A DNA stretch of 48,400 bases from a virus: positions 1-48,400 of IMG/VR virus record IMGVR_UViG_3300047666_000377. One strand, given 5' to 3'. Below the pieces are notes generated by a model. It did no database searches. It had not been told where the DNA came from and was given only the letters and a program-made list of their open reading frames with translations. Made by a program: the position numbers and the translations under genes. Shown piece by piece: positions 1 through 48,400 of this stretch (position 1 is the stretch's first letter; each line of letters begins with the position of its first letter).

Positions 1-176
1 AAGCTAAACTAATAGTGTGTAGTCGCACTAGCTCATAGATAACAGAGCAGAATGACGCGAGACATGGCATTAAAACCCCTAGTCGAATCTACAAAAAGTT
101 AATAGCAAAGCTTTGCGAATAGGCCACACTTAATTGTCTACCCTTGCCACTTAGCCAAGCTATTAGCGTTTAAAGA
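1..176. repeat. Left copy of direct terminal repeat
   Basis: Bases 1-176 recur at 48225-48400 in the same orientation with no gaps and one substitution (c at 127, g at 48351). Short direct terminal repeats of this size are typical of T7-like podophages; a circular genome cut with an assembly overlap would look the same. The right copy runs to the window edge, so the repeat could be longer. Confidence 0.9.
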
Positions 177-284
177 AGTTAGCATTGAGGGAAGGTATAG
201 CAACCTGTAAGCTCAGTGCTACTTTGTAAGCTTACTTCCTTAAGTATGCTTACATTGTAAACAACTAATCAAAAGGAAACTATC
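177..284. promoter_or_regulatory. Early leader before the first gene
   Basis: Non-coding. It contains the palindrome GTAAGCTTAC near 226-235 and a possible hairpin pairing GTAAGC with GCTTAC near 250. An AAAGGAAA-type ribosome binding site precedes the ATG at 285. No convincing promoter is visible here; the likely promoters lie at the right end of the window, which becomes upstream when the ends are joined. Confidence 0.5.
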
Positions 285-878
285 ATGAACGTAGTCAAAT
301 CAGTACAACTAACAGACAAGCAATTTAAACTGAAGCTAAATGGCTTTATTAAAAGCTCTTTAAACCAGCGTGATAACTGTCAACAACTAATCGTTGAAGG
401 CATTGCTCAATATAAAGACTGTGGTAATACTTCACGTCTTACAATGTTCTTGAATGAGAGCGTTGTTGTTAAATCCATCCCTACTGTTACCATCAAAGAC
501 TTCATTAAGGAGCACACTGACTTAGTGTACAAGCCTAACAAAGCAGGCGACTATCAGTTTGTGAGAGCTGACAAGAATGCAGAGAAGAAGGCTGAACTAC
601 CAACTGACAAGTGGTATGACTGGAAGAAAGCTAAGCATAACGCTGTAAAAGAAAAGGACTATGTTAAAGCCTTAACTACTGATGTTAAGGGAGCACTAAG
701 CAAGGGTGTTAATCGTAGTGACATTGTAAGAGGACTACTAGCAGGTGGGTTAACTGTCACTGATATTCTTGCTTACTCAGATATTCCTGAGTATATGAAA
801 GCAACTGACAAGGCCAATAATAATCCAGCTAAGAAAGAATTGTTTTCAATGACCGCTGCCTTGTCTGATGTAGGATAA
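285..878 (+). CDS. Early protein of unknown function, 197 aa
   Basis: First gene of the rightward arm. The ATG follows a purine-rich ribosome binding site (AAAAGGAAA) at good spacing. The protein is lysine-rich and soluble, with no membrane segment, signal peptide or motif I recognise. The middle (about residues 95-125) is highly charged with several Lys-Asp/Glu runs; the C-terminal 60 residues look helical. First-expressed proteins of lytic podophages often act in host takeover, so such a role is possible here by position only. Confidence 0.75.
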   Translation: MNVVKSVQLTDKQFKLKLNGFIKSSLNQRDNCQQLIVEGIAQYKDCGNTSRLTMFLNESVVVKSIPTVTIKDFIKEHTDLVYKPNKAGDYQFVRADKNAEKKAELPTDKWYDWKKAKHNAVKEKDYVKALTTDVKGALSKGVNRSDIVRGLLAGGLTVTDILAYSDIPEYMKATDKANNNPAKKELFSMTAALSDVG

Positions 879-900
879 CCAATAACTTAGGAGAACTATC

Positions 901-1044
901 ATGCGAACTGTATTAGTAATACTTAACGACAGGGAAGCCTATACAACAGACACCTACCTACCTAATAGCCTAGTGAAAGCGTATGCTAAGATGGGTGTTG
1001 TTGCTTATGTCCTGCCTGAATTCTTAACTCCTCAGGCTATGTAA
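901..1044 (+). CDS. Small early protein, 47 aa
   Basis: Short open frame beginning MRTVLVILND and ending at TAA 1042-1044. It is supported by a near-perfect Shine-Dalgarno (AGGAG) 7 nt upstream and by its place in the gap between two other early genes. The start looks like a beta strand (VLVIL); no motif is recognised. Small unrelated proteins of this kind are common in the early regions of lytic phages. Confidence 0.6.
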   Translation: MRTVLVILNDREAYTTDTYLPNSLVKAYAKMGVVAYVLPEFLTPQAM

Positions 1045-1103
1045 CTATAATGGAATGCTGAGTAGCCTAGTTAATGCTAGAAAGTAATTAAGAGGATCAT
1101 GTA

Positions 1104-1322
1104 ATGAGAAAGTACCTAATGACTAATGTTAGTAAAGCAGGCAGTTATGACCTGACTTTTAACGCGGTATGCTTTGAGTCGGCTATTAAGTTCTTTAAAC
1201 AAGAGGTTAAGAGACTCCACCTAAAATCATCTAGGTTAATGTTATATTCTGACAGAGAACTAGATAGTCCATTAGCTACTTCAAACAGTAACATAGTATT
1301 TATTAACAGGAGAGTTATTTAA
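1104..1322 (+). CDS. Small early protein, 72 aa
   Basis: ATG preceded by AGAGGA. Basic protein with no recognised domain and no membrane segment. The stop codon abuts a strong inverted repeat at 1321-1341, so this is probably the last gene of the first early transcript or the gene upstream of a regulatory site. Confidence 0.6.
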   Translation: MRKYLMTNVSKAGSYDLTFNAVCFESAIKFFKQEVKRLHLKSSRLMLYSDRELDSPLATSNSNIVFINRRVI

Positions 1323-1341
1323 GGACTACTTAGTAGTCCTT
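1321..1341 (+). terminator. Inverted repeat, terminator or operator
   Basis: Perfect 9-bp stem (AAGGACTAC / GTAGTCCTT) with a TTA loop directly after a stop codon. Only three T follow, so it is a weak intrinsic terminator. The same GGACTACTTARTAG core recurs at 1390, 47426 and (inverted) 47708, all non-coding, which fits a protein-binding operator as well. Confidence 0.5.
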
Positions 1342-1409
1342 TAGGAGTATTATAAGTTTAGTTCCATGAAGGTGAACTAAAAGCTTATAGGACTACTTAA
1401 TAGTCTAAC

Positions 1410-1455
1410 ATACTACTATATACTAGAAAAATAGCGTTTTAGTAACATTTAATTT
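1410..1455. repeat. Copy 1 of a 46-bp dispersed repeat (promoter-like)
   Basis: Matches 40694-40739 in the same orientation. The left block ATACTACTATATACTAG and the right block TAGCGTTTTAGTAACAT are identical, while the centre differs (AAAAA here, TTTTT there). Conserved blocks round a free spacer resemble a promoter or a two-site protein target. On the + strand TATACT (1420-1425), with TTAATA 16 bp upstream, gives a plausible sigma70 promoter for the gene at 1470. Confidence 0.6.
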
Positions 1456-1469
1456 AAGGAGAAGGTAAC

Positions 1470-1613
1470 ATGCTTACTGTTGAGCGTAGTAAAGGTAAGG
1501 TTAATTGGCTTGTGAAATATAATAACGTGACACTGGAAGTATGCGCTACTAAGCGTGAAGCTTCTTATAAGCGTGATACTCTATACCTACCTATCGTGGG
1601 GGTATTGGCATGA
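1470..1613 (+). CDS. Small early protein, 47 aa
   Basis: Begins MLTVERSKGKVNWLVKYNN after a strong ribosome binding site (AAGGAGAAGG). Its stop overlaps the next start (ATGA, 1610-1613), indicating translational coupling. The residue pattern, with basic strands and KREA spacing near the C-terminus, suggests a small beta-rich fold, but no family is recognised. First gene after the 46-bp promoter-like repeat. Confidence 0.6.
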   Translation: MLTVERSKGKVNWLVKYNNVTLEVCATKREASYKRDTLYLPIVGVLA

Positions 1614-1810
1614 AGAGTATTGGAGCAGTAGTTCTATTGTTGTGGGTAGCAGGTTTAGTTGGTTGGGTAGGGAATGTTTATAAGCTCGCCCAAACCGACT
1701 TTGAAGCACCATACAAGGAAGAGGTTATACGTATCATTGGAATACCAGTGGTTCCGTTGGGCGCTATAGTGGGCTACCTTAGCATAGAGGACGGTACTAA
1801 TGAAAATTGA
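1610..1810 (+). CDS. Small membrane protein, 66 aa
   Basis: N-terminal hydrophobic segment at about residues 4-24 and a second apolar stretch near residues 42-57, so one or two membrane spans. GGGGG ribosome binding site. Overlaps the preceding gene by 4 nt and the following gene by 11. Inner-membrane location is expected; function unknown. Confidence 0.6.
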   Translation: MKSIGAVVLLLWVAGLVGWVGNVYKLAQTDFEAPYKEEVIRIIGIPVVPLGAIVGYLSIEDGTNEN

Positions 1811-1895
1811 TAAGCTACTACCAGACTGGGCATGGTTTAGCCTAGCTATAGGTTTATGGGTGTTAGCTATGAGTATTGACGGAGGTGGTATATGA
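1800..1895 (+). CDS. Very small membrane peptide, 31 aa
   Basis: Starts MKIDKLLPDWAWFSLAIGL and has a single hydrophobic segment at about residues 10-24. Supported by GAGGACGG upstream and by 11-nt and 4-nt overlaps with its neighbours, which form a continuous coupled run. Short length keeps confidence moderate. Confidence 0.45.
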   Translation: MKIDKLLPDWAWFSLAIGLWVLAMSIDGGGI

Positions 1896-2026
1896 CCATT
1901 GACCAAGGACTACAAGGAAAGATAGTGGTAAGGATAGTGACTAGTGAAGGGAAACGTAAACTGTTCTGGCAGAATGTATACGTTGGTATGTTGAGACGTA
2001 TGAGGGGGCATTATGAGCGTAGATAA
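1892..2026 (+). CDS. Small basic protein, 44 aa
   Basis: Starts MTIDQGLQGKIVVRIVTSEG after GGAGGTGG, one of the better ribosome binding sites in the early region. C-terminus is strongly basic (RRMRGHYERR), suggesting nucleic-acid contact. Overlaps the gene before it (ATGA) and the gene after it by 14 nt. Confidence 0.5.
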   Translation: MTIDQGLQGKIVVRIVTSEGKRKLFWQNVYVGMLRRMRGHYERR

Positions 2027-2522
2027 GGTCTATTTGTCTATAGTTAAGGATAGTAGTGCTCTCAACTACCTTAGGGCTGTTATTGGCCAGCGTATGAAGC
2101 ATGAGCATGATCAATATTGGCGTTATGCACCAGTGTTAAAAACCTTAGCTTCCAAGGTTGGTGTTATCGACGACTGGATTTTCCTAACGCCATCCGAATG
2201 TCACCAAGCTTGGAAACTCGTTATAGACTATGTCTATGGTGATGAACTAGCAGGACTAACAAACAAACTAGGCAGTACTCCTGCCATAACTATTACAGAG
2301 AAGGAAACTAGCATGAGCGTATCAGTAGAGACTAAGCATTTTGTATCAGGCAGTGACGTGTCAACAATGACACCTGATGACCTAATACGTAGTATAAAGA
2401 ACATTGAGCAGGAAATTAAGGAGCTTAAGGCTGTTAATATACAGTCTGTATACATTGGTAAGAAAGTGGACGAACTGCGTGTTACACTAGGCGTAGTGGT
2501 TGGCCATTTGGACGATAGGTAG
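2013..2522 (+). CDS. Two-part early protein, 169 aa, with possible internal start
   Basis: Residues 1-95 form one unit (several Trp and His, helical). Residues 101-169 form another, rich in Ile/Leu/Lys/Glu heptads (IRSIKNIEQEIKELKAV) that look coiled-coil. An in-frame ATG at 2313 (residue 101) carries its own ribosome binding site (GAAGGAAACTAGC-ATG) and begins MSVSVETKHF, so a separate 69-residue C-terminal product is plausible. Small proteins resembling the C-terminal unit occur alone in other marine phages as far as I recall. Function unknown. Confidence 0.65.
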   Translation: MSVDKVYLSIVKDSSALNYLRAVIGQRMKHEHDQYWRYAPVLKTLASKVGVIDDWIFLTPSECHQAWKLVIDYVYGDELAGLTNKLGSTPAITITEKETSMSVSVETKHFVSGSDVSTMTPDDLIRSIKNIEQEIKELKAVNIQSVYIGKKVDELRVTLGVVVGHLDDR

Positions 2523-2531
2523 GGGTACTGT

Positions 2532-2744
2532 ATGGACGTAGTAGAATTACAGCGACAAAGAATAAAAGAGTTGGAAGATATGGTATCTGACAGGACAGTT
2601 GAGCTGTGTGGACTATATGAAACACTAAGTAACCTATCACACGTCTTAGCATACCTTACTGATGATAAGTTTAAGGTGTTTGCAAGTGAACACCAGTGGA
2701 ATGGACTAATTGTTGACTACCTAGAGCTAGGAGAGGACAGTTAA
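2532..2744 (+). CDS. Small coiled-coil protein, 70 aa
   Basis: Residues 5-40 show heptad-like spacing (LQRQRIKELEDMVSDRTVEL), followed by a hydrophobic, acidic C-terminal part. AGGGG ribosome binding site. No membrane segment. Function unknown; probably oligomeric. Confidence 0.55.
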   Translation: MDVVELQRQRIKELEDMVSDRTVELCGLYETLSNLSHVLAYLTDDKFKVFASEHQWNGLIVDYLELGEDS

Positions 2745-2825
2745 GTAAGAGTTATGAAAGGTAACGCGAGTTATGCGATATCTACCAGCCCCTTTTACAT
2801 TAGAAAAACATTTGGAGAATTGAGT

Positions 2826-3242
2826 ATGAGCAAGTTTAAAGCAGGTGATAAGGTGTGTAAGAAGTTCCCTAATAATCAGGGTAGTTGGGACGCTCACAAG
2901 TATGTAACCGTGGACTATGTAGATGGTAAGTGGGTGTATGCTAAGGAAACTGGTTCCTTGCGGGTGGCTGAGGATAGAGTGAAGTTCTATGAGCTATCAA
3001 CGAGAGCTAAGCGTGAGGAGCTAGTGGCTGCGCTTAGGCTGGTACAGAGCTATAAGGTAGGCGTGTTTGCTAGTGACGGAGAGTTGTATGTAAGAGGGGT
3101 AAAAGGAGAATACCAAAACCCACAAGACCTAGTTGATGTACTAATACCACTAGAAACCCCTAATCAAGCTAAACTACGTGAACTAGAAGAGAAACAACGG
3201 GCTATAGCTGAACAAATGGAACAGCTACGCTCTGAACTATAG
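2826..3242 (+). CDS. Early protein of unknown function, 138 aa
   Basis: The frame is open from an ATG at 2754, but the ATG at 2826 follows GGAGAATTGAGT and gives a natural N-terminus (MSKFKAGDKVCKKFPNN); the upstream ATG has no ribosome binding site. Residues 4-55 look like an SH3-like barrel (KAGDKV ... VTVDYVDGKWVYAKE). The C-terminal 25 residues are a charged helix ending EEKQRAIAEQMEQLRSEL, likely coiled coil. Function unknown. Confidence 0.65.
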   Translation: MSKFKAGDKVCKKFPNNQGSWDAHKYVTVDYVDGKWVYAKETGSLRVAEDRVKFYELSTRAKREELVAALRLVQSYKVGVFASDGELYVRGVKGEYQNPQDLVDVLIPLETPNQAKLRELEEKQRAIAEQMEQLRSEL

Positions 3243-3251
3243 GAGAATACA

Positions 3252-3452
3252 ATGCTAATCGAAAAGATATGCCCATTTACCGGGAAGGTTAATACTAAGG
3301 AAATAGATGTAACTTTGTTACAGTTGAAAGCTTGGCAACATGGACAACTCATTCAAAAGGCCATGCCTAACGTGTCACCCTCAGATCGTGAATTTATAAT
3401 GACAGGCATTACCGATGATGCTTGGGATGATATGTTTGATGATGAAGGGTGA
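3252..3452 (+). CDS. Small early protein, 66 aa
   Basis: AGGAGAATACA-ATG gives a confident start. Contains CPFTGKVN near the N-terminus (a single Cys, not a zinc site) and a very acidic C-terminus (DDAWDDMFDDEG). A hairpin with features of an intrinsic terminator follows within 40 nt. Function unknown. Confidence 0.6.
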   Translation: MLIEKICPFTGKVNTKEIDVTLLQLKAWQHGQLIQKAMPNVSPSDREFIMTGITDDAWDDMFDDEG

Positions 3453-3481
3453 TAACAACTATAGATAATGTAAGCAGGAAG

Positions 3482-3517
3482 GCCTCTTAGACTCTCTCTA
3501 AGGGGCTTTCTCTGTTT
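3482..3517 (+). terminator. Intrinsic terminator
   Basis: Stem GCCTCTTAGA (3482-3491) pairs with TCTAAGGGGC (3497-3506), 10 bp with one G-U, loop CTCTC, followed by TTTCTCTGTTT. It sits between early gene blocks and probably ends or attenuates the first transcripts. Confidence 0.6.
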
Positions 3518-3548
3518 AGCCTAACCAACCTGCCAATAGACATTAAAC

Positions 3549-3563
3549 AGGCTTAGAAAGCCT
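3549..3563 (+). promoter_or_regulatory. Leader hairpin just before a ribosome binding site
   Basis: AGGCTT-AGA-AAGCCT is a perfect 6-bp stem with a 3-base loop, ending 2 nt before the AGGAG of the 446-residue gene. It could protect the 5' end of the mRNA or tune access to the ribosome binding site. Confidence 0.4.
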
Positions 3564-3576
3564 ACAGGAGAATCCT

Positions 3577-4917
3577 ATGCAGTTTAGAGCAACACGAGAA
3601 GATATATATGCCCAAGTGTTAAGAGACACAGCAGAGGTATTGAAAGATTTTCCTATGGACAATCCAACTATATCTGTACACCCACAACTCCAGGAAATAG
3701 TGGGCAAGCTAGGTGAAGTGTTGGACGAGCAGCTAGGGGAACTAGGGAGCACCGATGAGTTATGGGATGCAGTACATGCACGTTTATCTGTAGAAAATAG
3801 TAAGGACGATTGGATGGCTCTACTTCCTGATTGGATAAAATTATTGGTGAAGGCCGCTTATAGCTGTGAGAGCTCGCAGCTAAGGAAAGGCGAGACTAGG
3901 TTTAGTCTTATACTACAGCTTAACAAGAGTGATGAGCTAACTATCTATATTCAAGCGGGTATTTGGCCTTCTCAGGAGCTGTTTAAGCTTAGTGGTAAGC
4001 CTACTAGGGTGTTGGGTAAGATATTTGGTGAGAAGGCTGTGACAGCTCTGTGTGTTAAGCTTCCTATGAAGCCTAGGAACTTAGAGCTTCACTTCTCCAA
4101 GCACTACATACCTGAGCTATACATTATGATGTCTAAGGACGAGAATACTGGTAGCTGTATGAGTAAGCAGTCTAGGACATATGGACTACCTAACAACCTA
4201 CACCCAATGATGGCATTTGAAGGAAGCAAGAATGCTGCCTTAGCACTATTGTGGGACAAGGAGAAGGGAAGGCATATAGGCAGGGCTGTCGTAGCTCTTG
4301 GCTTACATGGCAGTGAGTTAATATCGTTTAGCTCATGCTATGGTAGCTGTGGAGTATACCATCTGTTTAGTCAGCTAGACATGGTAGAAGATGATGATAT
4401 GTGTGGACTAGAACTCTCTCTAATTGAGTATGACGGTGAATATCTCCTACCATACGTTGACGGTAATAGCCAGAGAGCAGATATACATGGGGACAGCTTT
4501 ATAATAGATGAGGACGGTGAGCATGAGGCTGACCATGCAAGTGGTAGAGCTAAGGCCTCTACGTTCTGTTGTGACTGCTGTATATCTGACTGTGAAGGTG
4601 AGTCACATAGTACAGAAGATGGACAAGTGTGTGAGAATTGTATGGACGACTATAGGTATGTTGATGGTGAGTATAGGCACACTAACAATCTTATCTACAT
4701 CCCCTCTGATAACGACTATGTGAGTGAAGATGATGCTGTATACTGTGACTACGAAGAGGTGTGGTACGACTCACATAATGAGACTATGTGTGAGCTAGAG
4801 GATAGGAGAGGTAATGTATACACAGTGGCTAAGTGTAACTTAGATGAAGCAATAGAACACTATGAGCCTGTCTCTATAGACGGGGAAATGTTAGAACAAG
4901 AGGAAGAAGCAGCATGA
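3577..4917 (+). CDS. Conserved phage-type protein with Cys-rich zinc-binding C-terminus, 446 aa
   Basis: AGGAGAATCCT-ATG start. Residues 1-310 form a mixed domain with a central motif region (SCMSKQSRTYG, then HPMMAFEGSKNAALALLWD, then GRAVVALG) of a sort I recall from uncharacterised proteins of several tailed phages. Residues about 329-446 are a Cys-rich block: CCDCCISDCEG, CENCMDD, later YCDYEEVWYD and CELEDRRG, arranged like two treble-clef or ribbon zinc sites. The C-terminal tail is acidic. Its stop overlaps the peptidase start (ATGA), so the two are made together. No function is known to me; zinc-mediated nucleic-acid or protein binding is inferred. Confidence 0.7.
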   Translation: MQFRATREDIYAQVLRDTAEVLKDFPMDNPTISVHPQLQEIVGKLGEVLDEQLGELGSTDELWDAVHARLSVENSKDDWMALLPDWIKLLVKAAYSCESSQLRKGETRFSLILQLNKSDELTIYIQAGIWPSQELFKLSGKPTRVLGKIFGEKAVTALCVKLPMKPRNLELHFSKHYIPELYIMMSKDENTGSCMSKQSRTYGLPNNLHPMMAFEGSKNAALALLWDKEKGRHIGRAVVALGLHGSELISFSSCYGSCGVYHLFSQLDMVEDDDMCGLELSLIEYDGEYLLPYVDGNSQRADIHGDSFIIDEDGEHEADHASGRAKASTFCCDCCISDCEGESHSTEDGQVCENCMDDYRYVDGEYRHTNNLIYIPSDNDYVSEDDAVYCDYEEVWYDSHNETMCELEDRRGNVYTVAKCNLDEAIEHYEPVSIDGEMLEQEEEAA

Positions 4918-5861
4918 AACTATTAGACATATTAAAATATACGAGGTGTCATGGCTCATCTACTGAGGCTATGTTTATCAACAACTTTCTTATACCAAAG
5001 ATAAACACGTTAGGCTACAAGCCATCAATGGACGGTGCTGGTAACATCTGGGTGGAGGTAGCTAGTAAGAAAGAAGCTCCCTTCCTATTCGTAGCACACA
5101 TTGATACGTGCCATAGAGGAGAGGGTCTTATCAAGCCTATAGTAGAGGGCAACATCATACGTATGAATCCTAGGGACGTTGATAAGGCCTGCTTAGGGGC
5201 TGATGATGGTGTAGGTATCTATTGTAATCTTAAGATGATTGAGGCTGGTGTACAGGGAACCTACCTATTCACTAGGGGTGAAGAGAAGGGTGGTATAGGT
5301 GCTCAGTTTATAGCTACTACTACACCATATAAGCTTGAAGGCTTCTTAATGTCTGTTGAGGTGGATAGGGCTGGTACTGATGAAGTAATAGTGAGTCAGG
5401 CTGGTGGTGGATGTGCTAGTGAGGACTTTGGTGATAGGTTATGTGAACTACTAGGCATGGGGCACACTACGTCTCACATGGGTGTTTATACTGACGTTAG
5501 CGAGTTTGCATGTAACATACCAGAGAATGTAAACATATCTGCTGGTTACTATAGACAGCATACGCTTAAGGAAACTGTAGATACTAACTATGTAGACCTT
5601 ATAGTGGAGAGAATGATAGCGGTTGATTGGTCTTCACTCCCTATTAAACGTGACAAGGGAGACTATTCATTCCCTGCTCAGTCATGGAACAATTATGCAC
5701 CAGTGTCTAGTAGCTGGGAAGATATGCTAGACTATGTACAACAATACCCGGAGAAGGTGGCTAACTATCTGTTTAACGTAGGTGTAGACGAATATGAGAT
5801 TGATAGTGAGTGGGCTGGGGACGTTATAGAGGACGTAGAGATACGTCATGGTATGTGGTAG
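4914..5861 (+). CDS. M20/M28-like zinc metallopeptidase, 315 aa
   Basis: The order of metal and catalytic motifs fits a co-catalytic di-zinc exopeptidase: HIDTC near residue 63 (first His and adjacent Asp), GADDGVG near 99 (bridging Asp), GEEKGGIGA near 123 (catalytic Glu and metal Glu), EVDRAG near 151 (metal Asp) and HTLKETVDT near 222 (last His). Peptidase T / M20 and M42 enzymes share this layout and remove N-terminal residues or split small peptides. No signal peptide, so cytoplasmic. The length is somewhat short (M20 enzymes are usually 370-450), and a large dimerisation domain appears missing. Residues 240-315 are acidic and Trp/Tyr-rich with no assignment. Coupled to the zinc-rich upstream gene. 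True substrate unknown; an amidohydrolase role is possible. Confidence 0.72.
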   Translation: MKLLDILKYTRCHGSSTEAMFINNFLIPKINTLGYKPSMDGAGNIWVEVASKKEAPFLFVAHIDTCHRGEGLIKPIVEGNIIRMNPRDVDKACLGADDGVGIYCNLKMIEAGVQGTYLFTRGEEKGGIGAQFIATTTPYKLEGFLMSVEVDRAGTDEVIVSQAGGGCASEDFGDRLCELLGMGHTTSHMGVYTDVSEFACNIPENVNISAGYYRQHTLKETVDTNYVDLIVERMIAVDWSSLPIKRDKGDYSFPAQSWNNYAPVSSSWEDMLDYVQQYPEKVANYLFNVGVDEYEIDSEWAGDVIEDVEIRHGMW

Positions 5862-5868
5862 AGAGATA

Positions 5869-5916
5869 ATGACATATAACGAGATGCAGACTAACAACAT
5901 TTATTGGAGAAAATAA
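5869..5916 (+). CDS. Possible 15-aa leader peptide
   Basis: ATG after AGAGAGATA encodes MTYNEMQTNNIYWRK and stops at TAA, whose last A is the first base of the next ATG (5916). It may couple translation of the following gene across the gap; it may equally be chance. Confidence 0.2.
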   Translation: MTYNEMQTNNIYWRK

Positions 5917-6326
5917 TGAGAAGACTTATTAGTTGGCATGGTGAGCAAAGCAATGTGACCATTGGGAAGGTGTACTATCGTGATCATGAGCGATCAACCC
6001 ACTTTTTAGATGATGCTGACCGTGTTAGAGGTTGGAAGCATGGATTGTTTGAGGAAGTGGTTCCATCAACTACCACTACTACCACTGAGGAGCACACAGG
6101 AGGCTCTAGCAGCTATTACGACCTAAAGGTAGGAGATAGTACGGTTAAGTGCTTAGACATCATTGAGGGGCTTAATATGAGCTACAATGAGGGTAATGTG
6201 TTTAAGGCTGTCTGGAGGATAGCTGCTGCTAAGCAAGGTAAGTGTAAGAAGGGCAACAATAAGTATTATGACAGTGAGAAAATTGTATTCTTTGGTGAGA
6301 GACTATTAGCGGAGCATAAAGTATGA
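5916..6326 (+). CDS. DUF3310-like protein, 136 aa
   Basis: The frame extends to a TTG at 5904, but ATG 5916 follows TTGGAGA at good spacing and is preferred. Residues about 66-130 match the DUF3310 (SaV-like) pattern: a Tyr-rich lead-in, DIIEGLNMSYNEGNVFKAVWRI, then DSEKIVFFGERLL. The family is widespread in phage early/replication regions and its biochemical role is not established. A Thr-rich linker (TTTTTTEEHTGGSSS) separates it from a basic N-terminal part (about residues 1-45). Overlaps the next gene by 4 nt. Confidence 0.65.
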   Translation: MRRLISWHGEQSNVTIGKVYYRDHERSTHFLDDADRVRGWKHGLFEEVVPSTTTTTTEEHTGGSSSYYDLKVGDSTVKCLDIIEGLNMSYNEGNVFKAVWRIAAAKQGKCKKGNNKYYDSEKIVFFGERLLAEHKV

Positions 6327-6580
6327 AAGTAGAAAACTTAGTAATAGAGAGAAGAGCTAGCTATGACCAAGACTACCCTAATCAACTAGTAGGTCTAGTG
6401 CAGGTCAAGGGTGAGCATGGCAAGATGGAAATTAAGCTGTCATCCACTGTTGTTAGTAAGATATTTGTACTAGTTAAGGAGGATGCAGAACGTGTGGCTA
6501 AGTATAACTCCTCACAAGTAGGGCAAGCTGTTGAGGAAGCATCTGGTGAATACCTACTTACTCATGGTGGTGACGTATGA
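6323..6580 (+). CDS. Small conserved early protein, 85 aa
   Basis: ATGA overlaps with both neighbours. Pattern: beta strand (LVGLVQVKGEHGKMEIKLS), then a long helix through residues 40-75. Similar small proteins occur next to replication genes in other podophages as far as I recall, without known function. Soluble. Confidence 0.6.
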   Translation: MKVENLVIERRASYDQDYPNQLVGLVQVKGEHGKMEIKLSSTVVSKIFVLVKEDAERVAKYNSSQVGQAVEEASGEYLLTHGGDV

Positions 6581-6792
6581 ATAATGCAGATAAAGTAAAC
6601 CTAGTTGACAAGCTTATATATAGCGGAGCCTTAGACCCTTTCGTAGTGGAGGATCTTCTACTGACATACAAACTTACTGACGAGGAGGAGCCTTCTAATT
6701 GGGAGCTTAAAGGCGCTCTAAGAAAAGTGATAAAAGAGTTTACAACTCCAGCACAATATGATAAGATAGCGGCTGAGTATTGGGGCAACTAG
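6577..6792 (+). CDS. Small acidic early protein, 71 aa
   Basis: Starts within the stop of the upstream gene (ATGA). Predominantly helical, acidic around residues 33-40 (LTDEEEPSNWEL). No domain recognised. Not membrane bound. Confidence 0.55.
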   Translation: MNNADKVNLVDKLIYSGALDPFVVEDLLLTYKLTDEEEPSNWELKGALRKVIKEFTTPAQYDKIAAEYWGN

Positions 6793-6833
6793 TAATTATG
6801 TCAAACAAGAAGGAGTTAGGAAATAGGTGATTT

Positions 6834-7025
6834 ATGAAGGTAGATAAGTATTTAGATGCGAACTATAAGAAGAACAAAAAGAAGGTTTCTGAAATCAATG
6901 AGCACTTTGAAGGCTGTAATTTTAGAAGCTCAAACATACCAATGGATGAATGCCCTTGTGATTGCTACAACAAGCAGGTTTTTGCTATAGGTATGCGACA
7001 AGGTATTGATAATTTTCATTCATAG
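6834..7025 (+). CDS. Small protein with Cys pair, 63 aa
   Basis: ATG about 7 nt after AATAGGTGA. Basic N-terminus (DANYKKNKKKVSEINEH) and CPCDCYNKQVF near residue 42; together with C29 this could bind one metal ion. Followed by an 83-nt gap before the primase-helicase. Function unknown. Confidence 0.5.
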   Translation: MKVDKYLDANYKKNKKKVSEINEHFEGCNFRSSNIPMDECPCDCYNKQVFAIGMRQGIDNFHS

Positions 7026-7108
7026 CTAAGTAATTTGTCGTAAAGACTAGTTAGAAAAGTCCTTATTACAGGATAGTGAGCACAACAATTATTAGGAGAA
7101 AATATTAA

Positions 7109-8764
7109 ATGGGGCAATGTATAACTAAGCTCCCGCATAGCTGCGGTAGCCGTTCAGCACTCCAAGTGTTTGAACAAGAAGATGGGAGCCTAGATGGGCA
7201 TTGCTTTGCCTGTGGTGAGCATGTATCAGACCCACTAGGTGAAGGTAAAACCCTCAAGGACATACCTGAGAAGAAGAGGCTCACTAAGACACTTGAACAA
7301 ATGGAAAAAGAATTAGCTGAGATAGAAGAGTGTGTAGCTATTGACCTGCCAGACAGACGACTAAGGAAGGAAGCCTTAGATGACTTTGGTGTAAAGATAG
7401 GAATGAGCGAGAAGGACGGTATTACTCCCACCTATCACTACTATCCCTATCGTAAGGATGGTGTACTTAAAGCGTATAAGGTTAGACATATACAGACTAA
7501 GAAGATGTGGTCTGTAGGTGATCAGAAGGACGTAGACCTGTTTGGTTGGGAAGAAGCTATCACTACAGGGGCTAAACGTCTAATCATCACAGAGGGTGAG
7601 CTAGACGCTGTAGCCCTTAAACGTATATTAGTTATGTACACTAAGGCTCAGTATAAAGATTATATACCTGCTGTCTGTAGTTTGCCACATGGTAGCTCAG
7701 GGGCTGGTAAGGACTTAGCCAACCTAATCCCTAAGATAAGGAAGCACTTCAAGGAGATAAGCTTTAGCTTTGACCATGATGCTGCTGGTGATAAGGCTGT
7801 AGAAGCTGCCTGTAAGGTGGTGAGTGATGCCACTGTTATCACCCTACCCGACCTAGATGGTAATGCATGTCTAATGAATGGTAAGGGTAAGGCTGCCTTT
7901 AAAGCTATTACATTCAATGCAGCTAAGCCTAAGAATACTAGGCTCGTATTCGGAGAGGACTTACATGAGGAAGCTAGGGAGCAAGCTAAGTATGGTGAGC
8001 TAACATGGCCTTGGGAACACCTCAACAAGACTACCAGAGCTATACGCTATGGAGAAACCATATACATTGGGGCTGGTGTTAAGATGGGTAAGAGTGAGCT
8101 ACTTAATGCGTTAGGCTCCCACTTCATCAAGGAACATGGCATAAAGATATTTATGGCTAAGCCTGAGGAAGCTAATAAGAAAACGTATAAGCTCTTGGCA
8201 GGTAAGATGGAGGGACATGTATTCCATGATCCTGAGATTGAGTTTGACTATGATGCTTATGACAGGGCTGGTAAGATAATGGAGGGTAAGCTAGCAATGG
8301 TCAACCTCTACCAGCACTTAGGTTGGGAGACGTTAGAAGCTGACATATACTCAGCAGTTAACTGGGGTGCTAAGGCCATCTTCATCGACCCTATCACCAA
8401 CCTAACCAATGGCATTGAGCCAAGCATAGCTAACACTAAGCTACAAGAGTATGCACAGAAGTTAGCAGCTATGGCATTAGACCTAAACGTAGTAATATTT
8501 ATATTCTGCCACTTAAAGGCTCCCTCTAATGGGGATGACCATGAGCATGGTGGAGCTGTACTATCTAGCCAGTTCGCTGGTAGTAGGGCTATGATGCGTA
8601 GTTGTAACCTTATGATAGGTGTTGAGGGTGATAAGTCACCTGACCTAACTAAAGAGGAAAAGAACATGCGTGACCTAGTTCTACTAGAAGACAGAGAATT
8701 TGGACAAACAGGTAGGTTCCCCATCTATTGGGACTATAAGACTGGACTATTTAACGAGGCATAA
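7109..8764 (+). CDS. DNA primase-helicase (T7 gp4-like), 551 aa
   Basis: Bifunctional replisome motor: the N-terminal primase makes RNA primers and the C-terminal hexameric helicase unwinds the fork. Residues 4-35 form a zinc finger (His10/Cys12 region, Cys32, Cys35 in GHCFACG). The Toprim catalytic part has ITEGELDAVAL near 162 and FDHDAAGDKAV near 222 (metal-binding Glu and Asp pairs). The RecA/DnaB-like domain has GAGVKMGKSE near 320 as Walker A (Met-Gly-Lys-Ser in place of Ser-Gly-Lys-Thr) and AIFIDPITNL near 422 as Walker B, followed by CHLKAP. Length equals T7 gp4 (566). Start chosen from AGGAGAAAATATTAA-ATG. Heads the replication operon, followed two bases later by the sigma-like gene. 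Confidence 0.93.
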   Translation: MGQCITKLPHSCGSRSALQVFEQEDGSLDGHCFACGEHVSDPLGEGKTLKDIPEKKRLTKTLEQMEKELAEIEECVAIDLPDRRLRKEALDDFGVKIGMSEKDGITPTYHYYPYRKDGVLKAYKVRHIQTKKMWSVGDQKDVDLFGWEEAITTGAKRLIITEGELDAVALKRILVMYTKAQYKDYIPAVCSLPHGSSGAGKDLANLIPKIRKHFKEISFSFDHDAAGDKAVEAACKVVSDATVITLPDLDGNACLMNGKGKAAFKAITFNAAKPKNTRLVFGEDLHEEAREQAKYGELTWPWEHLNKTTRAIRYGETIYIGAGVKMGKSELLNALGSHFIKEHGIKIFMAKPEEANKKTYKLLAGKMEGHVFHDPEIEFDYDAYDRAGKIMEGKLAMVNLYQHLGWETLEADIYSAVNWGAKAIFIDPITNLTNGIEPSIANTKLQEYAQKLAAMALDLNVVIFIFCHLKAPSNGDDHEHGGAVLSSQFAGSRAMMRSCNLMIGVEGDKSPDLTKEEKNMRDLVLLEDREFGQTGRFPIYWDYKTGLFNEA

Positions 8765-8765
8765 T

Positions 8766-9260
8766 ATGAACACAAGAGAACAAATAGAACAACTATACGC
8801 TTCTAAGAGAGGGGAGTTAGTAAAGATATATTCTAGACGTGCTGGACATGACGATGTAGAGGACATGGTGCAAGAGGCTTTCTATAGAGCCCTCTTCTAT
8901 GCTGACTCCTTCAACCCTAAGTTTGTTAGCCTGTCAAATTGGCTAACATCTATCCTAAACAACTGTCTTAAGGACTTACAAAGAGAGAAGATGGACGGGG
9001 CTGCTATGCACTCAGTTGATGAGGAGCCCACTATAAATGACCGATGTCCCTCTGACATTGAGATGGAGGGTAAGATATTAAAGGACATTGAGGGGAAATC
9101 TGGGGATACTAAGCAGATACTGTGGCTCTACTTCAAGATGGGTTATAAGCTAAAGGAGATACATTCTGTGCTTGGTAACAGCTACAATAACCTTAGCGTT
9201 GTGGTAGATCGTTTTAAGGGTAGTTGCCAAGCTAAGTATGGGCATCTAATGAGGGACTAG
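8766..9260 (+). CDS. ECF-like RNA polymerase sigma factor, 164 aa
   Basis: Residues about 20-70 match sigma70 region 2 (DDVEDMVQEAFYRAL, then FVSLSNWLTSILNNCLKDLQR): the -10 recognition and core-binding helices with the usual acidic DVEDMVQE. Residues 110-160 resemble region 4 (ILWLYFKMGYKLKEIHSVLG, then a second helix), a helix-turn-helix for -35 binding. Such two-domain proteins of 160-200 residues are ECF-type sigma factors. Start ATG 8766 follows GAGG and leaves one base between genes. Lying between primase and polymerase with no phage RNA polymerase in the genome, it could redirect host RNA polymerase to later promoters (inference). Region 4 is divergent, so a non-sigma DNA-binding role is possible. 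Confidence 0.7.
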   Translation: MNTREQIEQLYASKRGELVKIYSRRAGHDDVEDMVQEAFYRALFYADSFNPKFVSLSNWLTSILNNCLKDLQREKMDGAAMHSVDEEPTINDRCPSDIEMEGKILKDIEGKSGDTKQILWLYFKMGYKLKEIHSVLGNSYNNLSVVVDRFKGSCQAKYGHLMRD

Positions 9261-9261
9261 T

Positions 9262-9546
9262 ATGAAAATAGACATAAGTGAGATGACCATTGAGAGTGTT
9301 TATTCCCACTACCTAATGTCCTCCTACCTATACTATGAAAGGTTCCCTGTTGTTCCTTGGTCAGACAACCAGTTTGATAGGGCTTGCCAGAGGTTATTAA
9401 GGGAGTGGGACACCTTAGAGCACATGCACAAGAACCTGTGTGATAGAGAGATGCTTGGGGCAGAGACTGGGTTTAGTCTTAAATATCCCACAGTAGTGAA
9501 GTCCTGCTCTCTTGACTGGGTTAATGATTCTATACAAGGAGTTTAG
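9262..9546 (+). CDS. Small protein resembling a DNA ligase Ia domain, 94 aa
   Basis: The segment YLYYERFPVVPWSDNQFDRA followed by CQRLLREWD resembles the N-terminal Ia domain of NAD-dependent DNA ligases (the HYYVLDxPxISDAEYD pattern that binds NMN). No adenylation domain exists here, so it is not a ligase by itself. Stand-alone proteins of this shape occur near podophage polymerases as far as I recall. The assignment is weak. GAGGGA ribosome binding site; ends one base before the polymerase start. Confidence 0.45.
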   Translation: MKIDISEMTIESVYSHYLMSSYLYYERFPVVPWSDNQFDRACQRLLREWDTLEHMHKNLCDREMLGAETGFSLKYPTVVKSCSLDWVNDSIQGV

Positions 9547-9547
9547 T

Positions 9548-11404
9548 ATGAAAATTGCAGTGTTTGACGTTGAGGCTGATGGCCTGCAACCAAGTAAGCT
9601 ATGGTGTCTCTCTTATAACAAGCATAAGGGAACTACTAACGTAAAGACAGTAGTTGACTATGATGGCATGAGAAAGTTTCTATTGTCTGCTGACGTACTG
9701 GTTGGACATAATATAACACGTTGGGACATACCTCACTTAGAACGTCTATTAAACATAACTATTACAGCTAAGCTAGTAGATACACTAATCCTTAGTTGGT
9801 ATATAGAGCCTAACAGGGTGTTACATGGGCTAGATGATTGGGGCAGAGAGTTAGGTGTAGCTAAGCCTAAGGTAACTGACTGGTCTGAACAACCTATTGA
9901 AGTGTATGTTAACCGCTGTCAGGAAGATGTTAAGATAAATACACTACTATGGGAGAGATTCTGGAAGCATCTACTACTACTGTACGGTAGTGAAGAGAAT
10001 GCTTGGAGACTCATCGACTACTTAAGCTTTAAGATGGACTGTGCTAGAGAACAGGAACGTGTTAAGTGGAAGTTAGACGTAGACAGATGCGAGAGAGTAC
10101 TTGAGAAGCTCTTAGAGGACAAAGTGGAGAAGGTTGAGGGGTTGGCTAAGGTTATGCCTAAAGTAGCTGTGAGAGCCACACAGAGCCCTCCTAAGAAGCC
10201 CTATAAGAAGAATGGGGAGCTGTCAGTTACGGGATGCAGATGGCAAGGGTTTTTGCTAGAAAATAATTTGCCAGAAACACATAATGAGCCCGTAGATTAC
10301 ATTAGTGGTTACAACGACCCCAACCCAAACTCCATACCACAGATGAAGGCTTGGTTGTATGACTTAGGTTGGGAGCCAGAGACATTTAAGTATGATAGGA
10401 ACAAGGAGACAGGAGATGTACGAAAAATACCACAGATTAACATGCCTCATGGGGCAGGAATATGCCCTAGCATTAAGCGCCTATATAAACAGGAGCCACA
10501 ACTTGATCTTTTGGACGGACTCAGTGTTCTTACCCATCGTATCAGTATACTTAACGGCTTCTTAGCCAGTGTAGACGAGGAAGGTTATGTACAAGCTCAG
10601 ATACAAGGACTTACCAACACTCTTCGATGGAAACATAAAGTGTGTGTTAACCTGCCAGGAATTGACAAACCTTACGGAGAAGATATTAGAGGCTGCCTCA
10701 TCACCCCAGATGGATATGTTCTGGTCGGAAGTGATATGGCCTCCCTTGAAGACCGAACCAAACAACACTACATGTGGGACTACGATCCCGAATATGTAAA
10801 GGAGATGTGTACAGATGACTTTGATCCCCACTTGGATATTTGTGTGGCTGGTGGTATGCTTAGCAAGCTTGATGCTGATAACCATAAGAATGGCTTGGCT
10901 AACTACAGCAAAGAAAGGAAACTTGGAAAGGCTGCTAACTACGCTTGCGTATACGGTGCTGGTGGTTCCACTGTTGCCCGTAGTGCTAGCATTAGTAAGG
11001 CCGAAGGAGATAGACTTGTAGAGGCCTATTGGAAACGTAATTGGTCTGTAAAGGCCATAGCTGAGGCTCAAGTAGTAAAAGTGTGTAAGAAGCAGAAGTG
11101 GCTATACAATCCTGTTAGCAGGCTATGGTATAGCTTAAGAGCAGAGAAAGACCGTTTCTCTACGTTGAATCAGGGCACAGGAGTATGGTGCTTTGATACG
11201 TGGGTGAAATATCAACGACAGAGAGGACTGCCTCAAGTAGGACAGTTCCATGATGAGACTATCAACCTTGTTAAGGAGGCTAACAAAGAGAGAGCAGAGG
11301 AAGTGTTACGCTGGGCTATTGACCAGACAAATAAAGAACTTAAATTGGATAGAGAGCTTGACATTAGTGTCCAATTCGGATATAATTACGCTCAAATACA
11401 TTGA
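9548..11404 (+). CDS. Family A DNA polymerase (T7 gp5-like), 618 aa
   Basis: Replicative polymerase with proofreading. 3'-5' exonuclease motifs: FDVEADGL (Asp7, Glu9), VGHNITRWDIPHLERL near 55, and YVNRCQEDVKI near 120. Polymerase motif A: VGSDMASLEDR near 394. O-helix motif B: RKLGKAANYACVYGAG near 457, with Tyr at the position equivalent to E. coli Pol I residue 762, the state associated with virulent phages. Motif C: GQFHDETINL near 568. Start ATG 9548 follows AGGAGTTTAGT. Around 10240-11030 (motifs A and B) leucine and arginine codons change from the cta-rich phage style to ctt/ttg and cga, suggesting recombination. It probably needs host thioredoxin or another clamp; none is encoded. Confidence 0.95.
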   Translation: MKIAVFDVEADGLQPSKLWCLSYNKHKGTTNVKTVVDYDGMRKFLLSADVLVGHNITRWDIPHLERLLNITITAKLVDTLILSWYIEPNRVLHGLDDWGRELGVAKPKVTDWSEQPIEVYVNRCQEDVKINTLLWERFWKHLLLLYGSEENAWRLIDYLSFKMDCAREQERVKWKLDVDRCERVLEKLLEDKVEKVEGLAKVMPKVAVRATQSPPKKPYKKNGELSVTGCRWQGFLLENNLPETHNEPVDYISGYNDPNPNSIPQMKAWLYDLGWEPETFKYDRNKETGDVRKIPQINMPHGAGICPSIKRLYKQEPQLDLLDGLSVLTHRISILNGFLASVDEEGYVQAQIQGLTNTLRWKHKVCVNLPGIDKPYGEDIRGCLITPDGYVLVGSDMASLEDRTKQHYMWDYDPEYVKEMCTDDFDPHLDICVAGGMLSKLDADNHKNGLANYSKERKLGKAANYACVYGAGGSTVARSASISKAEGDRLVEAYWKRNWSVKAIAEAQVVKVCKKQKWLYNPVSRLWYSLRAEKDRFSTLNQGTGVWCFDTWVKYQRQRGLPQVGQFHDETINLVKEANKERAEEVLRWAIDQTNKELKLDRELDISVQFGYNYAQIH

Positions 11405-11417
11405 AGAGAGAAAATAT

Positions 11418-11633
11418 ATGAGTTTAGACAAAGACTTCCTAGCAGGCTGTGTGACAGTTGTGCTAGTAATTACTGCCCTGATTGGCAGCATCACCTACTA
11501 CAACTTGAGTCAGGACGAATTGGTGGCTGAGGCCATTAAGGGAGGGGCTTCACCACTCGAAGCTAAGTGTGCCTACAGTAACGGCATGGTATGTTACACT
11601 ATAGCAGCTAAACAACCAACTCAAACTAAATAA
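11418..11633 (+). CDS. Small membrane-anchored protein, 71 aa
   Basis: Single N-terminal hydrophobic segment at about residues 8-27 (AGCVTVVLVITALIGSITYY), then a soluble part with DELVAEAIKGGASPLEAKCAY, a motif I associate with small membrane proteins near phage replication genes. Two Cys in the soluble part could form a disulfide. The frame runs further upstream inside the polymerase, but ATG 11418 is the first with a ribosome binding site (GAAGAGAGA). Function unknown. Confidence 0.65.
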   Translation: MSLDKDFLAGCVTVVLVITALIGSITYYNLSQDELVAEAIKGGASPLEAKCAYSNGMVCYTIAAKQPTQTK

Positions 11634-11643
11634 GGAACAAATT

Positions 11644-12348
11644 ATGTCATTGAATGCACGTAAGATTAAACAAACAGCATCAACTGGTGGTAGTACACAA
11701 GAGCCTATCGCTATTGGAGCATACCCAGCACGTATTGTACAGGTATTGGACTTAGGGCTACAGGCTCAACGTCCTTACCAAGGGAAAGAGAAGCCTCCTG
11801 TACATGAAATCATGTTAACGTATGAACTAACAGACGAGTTCTGTGTAGATGAGGACGGTAATGAAGACTCTGAGAAGCCTCGTTGGATTAGTGAGAATTT
11901 CCCTCTCTACTCCTTAGATGCTGACCTAGCTAAGTCAACTAAGCGTTACTTCTCACTAGACCCTGATGAGATTCATGAAGGTGACTTCACAGCCTTGATT
12001 GATACGCCATGTATGGTTACAGTTACACAACGTACTAGTAACGACAAGACTTACAATAACGTAGGTAGTGTATCTGGTATGCGTCCTAAAGATGCAGCAC
12101 GTTGCCCAGAGCTAGTTAATCCGCCAAAAATATTTTTGCTAGATGAGCCAGACACAACCATCTTTGGAAGCCTCCCTAACTGGATGCAGGACAAGATTAA
12201 GGGCAACCTAGAGTATGCTGGGTCAGCATTAGAGCAGGCACTTAATGGTGGGGGAGCTACTCCTAAGGCAGACGATGAGACACCGAAGAAGGCTACGAAG
12301 AAGAAGGCTGCTGTTGTCGAAGCTGATGATGATCAAGAGGGCTGGTAG
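11644..12348 (+). CDS. Probable single-stranded DNA-binding protein, 234 aa
   Basis: Lies between polymerase and exonuclease, where T7-like phages place SSB (gp2.5). Residues 20-150 are beta-rich with aromatic strands, compatible with an OB fold. Residues 205-234 run from a lysine-rich linker (PKKATKKKAAVVEADDDQEGW) into an acidic tail ending in Trp. An acidic C-terminus closed by an aromatic residue is the hallmark by which phage SSBs bind polymerase and helicase. No catalytic motif. The call rests on context and the tail; sequence families are divergent here. Confidence 0.6.
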   Translation: MSLNARKIKQTASTGGSTQEPIAIGAYPARIVQVLDLGLQAQRPYQGKEKPPVHEIMLTYELTDEFCVDEDGNEDSEKPRWISENFPLYSLDADLAKSTKRYFSLDPDEIHEGDFTALIDTPCMVTVTQRTSNDKTYNNVGSVSGMRPKDAARCPELVNPPKIFLLDEPDTTIFGSLPNWMQDKIKGNLEYAGSALEQALNGGGATPKADDETPKKATKKKAAVVEADDDQEGW

Positions 12349-12349
12349 T

Positions 12350-12490
12350 ATGGAAGAGACAGTAATGATACCAAGAAAGGAATATGAAAGACTCAAGGCT
12401 GACAGTGAGTTTTTAGCTCTACTATACGCTGCGGGGGTAGAGGAAACTACAGTGTATGAGTATGCTTGTGAGGTAGCTGATGGTTATTAA
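12350..12490 (+). CDS. Small conserved phage protein, 46 aa
   Basis: Starts in the stop of the SSB-like gene (TAGTATGG). Sequence IPRKEYERLKADSEFLALL followed by AAGVEE is a recurring pattern in phage and bacterial small proteins with a strand-then-helix shape. Function unknown. Overlaps the next gene by 11 nt. Open frame extends upstream in a non-native frame; the 12350 start is preferred because of the AGAGG signal. Confidence 0.55.
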   Translation: MEETVMIPRKEYERLKADSEFLALLYAAGVEETTVYEYACEVADGY

Positions 12491-12746
12491 AACTGGAGAC
12501 CCAGTAGTACTGATAGACAACACAAGTCTAGAAGAGTATGACCTAAAGGTGGGGACTAAGGGGTGGGCTAATAGTGTCACCTCAGTTCCCGGTAATGGTA
12601 CATACATCTTCTTCATGCCAGAAGGTGACAAGGAGATGTATGTTCTTAGTGCTAGTAGACTAGAGGTTGATGAGGGGGCTAAGGCTGCTGGTCTTGAGCT
12701 TAATGAGCATACTCTACAAGGGAGAGGTGACGTATTAGATGCTTAA
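12480..12746 (+). CDS. SH3-like small protein, 88 aa
   Basis: Pattern of short strands with Gly turns (VKTGDPVVLID, KVGTKGWANSV, GTYIFFMPEGD, MYVLSASRLEV) resembling an SH3-type barrel. ATG inside the upstream gene. Its 3' end overlaps the apparent start of the exonuclease (12734). Role unknown; replication context only. Confidence 0.5.
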   Translation: MVIKTGDPVVLIDNTSLEEYDLKVGTKGWANSVTSVPGNGTYIFFMPEGDKEMYVLSASRLEVDEGAKAAGLELNEHTLQGRGDVLDA

Positions 12747-13708
12747 TTGACGCAGATGTTCTAGTGTATGAGCTTGGGTTTAGTGGTCAGTATTATGAAG
12801 AGGAAGAGTATGAGGTGGGCTTGTTTAGAAAGACAGACAAGCTTATTATTAGAGACTTCTCCTTCGTAGCTGAACTTCTTGATCAACGTGTTAAGGAAAT
12901 AGAAGCAGAGTGCTGGGCTAATGAGCCCTCCACTTTGTTCCTTACTAACGACAATACGCTTAACAAGCAATGGAACAGACTGAGAAAGATAAGAGGGGAG
13001 GAGCCCATTGAGTGTAAGCCTAACTTTAGGACAGCTATAGCAGAAGCTAAGGTGTATAAAGGACAGCGTACACAAGAGAAGCCCTACCATCGTGACAACA
13101 TAAGAGCCTATATGCTATCTGAGTATGACGTAGTGGTAGCTAATGGCATGGAGGCTGACGATATGTTAGCCATTACACAAACTAACGCACCACCACTAAC
13201 CACCATAATCTGTACTAGAGATAAGGACTTGAGGATGGTAGCAGGGATGCACTATGGTTGGCCTTGTGGTAAGCAGCTACAGTATGGGCCTAAGCAAGTG
13301 GAAGGTCTAGGGGAGTTGGAACTTAATGGAACCAAACTTACAGGAACAGGTTGTAAATTTTTCTACAGTCAAGTGCTCACAGGGGACTCAACAGATAACT
13401 ATCCCGGTCTACCTAGATGTGGGCCAGCCGGAGCTTTCAAGTTACTTGCGGGTAAACAAACTGAGGCTGAACTTTTCGAGGCCACTAGTGGAGCCTATAG
13501 AGATAAGTTTGGAGATGGTTGGGAAGATAAATTCTTAGAGCAAGCGAGGTTAGCTTGGATGGTAGTACAATTAGATGACCAAGGGGAGCCTGTTATGTGG
13601 GAGATGTATGATGGCCCCACAACTGCCCAGTTTGATGAAGATCGTATGGACATTATTGGTCAGAATGGTAACGATGGTGAGCACTACGAGGTGGTAGGAG
13701 ATGCGTGA
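12734..13708 (+). CDS. 5'-3' exonuclease (T7 gp6 / FEN-like), 324 aa, apparent AUU start
   Basis: Degrades DNA from 5' ends and removes primers or recycles host DNA. Motifs: LIDADVLVYELGF at the N-terminus (first catalytic Asp), MEADDMLA near residue 138 and TRDKDLRMV near 160 (metal-binding acids), then LTGDSTDNYPGLPRCGPAG near 215, the helix-hairpin-helix with GDSTDN. The first canonical start in frame, GTG 12764, would delete LIDADVL. The frame is open upstream only to TGA 12728, leaving ATT 12734 (6 nt after GGGAGAGG) or ATT 12746. AUU at 12734 gives MRCLIDADVLVYE. A one-base change could alternatively restore ATG 12739. Codon style shifts around the GDSTDN motif. Confidence 0.85.
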   Translation: MRCLIDADVLVYELGFSGQYYEEEEYEVGLFRKTDKLIIRDFSFVAELLDQRVKEIEAECWANEPSTLFLTNDNTLNKQWNRLRKIRGEEPIECKPNFRTAIAEAKVYKGQRTQEKPYHRDNIRAYMLSEYDVVVANGMEADDMLAITQTNAPPLTTIICTRDKDLRMVAGMHYGWPCGKQLQYGPKQVEGLGELELNGTKLTGTGCKFFYSQVLTGDSTDNYPGLPRCGPAGAFKLLAGKQTEAELFEATSGAYRDKFGDGWEDKFLEQARLAWMVVQLDDQGEPVMWEMYDGPTTAQFDEDRMDIIGQNGNDGEHYEVVGDA

Positions 13709-13829
13709 ATATGTTTTAGCAGTGATTGTTGGGTACTTAATTGGAGTGTTAGTCTGTGGACTTGTTGTCTACAACTCCCCAACTCAGGCATGCCCCCCAA
13801 TAGAGGAGGTGGTAGATGGAGACAAGTGA
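13701..13829 (+). CDS. Small membrane protein, 42 aa
   Basis: MREYVLAVIVGYLIGVLVCG is one membrane segment, followed by a short Pro-rich acidic tail. Ribosome binding site GGTAGGAG lies inside the exonuclease end; 8-nt overlap with that gene and 14-nt overlap with the next. Function unknown. Confidence 0.55.
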   Translation: MREYVLAVIVGYLIGVLVCGLVVYNSPTQACPPIEEVVDGDK

Positions 13830-13905
13830 TCATGACTACCTATTAGAAATAGAAGAAGAAGCTAGGCACTTATCAACATGTGCCGAGGAGGAAACTGATG
13901 GCTGA
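13816..13905 (+). CDS. Very small acidic peptide, 29 aa
   Basis: METSDHDYLLEIEEEARHLS and a short tail; strong ribosome binding site GAGGAGGTGGTAG. Overlaps both neighbours, which favours a translated gene, but the length prevents certainty. Confidence 0.4.
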   Translation: METSDHDYLLEIEEEARHLSTCAEEETDG

Positions 13906-14233
13906 GCACATTATCTCAAACCAAGCTAAGTGTGCTAAGTGTGGGGATGTTATATATAGTATGAGCAGACACCACTACGTTGAGTGTAGTTGTGGGGCTG
14001 TTATGGTAGATGGGGGTAATGCTTACTTAAGACGTAGTGTAAGCCCACACTTCATAGATCAATCCCTAACGATGGATAAGGAGGACTTCATCGCTATCTT
14101 GGACTACACCAAGGAGATGTATAATAGCAGGAACTCCCTAGGGATATTGTATGGTGTCTTCAGGGCGCTACGTGATCAAGGTTATGAAGTGGTGAAGAAG
14201 GAGGAGACTGATGGGAGTATTCGTGATAAGTGA
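13898..14233 (+). CDS. Zinc-ribbon protein (DUF7695-like), 111 aa
   Basis: Residues 11-46 contain CAKCGDVIYSMSRHHYVECS then CGAVMVDGGNAYLRR: CxxC plus CxC with a YLRR ending, a pattern I associate with an uncharacterised phage and bacterial zinc-ribbon family. The rest is helical. Start ATG 13898 after GAGGAGGAAACTG is preferred to the upstream GTG 13880. Overlaps the phosphoesterase gene by 23 nt. Confidence 0.65.
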   Translation: MAEHIISNQAKCAKCGDVIYSMSRHHYVECSCGAVMVDGGNAYLRRSVSPHFIDQSLTMDKEDFIAILDYTKEMYNSRNSLGILYGVFRALRDQGYEVVKKEETDGSIRDK

Positions 14234-14753
14234 CCTGCACATAGGGCACAAAAATATCCTTAAGTTTGGTGATGGTACTCACCGAGACTGGGCAGGGGCT
14301 GATGTGTCCACCCACAATGACACACTTATCTCAAGGATAAACAGCAAGGTGAAGAAAGCTGACAAGTTATTTATCCTTGGTGATATTGTATTTAGGCGGG
14401 AGAACTTGCACTACTTAGCACAAATAAATAGTCGGCACATCCACCTAGTACTTGGGAACCATGATACTGAGTATTTTAATGTAAGGGACTACCTACCATA
14501 TGCTGAAAAGGTCAGCGGTATGGAACGGCATGGAAAGTTTTGGCTTACGCATGCTCCAATACACCCTTGCGAACTTAGGGGGAGGGGAAATATACATGGC
14601 CATGTTCATAGTAATGATGTGCTTGGATTAGACGGAGAGATTGACAGGAGATATGTCAACGCCTGTGTTGAGGCATTGGAAGGCTACCCTATTAACATTC
14701 AAGACATATCAAATGGCTACTACTGGGAGAGACGGAGGTATTTTAATGGCTAG
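14211..14753 (+). CDS. Calcineurin-like metallophosphoesterase, 180 aa
   Basis: All signature motifs are present: SDLHIGH near residue 7 (D-x-H), LGDIVF near 55, LGNHD near 80, LTHAP near 108 and GNIHGHVHS near 125 (GHxH). These bind a two-metal centre that hydrolyses phosphomonoesters or phosphodiesters. The compact size matches the phage and YfcE-like single-domain group. Whether the target is nucleotide, 2',3'-cyclic phosphate or protein phosphate cannot be read from sequence. A second, different family member sits at 15745, and an RNA ligase at 17064. Confidence 0.88.
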   Translation: MGVFVISDLHIGHKNILKFGDGTHRDWAGADVSTHNDTLISRINSKVKKADKLFILGDIVFRRENLHYLAQINSRHIHLVLGNHDTEYFNVRDYLPYAEKVSGMERHGKFWLTHAPIHPCELRGRGNIHGHVHSNDVLGLDGEIDRRYVNACVEALEGYPINIQDISNGYYWERRRYFNG

Positions 14754-15156
14754 ACCAGCAGGAGAGAAGACTAGGTGTGGGGGCAGGTGGACTGAGGCTA
14801 AGTGGAAGTCCTTCATTAAGAACCAACTCCGTGGAGCTACTAGGAAGTGGGCTCCTATATCAGACTGTCTAGCAAAAGCTAGGACTAGGAGGGGCTACTA
14901 CAAGTGTGAGGGCTGTAAGAAGGAAGTGACAGCAACCACTAAGGAAGGACGTACCAGAGTAGGTAACGTGTTTGTAGACCACATAGAACCCATAGTACCA
15001 GTGACAGGCTGGGTTAGTTGGGACTCATGTATAGAACGTATGTTCTGTGAAATTTCAAACCTACAGCTCCTATGTAAAGCATGTCACGATGTAAAGAGTA
15101 AAGAAGAAGCGGGCGAACGTAAGACTCACAGAGATTCACTCAAGGGGATTGTATGA
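14746..15156 (+). CDS. HNH endonuclease, 136 aa
   Basis: Core HNH motif: YKCEGCKK near residue 47 and VDHIEPIVP near 77 (Asp-His of the active site), then SNLQLLCKACHDVKSKEE near 107, with CxxC pairs that hold a structural zinc. N-terminal 40 residues are basic (RWTEAKWKSFIKNQLRGATR) and bind DNA. ATG 14746 follows ACGGAGG. Such proteins in podophages are annotated as HNH nucleases and may be homing-type, debranching or packaging-related; the sequence does not decide. Overlaps the phosphoesterase gene by 8 nt. Confidence 0.8.
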   Translation: MARPAGEKTRCGGRWTEAKWKSFIKNQLRGATRKWAPISDCLAKARTRRGYYKCEGCKKEVTATTKEGRTRVGNVFVDHIEPIVPVTGWVSWDSCIERMFCEISNLQLLCKACHDVKSKEEAGERKTHRDSLKGIV

Positions 15157-15503
15157 AGATAAGTATTAAGAAGTTCTTTAGCAGGGAGCCAGAGGACACT
15201 AGCTCAGTTGAGATAAAGGTTGAAGTTGAGGAGAAGAGTAGGACTGAGCTGTTCAATGAGGCTGTTGATCAGGTGGTTAGAGACAAATGTAGGAGGGAAC
15301 TTCGTGAGCAACTAACAGAGATGTGCTACACAGAAGAGGAGGTTGCTCAGACTAATGCTGCTATGCTAGAGGGCAAGTGGACTCAAGAGAAGAGGGAAAA
15401 GTACCCAAAGGCTCAGGTTTATCACACTTCGTATGACTCTCGTCCAGCCCTTACCTTTAACGTGGAATCATTTATAAACAGACTACTAGAGGACGTTGTA
15501 TGA
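15153..15503 (+). CDS. Charged protein of unknown function, 116 aa
   Basis: Starts in the stop of the HNH gene (ATGA). Lys/Glu-rich, helical through residues 25-75 (EKSRTELFNEAVDQVVRDKC). No recognised motif, no membrane segment. Ends in an ATGA overlap with the next gene. Confidence 0.6.
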   Translation: MKISIKKFFSREPEDTSSVEIKVEVEEKSRTELFNEAVDQVVRDKCRRELREQLTEMCYTEEEVAQTNAAMLEGKWTQEKREKYPKAQVYHTSYDSRPALTFNVESFINRLLEDVV

Positions 15504-15736
15504 GTAGTAAAATAGTAGACCTACCAAGGTTTAACACTGGAAATGGAAGACACGATGCTTGGAACAGACTCCAAGTTATAAACAACTTAGTACAGAGTGG
15601 TAGACGACTGGTAGCTGACACCTACCTAAAGAGCTTCACTGAGGCTGAACAAGAGGGAATGGCTAACACGTTAATTGCTATTCACGACAAGGGTTATGAG
15701 GCTGTACATAGGTCTGTTGTAGTGTCAATACACTAG
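15500..15736 (+). CDS. Small helical protein, 78 aa
   Basis: ATG after AGAGGACG, overlapping the gene before. Helical with a cluster of Arg/Asn near the N-terminus (RHDAWNRLQVINNLVQSGRR). Not recognised. Immediately precedes the second phosphoesterase. Confidence 0.55.
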   Translation: MSSKIVDLPRFNTGNGRHDAWNRLQVINNLVQSGRRLVADTYLKSFTEAEQEGMANTLIAIHDKGYEAVHRSVVVSIH

Positions 15737-15744
15737 GAGACAAC

Positions 15745-16521
15745 ATGAAGATAGTAGTGATACCTGATGCACAGATAAAGCATGGCCACCCAACAGATCA
15801 CATAAGAGCTGCTGGTAACTACATAGTGAGGCATAAGCCTGATCATGTAGTGATTGGGGGTGACTGGTGGGACATGCCTTCCCTTAGCCGCTTCAACAGC
15901 AGCTTAGAGTCAGAGGGGCTTAGGCTTAAGGCAGACTTAGAGGCTGGCGATAATGCTATGATGGACTTTATGATGCCCATTATCAAGTATAATGAGAAGC
16001 GTAAGGCTCAGAAGAAACGTATCTACAGACCAAAGCTTACATACATTGTTGGTAATCATGACCCTCAGGTGAGAATACCTAGGCTCATAGAGGATCATCC
16101 GATATTAGAGGGCTTCATTGAAGACAACACTAATACGTTCCTCACTAATCTAGGATTTGACGTAGTCGATTACTTAAAGATAAAGACCATAGGGGGCATT
16201 AGGTTTAGCCATTACATTCAAAACCCACATAGTCTTAAGGGCTCACCTCTTGGTGGTGCTATTGATACCATGCTTAAGAATGCTGGGTTTAGCTTCTTCA
16301 TGTTCCATCAACAGCGATATGCTATGGGCAAGCACTACTTGTCTGATGGTACAGTGAGGCTAGGTATAGTAGCTGGTGCTTTCTATGACCACGATGAAAG
16401 ATATATGGGGCCACAAGCTAATAGACATTGGCGTGGCATAGTGCAGCTTAACGAAGTGGTAGATGGTGGGGCTGATGTATGTGAGCTGTCCATTGACTAT
16501 CTTAAGAGGAAGTATTTATGA
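15745..16521 (+). CDS. Second metallophosphoesterase, 258 aa
   Basis: Motifs: IPDAQIKHGH at residue 7 (Asp, His), IGGDWWDMP near 38 (second Asp), VGNHD near 99 and RFSHYIQNPH near 155. The last GHxH motif is not clear; VAGAFYDHDERYMG near 213 may provide the final His ligand. It belongs to the calcineurin-like superfamily but is a different branch from the 180-residue enzyme, closer in size to exonuclease or 2',3'-cyclic phosphodiesterase types. AGGAGACAAC-ATG start. Part of the phosphoesterase/HNH/RNA-ligase cluster. Confidence 0.75.
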   Translation: MKIVVIPDAQIKHGHPTDHIRAAGNYIVRHKPDHVVIGGDWWDMPSLSRFNSSLESEGLRLKADLEAGDNAMMDFMMPIIKYNEKRKAQKKRIYRPKLTYIVGNHDPQVRIPRLIEDHPILEGFIEDNTNTFLTNLGFDVVDYLKIKTIGGIRFSHYIQNPHSLKGSPLGGAIDTMLKNAGFSFFMFHQQRYAMGKHYLSDGTVRLGIVAGAFYDHDERYMGPQANRHWRGIVQLNEVVDGGADVCELSIDYLKRKYL

Positions 16522-16721
16522 GCGCCATAGGAGACTTGAGGGCAGAGATAAATAAAGCTACTGCTGCTATTATATCAATACAATCAGCCTGTTCACACCC
16601 AAAGGAGTGCGTGACGAAGGTTGCTGGGGGTGATACAGGAAACTATTGTAAGTCAGATGACTCATACTGGTATGACTTTAAATGCGGCTTATGTGAGAAG
16701 CGTTGGACAGAGGATCAATAG
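16518..16721 (+). CDS. Small zinc-finger protein, 67 aa
   Basis: CSHPKECVTK followed by NYCKSDDSYWYDFKCGLCEKRW gives Cys/His ligands for one zinc. Helical N-terminus. Overlaps the phosphoesterase stop (ATGA). Similar CxHP...CxxC proteins are common in phages; function unknown. Confidence 0.6.
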   Translation: MSAIGDLRAEINKATAAIISIQSACSHPKECVTKVAGGDTGNYCKSDDSYWYDFKCGLCEKRWTEDQ

Positions 16722-16723
16722 CA

Positions 16724-16873
16724 ATGACAGTAGAACTAACCCTAACCCCAGCCGACTGGTTGGAGTTAGTAGACGCTATAAATGAGCTAAGACAAAAGGT
16801 GTGCAGGCTAGAGACAGCACTAGGTGAACTTAGCTTTAGGACACACCGACAGACAGTTGTAGGGGGAGCATGA
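16724..16873 (+). CDS. Small helical protein, 49 aa
   Basis: Begins MTVELTLTPADWLELVDAIN after AGAGGATCAATAGC. A leucine-rich coiled-coil-like helix spans residues 12-38. Overlaps the next start (ATGA). No known function. Confidence 0.55.
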   Translation: MTVELTLTPADWLELVDAINELRQKVCRLETALGELSFRTHRQTVVGGA

Positions 16874-17067
16874 AGAAATTTAATAGCGGTGAGGGAGCTG
16901 GTATATGTGACATATGTAGTAGTATGTTATGGACAGGGCATCACCCTAATGTCTATAAACTAATTCCTTATAACTATTACAAAAACGAGGAGATGTTCTG
17001 TACTAAGTGTGACCCATACTTAGCAATGGGAATATCTAAAGAAGTTATTTCGAGGAAATATTTATGA
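16870..17067 (+). CDS. Small zinc-ribbon-like protein, 65 aa
   Basis: CDICSSMLW near residue 13 and FCTKCDPY near 45 form two CxxC knuckles separated by about 29 residues. ATG after GGGGGAGC. Overlaps the RNA ligase start. Probably binds one zinc; role unknown. Confidence 0.6.
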   Translation: MKKFNSGEGAGICDICSSMLWTGHHPNVYKLIPYNYYKNEEMFCTKCDPYLAMGISKEVISRKYL

Positions 17068-17639
17068 ATTTAGAACAACTTAAAGGTGACTTCCAAGCAT
17101 GGCCTAAGATACCTAGAGGCCAAGGTGAGGGGGTCACTCTCACTGAGAAGATTGATGGGACTAATGCCTGCATACAAATAGTAGACGAAGTGATAGTAGG
17201 GATACAAAGCAGAAACAACCCTATCTACCCATGCTTACTGTCAGGGAATAAGTCCTCTGATAACGCTGGCTTTGCTGCTTGGGTAATGGACAACGAAGAG
17301 GACTTACTACAGCTTGGTGATGGACACCACTACGGTGAATGGGCTGGCCCATCTATTCAGAAGAACCCACATAAGCTAGAGGAGAAAACCTTCTTCTTGT
17401 TTAACACGTTTAGATGGAATGATGACAACCCTAATAGGCCTTCCTGCTGTTCAGTTGTACCAGTGCTGTACAACGGGCAGTATACAGATAGTTGTATTAA
17501 GGACACTCTTACTGCCTTGTGGGACTCAGAGGTAGCTAAGGGTTGTATGCCAGAGGGAGTGATAGCATACTTCCACAAGACTAAGCGTTATGAGAAGCAC
17601 ACCTTCCGTGATCAGAGTGGTAAATGGAGAGCTGTATGA
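17064..17639 (+). CDS. Minimal RNA ligase (Rnl2-like nucleotidyltransferase), 191 aa
   Basis: Covalent nucleotidyltransferase motifs in order: LTEKIDGTNAC near residue 26 (motif I, Lys28 as the AMP-linked residue), then HHYGEWAGPS near 92 (motif III), KTFFLFNTFRW near 107 (IIIa), CMPEGVIAYFH near 160 (IV) and KHTFRD near 176 (V). These define ATP-dependent RNA ligases that reseal nicked RNA, as T4 Rnl2 does. At 191 residues it has only the adenylyltransferase core and lacks the C-terminal RNA-binding domain of Rnl2 (334 aa). Nearby phosphoesterases could heal RNA ends for it. Overlaps PhoH by 4 nt. Confidence 0.85.
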   Translation: MNLEQLKGDFQAWPKIPRGQGEGVTLTEKIDGTNACIQIVDEVIVGIQSRNNPIYPCLLSGNKSSDNAGFAAWVMDNEEDLLQLGDGHHYGEWAGPSIQKNPHKLEEKTFFLFNTFRWNDDNPNRPSCCSVVPVLYNGQYTDSCIKDTLTALWDSEVAKGCMPEGVIAYFHKTKRYEKHTFRDQSGKWRAV

Positions 17640-18271
17640 CAACTAAAAATCATGAATTGTACGACATAGCATTGAGAGACAAGCACTTGATGCCAGTGAT
17701 AGCTTATGGCTGCGCTGGTGTAGGCAAGACCTACGGTGCTGTAGGTGCTGCTATTGAATGGATAGGGAAGGGGAACAAGCAGAAGGTATTGGTGACCAGA
17801 CCTAATGTAAGCTTTGCTAAGGAGAGTGGCTTCCTACCCGGTACAGAGCGAGAGAAGATTGATCCTTGGGTTAGGCCTATCCAGCAGAACTTCAACGCTA
17901 ACGGGGCTGGCAAGGGACAGCAGGAGTGTTGGGAGAAGAACGGCAATCTAATCTATATGCCCCTAGAGTTTATACAAGGGCTCACCTTTGACAACACGTT
18001 TATTATTGTAGACGAGTGTCAGAACATGACCTTCCAACAGCTTAAGGTGTTCCTGACAAGGACAGGTAAGTGGAGTAAGGTGGTGTTGTGTGGTGACGTA
18101 GCCCAGATTAGTCCTAGGTTTCAGGGCAGTGGGTTAGCTGAACTGCTACAGATGATAGACTATTGTAATATGAACGTACATACCATTGAGTTTCACAAGG
18201 AGGACATCCTTCGTAGTGACCAGTGTAGAGCTTGGATAGAAGCGTTTGAGGACTGGGAGAACAGCCGATGA
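17636..18271 (+). CDS. phoH: PhoH-like ATPase, 211 aa
   Basis: P-loop ATPase of the PhoH family: Walker A YGCAGVGKTYGA near residue 24, VTRPNVSFAKESGFLPGT near 53, FIQGLTFDNTFIIVDECQ near 112 with Walker B (IIVDE) and NMTFQQLK, then LCGDVAQISPR near 151. Common in marine phages; the cellular homologue is phosphate-starvation induced and tied to RNA metabolism, but the phage role is not settled. Length is typical of phage forms. ATG overlaps the ligase stop. Confidence 0.9.
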   Translation: MTTKNHELYDIALRDKHLMPVIAYGCAGVGKTYGAVGAAIEWIGKGNKQKVLVTRPNVSFAKESGFLPGTEREKIDPWVRPIQQNFNANGAGKGQQECWEKNGNLIYMPLEFIQGLTFDNTFIIVDECQNMTFQQLKVFLTRTGKWSKVVLCGDVAQISPRFQGSGLAELLQMIDYCNMNVHTIEFHKEDILRSDQCRAWIEAFEDWENSR

Positions 18272-18489
18272 GTAGTATTACGTTAGTCAATTTGGAGAAC
18301 GGAGACTTTGAGGTAGTGGGCTATGATGCCTACAACAAAGAAGAGGAAGTGTTCCTTGGGAATATAACAAACCCTGATGGCCATTATTACTTTGAGGCGT
18401 TTGAGAGCAGCCCACTCTTGCACTGTAAGTCTCTAATGGACATAGGATATGAGTTATCAAGACTTAATGTGGGAGGTAGTAATGAGTGA
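18268..18489 (+). CDS. Small protein of unknown function, 73 aa
   Basis: ATGA overlap with PhoH. Beta-strand-rich first half (SSITLVNLENGDFEVVGYDA). No recognised motif or membrane segment. Overlaps the next gene by 8 nt. Confidence 0.55.
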   Translation: MSSITLVNLENGDFEVVGYDAYNKEEEVFLGNITNPDGHYYFEAFESSPLLHCKSLMDIGYELSRLNVGGSNE

Positions 18490-18676
18490 AGAGATTAAAC
18501 TTCTAACTGCTCTGTGTGAAGCCCTCCTCTTAACTGTTGAGAGGCGCGTAGAAATTAAAGAGGGAACCCCAACTTCCCAGCCCTTTAAGGGTGAGTCGAG
18601 GTATAACGGGGATGGGTGGTATATCCCGATAACAAGGGAAGTATCCTACAAAGTAACTAATAGGTGCAGCCGATGA
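18482..18676 (+). CDS. Small protein of unknown function, 64 aa
   Basis: Start ATG 18482 follows GGAGGTAGTA (very good ribosome binding site) and is preferred over an in-frame upstream ATG at 18449. N-terminal helix (EEIKLLTALCEALLLTVERR), then a short strand region. Function unknown. Confidence 0.55.
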   Translation: MSEEIKLLTALCEALLLTVERRVEIKEGTPTSQPFKGESRYNGDGWYIPITREVSYKVTNRCSR

Positions 18677-19230
18677 GAGACGTTAACTGGACAGCTAACT
18701 CAAGAGGCATAGAGTATCACTTCTATATACATGGAGTGATAGAGTGTAGTGAGGACTATACAGACCTCCTAGATACGCTCTATACAGCCTCTGAGGAAGA
18801 CATAATCTATATGCATATCAACACAGCAGGTGGTAGCTTAGACACCACTGTGGAGATTATACACGCTATGGCACAGACTAAGTCTTCCATCATAACATGT
18901 GCTGATGGGCTAGTGGCGAGTGCAGGTAGCCTCTTGTTCTTCTCAGGGCATGGGTTTAAGATTGGGGAGTTCTGTGAGGTGATGCTACATGATGGTAGTG
19001 GTGGAGACTTTGGGAAGGTTAATGAGAACCTAAAGTCTGCACAGTTCACCTCTAATAGATTGGCCAACATCTATCGTAAGGTGTATGGCCCCTTCTTTAC
19101 AGAGGCAGAGGTTGATGGGATACTAGAGGGACGTGATTTATATTTGACAGCAGATGAAGTTGGTGATAGACTATCTGTCCATAATGAAAAGATGCTAGAA
19201 GAAGAGGAAGCAGATGCTAACGAAGAGTAA
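18673..19230 (+). CDS. ClpP-like serine protease, 185 aa
   Basis: Retains the ClpP fold signature: INTAGGSLDTT near residue 56 (oxyanion-hole loop), ADGLVASAGSLLFFSG near 80 (Ser of VASAG as the nucleophile), VMLHDGSGGDFG near 107 (catalytic His) and a C-terminal acidic tail. ClpP-family proteases in phages serve as prohead proteases or processing enzymes, but those usually lie in the structural block, while this one is among metabolic genes; cytoplasmic proteolysis of host proteins is equally likely. Upstream GTG 18664 is possible, but ATG 18673 has the better context. Overlaps RNR by 17 nt. Confidence 0.8.
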   Translation: MRDVNWTANSRGIEYHFYIHGVIECSEDYTDLLDTLYTASEEDIIYMHINTAGGSLDTTVEIIHAMAQTKSSIITCADGLVASAGSLLFFSGHGFKIGEFCEVMLHDGSGGDFGKVNENLKSAQFTSNRLANIYRKVYGPFFTEAEVDGILEGRDLYLTADEVGDRLSVHNEKMLEEEEADANEE

Positions 19231-21067
19231 TAAAATATTGAGTGAGATAACGGTCTTTAACAAGTACGCTAAGTACAGAGAAGATAAAGGACGGAGAGAG
19301 ACTTGGGAAGAACTTGTAACACGTAACAAGCAAATGCACCAACGTCAATATCCAAAACTAAAGAAGGAAATAGAAGAGGTATATAAGCATGTCTATGCTA
19401 AACGAGTACTGCCCTCCATGCGCTCGCTTCAGTTTGGTGGACGACCCATTGAAGTTGCCAACAACAGAATATATAATTGTGCCTTCCTGCCAATCGACCA
19501 CATTGATGGCTTCAGCGAGCTCATGTTCCTACTACTTGGTGGAACAGGAGGTGGATATAGTGTGCAAAGATTGTGGGTTGACAAGCTACCTACTGTCAAG
19601 GGTTGCCTCGAAGAGTCCAGAAGGTTCCTTATTGGGGACAGCATTGAAGGTTGGGCTGATGCAATTAAAGTCTTGGTGGAAGCGTATTTCCTTGGGAAGC
19701 AAAGACCTGATTTTGACTACAGGGATATACGTGAGAAAGGCGCTGCCTTAATTACAACTGGGGGCAAGGCTCCCGGCCCTGAACCATTAGAAGCATGTGT
19801 AGAAAAACTAAGAGGTAAGTTAGATGAAGCTCAAGGAAGACAACTTAAACCGATTGAAGTTCATGATATTTGTTGTATCATCGCTGACGCTGTGCTTGCT
19901 GGCGGCATACGTAGGGCAGCACTCATCGCCCTCTTCGACAGGGACGACCAAGAAATGCTACGCTGCAAGTCAGGCAGTTGGTGGGAAGCCCACCCCTATC
20001 GGGCAAGAGCAAACAACTCAGTGGTTCTGCCGAGAGGCAAGGTATCGAGGACTGAATTCTATGGACTGATGGACATAGTACAGGCTAGTGGTGCTGGGGA
20101 ACCGGGAATCTATTGGACTTCTAACGAAGAGTGGGGGACTAACCCTTGCTGTGAGATAGGACTACAACCTTTCCAGTTCTGTAACCTCTGTGAGCTTAAC
20201 GCCTCAGACGTATTAGATCAACATGATCTTAATGAACGTGCTAGAGCTGCTGCCTTTATAGGTACACTACAAGCAGGCTATACAGACTTCCACTATCTAC
20301 GTCCAATCTGGAAACAGACTACAGAGAATGAAGCCTTGATAGGTGTAGGTATGACAGGTATAGGATCAGGTGCTGTACTTAAACTTAACTTGAGGGAGGC
20401 TGCTGATGAAGTGGTTGAGGAAAATAAGCGGGTGGCTAGTCTTATCGGGATCAATCCTGCTGCTCGTACCACTACTGTTAAGCCAAGTGGTACTAGCTCC
20501 CTTGTTGTGGGTAGCTCGAGCGGGATTCATGCTTGGCATAGTTCTTATTATATCAGACGAATGCGAGTAGGAAAAGATGAAGCACTATATCATTACATGC
20601 TACAAGAGATGCCTCAGTTGGTTGAGGACGACAAGTTCAATCCTAAGGGAGCGGTGTTATCTTTTCCTCAGGCTGCTCCGAGAGGTGCAATCCTCCGTAC
20701 TGAATCTCCACAAGAGCTTCTGGATAGAGTTAGGTTATTTAACCTTGACTGGGTTCGTCATGGCCATGTTAGCGGTGACAACACCCATAACGTTAGTTGT
20801 ACAATAAGTCTTAGAGACAGTGAGTGGGGAGAATGTATTGACTGGATGTGGAGCAATAGAAATGAATACAATGGAATTTCTGTCCTACCTTATGATGGTG
20901 GAACCTATGTCCAAGCACCATTTGAGGACATTACAGAGGCTAAGTATTATGAACTGGAAAGTTCCCTCACTGCAATCGACCTCTCGCAGGTCTCAGAAGA
21001 TGTTGATAACACAGACCTACAATCAGAAGCAGCTTGTGCTGGAGGGGTTTGTGAGCTAACCTTCTAA
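19214..21067 (+). CDS. nrdJ: Class II (adenosylcobalamin-dependent) monomeric ribonucleotide reductase, 617 aa
   Basis: Converts ribonucleoside triphosphates to deoxy forms with a B12-generated thiyl radical. Evidence: YNCAFLP near residue 87 (first redox Cys), NPCCEIGLQPFQFCNLCEL near 310 (radical Cys, catalytic Glu and the second redox Cys), PSGTSS near 430, and the C-terminal CAGGVCELTF with the shuttle Cys pair. It resembles the monomeric Lactobacillus leichmannii-type enzyme but is shorter (617 versus about 740), as in other phage forms. No R2 subunit is encoded. Hallmark gene of cobaviruses. Codon usage is mosaic: about 19400-20100 and parts of 20400-20990 use ctc, ctt and gcc far more than neighbours. 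Last gene of the rightward arm. Confidence 0.93.
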   Translation: MLTKSNKILSEITVFNKYAKYREDKGRRETWEELVTRNKQMHQRQYPKLKKEIEEVYKHVYAKRVLPSMRSLQFGGRPIEVANNRIYNCAFLPIDHIDGFSELMFLLLGGTGGGYSVQRLWVDKLPTVKGCLEESRRFLIGDSIEGWADAIKVLVEAYFLGKQRPDFDYRDIREKGAALITTGGKAPGPEPLEACVEKLRGKLDEAQGRQLKPIEVHDICCIIADAVLAGGIRRAALIALFDRDDQEMLRCKSGSWWEAHPYRARANNSVVLPRGKVSRTEFYGLMDIVQASGAGEPGIYWTSNEEWGTNPCCEIGLQPFQFCNLCELNASDVLDQHDLNERARAAAFIGTLQAGYTDFHYLRPIWKQTTENEALIGVGMTGIGSGAVLKLNLREAADEVVEENKRVASLIGINPAARTTTVKPSGTSSLVVGSSSGIHAWHSSYYIRRMRVGKDEALYHYMLQEMPQLVEDDKFNPKGAVLSFPQAAPRGAILRTESPQELLDRVRLFNLDWVRHGHVSGDNTHNVSCTISLRDSEWGECIDWMWSNRNEYNGISVLPYDGGTYVQAPFEDITEAKYYELESSLTAIDLSQVSEDVDNTDLQSEAACAGGVCELTF

Positions 21068-21093
21068 ACCTTCTAACACTTTCTTACAGGCAT

Positions 21094-21117
21094 AAAAAAG
21101 GAGCCCCTTAAGGCTCC
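21094..21117 (-). terminator. Intrinsic terminator of the late operon
   Basis: On the - strand, GGAGCC (21117-21112) pairs with GGCTCC (21105-21100), followed by TTTTTT (21099-21094). The stop codon of the last late gene lies in the loop. On the + strand the hairpin lacks a good U-tract but may still slow readthrough from the RNR gene. Confidence 0.8.
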
Positions 21118-21440
21118 ACACTTCTTAGGGAGAGGACAACTTTATTTAGTTGTCTTACCTCCCCCGTTAACTCTGATATATTATCTGTAAGCCTATCCTG
21201 ACCCTTAGCCAAATATTCTGAACTAACCTCACTCCTCACCACCTTGTCATTCAATCCTTTGACGTGTACTAGGAGGGAACCTTGCCCCTCAGCAACCCTC
21301 CCTATAGCTTCTATCGTAGAGTTTAGTCTCTCCTCAGAGATGTCTATCCTACTCTGTGTTGTTGTATAAACGCCAAGGAGCCCACCAGAAACAGCTAACA
21401 TAGCTGTCCCCGCTGTTATCCATTCTGGAATGTTAATCAC
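21108..21440 (-). CDS. Membrane-anchored coiled-coil protein of the lysis cassette, 110 aa
   Basis: N-terminal hydrophobic segment at about residues 8-27 (WITAGTAMLAVSGGLLGVYT), then a long polar region with coiled-coil heptads (ISEERLNSTIEAIGRVAEGQ; RLTDNISELTGEVRQLNKVV). One N-terminal span plus periplasmic coiled coil is the build of inner-membrane spanins (Rz-type), though holin-associated proteins look alike. Last gene of the - strand operon; overlaps the lipoprotein gene by 4 nt. Confidence 0.55.
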   Translation of the reverse strand: MINIPEWITAGTAMLAVSGGLLGVYTTTQSRIDISEERLNSTIEAIGRVAEGQGSLLVHVKGLNDKVVRSEVSSEYLAKGQDRLTDNISELTGEVRQLNKVVLSLRSVEP

Positions 21441-21760
21441 CTACCCTTTCCCCCATACCAAGATTTAATTTCTTTATACATAGACGTAGGACTAGGCAAC
21501 ACCCAGCCAACTATTAACAACAACAACACCCACGGTGGTATGTCCTGTATGTTAGTGGTGTTTATGCCTCCTGTAATGCTCTCTGCTTCTATTTCAGACG
21601 TGTCCCCTACCCTACCTACCACTGACTCTTCTTTGTCGCCTATAGTGGTGTCTACTTCAAGGCTAGGGCCACTACCACCTCCCACTGCACCCTTGATTAA
21701 GTCAAGTGGTGTACAAGCTAGGAGAGTGATAGTTAGGAGGACAGGAACTACTACCTTCAC
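21437..21760 (-). CDS. Lipoprotein with C-terminal membrane segment, candidate one-piece spanin, 107 aa
   Basis: Start GTG 21760 has AGAAGGCGTGAA upstream and overlaps the holin-like gene stop by 4 nt (GTGA). MKVVVPVLLTITLLAC is a lipoprotein signal with lipobox LLAC (Cys16). Residues 30-72 are a Gly/Thr/Glu-rich linker (SGPSLEVDTTIGDKEESVVG). Residues about 75-92 (IPPWVLLLLIVGWVLPSP) form a membrane segment. Outer-membrane lipid at one end and inner-membrane span at the other is the design of unimolecular spanins such as T1 gp11, which fuse the two membranes at lysis. The open frame continues to a TTG at 21883, but that would bury the signal peptide. Confidence 0.6.
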   Translation of the reverse strand: MKVVVPVLLTITLLACTPLDLIKGAVGGGSGPSLEVDTTIGDKEESVVGRVGDTSEIEAESITGGINTTNIQDIPPWVLLLLIVGWVLPSPTSMYKEIKSWYGGKGR

Positions 21761-21924
21761 TTCACGCCTTCTTTGGGTGGATAGAGTACTCCCACTATAC
21801 CAGCTAGCAACGTAGCTAACTGCTCTCCTGATCCTAGTGGTAAGCCTAAGCCTGCCCCTAACAATAGGGCTAGTCCTAGCCAAGTAGTCTTCTGTTTACC
21901 AAATGCTATTAGTCTTTCTTTCAT
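21757..21924 (-). CDS. Holin-like small membrane protein, 55 aa
   Basis: ATG 21924 after ATAGGTGA. Charged N-terminus (MKERLIAFGKQKTTW), then two hydrophobic stretches (LGLALLLGAGLGLPLG and LATLLAGIVGVLY) with a polar turn, then a basic tail. Small size, likely two spans and the place beside the spanin-like gene suggest a holin or holin-like pore; this is inference, as holins share little sequence. Confidence 0.55.
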   Translation of the reverse strand: MKERLIAFGKQKTTWLGLALLLGAGLGLPLGSGEQLATLLAGIVGVLYPPKEGVK

Positions 21925-21935
21925 ATATCACCTAT

Positions 21936-22145
21936 CTAATTCATACCTACTTTAAAGAAAGCAGTAATAAAGGCCAAGACTATCTCATCTTCCTCCTCTA
22001 TTTGCTGCCGTAGTTGAAACTTCTTACCTCCTCCTGCACCTCCTCCTATGGAGACAACAGGAACCTCTGGTTCAGGCTCCTGCCCAGTGTCACCCCAAGA
22101 GACTCCCCAAGAGACTCCCCAAGAATTCCCCCAAGCACTAGCCAT
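21936..22145 (-). CDS. SWG-repeat small protein, 69 aa
   Basis: ATG 22145 overlaps the stop of the fibre-like gene (TAATG). N-terminus has tandem WG units (WGNSWGVSWGVSWGD), then a Pro/Glu stretch, a Gly cluster and a C-terminal helix (EEEDEIVLAFITAFF). Proteins with repeated SWG motifs occur next to tail genes in many marine podophages as far as I recall; function unknown, possibly structural. Confidence 0.6.
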   Translation of the reverse strand: MASAWGNSWGVSWGVSWGDTGQEPEPEVPVVSIGGGAGGGKKFQLRQQIEEEDEIVLAFITAFFKVGMN

Positions 22146-25100
22146 TATGGCCCCCAAGGATCGAGAGCTGTACCTGATCCAGTTATAGACGTATCACTAA
22201 CTGACTTAACATTAACGTCTAACTCATTAGCATTTGTAAAGGTAAGCTGGTCTGTAGTTGACTTAACACTAGCGGCTGTTGTTAGTTCTGCTGCTTGTGG
22301 TGCTGTCAATCCACTACCTGCTGTTACCACATAGACCACATTTTGCCAGTTGACATCTATACCAAAACCAGAAGTTGTTGGGTCTAGGACAGGATATACA
22401 CCATCATCTCTATAGATTCGTGCTGTATCAGTCTGTCTCTTAGACGCTGTAGTTTCATTGTCTAGGTAGATAGATGTTATTGCAGTTATGTTCTTGTAGT
22501 TACCAGCATCTGCTGCTATGAAAGCACCATAAGCTCCCTCAATACCTGCTGTGGTTGTTAAGGTGAAACAATAGAAAGCATACATCTCTGCTGCTGTGAA
22601 GTTTGAGTTCACTATTAAGTTGAACTGATCATTGACAGGAGTGTAGCTAAACTTAGTAATGGTTGATCCGTCTATACCATTGACAGCATATACGCTATCA
22701 GCAGATATAAAGTTATCACCATCTGCCACAATACCTGCGGTAGTTGCAGCTACAATTGTCTGCCCTACTTCAAAGGTGGTTCCTGCATTAGCATGAGCAA
22801 ATCTTATTCTTACATTATCCCCATCAGAGGCATAAGCTGCATCCCCATCGGTGTATGTATCTGAATAGCTAACCCCTGCTGGGTCTCCTGAATAGATAAG
22901 AGTGGCAGTTGTCACGTTATATATCTGTAACTCAGTGTCGCCCCCGACATCATCAGGTAGATTAGTGATGCTTATCTGAGCTGTTACTGGTGTGGTAAAA
23001 ACCCCACTACCAAAGTCTTCATCTTCTTGCTGTTGTAAGAAGTCTGGATGGTATGAGCTGTTTTCCTCAAAGTAGAAGCCATGCTTCTCTGTAGTGTCCT
23101 CTGTGTTCTCAACAAACTGGAAGATAGAAGAATAACTCCCCCCACTCTCAACAACTGGGCAAGGCAGGTCAAAGGCTCTAAGTGAGCTACCATACAAGTT
23201 AGCTGCTGTTGGATCGGTGTACGTATCAAACAACCACTGAGCCATTAGCTCTTCTGGGCTCTTTGAGTTCGTTGCCTCTGTTACTTTGAATGAGAACGTA
23301 TAACCTGTCTGTTCTTCTACAGGAGCACCCTGTTGGTTAGTAACAACTGGAGTGAAAGTCTGGTCACCACTTGCAGTGCCTGTGGCTGTATTTGTCAACA
23401 CTATTGTATATTCGTAAGGCTCTAAAGCACTTATACCAAAACTTGACAGGACGTTGTTTCTATCCTGATAGTAGTCAATAGCAAAAGTCTTAAAGACTAA
23501 GTGTCCTTCATAGTTATAGTCAGCAGTAGCATCACCGTTAGTGTCAGAGTAGTATTGAATTACTTGATCTACTACACCTCCAACTAGGGTTACACTATTT
23601 ACTGTACCTCCCTCAGATTGAACATACCTTACCTTAGTAGTTCCCCCTATAGTACCTACAGACTTAACACTACAAAAACGATGAGTATCATTACCAGTAG
23701 TGGCATGTTCCCATGTCATACCAGCACCTTTCCAGAGGGTAACACTGCCACTATCTAGTTGGGATGCTGTTGTACCGTCAGATGTAAACTCAAATCTATC
23801 TGGCCCCACTGCCACAATAGGAAACTCAGTGTTATCCAAAGCACTCTGAGCTATCCAGAAATCTATCAAGGCACTGTATACGTTCACACCTTGTTGATTA
23901 TCGGCTAAGTAACCAAGTCTTGTAGCTCTAGCCCAATGCACTTGTCCTGCTGTGGGTGAGCTTGTTGCTGCCCAAGTGAGACCATGAGAGGCATTGTAAA
24001 CAGGGTCTGCTGCTAAAGTTATAGCAACGGTTACACTTGAAGCGCCTAACACTACCCCTGTCTGTCTTTGTGGCAGATAGCCAGCCTTCATAACAGTTAT
24101 CTCATAAGTACCTGCTGCTGTAGTAGTGGCACTTGTACCTGTAGCAGACGCTTCTATTGTCTGTGTCCCAGTATCAAATATCTTTATATCACTTGCAGCT
24201 ACATTAGATGTAACCTCTAGCTGAACTGTTGGAGCAACTACAGTTATCGTACCACCACCAGAAGCGTTAAGCTTTCCAGATGCTATGGTTACGCCTGCTG
24301 TTACTGTTAGAGTTCCTGTTCCTGTATATTCGATATAGTAAGTTGAATCTGAGAACGTACACTCTGTTACGTCTAGAGTAGTTGAACCTACTACGTCAAT
24401 TAAGATGTCAGTCTGATTACCTGAAAAGATTACTCCCGTCAGGTTAGCGCCAGAAGCACCGTCCATTTCAAGAGCTGCTGTAGTAGAGTTCTTGATAGTA
24501 GTATTAGTCAGTGTTGGATTGTTAGCAACTATTGTTGCACAGCTATCAAATAAACAACCATCAAACGTATGTCCATTCACTACAGCTAACTCACCCGCTC
24601 CCTGAATAACACAGGAAGTGTATCCAACTGTTGCAGATGTTGACCCTGTAGAGTTCCAGTAGAAAGGTGTGTTACTTATCCAGTTACATAGCTCAAATGA
24701 GACAGTGTCACTTGCACTAGCATTGACTTCAAACCCCAAGTCATTATCATTTATATGTGCTCTCCCCCAAGGTATAGTGAAGTCAGCTTGCGCAGCAAAC
24801 TCAAAGGTTGCTAGGCTGTCTTCAAACCAAGTGAGGGTAGACCCGTCTCCTACTCCCCAAGGAAAGAAACAGTGGTGCATATTACCAGTAGGTGACTCTG
24901 TTGTTTTAGTGTCATCTGTATCTATCTGGGCACGTAGTGTAGCAAACGACCCTCTGTCCCCAGTCACTCCATTTATAGCTATATATGGGTCAACATACCC
25001 GATAGAGTCTATATATAGGGTGGAGAATGAGCCAGCAAAAGTTCCACATAGCCCAATTCTAGTCACATCTGTTGGGTCGAATGTCCCACTGTAAAGATGC

Positions 25101-25546
25101 GCAGAAGTACTCCTGCTCACGTTGATAAGGCTGGCAGAATAGTTAGTCAACACCGGAGCGTCTGCCCCGTAGATAGGCCAAGCTGCTTCCTCTGTACCAA
25201 GGCTTGAACTATTCATATAAACCATAGCTCCACCAGAGCTAGTTAGGTTGGCAAGCTTGGTGTAGGTGGTAGCTGAGTGAGAGTGGAGGACACAAAAGCG
25301 ACCAGTAACAGTGAAGTCTGTTGAAGACACTGTGTATATCCCACCCTGTAGTCCATTACCTGTACCAGCGTTCCCTAGAGCCCCGTTCCCTGTATCATTT
25401 ATACCAGTAGCAAATCCATTACCTAAGTAACCAGCACTGGCTGGTGTTGAAGAGGCCAGCATTGAGCTAGGGTTTACACCACTACCACCCCCTGTATCAC
25501 ACGTATTTAGTGAGGTGTATCCACCACTTATACTTGGTGCTGCCAT
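22145..25546 (-). CDS. Large fibre- or spike-like virion protein, 1133 aa
   Basis: Very strong ribosome binding site (AGGAGG). Composition is that of a phage fibre: Thr/Ser/Gly/Ala/Asn-rich, few charged residues, many short strands. Residues about 270-470 have repeated N-T-x-I/V-x-N units (TLTNTTIKNSTTAALEMDGA, then NLTGVIFSGNQTDIL) suggesting parallel beta-helix turns. Around 500-540 there is a PEGA/Ig-like strand pair (GTYEITVMKAGYLPQRQTGV). The C-terminus carries LTAPQAAELTTAASV and TFTNANELDVNVKSV, shared by other marine-phage structural proteins. No esterase or lyase motif is evident. Likely exposed on the virion for receptor contact. Confidence 0.7.
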   Translation of the reverse strand: MAAPSISGGYTSLNTCDTGGGSGVNPSSMLASSTPASAGYLGNGFATGINDTGNGALGNAGTGNGLQGGIYTVSSTDFTVTGRFCVLHSHSATTYTKLANLTSSGGAMVYMNSSSLGTEEAAWPIYGADAPVLTNYSASLINVSRSTSAHLYSGTFDPTDVTRIGLCGTFAGSFSTLYIDSIGYVDPYIAINGVTGDRGSFATLRAQIDTDDTKTTESPTGNMHHCFFPWGVGDGSTLTWFEDSLATFEFAAQADFTIPWGRAHINDNDLGFEVNASASDTVSFELCNWISNTPFYWNSTGSTSATVGYTSCVIQGAGELAVVNGHTFDGCLFDSCATIVANNPTLTNTTIKNSTTAALEMDGASGANLTGVIFSGNQTDILIDVVGSTTLDVTECTFSDSTYYIEYTGTGTLTVTAGVTIASGKLNASGGGTITVVAPTVQLEVTSNVAASDIKIFDTGTQTIEASATGTSATTTAAGTYEITVMKAGYLPQRQTGVVLGASSVTVAITLAADPVYNASHGLTWAATSSPTAGQVHWARATRLGYLADNQQGVNVYSALIDFWIAQSALDNTEFPIVAVGPDRFEFTSDGTTASQLDSGSVTLWKGAGMTWEHATTGNDTHRFCSVKSVGTIGGTTKVRYVQSEGGTVNSVTLVGGVVDQVIQYYSDTNGDATADYNYEGHLVFKTFAIDYYQDRNNVLSSFGISALEPYEYTIVLTNTATGTASGDQTFTPVVTNQQGAPVEEQTGYTFSFKVTEATNSKSPEELMAQWLFDTYTDPTAANLYGSSLRAFDLPCPVVESGGSYSSIFQFVENTEDTTEKHGFYFEENSSYHPDFLQQQEDEDFGSGVFTTPVTAQISITNLPDDVGGDTELQIYNVTTATLIYSGDPAGVSYSDTYTDGDAAYASDGDNVRIRFAHANAGTTFEVGQTIVAATTAGIVADGDNFISADSVYAVNGIDGSTITKFSYTPVNDQFNLIVNSNFTAAEMYAFYCFTLTTTAGIEGAYGAFIAADAGNYKNITAITSIYLDNETTASKRQTDTARIYRDDGVYPVLDPTTSGFGIDVNWQNVVYVVTAGSGLTAPQAAELTTAASVKSTTDQLTFTNANELDVNVKSVSDTSITGSGTALDPWGP

Positions 25547-25899
25547 TATTCACTACCTCCTATACATGATATGGCAGCTTCGCTGCTCCTACTCTCTGCT
25601 GTGAGAGACCACCCCCTCACACACATACCATCAAACTCCACTTCATAGCCTACTATTTCTTCTAGTCTTAGCACACTTCCGTCTTCTCTTGTTAGGGGTG
25701 GTGTGAATGTGACAACCATTGGGACGCTTAAAGTCTCGTAAGGCTCTACACATTCTACTCTATATTCTGCTGCTTGTATTCTATTTGCCTCTACTGTGTA
25801 GTTAGGACTCATTACTAGGTTTATCTCCGCACACAAACCAGAAGCTAATAGTACATTTACTGCTGCTTCCAGCGCAGTGTGTAAGGAGTTAAAGGCCAT
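25546..25899 (-). CDS. Small protein beside the fibre gene, 117 aa
   Basis: Beta-rich with a hydrophobic N-terminal helix (LHTALEAAVNVLLASGLCAE). Stop overlaps the fibre start (TAATG), so the two are co-translated. Strands such as LSVPMVVTFTPPLT and VGYEVEFDGM suggest a small tail-associated or fibre-assembly protein. Function unknown. Confidence 0.6.
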   Translation of the reverse strand: MAFNSLHTALEAAVNVLLASGLCAEINLVMSPNYTVEANRIQAAEYRVECVEPYETLSVPMVVTFTPPLTREDGSVLRLEEIVGYEVEFDGMCVRGWSLTAESRSSEAAISCIGGSE

Positions 25900-25906
25900 T
25901 ATAGTC

Positions 25907-26242
25907 TCATTCTGTTGGTGTTGCCATTATACCTTTTAGCCTACCACTACTATCTCTTTCAACAGAGAAGTGGTAGGTGGGTTTTGTATTAGTTAAATTA
26001 TATATCTTAGCCACTAGGCTTTCTACATCTAAAGCTGGTGGTAGACTTTCCTTCTTAATACTCGTGGAGAGCATTGCCTTGAGTTCTCCCTCTCGCTGCA
26101 TACGAGCCTCTCTAAGCTCTGTTATAAGAATATCCAGCTTGTCCCCTAGCTCAGAGGAGAGAGAGCCCTTAGAGAGCTTCTCAAGAGCTTCTCGGAGTAT
26201 CATGGCATCTTCTGAGCCAGCTATCCTTTCATACTTCTTCAT
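25907..26242 (-). CDS. Helical coiled-coil protein, 111 aa
   Basis: ATGA overlap with the lysozyme gene and strong GGGAGGGAAG signal. Long charged helix through residues 15-70 (SELGDKLDILITELREARMQ), then a short strand tail. May be a structural linker. Not recognised. Confidence 0.55.
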   Translation of the reverse strand: MKKYERIAGSEDAMILREALEKLSKGSLSSELGDKLDILITELREARMQREGELKAMLSTSIKKESLPPALDVESLVAKIYNLTNTKPTYHFSVERDSSGRLKGIMATPTE

Positions 26243-26997
26243 AGCCTCTTCCCTCCCTTCACTTGAAACTTCTCTCCCGTGGCAGGGTCTTTATAGAAGC
26301 CATCGGACAACCCATCATACTCTTTTCCCTGAGCTAGGTTACGCAAGGCTTCTTGAAACACCTCTACTCTGTCTGGAGTTTGGTCGTTCCAATCACTGTT
26401 GGCAGCTTCAAGAGCAGCCTCTTCATACTTCCCTGCCTTTATTAGCTTCCAAGTTTCCTTGTGCTCTTTATACCAGTTAATACCAAGCTGGAAGTTTACT
26501 GAGGCTAACACCTTAATAAACTCCTTATCTTCCACTTTAAGGGACTTAGCTTGCTTCTCTGCTGCTGTCTTAGCAAGTTTAGTGTCTTGCTCAAACCACT
26601 TGTCAAGCTGCTCCTGCTCTATCTCGTCCCCCTCTTTATACTTCTTAAGTTCAGAGGAGGTTAGTTTATGTCCATAGCCAGCCGTTAGAACTCCCTTGTC
26701 ATCCTTCTCCCCTTGGTAGACCTTGGACTTAAATCCTTCCTCAGCATGTAACAACTCCTTAAGACTAGTCATCTCATTTTGGGAGTCTTCTCTTGCTAAT
26801 GCCTCGTCAAGCTCCTTCATACGCTGTTCTTCTGTAACTGGCTCAGACGTGGTGCCTTCAATTACAGGAGTTTCTTCTACTGGACTGCCCCAAGTTATAT
26901 TTCCCACAGGCGTGTAAGGTTCTTCTTTAGGCTCTTTAGGAGCCTCCCAAGTTATCTTTCCCCTAGGTATGTAGGGTTCTGGTGGATTACTTACCAT
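26239..26997 (-). CDS. GH24 (T4-type) lysozyme with repeat-bearing N-terminus, about 252 aa
   Basis: Hydrolyses peptidoglycan. The GH24 triad reads HAEEGFKSKVYQ (Glu), GEKDDKG (Asp) and LTAGYGHKLT (Thr), followed by the usual Gln/Asn-rich core and VNFQLGINWYKE. The catalytic region is about residues 82-225 of this model. Start is uncertain: ATG 26997 overlaps the upstream gene by 11 nt and is preferred; the frame is open to TTG 27093, which would add a hydrophobic segment (VILLLFGMAFLLRLGALM) able to act as a signal-anchor. Before the enzyme lie two repeats (PYIPRGKITW and PYTPVGNITW). It could be the endolysin or a virion lysin; being between ejection proteins and fibre genes leaves both open. 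Confidence 0.8.
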   Translation of the reverse strand: MVSNPPEPYIPRGKITWEAPKEPKEEPYTPVGNITWGSPVEETPVIEGTTSEPVTEEQRMKELDEALAREDSQNEMTSLKELLHAEEGFKSKVYQGEKDDKGVLTAGYGHKLTSSELKKYKEGDEIEQEQLDKWFEQDTKLAKTAAEKQAKSLKVEDKEFIKVLASVNFQLGINWYKEHKETWKLIKAGKYEEAALEAANSDWNDQTPDRVEVFQEALRNLAQGKEYDGLSDGFYKDPATGEKFQVKGGKRL

Positions 26998-28897
26998 CAG
27001 CGCCCCCAACCTTAACAGGAATGCCATTCCGAATAACAAAAGTATTACCTTCTTCGTCAACACCTGTCTTCCCCTCATACTGCGAGTAGTCAACTACCGT
27101 AGCTACCTCTTGAGTAGCAGGGGCTTGTTCCTGTTGGGTTTCATCAGGCCATAGCTGTTCCTTCCACGAGTTAAAGATGGACTCCTGAGACTTACCACTA
27201 AGGTTTGAATCCACTCTTACTACGCGAGTAAGTGGCCCAGTAATCTTATTGTTAAGCTCCTCTGCTTGAGCACGTCCTCTCTCAGTCTTTGATCTAACCA
27301 TGACTTGACCTCCTTCAAACACTAGGTCAAAGTCTTTACCAGTAGTGAGGGACTGTGAAGCCCTAATCATTCTTGGAGAAGTCTTTGGCATCTCCTCTCT
27401 TCTAGCGTCATTAGATAGAGTAGTTTTGGAGAGAGATACAAAGTTATCTGCCACCTTGCCTTTGTAAGTGAACACCTGTCGATTCACGTTATCAAGATCA
27501 GCGTTAGACAAACCTCTCATCTTAATAAACCTACCAACCTCAGGGGTTGCTAAGAAGGCAATAGACTTATCTATCTCCTTTGTTGAGAGAGTTTTAAATG
27601 CCTCTGACACCTTAGCTACATGATAAGAGAGCAACTTCTCTACATCCTTAGGCTCCCCTTGGTGTGTACCATCTAGAAAGCTCTTGATGTTCTTTGTAAG
27701 TATATCTCTAGAGGTTGTGAGTGATTCTGTTATCTCCGCACCACCTGCAACAGGGTCTCCCTCTTTCCTAGTGAGGGCATCTACGTGGAAGTTATTAATA
27801 TCAGTACCAGCCTGTGTGGTAATTCCTTGAGCGTATACACCCATACTATCTCCAAAGAGACCTCTAAGTGCCACGTTCATTTGTACTGGCTTGCTTGAGT
27901 TTATTAGGGCATTCTGGAGCTTAACGTTCTCCAAGTCCACTAACTTCTTCTCAGCAGCAACTACTTGACCCTCCCCTATTGACGCTAAGAAAGGTTCACT
28001 TAAGGACTTAATACTGCTTGTAAATGCCTCCTGCTGTACTGGCAGTCCCCCTTCCACTTTAGCTGCAAAAGCTGAAGCCATACGAGTTGCCCCACCCACC
28101 CAGTCATTCCATTTTTTAGTTAGAATCACTTCAGCTTCAGCTTCCCCAATCTTCAGCTTGTTAGCTTTATACTCAGCAACTAATCTTTCTTGTTCATTAG
28201 CTGCGTTGACAGGAGACTGTAGGAGTGCATTGTTAATAGCGCCCATCTGTTCAGTCTTTATCTCCTGCTGCTTTAGCTTATACTCATTACTGTTTTTATC
28301 AAACTGAGCAGCCTCTAAAGCTAATACGCTCATCTTGGTAGCTCTTGCCTGAGTATCTAGGGCATCCTTCCTCAGGTTAGCCATGCCTATCTGACGTTGG
28401 ATAGGCCCCTGATCAGGTGTCCAGTAGGTACTATTGTTATACTCCTCATCTAACCTCTTCTGAGCTTGCTCCTCTTGAGAGCCCTCTATGAGAGCCCTCC
28501 CTGCTAGAGTCTTAGTAGTCTGTAGCTCTGTAGAGGTTAGGTCGTCTGCGTTAGCTCCTTGGCCTAATAAGGAGTCCTTATCCCTTTGTAAGTAAGTGTT
28601 AGCTTGCATCTGTGTCATCTGACCATTAGAAACAAGCCCAGCATACTTCCGTATAGAAGTATCATACTGATTGCCAAAAGTCTTCTTAGCTTCCTTCTCA
28701 GCAGCTACGGCCTCTGCCTTAGCATTAGCCTTGTAAGTAGTTGCTATGCTAACACCTGTATTTACTGCTGAGTTGATACCATCAAGTAAGGCAGCTCCCT
28801 CTGCAACTTTGTTCTCTACCACAGGGGCTTGGACAGACTCTACATCACTAAAGCCCCTCTCTCCAGTACTAAACTGTCCTGCATTAAATCCTGCCAT
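26987..28897 (-). CDS. Internal virion protein, T7 gp15-like position, 636 aa
   Basis: GGAGGAG ribosome binding site; overlaps the stop of the 1585-residue gene (TAATG). Alternating helices with many Lys/Glu/Gln/Ala and long amphipathic stretches (residues 80-330) resemble ejection proteins that line the tunnel into the cell. No enzyme motif. The position after gp14-like and large internal proteins and before lysozyme matches the T7 order 14-15-16 in content though not in exact order. Confidence 0.65.
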   Translation of the reverse strand: MAGFNAGQFSTGERGFSDVESVQAPVVENKVAEGAALLDGINSAVNTGVSIATTYKANAKAEAVAAEKEAKKTFGNQYDTSIRKYAGLVSNGQMTQMQANTYLQRDKDSLLGQGANADDLTSTELQTTKTLAGRALIEGSQEEQAQKRLDEEYNNSTYWTPDQGPIQRQIGMANLRKDALDTQARATKMSVLALEAAQFDKNSNEYKLKQQEIKTEQMGAINNALLQSPVNAANEQERLVAEYKANKLKIGEAEAEVILTKKWNDWVGGATRMASAFAAKVEGGLPVQQEAFTSSIKSLSEPFLASIGEGQVVAAEKKLVDLENVKLQNALINSSKPVQMNVALRGLFGDSMGVYAQGITTQAGTDINNFHVDALTRKEGDPVAGGAEITESLTTSRDILTKNIKSFLDGTHQGEPKDVEKLLSYHVAKVSEAFKTLSTKEIDKSIAFLATPEVGRFIKMRGLSNADLDNVNRQVFTYKGKVADNFVSLSKTTLSNDARREEMPKTSPRMIRASQSLTTGKDFDLVFEGGQVMVRSKTERGRAQAEELNNKITGPLTRVVRVDSNLSGKSQESIFNSWKEQLWPDETQQEQAPATQEVATVVDYSQYEGKTGVDEEGNTFVIRNGIPVKVGGADGK

Positions 28898-31800
28898 TAC
28901 TCTTCTCCTCCTGCTCTCTTATTACTCTCATTCCACTCACTCATTTGTTGTATCTCTGGAGAAGCATTCCCCATAGCCTTGTAGAAAGTTTCAGTTTCCT
29001 TCACTCCCCAACCAGCTCCGCTTAGTAGCTTCTGAGTAAGAGTCATATCAGGACGTAGTTTCTTTATTATATATTGAGCCATCTTAGGTGGTGGTCTTCC
29101 TCCTTCAAAGGCAGAGAACGCTCCTCTAAGAACATACTCAGCTCGTTTAGGGTCGTCCATGTTAAACCCCTCTATGGTGGCATACTTCTCATACTCAGCT
29201 AGGATAAGGTCAGCATCATTTCTCATGTCACTACTACCTTCATACAACTCCTTGTTAGCCTTCCTTGCCATTGTCTGCCAAGTAGTCTCTAAACCAAAAG
29301 CTGCTCTAGCAAAAGTCTCCATGAAAGAAACATCTTCATCCTGCAGCTTACCACTAATGGCGCTGTAACGCTTTCCTAGCTCGTCTGTGAGGAGTTCTTT
29401 ATAAGCAGTACTTAGTCCCCTAGTAAGGGCACTATACTGCCAGAGGGCTCCATTAGGGCCAGCAAAGCTCTTAACATCGTTCCATGCTTTCTCTGGTGTC
29501 TCTGCTAAAGGTGCTGTAACCATACTACCAAACGACTTAAACAAGTTTGTAACGTATGGGTTATAACCACTGAACATACTCAAGGAAGGAGAGGCTTGTG
29601 CTATTGCCTGTATCATATTGACACCAGACATGTCCTCTGCCATTACTTGAGCTAAGGTGAATACACCAGCGAACTCAGGGTCAAACTGTACGTTACGCTG
29701 CCAAGAGGCACTGCCAGCATCTTCAAAGACTTCATTAGCTAACGTGTTAATGATACCACCAAAGAGTCCATTAGTAATAGTTTCAGTGATTAGGTCTCCC
29801 TCACTTCCCTCTACACCTACACCAGCTCTCACATGATAAGTAAAGCTAGCAGGTAAAGGCATTACTAAGAACTGCCAAGCTGCTGTTGTAGCTTTCTCTC
29901 CCCCAGTTAAGCCTCTATCCAACACCATAGTAAGTGCCTTATAAGGACTTATCATGAACTGAGTCCACATGCTTAGGCTGTCCTTGTTCCAAGGCATCTC
30001 ACCAGCTTTGTTCATGTTCATAGTAAGGGTACGAGTCTTGGCTCTAACAGCATCAAAGTCTGCTGCATTATCCATTGACTTACCACTCTTGATAGCGTCA
30101 TTCCTAGCTGATAACCAATAGGCCATAAGGTTAAAGGTTTCACCCTTATCAAAGCCCATCTCACGTCCTTTATCAGTCAGCCAATTAACAGGCTTCTTGA
30201 TCTTCTGGAAGCGACTAGTAGGCATCATTCCCTCTAAGCCATTCTCAACTAGCAAGTGTTTATCAACACCTACAGCTAGTCCTGTCTTGTCCCACTCTTT
30301 CCTTAGCTTCAATATCTCACTAGCTTTCTCTTTACCCATAAGTTTAACTAGAGCAGCATCATCACCTTCGTGTGTAATACCTACCACTAACTTCCTCATG
30401 TCCCCTGCCATACCACCACCAGCTACATACTTAGGGTTTAGTAGGGTTGTCATTAGTGCTGGTAATCCCTGTACCATCCACTGAGAAGGAGGAGCTGATA
30501 GTGCTATGTGAGCATTAAAGGCTGTTCCTTTGAAGGCTCCTACTAGTGAAGGGACTTCATCTCCAACAACTAATACACCTTTCTCTAGTCTCCTAGATAT
30601 AGTTCCAGCTATTTTACTGGTAATGTTAATGACGTTCTTCCAACCAGCATCAATACCGTTGTAGTAGCCAAACTTCAAGTAGTTGTAGTGCTCTACCATA
30701 GACTTAGCATCAGCCATCATCTTGTTCTGTTCACTACCTAGCTTGTCACCCTTAGTAAAAGACTCACCTGAGTTAGGAAGTCTTGGGTTCTGGAAGTCAT
30801 CCTTAGGTAGGACATCACCATACTTAGTTATTATCCTAGCCTCTAGGTCATCTAGATACTCCCTCATTGGGACACGTCTAGCAAGTTCACCAGCAGAGTT
30901 CTTAAAGCTCTCTATTGGGTCAGCTATACTAGGAGACATATCACCAGTACGTGAGGAGTCAAACTCTTGTAGAGTCTTACCACGCTTACGTTGAGAAGTA
31001 AGTCCAGCAGTAGAAGCCACTTCAAACTTCTTAAGGGCTGTCTCTGTTCTGTCCATGTCTCTAGCATTACGTAAAGAGTAAGACCAAGTACGTCCCTTGA
31101 GTGCATTAGAAGCATTCTCTGTAAGTCTGTCTACAGCTATCTGAGCTGACTTAGACTCAGGTGAAGTAAGGATAGCCTGCTTAGTAGAAGGCATCTCAAT
31201 ACCGTTCTTGTCCTTCATAACACGTTCAATAAAGAAAGGAGATTTATAGTCTATGTGAGACCATCCTTCTATGTAAGGAAGTATTGTGTCATTGTCTTGA
31301 ATAGCTTTAATATACTTTCCACTATCACCTTGACGGACTAGTACGTGTGATATTTCAACATCATCTATAACCTGAGGTGACTTGAGAGCAATTACTTTAG
31401 CTCCTTCAGCGTCCCATTCAGCCCATGAGTTTGATGTTAACTTAGTCTCACCAGCAGCGGAGTCATACACTGTAGAAGGCCTCTTAGCAAGTGGAGCATT
31501 CTTGTCCAACACCTTACCAATAAACTTATTGTCAGAAGCAACGTCTACATACATTGAGTAGTTCTGCTCTCTTAAAGTCTTAGCCATATCTGTATTAGAT
31601 AAGTGCCACAACTGGTCATTCATATACTTCCAGTTGTCTAAGATTTTAAACTCAGCTTCCTCAACAACTCCCATCTGCTCTAATTCATTCCTAGTAAAGT
31701 TCTTACGAGCCATATTCTGGTCACTCATAACCTTACTTAGTCTCATAGAGCTAGCTTCTGGGAGTGCAGCCATTGGCTCTGTAACACCCTTAGTAAACTT

Positions 31801-33651
31801 ATCCATGATAACTTTCTGTAGTCTGTTACCACGGTCTACAGCTAACACAGAAGCACTAGCAATCCTTGGGTCTAGCATGTGTGCTACTTGGAATACATAT
31901 CTACTTAACGTACCTCTTCCCGGTATAGGGGCTTTAGTACTTAAGCTATCTAAGAAGTTTAACTTAACAGAGAGGTCATCTCTTGCAATGTCAATAGCTC
32001 TAGGTGAGTAGTTGAAGTTTACCTTCAAGGCATACTCATCTTGCATATTAACTTTCTTAAACTCTTCTGGTAACTTCTGCTTCTTAGCTACAAGGCTTTC
32101 CCTTACTAAGTTCTTAGCATCAGCTTCCTTAGCTGTTGTCTCAACCCACTCAGTACCAGACTTACGCATTACAGTGATGTCAGTTTCCTTAACCCCATAA
32201 TGTTCTAGTTGCTGTAAGGCCATGTTAATAGCTTCAGCAGGAGAAGTAAAAGCCCCTTCTCTAGCTACGTACATTTCTGATACGTCTATAGAACCATTGT
32301 CTTTTAGTGTGTGACTCATGGACAATTCGTCAGGTCTAGCTAGTCCTGATACCTTACCTAGATTCTCAGAGGTCTTTTCCTTAGCAGCAGCTAGCTCAGC
32401 AGGAGTACGCTCCATACGGCTAGACTCTTGGTAAGCAGCAGCTAGTATATCCCTGTCCATTGCATAAGGCTTAGCTTCTACAGAACCGTCCTGTGTTTTC
32501 ACCTGTGGACTGTGCATCTCTACAGCAGCCTCAGTACGAGTAGTGCCTGCTAACACCTCAGCAGCTTCTCCTGTTACGTCATCATCAACAGTCTTAGCCA
32601 TTGATCTAGCTGACTCAGGGTTCATCTGCTCTGCTAAAGATACAATAGAAGCTGGTTGCTTCTTAGAGGCAGTTCTTCTTAGCCCAGCTTTACGTAGCAT
32701 GTTAGCCACCTTACCAGACTTATACACACCCTTAAGGGACTTTGCTATAAGACCTATCACTGGGACAGAGTCTAACAGAGAACCTATGTTATCTAAAGTT
32801 CTGTCTGTGGTAGTATAGTAGTCATCTTGGAACAACACCATTGCATTGTCTAGCTGTAACAAGTCATTGTCATTTAACAAGTTCATTGTCTTAGCTGAGT
32901 TGAAGATGTTGAAAGAGCGTTTGATAAAATCTTTACGTTCTTCTGGAGTTAGTCTAGCAAAGTCTTCCTTACCCCACTCCTTACCTTCTCCTAGTAGAGC
33001 AAAGGTAACTAGCTGTTCAACTGTTGACACTTCACCTGAGTTTATAGCATCTCTTATCTGAGTGGCATACACCTGCTCGTTCATCATTATTAACAACTCG
33101 GATAAGTCTCCAAAGTTATTAGTAAGACTAACTGCATCTCCGTCTTCATCGTATGACAGGGCAGAGATAGCTTCTTGTCTTAACACCACTTCTTCAATGA
33201 TTGGGTCAATCAGCTCACCCACTGTAGCTAGTCGTCTTTCCTCAGACTCCATCTCACGTCCTGTAGAGCTAGTGTAGAGCTTTTCAGCAACACCCTTCAA
33301 GCTACTATAAGGTTTTACAGACTCCCCTGAGAAGGCTTGTACTAGCTCCTGCTTAGCCTCATCACTCATGGATGGGTCTTGTATCAAGCTAGACACGATG
33401 TCTAAGTTAGAGTTAGTCTCTTGTTCCTGTGCCTGTCTACTAATATCACCCAGAGTTACTTTCTTTTCCTCTGGTGTCATAGCAGAGATGGCTCTGTAGG
33501 TTTCTACTAAGTCTCCACCACTAAGGATAGAGGCTTGGGCTATTAGGTTCTTCTCAGAGGAAGATGTATTAGCAGCCTCGGTACTAACTGGTTCTGGCTC
33601 AAACAAGGACATGTCCTGTTGAGGAACGTCCTCTTCAAATAAGTCTTCCAT
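28897..33651 (-). CDS. Large internal virion (ejection) protein, about 1584 aa
   Basis: Longest gene of the window, in the place of T7 gp16 (about 1318 aa). Two adjacent ATG codons (33654, 33651); the second has the better spacing from AGGGG. Acidic N-terminus (MEDLFEEDVPQQ), long helical body, several hydrophobic patches near residues 1150-1300 (GGMAGDMRKLVVGI, ASFTYHVRAGVGVEG). I see no soluble lytic transglycosylase motif, unlike T7 gp16, so cell-wall cutting may be supplied by the lysozyme downstream. Expected to leave the capsid with the DNA and help it cross the envelope. Confidence 0.75.
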   Translation of the reverse strand: MEDLFEEDVPQQDMSLFEPEPVSTEAANTSSSEKNLIAQASILSGGDLVETYRAISAMTPEEKKVTLGDISRQAQEQETNSNLDIVSSLIQDPSMSDEAKQELVQAFSGESVKPYSSLKGVAEKLYTSSTGREMESEERRLATVGELIDPIIEEVVLRQEAISALSYDEDGDAVSLTNNFGDLSELLIMMNEQVYATQIRDAINSGEVSTVEQLVTFALLGEGKEWGKEDFARLTPEERKDFIKRSFNIFNSAKTMNLLNDNDLLQLDNAMVLFQDDYYTTTDRTLDNIGSLLDSVPVIGLIAKSLKGVYKSGKVANMLRKAGLRRTASKKQPASIVSLAEQMNPESARSMAKTVDDDVTGEAAEVLAGTTRTEAAVEMHSPQVKTQDGSVEAKPYAMDRDILAAAYQESSRMERTPAELAAAKEKTSENLGKVSGLARPDELSMSHTLKDNGSIDVSEMYVAREGAFTSPAEAINMALQQLEHYGVKETDITVMRKSGTEWVETTAKEADAKNLVRESLVAKKQKLPEEFKKVNMQDEYALKVNFNYSPRAIDIARDDLSVKLNFLDSLSTKAPIPGRGTLSRYVFQVAHMLDPRIASASVLAVDRGNRLQKVIMDKFTKGVTEPMAALPEASSMRLSKVMSDQNMARKNFTRNELEQMGVVEEAEFKILDNWKYMNDQLWHLSNTDMAKTLREQNYSMYVDVASDNKFIGKVLDKNAPLAKRPSTVYDSAAGETKLTSNSWAEWDAEGAKVIALKSPQVIDDVEISHVLVRQGDSGKYIKAIQDNDTILPYIEGWSHIDYKSPFFIERVMKDKNGIEMPSTKQAILTSPESKSAQIAVDRLTENASNALKGRTWSYSLRNARDMDRTETALKKFEVASTAGLTSQRKRGKTLQEFDSSRTGDMSPSIADPIESFKNSAGELARRVPMREYLDDLEARIITKYGDVLPKDDFQNPRLPNSGESFTKGDKLGSEQNKMMADAKSMVEHYNYLKFGYYNGIDAGWKNVINITSKIAGTISRRLEKGVLVVGDEVPSLVGAFKGTAFNAHIALSAPPSQWMVQGLPALMTTLLNPKYVAGGGMAGDMRKLVVGITHEGDDAALVKLMGKEKASEILKLRKEWDKTGLAVGVDKHLLVENGLEGMMPTSRFQKIKKPVNWLTDKGREMGFDKGETFNLMAYWLSARNDAIKSGKSMDNAADFDAVRAKTRTLTMNMNKAGEMPWNKDSLSMWTQFMISPYKALTMVLDRGLTGGEKATTAAWQFLVMPLPASFTYHVRAGVGVEGSEGDLITETITNGLFGGIINTLANEVFEDAGSASWQRNVQFDPEFAGVFTLAQVMAEDMSGVNMIQAIAQASPSLSMFSGYNPYVTNLFKSFGSMVTAPLAETPEKAWNDVKSFAGPNGALWQYSALTRGLSTAYKELLTDELGKRYSAISGKLQDEDVSFMETFARAAFGLETTWQTMARKANKELYEGSSDMRNDADLILAEYEKYATIEGFNMDDPKRAEYVLRGAFSAFEGGRPPPKMAQYIIKKLRPDMTLTQKLLSGAGWGVKETETFYKAMGNASPEIQQMSEWNESNKRAGGEE

Positions 33652-33659
33652 CATATCCC

Positions 33660-34094
33660 CTACATAGCTCCGTAAACTTTAGCACCAATCTCAAAAGCAC
33701 TCCTAAACTGCTGTCCTCTAAGCTCTGCCTGTTTTCCTTTCATTTCAGCATCTGCTGCATTCTGTAAGAATCCTGACTGCAAGTTGTTAGACAAAGTAGC
33801 GCCTGTAGCAAAGGCTTGCCCTGACTGTGCCAGAGTTTGTCCGCTCCCTATCGTAGAAGCTTCTATACTACTGCCACTAACTCCAGCAGCCTCTGCTGCA
33901 CTAGTTACCTGTGCTCGTCTAATACGTTCCTGCCTTACCTGCTGCCTAATAGCACCTTGTCTTTCATTCTCTTGTTGAGCCTGACTAACGCCTCTAGCCT
34001 TAGTCTCTTCTCTAAACTGCCTTCTTGAAGCTCTACCTTGTCGTCTTGCTGGGGCAAAGAAAGCCTCATCTACCGCAACTGCACCTAAGCCCAT
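33660..34094 (-). CDS. Internal virion protein, T7 gp14-like, 144 aa
   Basis: Pattern typical of podophage internal protein B: small apolar N-terminus (MGLGAVAVDEAFFAPARRQG), long Arg/Gln-rich helix (REETKARGVSQAQQENERQG), then an Ala/Ser/Gly-rich mid section (TSAAEAAGVSGSSIEASTIG) and an amphipathic C-terminus. Such proteins insert in the outer membrane during ejection. GGGAGAT ribosome binding site. Confidence 0.7.
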   Translation of the reverse strand: MGLGAVAVDEAFFAPARRQGRASRRQFREETKARGVSQAQQENERQGAIRQQVRQERIRRAQVTSAAEAAGVSGSSIEASTIGSGQTLAQSGQAFATGATLSNNLQSGFLQNAADAEMKGKQAELRGQQFRSAFEIGAKVYGAM

Positions 34095-34095
34095 T

Positions 34096-34371
34096 TTAAA
34101 TCTCCCATACCATCACCTCATAACCATCTATAAATTCCCCAAAGCTAACAGCTCCAAATAGGAGGCAGAACTTTGGGTTTGGGGAGACGCTAATCATCTT
34201 GCTGTAACCAAGCCCCCTCACATATTCCCTTAATCTCACAAATGACACATAGCCCTCCTTCAAGACTGACTTGGTAAAGTTGTCAACAGTGCAATGCACA
34301 TGACAGTGCTCCCCTATTATCTCCCACTCTATATGGTAGGAGTCAGTCTTGATGAAGGTATGTCTAGACAC
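34096..34371 (-). CDS. Small protein, acetyltransferase-like C-terminus, 91 aa
   Basis: GTG start 34371 after ATAGGAAGC. Residues 50-90 (YVRGLGYSKMISVSPNPKFC, then LLFGAVSFGEFIDGYEVMVW) resemble the end of GNAT domains (NPKFxxLFGF...GyxVMVWE) but the acetyl-CoA pyrophosphate loop is absent, so catalysis is unlikely. It sits where T7 has gp13, also GNAT-like, which assists virion assembly; a similar role is inferred. Confidence 0.5.
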   Translation of the reverse strand: MSRHTFIKTDSYHIEWEIIGEHCHVHCTVDNFTKSVLKEGYVSFVRLREYVRGLGYSKMISVSPNPKFCLLFGAVSFGEFIDGYEVMVWEI

Positions 34372-36766
34372 TTGTATTGCTTCCTATTGTTATACTCCAA
34401 CCTAGTAGTTTTAAGTCCTTGGCTGCTTCTGTTTCAAGGAGAAGACTTACTACCCTTCCTCTACCTCTTAGCTTATTCTTACTAACGATGGTAGTTGTAC
34501 CATAGTCATAAGTATCAAATACATCATCTGGAGTGTAGCGTCTCTTATACCTGTAGGCTTGGAACTGTCTGCCCCACTTACCATAACTAGCAGAGTTAGT
34601 CCAATCCCATTGAGACTGTACAAGACAAGAAGACTCATTGCTTGGAATGAAGTCATCACCACTGTCTGTAAATCCATCCTCCGTTCTTAGGAAGTGGAAG
34701 TAGACATATGGCACTTGCTTAAACCTAGCATAGTCACCAGTCCCAATGTAGCCGGTTAGCATGTAAGCCCTAGCATCCTCTGTACCCCAGTCTTTAAACT
34801 CCGTATTATTATACGTTGAGAATGTTATACTGGTAGCTATAGGGTCTTCTGAGCCTACGAGGGTTAAGTAGGAGGTGGCTCTAAAGCCGCCATACACACC
34901 CTCTATATCTGCAACAACATCGTCTACATCAGACAGTACATCATCTGCACCAACATACACACCTAACTCTTGTGTTGCAACATTGAAAGGACTTACTTGT
35001 ATTGGAACCACTGGTATCTTAGATAAGCCCACCCAAGTAGTAGTTGTCATATCACTTGCTATCTGAGCTGGGTAGAAAGCACCTAGCACTATATCAAAGA
35101 TTAACTCTGTAGCTGGTAGGCTACTGAAGGTGTTGTTATACATCCACCTAACTGTCTTAGAGTAGGAGTCAAAGATGCCCTGTACACCTAGTTTAGAATC
35201 ATCTGCTATTGATTGGTAGAGAGTTCGTATGTTAACACTAACCTCTTCAGATGAGTAATCACCCACTTGAGTTTGTTTGATGTGGTAGATAGCATCATCT
35301 GACCAGTACATGACAGTACCATCAACTACTACAATAGATGAAGAGGCAAGAGTACCATGTTCTGTAACCTTAGAAACACTTTGGTTATTTGCATTAAACG
35401 TACCACTATCACTGCCTCCAATAAACCACACACCGTTCTCAGCAAACACCATTAAGCCTTTACCAATGTTTACCATAGCCTGTATATTGTAAGCACCTGA
35501 TAGTCTTATAAAGCCACCATCAGTATCTAGTAAGTCTGGTTCAATTGGACTAGTTGGGTCTCCCTCTTGATAGCAATATGTTATCTGAGACTCATGCTGT
35601 ACCTGTTGACTGTAGAAAACATATGAAGCTAAGTTTGGTGACTGATCATCTCCGCTAAGTACCTCACTTGAGAATCCTCCATAAAACACTCTCCCTGCAA
35701 ACTCTGCAACAACCTTAATGCCGCCTTGGGTTCTGTCAACTGGGAGGTCAACGGTTGGTGTTCTGAAGGCAATGTATTCAGGGCTTGATCCAGGATTTGC
35801 ATTGATGTACAATCCTGTGAGTGGGTTACATCCTCTGTCATACTCAGCCTCTCTAGATTGTCCTCTGTCCAATAGGTCAATAATGTAATGACCAGTTGCT
35901 GCTTTAGACTTAGTTGGCTCTTCTCTTGCTAAACCATCATCATTGAATCTAACTGAGTTTGGGTCAGCTTCCACTGTGTTAGCGTACAAACCAAGAGTAA
36001 TACCATCTGCGTTAGAAGGCAGACCTCTTTCAAGAACACCACTATCTTCAAACTCTACAACTGGATCACTCTTCAACAACCCTGTCCATTGTAGTCTAGG
36101 AACTGCCCAACCCTGATTTCTAAGGTTGTACATGTGGTGATCTTCATCTGCTGTACTTGTAGGTCTTAGGTTAATATATTCAGGAGAGAGTAGGTCTTTG
36201 CTATCTACTATGTCAGCTACACCAAACAAGTCTCTTGTCTTCAAAGCCTTGTCAACACCTATTGCACCTGTAGTTGGGTCATTAAAATTATCAACTGTTG
36301 GGTAGTAGCTCACCACTTTAATTGTTCTTGATCCATAAGCTATCACAAGCTTACCGTCTATGGAAGAGAAAGAAGCTCTCTCTGGAGTGGAAGTAGATGT
36401 GTCTAATGCAATATCTGCCTTGACGTAACTAACTGTCTTTAGTGTCTCATCTGTCCTATCAATAATGTGGGCTTTGTCATGTACCTGACACACGATGAAA
36501 GTCTTACCTGCAACCCCTGCTACGTTATTCCACTCAAAGGCACTTATGGCTATGTCACCGATTGGACTTATGGTATAGCTGATTGGGTAGGGAGTGAGGC
36601 CTGCCTCATAATCCATGCCAAGTCTTCTCTCTCTGCTACCATCTCGCTTGAGGATAAAGTTAGCCTCATCTATAGAGGCATTTTCTGGGAACGTAAGAGG
36701 GCTAGCCTCTGTTACAAGACCACCTACAAACGTGTTAAATTCACCCGTTTGATTGCTTCTTGGCAT
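34364..36766 (-). CDS. Tail tubular protein B (T7 gp12-like nozzle), 800 aa
   Basis: Size and position match the podophage nozzle: preceded by the tube A homologue and followed by ejection proteins. N-terminus NTFVGGLVTEASPLTFPENA followed by SIDEANFILKRDGSRERRLG is the typical beginning of this family. Later repeated beta-propeller-like strands (LMVFAENGVWFIGGSD, VVDGTVMYWSDDAIYHI) fit. Overlaps the small upstream gene by 26 nt. Confidence 0.85.
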   Translation of the reverse strand: MPRSNQTGEFNTFVGGLVTEASPLTFPENASIDEANFILKRDGSRERRLGMDYEAGLTPYPISYTISPIGDIAISAFEWNNVAGVAGKTFIVCQVHDKAHIIDRTDETLKTVSYVKADIALDTSTSTPERASFSSIDGKLVIAYGSRTIKVVSYYPTVDNFNDPTTGAIGVDKALKTRDLFGVADIVDSKDLLSPEYINLRPTSTADEDHHMYNLRNQGWAVPRLQWTGLLKSDPVVEFEDSGVLERGLPSNADGITLGLYANTVEADPNSVRFNDDGLAREEPTKSKAATGHYIIDLLDRGQSREAEYDRGCNPLTGLYINANPGSSPEYIAFRTPTVDLPVDRTQGGIKVVAEFAGRVFYGGFSSEVLSGDDQSPNLASYVFYSQQVQHESQITYCYQEGDPTSPIEPDLLDTDGGFIRLSGAYNIQAMVNIGKGLMVFAENGVWFIGGSDSGTFNANNQSVSKVTEHGTLASSSIVVVDGTVMYWSDDAIYHIKQTQVGDYSSEEVSVNIRTLYQSIADDSKLGVQGIFDSYSKTVRWMYNNTFSSLPATELIFDIVLGAFYPAQIASDMTTTTWVGLSKIPVVPIQVSPFNVATQELGVYVGADDVLSDVDDVVADIEGVYGGFRATSYLTLVGSEDPIATSITFSTYNNTEFKDWGTEDARAYMLTGYIGTGDYARFKQVPYVYFHFLRTEDGFTDSGDDFIPSNESSCLVQSQWDWTNSASYGKWGRQFQAYRYKRRYTPDDVFDTYDYGTTTIVSKNKLRGRGRVVSLLLETEAAKDLKLLGWSITIGSNTSV

Positions 36767-36944
36767 TTATCTGCACCTTCTCAGTTGACTTCTGAGTGTC
36801 AATGGCTTTCATTGCATCAGCCTCACTAGTATATAGACCAGTGAGAACCATTGGTATGGAACCCTTCCCGATAGACTTAATACGTTTTAGTCTACAGTCA
36901 TTACCATCTGCATTTACTATTTCATAACCCTTATGTTCACTCAT
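36741..36944 (-). CDS. Small protein between tail tube genes, 67 aa
   Basis: ATG after GAAGATAGGT, 2 nt from the previous stop. Basic, with a helix YTSEADAMKAIDTQK. Possibly a small tail chaperone or accessory subunit; not recognised. The 3' end overlaps the nozzle gene, supporting coupled translation. Confidence 0.55.
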   Translation of the reverse strand: MSEHKGYEIVNADGNDCRLKRIKSIGKGSIPMVLTGLYTSEADAMKAIDTQKSTEKVQINAKKQSNG

Positions 36945-36946
36945 AC

Positions 36947-37693
36947 CTATCTTCCATAGTTGGGGTATTGGATACCACCATTAATTCTTCTAGCCTTTCT
37001 AGCTAACCATCTATTCTGTCTACCAGCTTCCTGCTCAGCTTTCTCATCAGGCTTCTGTGCCAGTCTTAAAGCTGCTTTAGACTTAGCCTCTTCTACTAGC
37101 AGAGGAAACGCATTCTCTGGGAGGTCTGGTATGAAGTCATCTGCACTACTCCATGATGGGATTACGTATGCGACAGCCTGTATCTTAGACTCCTGCATAG
37201 TACTATCCACTTCACTGTCGTAGCTATCAAACACTACATACTCATCATCAAAGCTAGTGGCATAGCTAGGCGCTCTGTTAGTTCTAACCAACACCTCTAT
37301 ACCACCCTGATCAGTTACTACTAGTACATTACTAGAGCTACTGTCTTCTTGATTGGTCTTATGTAAGAAGTGGTCAGGCTGTAAGAAAGTGATGTCACCA
37401 TAGTCCTTTCTAGTTGTACCAACCTTCTGCTTGTTATACTTGAGGAAGCACAGCTCTTTCACACCGTCTTGTATCTTCATGTGTGTGGGTTTAGCTGTGT
37501 CTCCTAAACTGCTTATTTGGATTGAACGTCTCAAGTGAGGCCAATCCCTATTGTTCATCATTGCATAGTAGGTTGATTTAAGTATAGATACTATCTGTTC
37601 TGCTTCGACAGTGTCATCTATTGACTCCACTTCATCAGAATCAATATCACTTAATATCTCCTGCACCATGTCTAGTAAATCACGCTTAGCCAT
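36947..37693 (-). CDS. Tail tubular protein A / head-tail adaptor (T7 gp11-like), 248 aa
   Basis: Sequence features of the adaptor family: an N-terminal helix (LLDMVQEILSDIDSDEVESI), then EQIVSILKSTYYAMMNNRDW, beta strands in the middle and a C-terminal Ala/Lys/Arg-rich helical tail (LLVEEAKSKAALRLAQKPDE). It connects portal to nozzle. AAGGGG ribosome binding site. Confidence 0.8.
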   Translation of the reverse strand: MAKRDLLDMVQEILSDIDSDEVESIDDTVEAEQIVSILKSTYYAMMNNRDWPHLRRSIQISSLGDTAKPTHMKIQDGVKELCFLKYNKQKVGTTRKDYGDITFLQPDHFLHKTNQEDSSSSNVLVVTDQGGIEVLVRTNRAPSYATSFDDEYVVFDSYDSEVDSTMQESKIQAVAYVIPSWSSADDFIPDLPENAFPLLVEEAKSKAALRLAQKPDEKAEQEAGRQNRWLARKARRINGGIQYPNYGR

Positions 37694-37695
37694 GT

Positions 37696-38358
37696 CTACC
37701 CCTTACTTACACGTTGTATAAGGATGCCCGGAGTTGTCACCTGTACCGTATTGGCATCTGTCTTCAAGAAGAGTTGAGCCCCGTTAGTTACAAAAGTTGA
37801 TAAAGAGAATAGCCCGAAGGAAACACTTACAACCTTGTTAATACCAGCGGCTACACTAATTTGACTATTTACTATTACGATTGAAGGAGTTGCACCCCCA
37901 CCTATGTCTACCTCTAGCTCTAGTATAGAAGCTGAGCCTGTTACTGCTGTAATTGGTAAATCCAGTCTAATTAAGTAGCTGTCACCAAGTCCACTTGCAA
38001 GCATCTTATCTGCGGTAGTATCCCAGAGAGCAGTTACGTCTGATGGTAGGTATCCTATTTCTGTTGTTGATCCTGCCCCATCAATAGAGAGCTTAGCTGC
38101 TGTAGTTGTAAATGTTTGAGCTGCTGCATTATCCTTGTAATTACCCCATCCATGAGGTTGCTGGTAGGTGCTTCCACCAGACCCGTTAGCTACTAGCATC
38201 TCACCAGCAGCCGCACCTGTTGTGGCAATGTCTGACAGGTCTCCCCAGTCAGAAGCAGCCCCTGTTGAGAAGACCACTTGACCTACTGTTGAAGTTGAAG
38301 CACCTTTAGGCTCATGTAGCTGTGCTTCAGGAATGTCTTTATGTTGAATATTCGCCAT
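37696..38358 (-). CDS. Head fibre-like / virion appendage protein, 220 aa
   Basis: N-terminus has IQHKDIPEAQLHEPKGASTS followed by TVGQVVFSTG, a pattern of phage head-fibre and decoration proteins (LHEPKG...GQV). The rest is Gly/Thr/Ser-rich and beta, ending GILIQRVSKG. First gene after the terminator, so expressed less than the capsid pair. GGAGG ribosome binding site. Exact role (head fibre or collar) uncertain. Confidence 0.6.
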   Translation of the reverse strand: MANIQHKDIPEAQLHEPKGASTSTVGQVVFSTGAASDWGDLSDIATTGAAAGEMLVANGSGGSTYQQPHGWGNYKDNAAAQTFTTTAAKLSIDGAGSTTEIGYLPSDVTALWDTTADKMLASGLGDSYLIRLDLPITAVTGSASILELEVDIGGGATPSIVIVNSQISVAAGINKVVSVSFGLFSLSTFVTNGAQLFLKTDANTVQVTTPGILIQRVSKG

Positions 38359-38373
38359 TAGTTTCCTCCAGAC

Positions 38374-38411
38374 AAAAATAAAGGGAGAGAAGATTCCTCT
38401 CCTTCTCCCTT
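38374..38411 (-). terminator. Intrinsic terminator behind the capsid genes
   Basis: On the - strand AAGGGAGA (38411-38404) pairs with TCTCCCTT (38388-38381), an 8-bp perfect stem, followed by TATTTTT. Position after major capsid and decoration-like genes parallels the terminator after gene 10 in T7 and would set the high capsid level. Confidence 0.75.
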
Positions 38412-38431
38412 AGACATCTTATATACTAGGA

Positions 38432-38926
38432 CTATGCCTTGTTATACTTGATGATTACCTTAGCCTTACCTGAACCAGCGGTTACAGCAGCAGTAGTACC
38501 ACTGACAGCAACACCAACTAGTGTGGCAGCAGCTAGAGCAGCAGTAGCTACCCAAGTACCACCACCAGTAGCATCAATAGTAGTTCCTAGCACGTCAGGG
38601 TTAGCAATAGCTACACCATTAGTTGCCTCAGAAGTATCTGTACCAATACTAAAGATGTTGTCAGCATTACCTAAGGTAAAGACTTCTGACACTTCAAAGA
38701 TTGCTTCCTTGAAGATAGAACCTGCTGGAATGGTTAAGATAGTGTTGAAGCTAGTGCCACCAGCAAAGTCATCACCAGTGATGTAGATGACAGCTTCTTT
38801 ATCGCTACCTTCTCCACCGGGCATATCACCACCTGATAGGATACCCCCTGTTTCAGTTAGGCGTGGGCCGTAGTGCTGGTATGCAGTACCACTAGCCAAG
38901 TTTATTGCGTTGTTTTCAAAACCCAT
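38432..38926 (-). CDS. Capsid decoration-like protein, 164 aa
   Basis: Follows the major capsid gene closely with AAGGGGAA ribosome binding site. Gly/Ala/Thr-rich beta protein with no charged clusters and no enzyme motif: FNTILTIPAGSIFKEAIFEV and ATLVGVAVSGTTAAVTAGSG look like a compact beta barrel. Small proteins directly downstream of the capsid gene are usually head-stabilising. Confidence 0.6.
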   Translation of the reverse strand: MGFENNAINLASGTAYQHYGPRLTETGGILSGGDMPGGEGSDKEAVIYITGDDFAGGTSFNTILTIPAGSIFKEAIFEVSEVFTLGNADNIFSIGTDTSEATNGVAIANPDVLGTTIDATGGGTWVATAALAAATLVGVAVSGTTAAVTAGSGKAKVIIKYNKA

Positions 38927-38938
38927 GATCTATTCCCC

Positions 38939-39880
38939 TTATGCAATCGCAGTTGCAGATGTGATGATAACACCCAATGTGTCAACACGTTGTACGCCAA
39001 CACCCCAACGAGCTGAAACTACAAACTCATCACGTCTTAGGTCTTTATTACGCTCACCTTCTACACGAGGCATACGTCTCCAAGCTGCCATAACAGGCTT
39101 AGTCTGGTCGTCAAGTACACACATACAGATGTTAGCAACACCACCAGCAACAGTCTCAGTACCGTCACCAAACGTACCAGTAGGTAGTCGGTTAGATAAG
39201 ATGATGTCGAAGCCGTATAACTGACCAACAAAGCGCATACCAGCAGACATACCACTACGCAAGATAGACTCTGCGAAAGGTGTAACATCATTAGTAATAG
39301 TAACTAAGTTGTTAAGAGTAGCTTCAACTACTGGGTCAGCAATGAATACACGACCTTGCATTGGTACGTTAGCCTTATCAAAAGCTAAACGCATAGATAC
39401 TAAATGTGCTGTAGAGAAGATGTCATTAGCAACGGCAGATGCGATACGATGAGCAAAGCCATTAATGTTGTTGGCTGCTGCATCAGTTTGACCAGCGTTA
39501 GCTGTAGCTAAGAAACGAGTTTCAAAGTTCTCTTGAATTGCACGAGTTGACTCAGCAGAACGAGCTGCCATAAGCGCATCAATGTTAGTGCCATCTTCAC
39601 GGATGTCATCTGTTACATACCAAGCATCACCAACATAGTCAGAGATAGTTAGAGTTACACGACCAGTGTCGATTGGGTTATATACGAAGGCTTCATTTTC
39701 TGTGCCTTCTTGAATTGTTACAGAACCGATGGTAGGGATGTTTAAAGTATCGCCTGAACCAAAGTCTGCTACGTTACGGTAGTACTGCTCACCAAGTAAG
39801 CCGTCATCTAAGTTACGTAAGATAAAGTCCGAATAAATTTCCTGCTCTATAAAGGCAGTAGTATTAGTCGTGAGTTGCAT
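38939..39880 (-). CDS. Major capsid protein, 313 aa
   Basis: Position after the scaffold gene and before a terminator, with GAGGAATAG ribosome binding site. Sequence pattern of the HK97-fold: N-arm (FIEQEIYSDFILRNLDDGLL), E-loop-like segment (SVTIQEGTENEAFVYNPIDT), spine helix (TRAIQENFETRFLATANAGQ), P-domain strands, and C-terminal strands with ARWGVGVQRVDTLGVI typical of coat proteins. Translation optimised codons (gca, gta, cgt) fit high expression. Confidence 0.88.
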   Translation of the reverse strand: MQLTTNTTAFIEQEIYSDFILRNLDDGLLGEQYYRNVADFGSGDTLNIPTIGSVTIQEGTENEAFVYNPIDTGRVTLTISDYVGDAWYVTDDIREDGTNIDALMAARSAESTRAIQENFETRFLATANAGQTDAAANNINGFAHRIASAVANDIFSTAHLVSMRLAFDKANVPMQGRVFIADPVVEATLNNLVTITNDVTPFAESILRSGMSAGMRFVGQLYGFDIILSNRLPTGTFGDGTETVAGGVANICMCVLDDQTKPVMAAWRRMPRVEGERNKDLRRDEFVVSARWGVGVQRVDTLGVIITSATAIA

Positions 39881-39890
39881 AGTCTATTCC

Positions 39891-40640
39891 TCAAGATTCA
39901 ATATTATGTTTTTGGTAGATGTTCTCACGTATCTTACGTAAGTATTCTACTTGTTCTTTTGTGGATGCACCTCTTAGCAGAGACTTCTCTGGCTTAGGTA
40001 CTTCTGTTCCTTCTGCTTTGTATGTGGAGGGGATGCTCATGCTTCCCGAAGTAGCTTTGTATTTACTTGCACCACTTACGCTACCGAAGAGTTGGAGAGC
40101 TGCTTGTGGACTTGTCTGTGACAAAGTCTTAAGAGCCTCTACTGTCATGCCTAACTCAGCAGCTTTACTGGAGACAACCTCTTGTGTCTTTTCTCCATAC
40201 TGTTTGAATAGTACATCACTAACTTGCTTCTCGTTGCCACTAGCCTGCGACTGCGCTGACTGTTGTGCTGAGAAGTTTTGAACGAGGTTTAACACGTCCT
40301 GCTCGTTCAGTCCACTAACTTGAGGGGTAGTCTCAGGTTTGGCCTGTTGTGCAGTGAGCTTTCCTACAACATCTTCGACTGCTGCTCTCTTGCTAAGCTC
40401 CTCTGTCAACCGTCTTATTTCCGCATCTTTAGTTTCTACTTCTGATTTTAACTGCGGGATGTAAGACTGTGAGTGAGATAACGCTTCAAGAGCTGTATCT
40501 ACGTTGTTATATTTCTGCTCCCCTTTCTCATTTCTTATCTTGCTTAACTGGTCAGTAAAGACAGACGCTTGAGAAGGTTCTTGTACAGGGGTTTCCTGTG
40601 ACTTACTTTCGTTACTAAATGCTGATGACTGGTCGGTCAT
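39891..40640 (-). CDS. Scaffolding protein, 249 aa
   Basis: Charged, Gln/Ser/Glu-rich, low hydrophobicity, with a coiled coil at about residues 60-95 (LKSEVETKDAEIRRLTEELS) and a basic C-terminus (KEQVEYLRKIRENIYQKHNI) that binds the capsid protein. Directly upstream of the capsid gene as expected. AAAGGAAT ribosome binding site. Preceded by the promoter-like 46-bp repeat. Confidence 0.85.
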   Translation of the reverse strand: MTDQSSAFSNESKSQETPVQEPSQASVFTDQLSKIRNEKGEQKYNNVDTALEALSHSQSYIPQLKSEVETKDAEIRRLTEELSKRAAVEDVVGKLTAQQAKPETTPQVSGLNEQDVLNLVQNFSAQQSAQSQASGNEKQVSDVLFKQYGEKTQEVVSSKAAELGMTVEALKTLSQTSPQAALQLFGSVSGASKYKATSGSMSIPSTYKAEGTEVPKPEKSLLRGASTKEQVEYLRKIRENIYQKHNIES

Positions 40641-40693
40641 TTATATTCCTTTGTTTTATTAAGTTTAACTAGGTCGTTTAGTATATTCTTAGT

Positions 40694-40739
40694 ATACTAC
40701 TATATACTAGATTTTTAGCGTTTTAGTAACATCTAATTT
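40694..40739. repeat. Copy 2 of the 46-bp dispersed repeat (promoter-like)
   Basis: Same orientation as 1410-1455 but here read mainly by the - strand genes. On the - strand TTACTA, a 17-bp spacer and TATATA are conserved between copies, with the free AT tract inside the spacer. It lies in the only intergenic gap (40641-40732) between portal and capsid blocks, so a booster promoter for scaffold and capsid is the simplest reading. Confidence 0.5.
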
Positions 40740-40969
40740 TCTAAAAGAGAAATTATTTCTTCTAGAGCACGTCTATAACCAATGCTGTCAGCTTGCTGAT
40801 AAGCCCAGTTAGGAGACTCATACTGAGGCTTATTAGTAGACAATGACGTACCTATCTTATCATTACATATATCAGTGAGCCTTGCTCTAGTAACTGTGGC
40901 AGACTTAAAGGCAGACTTAACATCTGCCTCCATCTGTGGTTCTAGTCCTTTAATCCATGTTGTCTTCAT
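40733..40969 (-). CDS. Small protein between portal and scaffold, 78 aa
   Basis: GGAG ribosome binding site one base after the portal stop. Helical (RRALEEIISLLEN at the end), probably a small dimer. No match recognised. Its 3' end overlaps the 46-bp repeat. Confidence 0.55.
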   Translation of the reverse strand: MKTTWIKGLEPQMEADVKSAFKSATVTRARLTDICNDKIGTSLSTNKPQYESPNWAYQQADSIGYRRALEEIISLLEN

Positions 40970-40970
40970 A

Positions 40971-42719
40971 TTACTCCGGTGTAGGGGCTGTGTCCCTTAT
41001 CAGCGTTTCTTCTTGAGCCCTTCCCATAAGACTCTGAGTCTCTTGCTGTTCAAACACAGCTATGTTAGGAGTAAAGATTTTATATCCACCTAGTCCTGTA
41101 ATATCCTCTACAAAGTCTGTTAGAGCTAAGGCAGACGTATGTGGGGCAATCATCTGACCTATAGGTGAGTTGAAGATAGTCATGACATTCTGCAAGTCCT
41201 GAGACTGCTTAGCAAAGTGCCTTGCACCAACTGGCCTTACTATGCCATTAGCTGTGATGTCTTCTCTAGTGATGCTTAGGAAGTCCTGTACACCTAGCTC
41301 TGCATCTGTAATACGTATAATGTCAGTGATGTCTAGGTTACGTCTAGAAGTTTCTAGCATATCATTTAGAAGAGGTTCTAGTAGATTAACTTCAAAGCTA
41401 GTTACCTTAGTCTGAAAAATACGACCAGCCGCTGTAGCCAACTGCATCACTTCTCCGAGGGTTTTCTCTCCTGGGGTACGTATGCCAGCCGCTTCTCTTG
41501 GAGCACCTGCATAAAGCTCCATACGGTCTTCTATAGCTGCCATCTCACTAGCTGCTGCCATTATGCCATTTAGATTCTTACCAAGCTCCTGTACGTCACC
41601 ATTCTCATCAATGGATATTTCAACTCCAGGCCCCCATACAAACTCTTCAACCTCACCTATCACCTTAAGTGGGGGGTGAACTGTTAAGTCCATTGCATCA
41701 GCTTTCAAGTTCTCTAGGTGATCTAGTCTATACTGTAGTCCTACAAGGTTGTCTAGTGGCCCCATAGCCCATAGGTTGTCTGGTCTATATCTCCAGCCTA
41801 CGTGACGTATGTTAGCTCCAGTAAACCATGTTGGTATTGGCTCATTACGAATTGACATTGATCGGTCTACAATGGTAATGATTCTGTCTGTAGTAAGCTC
41901 CCCTGTAGTACAGTCATTGTAGTCACCAAAGAACTCTAGTATTTCTACATAGTCACTCATGTAGTATTCACGCATATCACCAAAGCCATCAGCACTATAC
42001 TGAACAGCCTTGTCCCAGTCCTCTATGCTATAACCACCAGCAAGGCGCTTAATCTTCTCTCTACGCTCGATAGCAGCTTCCCAGAACCTTTGGTCAGGGT
42101 CTGTAGCAGCAAGCTTCTTGAGCTCTCCTAGTGTCTTGATGCTCCTAACCACTTTAAAGCTATCATCAAAACTGGAAGCTAGTGGATTGAATACAATGTC
42201 CAGTGGACTAATTCTACCAGCTCTAGGGCCAACATAGTCTGGTATGATTGTACCGTCTACAGTCTCCTTGTAACGTGCTTCAAAGTGTGAGGTGGCAAAG
42301 GCATTACCCTTGTCTATATAATCGTACACACACCTCTCTATCTCAGTACGGAACTTAGTCTCCCTAACCTTGTTGGACATATATCCTTCAATGGCCTGAG
42401 CTTTCTCCTTAAGCGCGTCTTCTCTGCTGTGAGCCTCCCACTTAACCCAGTTGTCATTAGGGAAGAGGGCTGAGATGTAGTTGGAGAACAAGTTGTCTCT
42501 TATCTGACATAGCTTAGGTATGGTGGTAGAGTTCTTCCAAGGGAGCTTGGAGTTGGTTGTAGTGGACGTGTCAGTAGCAAAGATGTAAGAGTCTAGCTCT
42601 TTCCACTCTTCTAGCTTCCCTCTACGCTGGTCATTGAATGTAGACCATATGTCTGTTACCCAAGCTGCCTCAGCATCTTGACCAGTGGCCTGTTGTATCT
42701 CTGCAACTTTGGTGCTCAA
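40971..42719 (-). CDS. Portal protein (head-tail connector), 582 aa
   Basis: T7 gp8-like size and family patterns: N-terminal LEEWKELDSYIFATDTSTTT, NLFSNYISALFPNDNWVKWE, then a stem with LQYRLDHLENLKADAMDLTV and a C-terminal barrel helix region. Dodecameric ring through which DNA is packaged. The frame extends to TTG 42752, but TTG 42719 has a perfect AGGAGA 7 nt upstream and begins right after the terminase stop; it is preferred. An uncommon TTG start for a late structural gene. Confidence 0.82.
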   Translation of the reverse strand: MSTKVAEIQQATGQDAEAAWVTDIWSTFNDQRRGKLEEWKELDSYIFATDTSTTTNSKLPWKNSTTIPKLCQIRDNLFSNYISALFPNDNWVKWEAHSREDALKEKAQAIEGYMSNKVRETKFRTEIERCVYDYIDKGNAFATSHFEARYKETVDGTIIPDYVGPRAGRISPLDIVFNPLASSFDDSFKVVRSIKTLGELKKLAATDPDQRFWEAAIERREKIKRLAGGYSIEDWDKAVQYSADGFGDMREYYMSDYVEILEFFGDYNDCTTGELTTDRIITIVDRSMSIRNEPIPTWFTGANIRHVGWRYRPDNLWAMGPLDNLVGLQYRLDHLENLKADAMDLTVHPPLKVIGEVEEFVWGPGVEISIDENGDVQELGKNLNGIMAAASEMAAIEDRMELYAGAPREAAGIRTPGEKTLGEVMQLATAAGRIFQTKVTSFEVNLLEPLLNDMLETSRRNLDITDIIRITDAELGVQDFLSITREDITANGIVRPVGARHFAKQSQDLQNVMTIFNSPIGQMIAPHTSALALTDFVEDITGLGGYKIFTPNIAVFEQQETQSLMGRAQEETLIRDTAPTPE

Positions 42720-42738
42720 TTTGATTCTCCTAGTGTGA

Positions 42739-44349
42739 TCATCTGAATGCAATACCTCCGAATCTACTTGAGGTAGCTGGCATTCCTGATAGTAGTTCTT
42801 CTACTGCGCTGTTCTTTCTTTGCTTAGGCGCAACTGCTATATCAACAGCAGAAGCCAAGGCATCCTTCATATCGTCATGTGGAGGGTTGAGCATGATAAG
42901 CTCCTCCTCTAGTTGAGAAGTCCAACCACCTTCAGAGTGCCATACTAGCAGGGCATCATACCTGTGCTCTAGTGAGGCCTTGATACGCTCCTCCTTACTA
43001 CCCTCAGCCTTCCCCGGTCTAAACTCATCTACTGGTAGGCTAAGTCCGTTTCTCTTTAGCTCGTCCTTGATACCATTTACAATGACTTGCTGAGCGACTG
43101 TGACTTCTGCTCGTAGCTTATTAAAGCCCCACTTAGAGTGGAGAGCTAAGATGTGTTTGAAGTACTCACTAGTACGATCAGACTTAAACCTGTCTATGTC
43201 TAGTACATAGATATTCTTATCACAGTCTATTCCTATTACAACAATAGCTGTGTAATCTGCTGCCTTGTTAAGAGAGAATGCAAAGTCAATAGCTGCATAG
43301 ATGTTTAGCTTCTTACCACTATACTCCCATCTACTACCATTCCTTCTGAGCATACGTTGATTGAAGTATTGGAACTTCTCACGGTTAATACGTTCAGAGC
43401 CGGGGGCATTAGGATTGTTATAGTACTGAGCACTATACTGAACCACGTCAGAGTATTCAGCCCTAATCCTAGCTAGTGACCTCTGGTCAAAGCCAAACGC
43501 CTTACCATCACTACGTACAGCCCTAGGCCAAGTGAAGATGCCATCTGTCTCTACTACATACTCTTGGATAGACCATACTGGAACCTTGCCTAAGAAGTCT
43601 CCATCATCATTGAAGTCCTCGAATGCTTGCTCTCTCCAAGTGTCATAGATGTCCTTTGGGTGGTAACGAGTACCACAAGCCATAGTAAATCCACCAGTGT
43701 TACGTATAGAAGTAAACTGGGAGGCCTTCTTAGAGACTGAATCCCTTCCATCTTCCGTATACGCATTCTCTGGAACCACTAAATCATCTGCTATAATAAT
43801 GTCAGCGTGCCAACCAGTAGTGTTGGTTGTCATACCAGCAGTCTTAATAGTAGCGTCTCGTACTCCTTCCTCTGCTCGCTTAGGGTGATCTATCATGATT
43901 GACATGGAAGACCACTTCTCTCTCTTGCCCTCTTGTGGGTTGATGTACTCAGGGAAGTATCTTCTGTACAACGTACTACCTAACACGTTCTTAACAGCGT
44001 ATAGCTGAGAGATGGCTAGTTCAGCCGTAGCTGACACGTATAGCATAGTTACTTCTGGATGCCTTGTAACTATCCAAGCACACCACGTAGCTACCATGTG
44101 AGACTTTAGGTGAGCACGAGGTAGCATGATAAGCTTGTTACTCGTAGTCTCAGTCCCTTGGCCAAACAGGGTGTAGTCCTGCATCCACCTAAATATCTCG
44201 AAGTGGATGGAGCCATACATGTACCCCGGATTTACCAGCCTAGCAAAGAAGGAGAGGTCTGTCATAGCCCTCTCCCTGACTTCCTTAGCAGCCTCTGGCA
44301 TACGCTTTAGTTTAACCTTAGCCTCTGCTAACCAGTCATCCTCTTGCAT
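42739..44349 (-). CDS. Terminase large subunit, 536 aa
   Basis: Packaging motor. ATPase: LIMLPRAHLKSHM near residue 87 (variant Walker A with Lys), LYVSATAEL near 122, IIIADDLV near 190 (Walker B) and FTMACGTRYHP near 220. Nuclease: AIDFAFSLNKAADYTA near 350 (metal-binding Asp), VLDIDRFKSD and PHDDMKDALASAVDIA near 500. Similar to T7 gp19 and marine podophage terminases. GGAGCGGAAG ribosome binding site; one base after TerS. Confidence 0.92.
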   Translation of the reverse strand: MQEDDWLAEAKVKLKRMPEAAKEVRERAMTDLSFFARLVNPGYMYGSIHFEIFRWMQDYTLFGQGTETTSNKLIMLPRAHLKSHMVATWCAWIVTRHPEVTMLYVSATAELAISQLYAVKNVLGSTLYRRYFPEYINPQEGKREKWSSMSIMIDHPKRAEEGVRDATIKTAGMTTNTTGWHADIIIADDLVVPENAYTEDGRDSVSKKASQFTSIRNTGGFTMACGTRYHPKDIYDTWREQAFEDFNDDGDFLGKVPVWSIQEYVVETDGIFTWPRAVRSDGKAFGFDQRSLARIRAEYSDVVQYSAQYYNNPNAPGSERINREKFQYFNQRMLRRNGSRWEYSGKKLNIYAAIDFAFSLNKAADYTAIVVIGIDCDKNIYVLDIDRFKSDRTSEYFKHILALHSKWGFNKLRAEVTVAQQVIVNGIKDELKRNGLSLPVDEFRPGKAEGSKEERIKASLEHRYDALLVWHSEGGWTSQLEEELIMLNPPHDDMKDALASAVDIAVAPKQRKNSAVEELLSGMPATSSRFGGIAFR

Positions 44350-44350
44350 A

Positions 44351-44863
44351 CTACTTCCGCTCCATCAGTCTCACAACGTCTGCACTAAACTCGTCATCAA
44401 TACGCTTCTGTATCTTCTCTTCCTTAACCTTCTCAGACTTACTAGGTCGTCCGGGTTCACGCTTATTCCAACCTCTATCAGCCAACCACTTAGCAGACTG
44501 GAAGTTACCATCCTGTGCTGTGCTGTCTATGATAGAGCGAACAGCCTGAGAGCGGAGGCTAAGTTCTAGCTCCTCTCTCCACTCCTCAAACCTCTTGTGG
44601 AACAGCTTGTTCTCATTCAATCTCTTCCAGTGGTTCCAGCCTAGTAGGTAGGTGTTAGCAAACTCATACTCTACTATGTCCTCCATCTCTAGGTAGAGAC
44701 GCTTGAGAGAAGGGTAGGTGTGTCCATTCTTCTCATAGTAGAAGTCATCATCCTTCAAGGTGTACACTGCTGTGTCTGTATTGTATCCTACCTCTAAGAA
44801 GAGGCTTTGTGTCATGGGTCTACCCATGCTGTCCTTAAGTAAGGACTTATCTATTTCTATCAT
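44351..44863 (-). CDS. Terminase small subunit, 170 aa
   Basis: Directly upstream of TerL, with typical helical content and a basic C-terminus (KWLADRGWNKREPGRPSKSE), which binds DNA. The N-terminal half has strand-rich DDFYYEKNGHTYPSLKRLYL. The DNA-recognising small terminase of this group is poorly conserved; position is the strongest evidence. Confidence 0.7.
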   Translation of the reverse strand: MIEIDKSLLKDSMGRPMTQSLFLEVGYNTDTAVYTLKDDDFYYEKNGHTYPSLKRLYLEMEDIVEYEFANTYLLGWNHWKRLNENKLFHKRFEEWREELELSLRSQAVRSIIDSTAQDGNFQSAKWLADRGWNKREPGRPSKSEKVKEEKIQKRIDDEFSADVVRLMERK

Positions 44864-44873
44864 TTAATATCTC

Positions 44874-47300
44874 TTAAGTTATATCTGTTACAGGGCCAGC
44901 AAGTCTATCTAGCACATCAATAGAAATATTGCGGGCGATAATAGTGTTCATAACTAAGCCGTAGCCAAATGTCCAGAGGTCGCCATAAGGAACTGCTATT
45001 GGCCCTTGGTTTACACCGTCAACATGAATTTGCACAGTTGTTGTCCCAGAAGGATCGCCTAAGTATTGCTGAGGTCTAATCTTTATCTCTATAAACGCAC
45101 CAGCTATAAGCTTAGCGCCTAGTCCAGTAATATTAGTTGTACCTACTTGAGTAACTGTGCCATCAACTACTTTGCTGATACCGAACTCGTCCAACGTCCC
45201 ACCGTTATTAAACTTAAAGATGTTGTAGCAGTTCGCCTTAGCATCGTAGTCATTGAAATGAGAATACAGTAAGTACTCTGTTGTGGTGGCCATTGTATCA
45301 GTTAGCGTGAAGCTAATAGTTGAGAATGTGTTATCACCTTGCCAGTACCGCATCCACAAAGGCTGTGGGTTATTAACATCATATGTGTTGTAGTGTGGTA
45401 CTAATGAGTTCTTAAAACGGAAAGTTCTGTTGAATGTCACTGTCCCACCACCAGTAAGGCGCGTAAATTCAAAGTCACCAAGCAAAGAGTTTGGCACAAC
45501 AAATAAAGCGCCAACCTTTTGCACTCCGCCCGCAGCACTTGCGTTTATAAAGATACGGTTTAAGCCATACCGCAAAGAGCATATACGCTGTAGCCCTGTA
45601 TAGATAACGTCCAAAGGCTCACCGAAGACAACCCCCGAAGGAATTGTGCTGTTATCGTCATACGTGGTGCTTGCAACTAGAAATGTAGGCTGCACAACAC
45701 TTGTATCTATTGGTACATAGAACACTGTGCAAGGCTGTTCTGCATAGACGGGTAGTACTAACATTGTTTCCCCCGCAGTAGTAGCAGCAGGGAATATGTA
45801 GAAGTACTCGCTTAGCGCCTCAACTGCAACCCCTCGATCTGTCACAGCTCTAGTTAAGATGTTTGGCAGCGTGTCACTTGTAATATTATAAGACTCATCT
45901 TCGATCTTATAGTTGGGACTACCACACCAAGCTTTATAAGGCTTGTTTGAAACTCTCTTAACTTGAGCACACATTTCAGTAAACAAGTAACCTGCATGGA
46001 TTCTGTGGCCTAAGTCTTTAGGATGCACTTGGTCAGAAGCTGAAGGAGTTATGATGTCACCGTAGTTCAAAGCATCAAAGCCGTCTAGCGCATCCATCTG
46101 AGGCTGACCATAAGCTAAATGCTCAAGGTTATACTTCTGAGCTAAGTTATCTTGTACCGCATTAATAATAGTAACGGTCTGGTCACCATCTCGCTTGGCT
46201 CCACCTGTATTACCAAAGTGTTGTGATGTTGCCACTGGTGTTTGAAGTATTGGTTGAACACCTCGCAAGAAGCAGTCAATGATTGTGCACTCCATGTCAA
46301 TAGAGTAGTTCGTAATAATGGTTGCTGTATCATCTTCGTTAGCTGAGTCGCTTGTACCAAAACCTAATACTATAGCTGCTACGTCAGTCCAGTTTACATT
46401 TGATCCTGCCGTTCTAAACCACACGTTATACCAATGTTGCAATCCAAAGTCTGAGCGATACGACTCTGAATCAAAACCACCGTTATAACATTCAGCAGTT
46501 GTCTTATTAGGGCCATGGTTATTAGCTAGACCTTCTAATAATTCAGGGTAAGCAACAGGGCTTTCAGCAATAGTGACAGAGAATGGCGATGCGTCTGATG
46601 AGGTTGAAGGTGTATGTCCTGTAGTCTGCGCTCCATCAGTTGTACTATCTGAGTAGAAGCCAAGAGGCTTACTCGTACCGCTTATCCAGTGACCATAGAT
46701 TTCCTTCATGGTTAGGATTTTTCTGATATGCGGGAACGCTAGATTAGCTGCATCCATCGCTGCAATATAAGCTTTCATGATTGCCCAGTTAGCATCTACT
46801 AATGCCGTGCTCGTCATCGTGGTAGTGGAAACTAAGTACCCAAAAGCCTGTGGCATTGTTGTGGCATTTAACCTTAGGACTAAAGCTAATGTAGCAACCC
46901 CAGTGCACTGAACAATGTTCATAGCGTTTGTGGTAACGCCTGAGGCTAGTACTACATCAAAGGTAGAGTTGTCCCTGTCCACAGCAACTATTATATCACC
47001 AACTACTAAGGTACTATCAGCCGCAGCTAGAGCTATAGTTGGATAGTAGTTGACATCCCCTGTCAAGATTGTGAAGGGGCCAGTATTTAATAATTGCCCG
47101 TATGTAGCAGCCTCTTGTGCGTTTGTTGCATTTGGTAGGTTTAGAATGCGGTTAGAGTTCATATCTAAGTCAGCTTCTAACTGCTTACCACCAAGCTTAC
47201 TTAGCAGGTTGTTATTAATCTCAGCCTTAATTGTATCAAAGTTCTCATTAATAGCAGTTCGCTTAAAGCCACTACCAACATCTTTCAATACTATAGTCAT
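44874..47300 (-). CDS. Tail spike / fibre with SGNH esterase-like domain, 808 aa
   Basis: N-terminus INENFDTIKAEINNNLLSKL followed by a Gly-Asn-rich segment is the usual tail-attachment module. The central domain has an SGNH set: GFYSDSTTDG near 215 (block I, Ser in SDS), VLGFGTSDSAN near 312 (block III, Asn replaced by Ser) and SDQVHPKDLGHRIHAG near 422 (block V, Asp and His), suggesting ester hydrolysis such as deacetylation of surface polysaccharide. The C-terminal part is beta-rich, perhaps trimeric. Two ATG codons are near; the second (47300) has the better spacing from AAGGAA. Codons deviate from the cta-rich norm, as expected for a host-range gene. First gene of the leftward arm. Confidence 0.75.
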   Translation of the reverse strand: MTIVLKDVGSGFKRTAINENFDTIKAEINNNLLSKLGGKQLEADLDMNSNRILNLPNATNAQEAATYGQLLNTGPFTILTGDVNYYPTIALAAADSTLVVGDIIVAVDRDNSTFDVVLASGVTTNAMNIVQCTGVATLALVLRLNATTMPQAFGYLVSTTTMTSTALVDANWAIMKAYIAAMDAANLAFPHIRKILTMKEIYGHWISGTSKPLGFYSDSTTDGAQTTGHTPSTSSDASPFSVTIAESPVAYPELLEGLANNHGPNKTTAECYNGGFDSESYRSDFGLQHWYNVWFRTAGSNVNWTDVAAIVLGFGTSDSANEDDTATIITNYSIDMECTIIDCFLRGVQPILQTPVATSQHFGNTGGAKRDGDQTVTIINAVQDNLAQKYNLEHLAYGQPQMDALDGFDALNYGDIITPSASDQVHPKDLGHRIHAGYLFTEMCAQVKRVSNKPYKAWCGSPNYKIEDESYNITSDTLPNILTRAVTDRGVAVEALSEYFYIFPAATTAGETMLVLPVYAEQPCTVFYVPIDTSVVQPTFLVASTTYDDNSTIPSGVVFGEPLDVIYTGLQRICSLRYGLNRIFINASAAGGVQKVGALFVVPNSLLGDFEFTRLTGGGTVTFNRTFRFKNSLVPHYNTYDVNNPQPLWMRYWQGDNTFSTISFTLTDTMATTTEYLLYSHFNDYDAKANCYNIFKFNNGGTLDEFGISKVVDGTVTQVGTTNITGLGAKLIAGAFIEIKIRPQQYLGDPSGTTTVQIHVDGVNQGPIAVPYGDLWTFGYGLVMNTIIARNISIDVLDRLAGPVTDIT

Positions 47301-47913
47301 AATCATTTCCTTTTAGGTGTGGAGGCGAAACCACACTAGATGCGCCTTGTTGTCGTGTCGTGTTAGTTAGGACTACTAAAACTAATATAGTCAATTTCAT
47401 TCGTTTCACTCATTCCCATTGACGAGACTACTTAATAGCAGGACTCGCCCGTTAGGGCTATATGATGTCCTCCCTTGCCTGAGCAGGAGACAGTGAGTAT
47501 ATTAAATATAATCTGGGGAGGGCTGTAATTTCGGCTAGAAAATATTGAGGGGTAATGCACTATAGGAACTACCCCCTTGCCCCCCTTGCCCTCCCCTTGA
47601 CAAGTCTCATTATATGTGCTAGGCAGGTTAGGTTGTGTACAATATAGTTGTGTACAGGCTAGTGGTGGTCTTAACTAACCTGGTTATTTACATTACTCCT
47701 TCATATACTATTAAGTAGTCCTTTAGGGGGTCGTGCCTTGCAATGACTGAGCTGTAGACTATCTATAGACTTCCCTTGCATTGTCTACTAGTAGTCTACT
47801 TACTACTATCTATATAGACTTGTCTCTAGTCCTGTAAGTAGTCCTTCTTTATGTCCTACTACTAGTAGTCGATAGACGTTTATATATAGCTATTGTTTCT
47901 TTCTAATTAAGTG

Positions 47914-47942
47914 TTGACTTCCTCGACGTATCTATATACACT
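47914..47942 (+). promoter_or_regulatory. Sigma70-like promoter
   Basis: TTGACT, 17-bp spacer, TACACT, reading rightward. A hairpin begins about 14 bases after the -10, inside the likely 5' leader. First of a series of rightward promoters feeding the early arm across the genome ends. Confidence 0.55.
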
Positions 47943-48001
47943 TGTTTCATGGTTTGAGAGGCAACCTTCTTGGTTACTCTCTTCTCTAGACTCAATGAGA
48001 G

Positions 48002-48030
48002 TTGACCGCCTCACAAGCTGGTCGTTAAAC
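48002..48030 (+). promoter_or_regulatory. Weak sigma70-like promoter
   Basis: TTGACC, 17-bp spacer, TTAAAC. The -35 is good and the -10 is poor (three of six). Its value lies in the regular tandem arrangement with its neighbours. Confidence 0.3.
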
Positions 48031-48033
48031 GAG

Positions 48034-48061
48034 TTGACAAGCAGTAAAGAATAGGTATAAT
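48034..48061 (+). promoter_or_regulatory. Consensus sigma70 promoter
   Basis: Exact TTGACA and exact TATAAT separated by 16 bp, rightward. The strongest promoter in the window and the best candidate for immediate expression of the early genes by host RNA polymerase. Confidence 0.82.
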
Positions 48062-48129
48062 GTAAATCATCAAAGGTTAAGCAGTACTGACTAGCAGCTT
48101 ATTAGCTAGAAAGTATTTTCAGTAAAGAG

Positions 48130-48158
48130 TTGACAGTGTTTCCATCTTCTGAGATGAT
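48130..48158 (+). promoter_or_regulatory. Sigma70-like promoter
   Basis: Exact TTGACA, 17-bp spacer, GATGAT (four of six). Located about 70 bases before the terminal repeat and pointing into it. Confidence 0.5.
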
Positions 48159-48224
48159 GCACTCCTCAACTGAATAAGCCTAATTGGATAGGTGGTCAAG
48201 GCCAAGTTAGAATGGCCTAGCAGG

Positions 48225-48400
48225 AAGCTAAACTAATAGTGTGTAGTCGCACTAGCTCATAGATAACAGAGCAGAATGACGCGAGACATGGCATTAAAAC
48301 CCCTAGTCGAATCTACAAAAAGTTAATAGCAAAGCTTTGCGAATAGGCCAGACTTAATTGTCTACCCTTGCCACTTAGCCAAGCTATTAGCGTTTAAAGA
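48225..48400. repeat. Right copy of direct terminal repeat
   Basis: Same as 1-176 except g at 48351 for c at 127. Runs to the window end. Confidence 0.9.

Follow-up and report, generated by a model that had tools for sequence, protein, structure and literature searches.

The window, that is, the whole 48,400-nucleotide stretch of viral DNA analyzed here, has its nearest annotated relatives among the Zobellviridae and shares their gene order (primase-helicase, sigma, polymerase, phrog_862 gene, exonuclease); by these features it is a Zobellviridae-like phage. The exonuclease gene (Table 1) matches the PHROG_107 profile over its full length (E = 1.2e-57), and homologs align to it over the full length, with 63-70% identity for the nearest and about 61-70% across the ten closest relatives, while Pfam PF02739 and PF01367 match only below their curated cut-offs. 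A Foldseek search with the AlphaFold model returned T5 D15 flap endonuclease, E. coli ExoIX, and T4 RNase H as the best PDB matches, with E of 1e-4 to 3e-3 for the top matches and low TM-scores (0.30-0.36) from a model of medium confidence. The product is predicted to be a FEN-like phage 5'-3' exonuclease of PHROG 107 with the FEN fold. Protein family and fold are shared with T5 D15, T7 gp6, and the PHROG 107 flap endonucleases/5'-3' exonucleases, but T7 gp6 and most of the named relatives checked have a canonical start, unlike the AUU of the window.

In the frame of the exonuclease, the stop codon TGA 12728-12730 is followed by CGT, ATT (12734), AGA, TGC, TTA, ATT (12746), GAC, GCA, GAT, GTT, CTA, and GTG (12764), and the bases just 5' of ATT 12734 read AAGGGAGAGGTGACGT. 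Not a single ATG, GTG, or TTG occurs in this frame between TGA 12728 and GTG 12764, in agreement with the bases and coordinates given in the first-pass annotation. No tRNA gene was found in the window, which leads us to reject a phage-encoded tRNA as the cause of AUU initiation. In the closest relatives the stop codon of the small upstream ORF falls before the exonuclease ATG; this stop codon is lost in the window, where the ORF extends 13 nt into the exonuclease gene.

Table 1. Features around the exonuclease start of the window
Feature	Position	Strand	Remarks
Small upstream ORF, 88 aa	12480..12746	+	13 nt overlap with exonuclease start
Extended Shine-Dalgarno site AAGGGAGAGGTGA	12718..12730	+	GAGG, then 6 nt (TGACGT), then ATT; duplex of -12.8 kcal/mol with 16S 3' end
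ATT (AUU) codon, almost certain start	12734..12736	+	Pairs codon-for-codon with ATG of ten closest relatives; same in contig L001
Predicted 5'-3' exonuclease (FEN-like, PHROG 107), 324 aa, AUU to TGA	12734..13708	+	Profile, homologs, AlphaFold model
Out-of-frame mini-ORF ATG CTT AAT TGA	12739..12750	+	Begins 5 nt past AUU start; +5 ATG also in ATG-start relatives
Catalytic N-terminal motif L-I-D-A-D	12743..12757	+	D6 at 12749, D8 at 12755; lost with GTG 12764 start
GTG, first in-frame canonical codon, rejected start	12764..12766	+	No Shine-Dalgarno site (-1.1 kcal/mol); start there removes D6 and D8

The start codon of the exonuclease

The comparison of homologous starts proposed in the first-pass annotation puts the relatives' ATG at ATT 12734. 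The aligned codon is ATG in all ten of the closest relatives, and the spacing of M-x-C-L-I-D (M-Q-C-L-I-D in the relatives, I-R-C-L-I-D in the window) is unchanged. Because the relatives' ATG is aligned there and the distance to LIDAD is equal, the start is placed at 12734 and an inserted c is ruled out; translation of the exonuclease almost certainly begins at AUU 12734. The window thus combines what marks infC- and pcnB-type starts, namely an AUH codon (AUU, AUC, or AUA) at the homologous start, no canonical alternative, and a Shine-Dalgarno site that is strong, extended, and properly spaced.

The first-pass annotation had also offered another reading, in which the c at 12742 is an extra base and the gene originally began at ATG 12739. 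A frameshift or extra base at 12742 is rejected on the spacing in the relatives and on the bases of L001, a contig of a different IMG dataset, whose start region is identical and whose single mismatch in 5365 bases against the window lies elsewhere. Relatives such as L002, L004, and L008 likewise have an ATG that is out of frame and lies five bases past their own true ATG (ATGCAATG), so ATG 12739 is, as the alignment reads, not a relic of an earlier start. Of the two readings in the first-pass annotation, then, the AUU start stands and the frameshift or extra base falls. The mini-ORF that begins at ATG 12739 is a possible competitor for the Shine-Dalgarno site of the AUU start. A programmed +1 frameshift from this ATG (ATG CTT, then +1 into ATT GAC) could use the same Shine-Dalgarno site, but it is highly improbable, given that the +5 ATG is out of frame in ATG-start relatives, is missing in the AUH relatives L039 and L087, and is not conserved, and that a conserved slippery site is absent.

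The Shine-Dalgarno site that had been noted 6 nt ahead of ATT 12734 was confirmed, with pairing energies of -12.8 kcal/mol for ATT 12734, -7.2 kcal/mol for ATT 12746, and -1.1 kcal/mol for GTG 12764, as calculated with the usual 16S 3' end, which is assumed for the host. The claim that the enzyme needs its N-terminal LIDAD also holds up, as L4, I5, D6, and D8 are invariant in two homolog alignments. The inner acidic motifs EADD, RDKDL, and GDxxDN are, like LIDxD, invariant or nearly so. LIDAD is part of the product only with a translation start upstream of 12749. A gene caller would annotate a shortened protein from GTG 12764, the first canonical codon in frame; we consider this start very unlikely and reject it on the absent Shine-Dalgarno site, on the loss of the first core strand (residues 2-6 of the AlphaFold model, mean pLDDT 72.8) together with the invariant D6 and D8, and on the 17 AUH relatives described below, all of which have their next canonical codon beyond D6.

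Termination-reinitiation at ATT 12746, with fMet-D-A-D as the product, would draw on the overlap TAATT, in which the last A of the upstream stop TAA 12744-12746 is the first base of ATT 12746, and gene overlaps are common in these phages. This TAA, however, comes from the conserved L-I codons TTA ATT, and a +13 overlap is shared by relatives that start at the aligned position. Conservation of M-x-[CPA]-L-I-D extends upstream of ATT 12746, and the Shine-Dalgarno pairing is weaker there; ATT 12746 is disfavored on pairing and shared overlap, and there is very little chance that it is the start.

Recurrence of AUH starts in related phages

Profile-based start positions were compared in 191 distinct exonuclease relatives, taken from IMG/VR and from named phages, and brought out a recurrence of AUH that the first-pass annotation had not noticed. 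At the homologous start, the codon is ATG in 133, AUH in 19 (ATC 10, ATT 5, ATA 4), GTG in 7, and TTG in 5, the others having offset starts. The M-x-[CPA]-L-I-D motif is conserved at the N-terminus. In none of the 17 strict AUH cases does the open frame contain a canonical codon upstream of the start; downstream, the first is reached only past the catalytic D6 in 17/17. On an exonuclease tree built with the start columns left out, parsimony requires 15 changes for these 17 rows, and therefore the switch to AUH happened many times; the reconstruction points to about 15 separate origins, most likely from ancestors that had ATG. The exchange is not essential, because the nearest relatives use ATG. 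The AUH rows have stronger Shine-Dalgarno sites, with a median of -10.9 kcal/mol versus -6.0 kcal/mol for ATG rows (Mann-Whitney p = 3e-5, no Shine-Dalgarno filter applied). Overlap with the upstream gene occurs in the same fraction of AUH rows (10/17) and ATG rows (81/133), and closer coupling to the upstream gene is rejected on this ground as the cause of AUH. Bacterial genome contigs contain few exonuclease relatives, with readable starts of ATG or TTG and others not exactly placeable.

A cultured case is Salinivibrio phage CW02 (L345, NC_019540), which reads AAAGGAGGTGACTT-ATT-ACG-CCA-TTA-ATT-GAC at 13880. By homology and a perfect Shine-Dalgarno site, its exonuclease (13880-14674) probably starts at ATT 13880. 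The RefSeq exonuclease gp26 begins at 14027, which is 49 codons late and leaves out the catalytic aspartates; with an AUU start, the RefSeq protein would be truncated. Among the remaining named Zobellviridae-like phages that were checked, the homologous start is ATG in most and TTG in two, and a few have longer exonuclease N-termini that are not alignable at the start.

An all-against-all comparison, in which homologs vote the start of each ORF of at least 80 codons, extended the survey to other genes. A first round left 62 of 1465 ORFs lacking any canonical codon close to the voted start; in 32 of the 62, AUH stands precisely at that position, more than chance would give when AUH makes up 5.3% of background codons (binomial p about 1e-24). 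With a stricter vote, an AUH start with a good Shine-Dalgarno site was found in 37 of 1261 early-region genes, including a few near-duplicate contigs and a few genes with a one-codon shift of the aligned start, as against 1 of 1163 in T7-like phages (Fisher p = 5e-10), all p-values of the survey being indicative only, since the sequences share ancestry and do not count as independent, and since the phages of the T7 set are closely related. ATA starts occur in 3/79 primase-helicases and 2/54 polymerases, and AUH was also seen in the HNH gene that follows the exonuclease and in a few others. The phrog_862 gene adjoining the exonuclease has none in 149 (Fisher p = 5e-5 versus exonuclease), and none was found among the late-strand control genes, of which only 55 were usable, giving weak power. 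The figures for more than one AUH gene per contig (4/19 versus 11/178, p = 0.04) are only suggestive of co-occurrence in several genes.

Several individual loci may be listed here. The primase-helicases of L275 (1692), L280 (4220), and L305 (1934) have ATA plus a Gly codon after GGAGG or GGGGG at the homologous position. An unannotated HNH-type gene lies just downstream of the exonuclease in L266 (from about 2361) and L347 (PQ867839, from about 19602), with ATA after GGAGGTAGTT as the homologous start. In Citrobacter phage CVT22 (KP774835, about 26023; L183, 2443), the HNH gene is annotated from ATG 25996, and homologs together with AGAGGAGGTGTTCA point to ATC, 9 codons further upstream, as the start. 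In the T7-like isolate L384 (about 11906), ATT replaces ATG after GGAGGATATCACT at the start of a small T7 gene homolog, which we take to be 6.7. L074 (3426, HNH-like gene) and L166 (1495, exonuclease) have possible CTG starts with strong Shine-Dalgarno sites.

These surveys bear on sequencing or assembly error, whether by an added c at 12742 or by a wrong base call within an ATG at 12734, which might be expected of a metagenome-derived contig in which one base change restores a normal start. Random errors in ATG would also yield ACG, AAG, AGG, and CTG, whereas the tally of non-canonical starts over all genes is 37 AUH, 1 CTG, and 1 ACG. About 15 independent lineages and the cultured CW02 are alike, L001 has the same bases, and the distance to LIDAD is that of the relatives. 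Error or decay is unlikely, because neither gives stronger Shine-Dalgarno sites nor third-base-only changes, and for the window we regard error as extremely improbable.

Mechanism, purpose, and known systems

Initiation complexes on non-canonical codons are destabilized or repressed by IF3 (PMC5472188, PMC2268962). In the mechanism we propose, the extended Shine-Dalgarno site (GGGAGAGGUGA, with 6 nt after GAGG) would set initiator tRNA-fMet on AUU despite the third-base mismatch, giving an exonuclease with the N-terminus fMet-R-C-L-I-D-A-D. As AUH is the codon class destabilized by IF3, the yield would be a fraction of that of AUG and would depend on IF3 activity and growth state. A DNA-degrading enzyme wanted in few copies would in this way be kept at a low, state-dependent level, the candidate purpose being to limit an enzyme active on DNA ends and flaps. 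Many related phages have made this exchange independently. It affects mainly the exonuclease but also primase-helicase, polymerase, and HNH genes, and the Shine-Dalgarno site that goes with it is usually strong. We put the explanation as a whole, comprising AUU start, extended Shine-Dalgarno site, and low-level nuclease, at roughly 85%. That low exonuclease expression is under selection appears somewhat probable, and the idea that IF3-dependent regulation matters during infection is tentative. A strong Shine-Dalgarno site may partly compensate for the weak codon, so that net expression may not be low.

Low and possibly state-dependent synthesis is suggested by analogy with known systems. For autocontrol, infC, the gene of IF3, starts with ATT in E. 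coli and with ATC in Streptomyces (PMC5472188); in S. aureus its start is AUA and an extended Shine-Dalgarno site is reported, so that, as in the phage exonuclease, the AUH codon varies by lineage. Nevertheless, infC belongs to the host and is controlled by the IF3 that it encodes, whereas the phage nuclease has no known feedback, many origins, and ATG relatives. E. coli pcnB (poly(A) polymerase I, translationally limited) starts with AUU according to a citation in PMC1780047, and, as cited in PMC13009471 and PMC1780047, this codon limits an enzyme wanted at low level; pcnB is a single host gene, while AUH in the phages recurs across a family. In S. aureus, cvfC1 (AUU), ccpN (AUA), and citZ (AUA) combine AUH with a strong extended Shine-Dalgarno site, as the phage does; the output of AUU and AUA starts with such sites is about 10% of that from AUG, and ccpN reaches up to 30% of AUG in rich medium and varies with growth medium (PMC13009471). 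These are regulatory and metabolic genes, with the start conserved in cvfC1 and ccpN, in contrast to repeated gain in phage replication genes. Streptomyces sigR, IF3-repressed, likewise restrains a potent protein by a non-canonical start (PMC5472188), but this start is GTC rather than AUH, and sigR is not a phage gene.

The main rival on purpose accepts the AUU start and differs in taking AUH mutations as neutral and unregulated, tolerated where few copies are needed and the Shine-Dalgarno site is strong. The strong sites at AUH rows and the scattered, apparently short-lived AUH origins among close relatives with ATG agree with it. By contrast, neutral change should make GTG and TTG commoner than AUH, and the exonuclease family has 12 versus 19; CTG is almost absent, and the AUH codon seen most often in the exonuclease is ATC, which differs from ATG by a transversion. 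The 2017 work of Hecht is said to have found GTG and TTG to be better start codons in E. coli than AUH. We consider neutral tolerance a serious but less probable account, inseparable by sequence from selected throttling.

Experimentally known AUH starts are, to our knowledge, confined to a handful of bacterial genes. AUH initiation as such is already known. The literature searched, mostly without subscription journals, contained no report of AUH starts in Zobellviridae-like phages, nor of a phage nuclease family that gained them repeatedly together with stronger Shine-Dalgarno sites. Gene finders limited to ATG, GTG, and TTG drop the catalytic aspartates of such proteins or miss the gene, and phage gene surveys are biased because AUH genes are shortened or missed in this way; AUH-start nucleases are thus overlooked or shortened. 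It is conceivable, though doubtful, that AUH with an extended Shine-Dalgarno site forms in Zobellviridae-like phages a recurrent, selected control class for DNA-replication enzymes, through which the synthesis of nuclease, primase-helicase, and polymerase in infection would respond to IF3 activity, to host growth state, or to a phage factor loosening the fidelity of start-codon choice. One phage gene family with about 15 AUH gains makes start-codon fidelity in infection testable, for example in CW02, and the recurrence suggests that restraining a nuclease in this manner is common among these phages.
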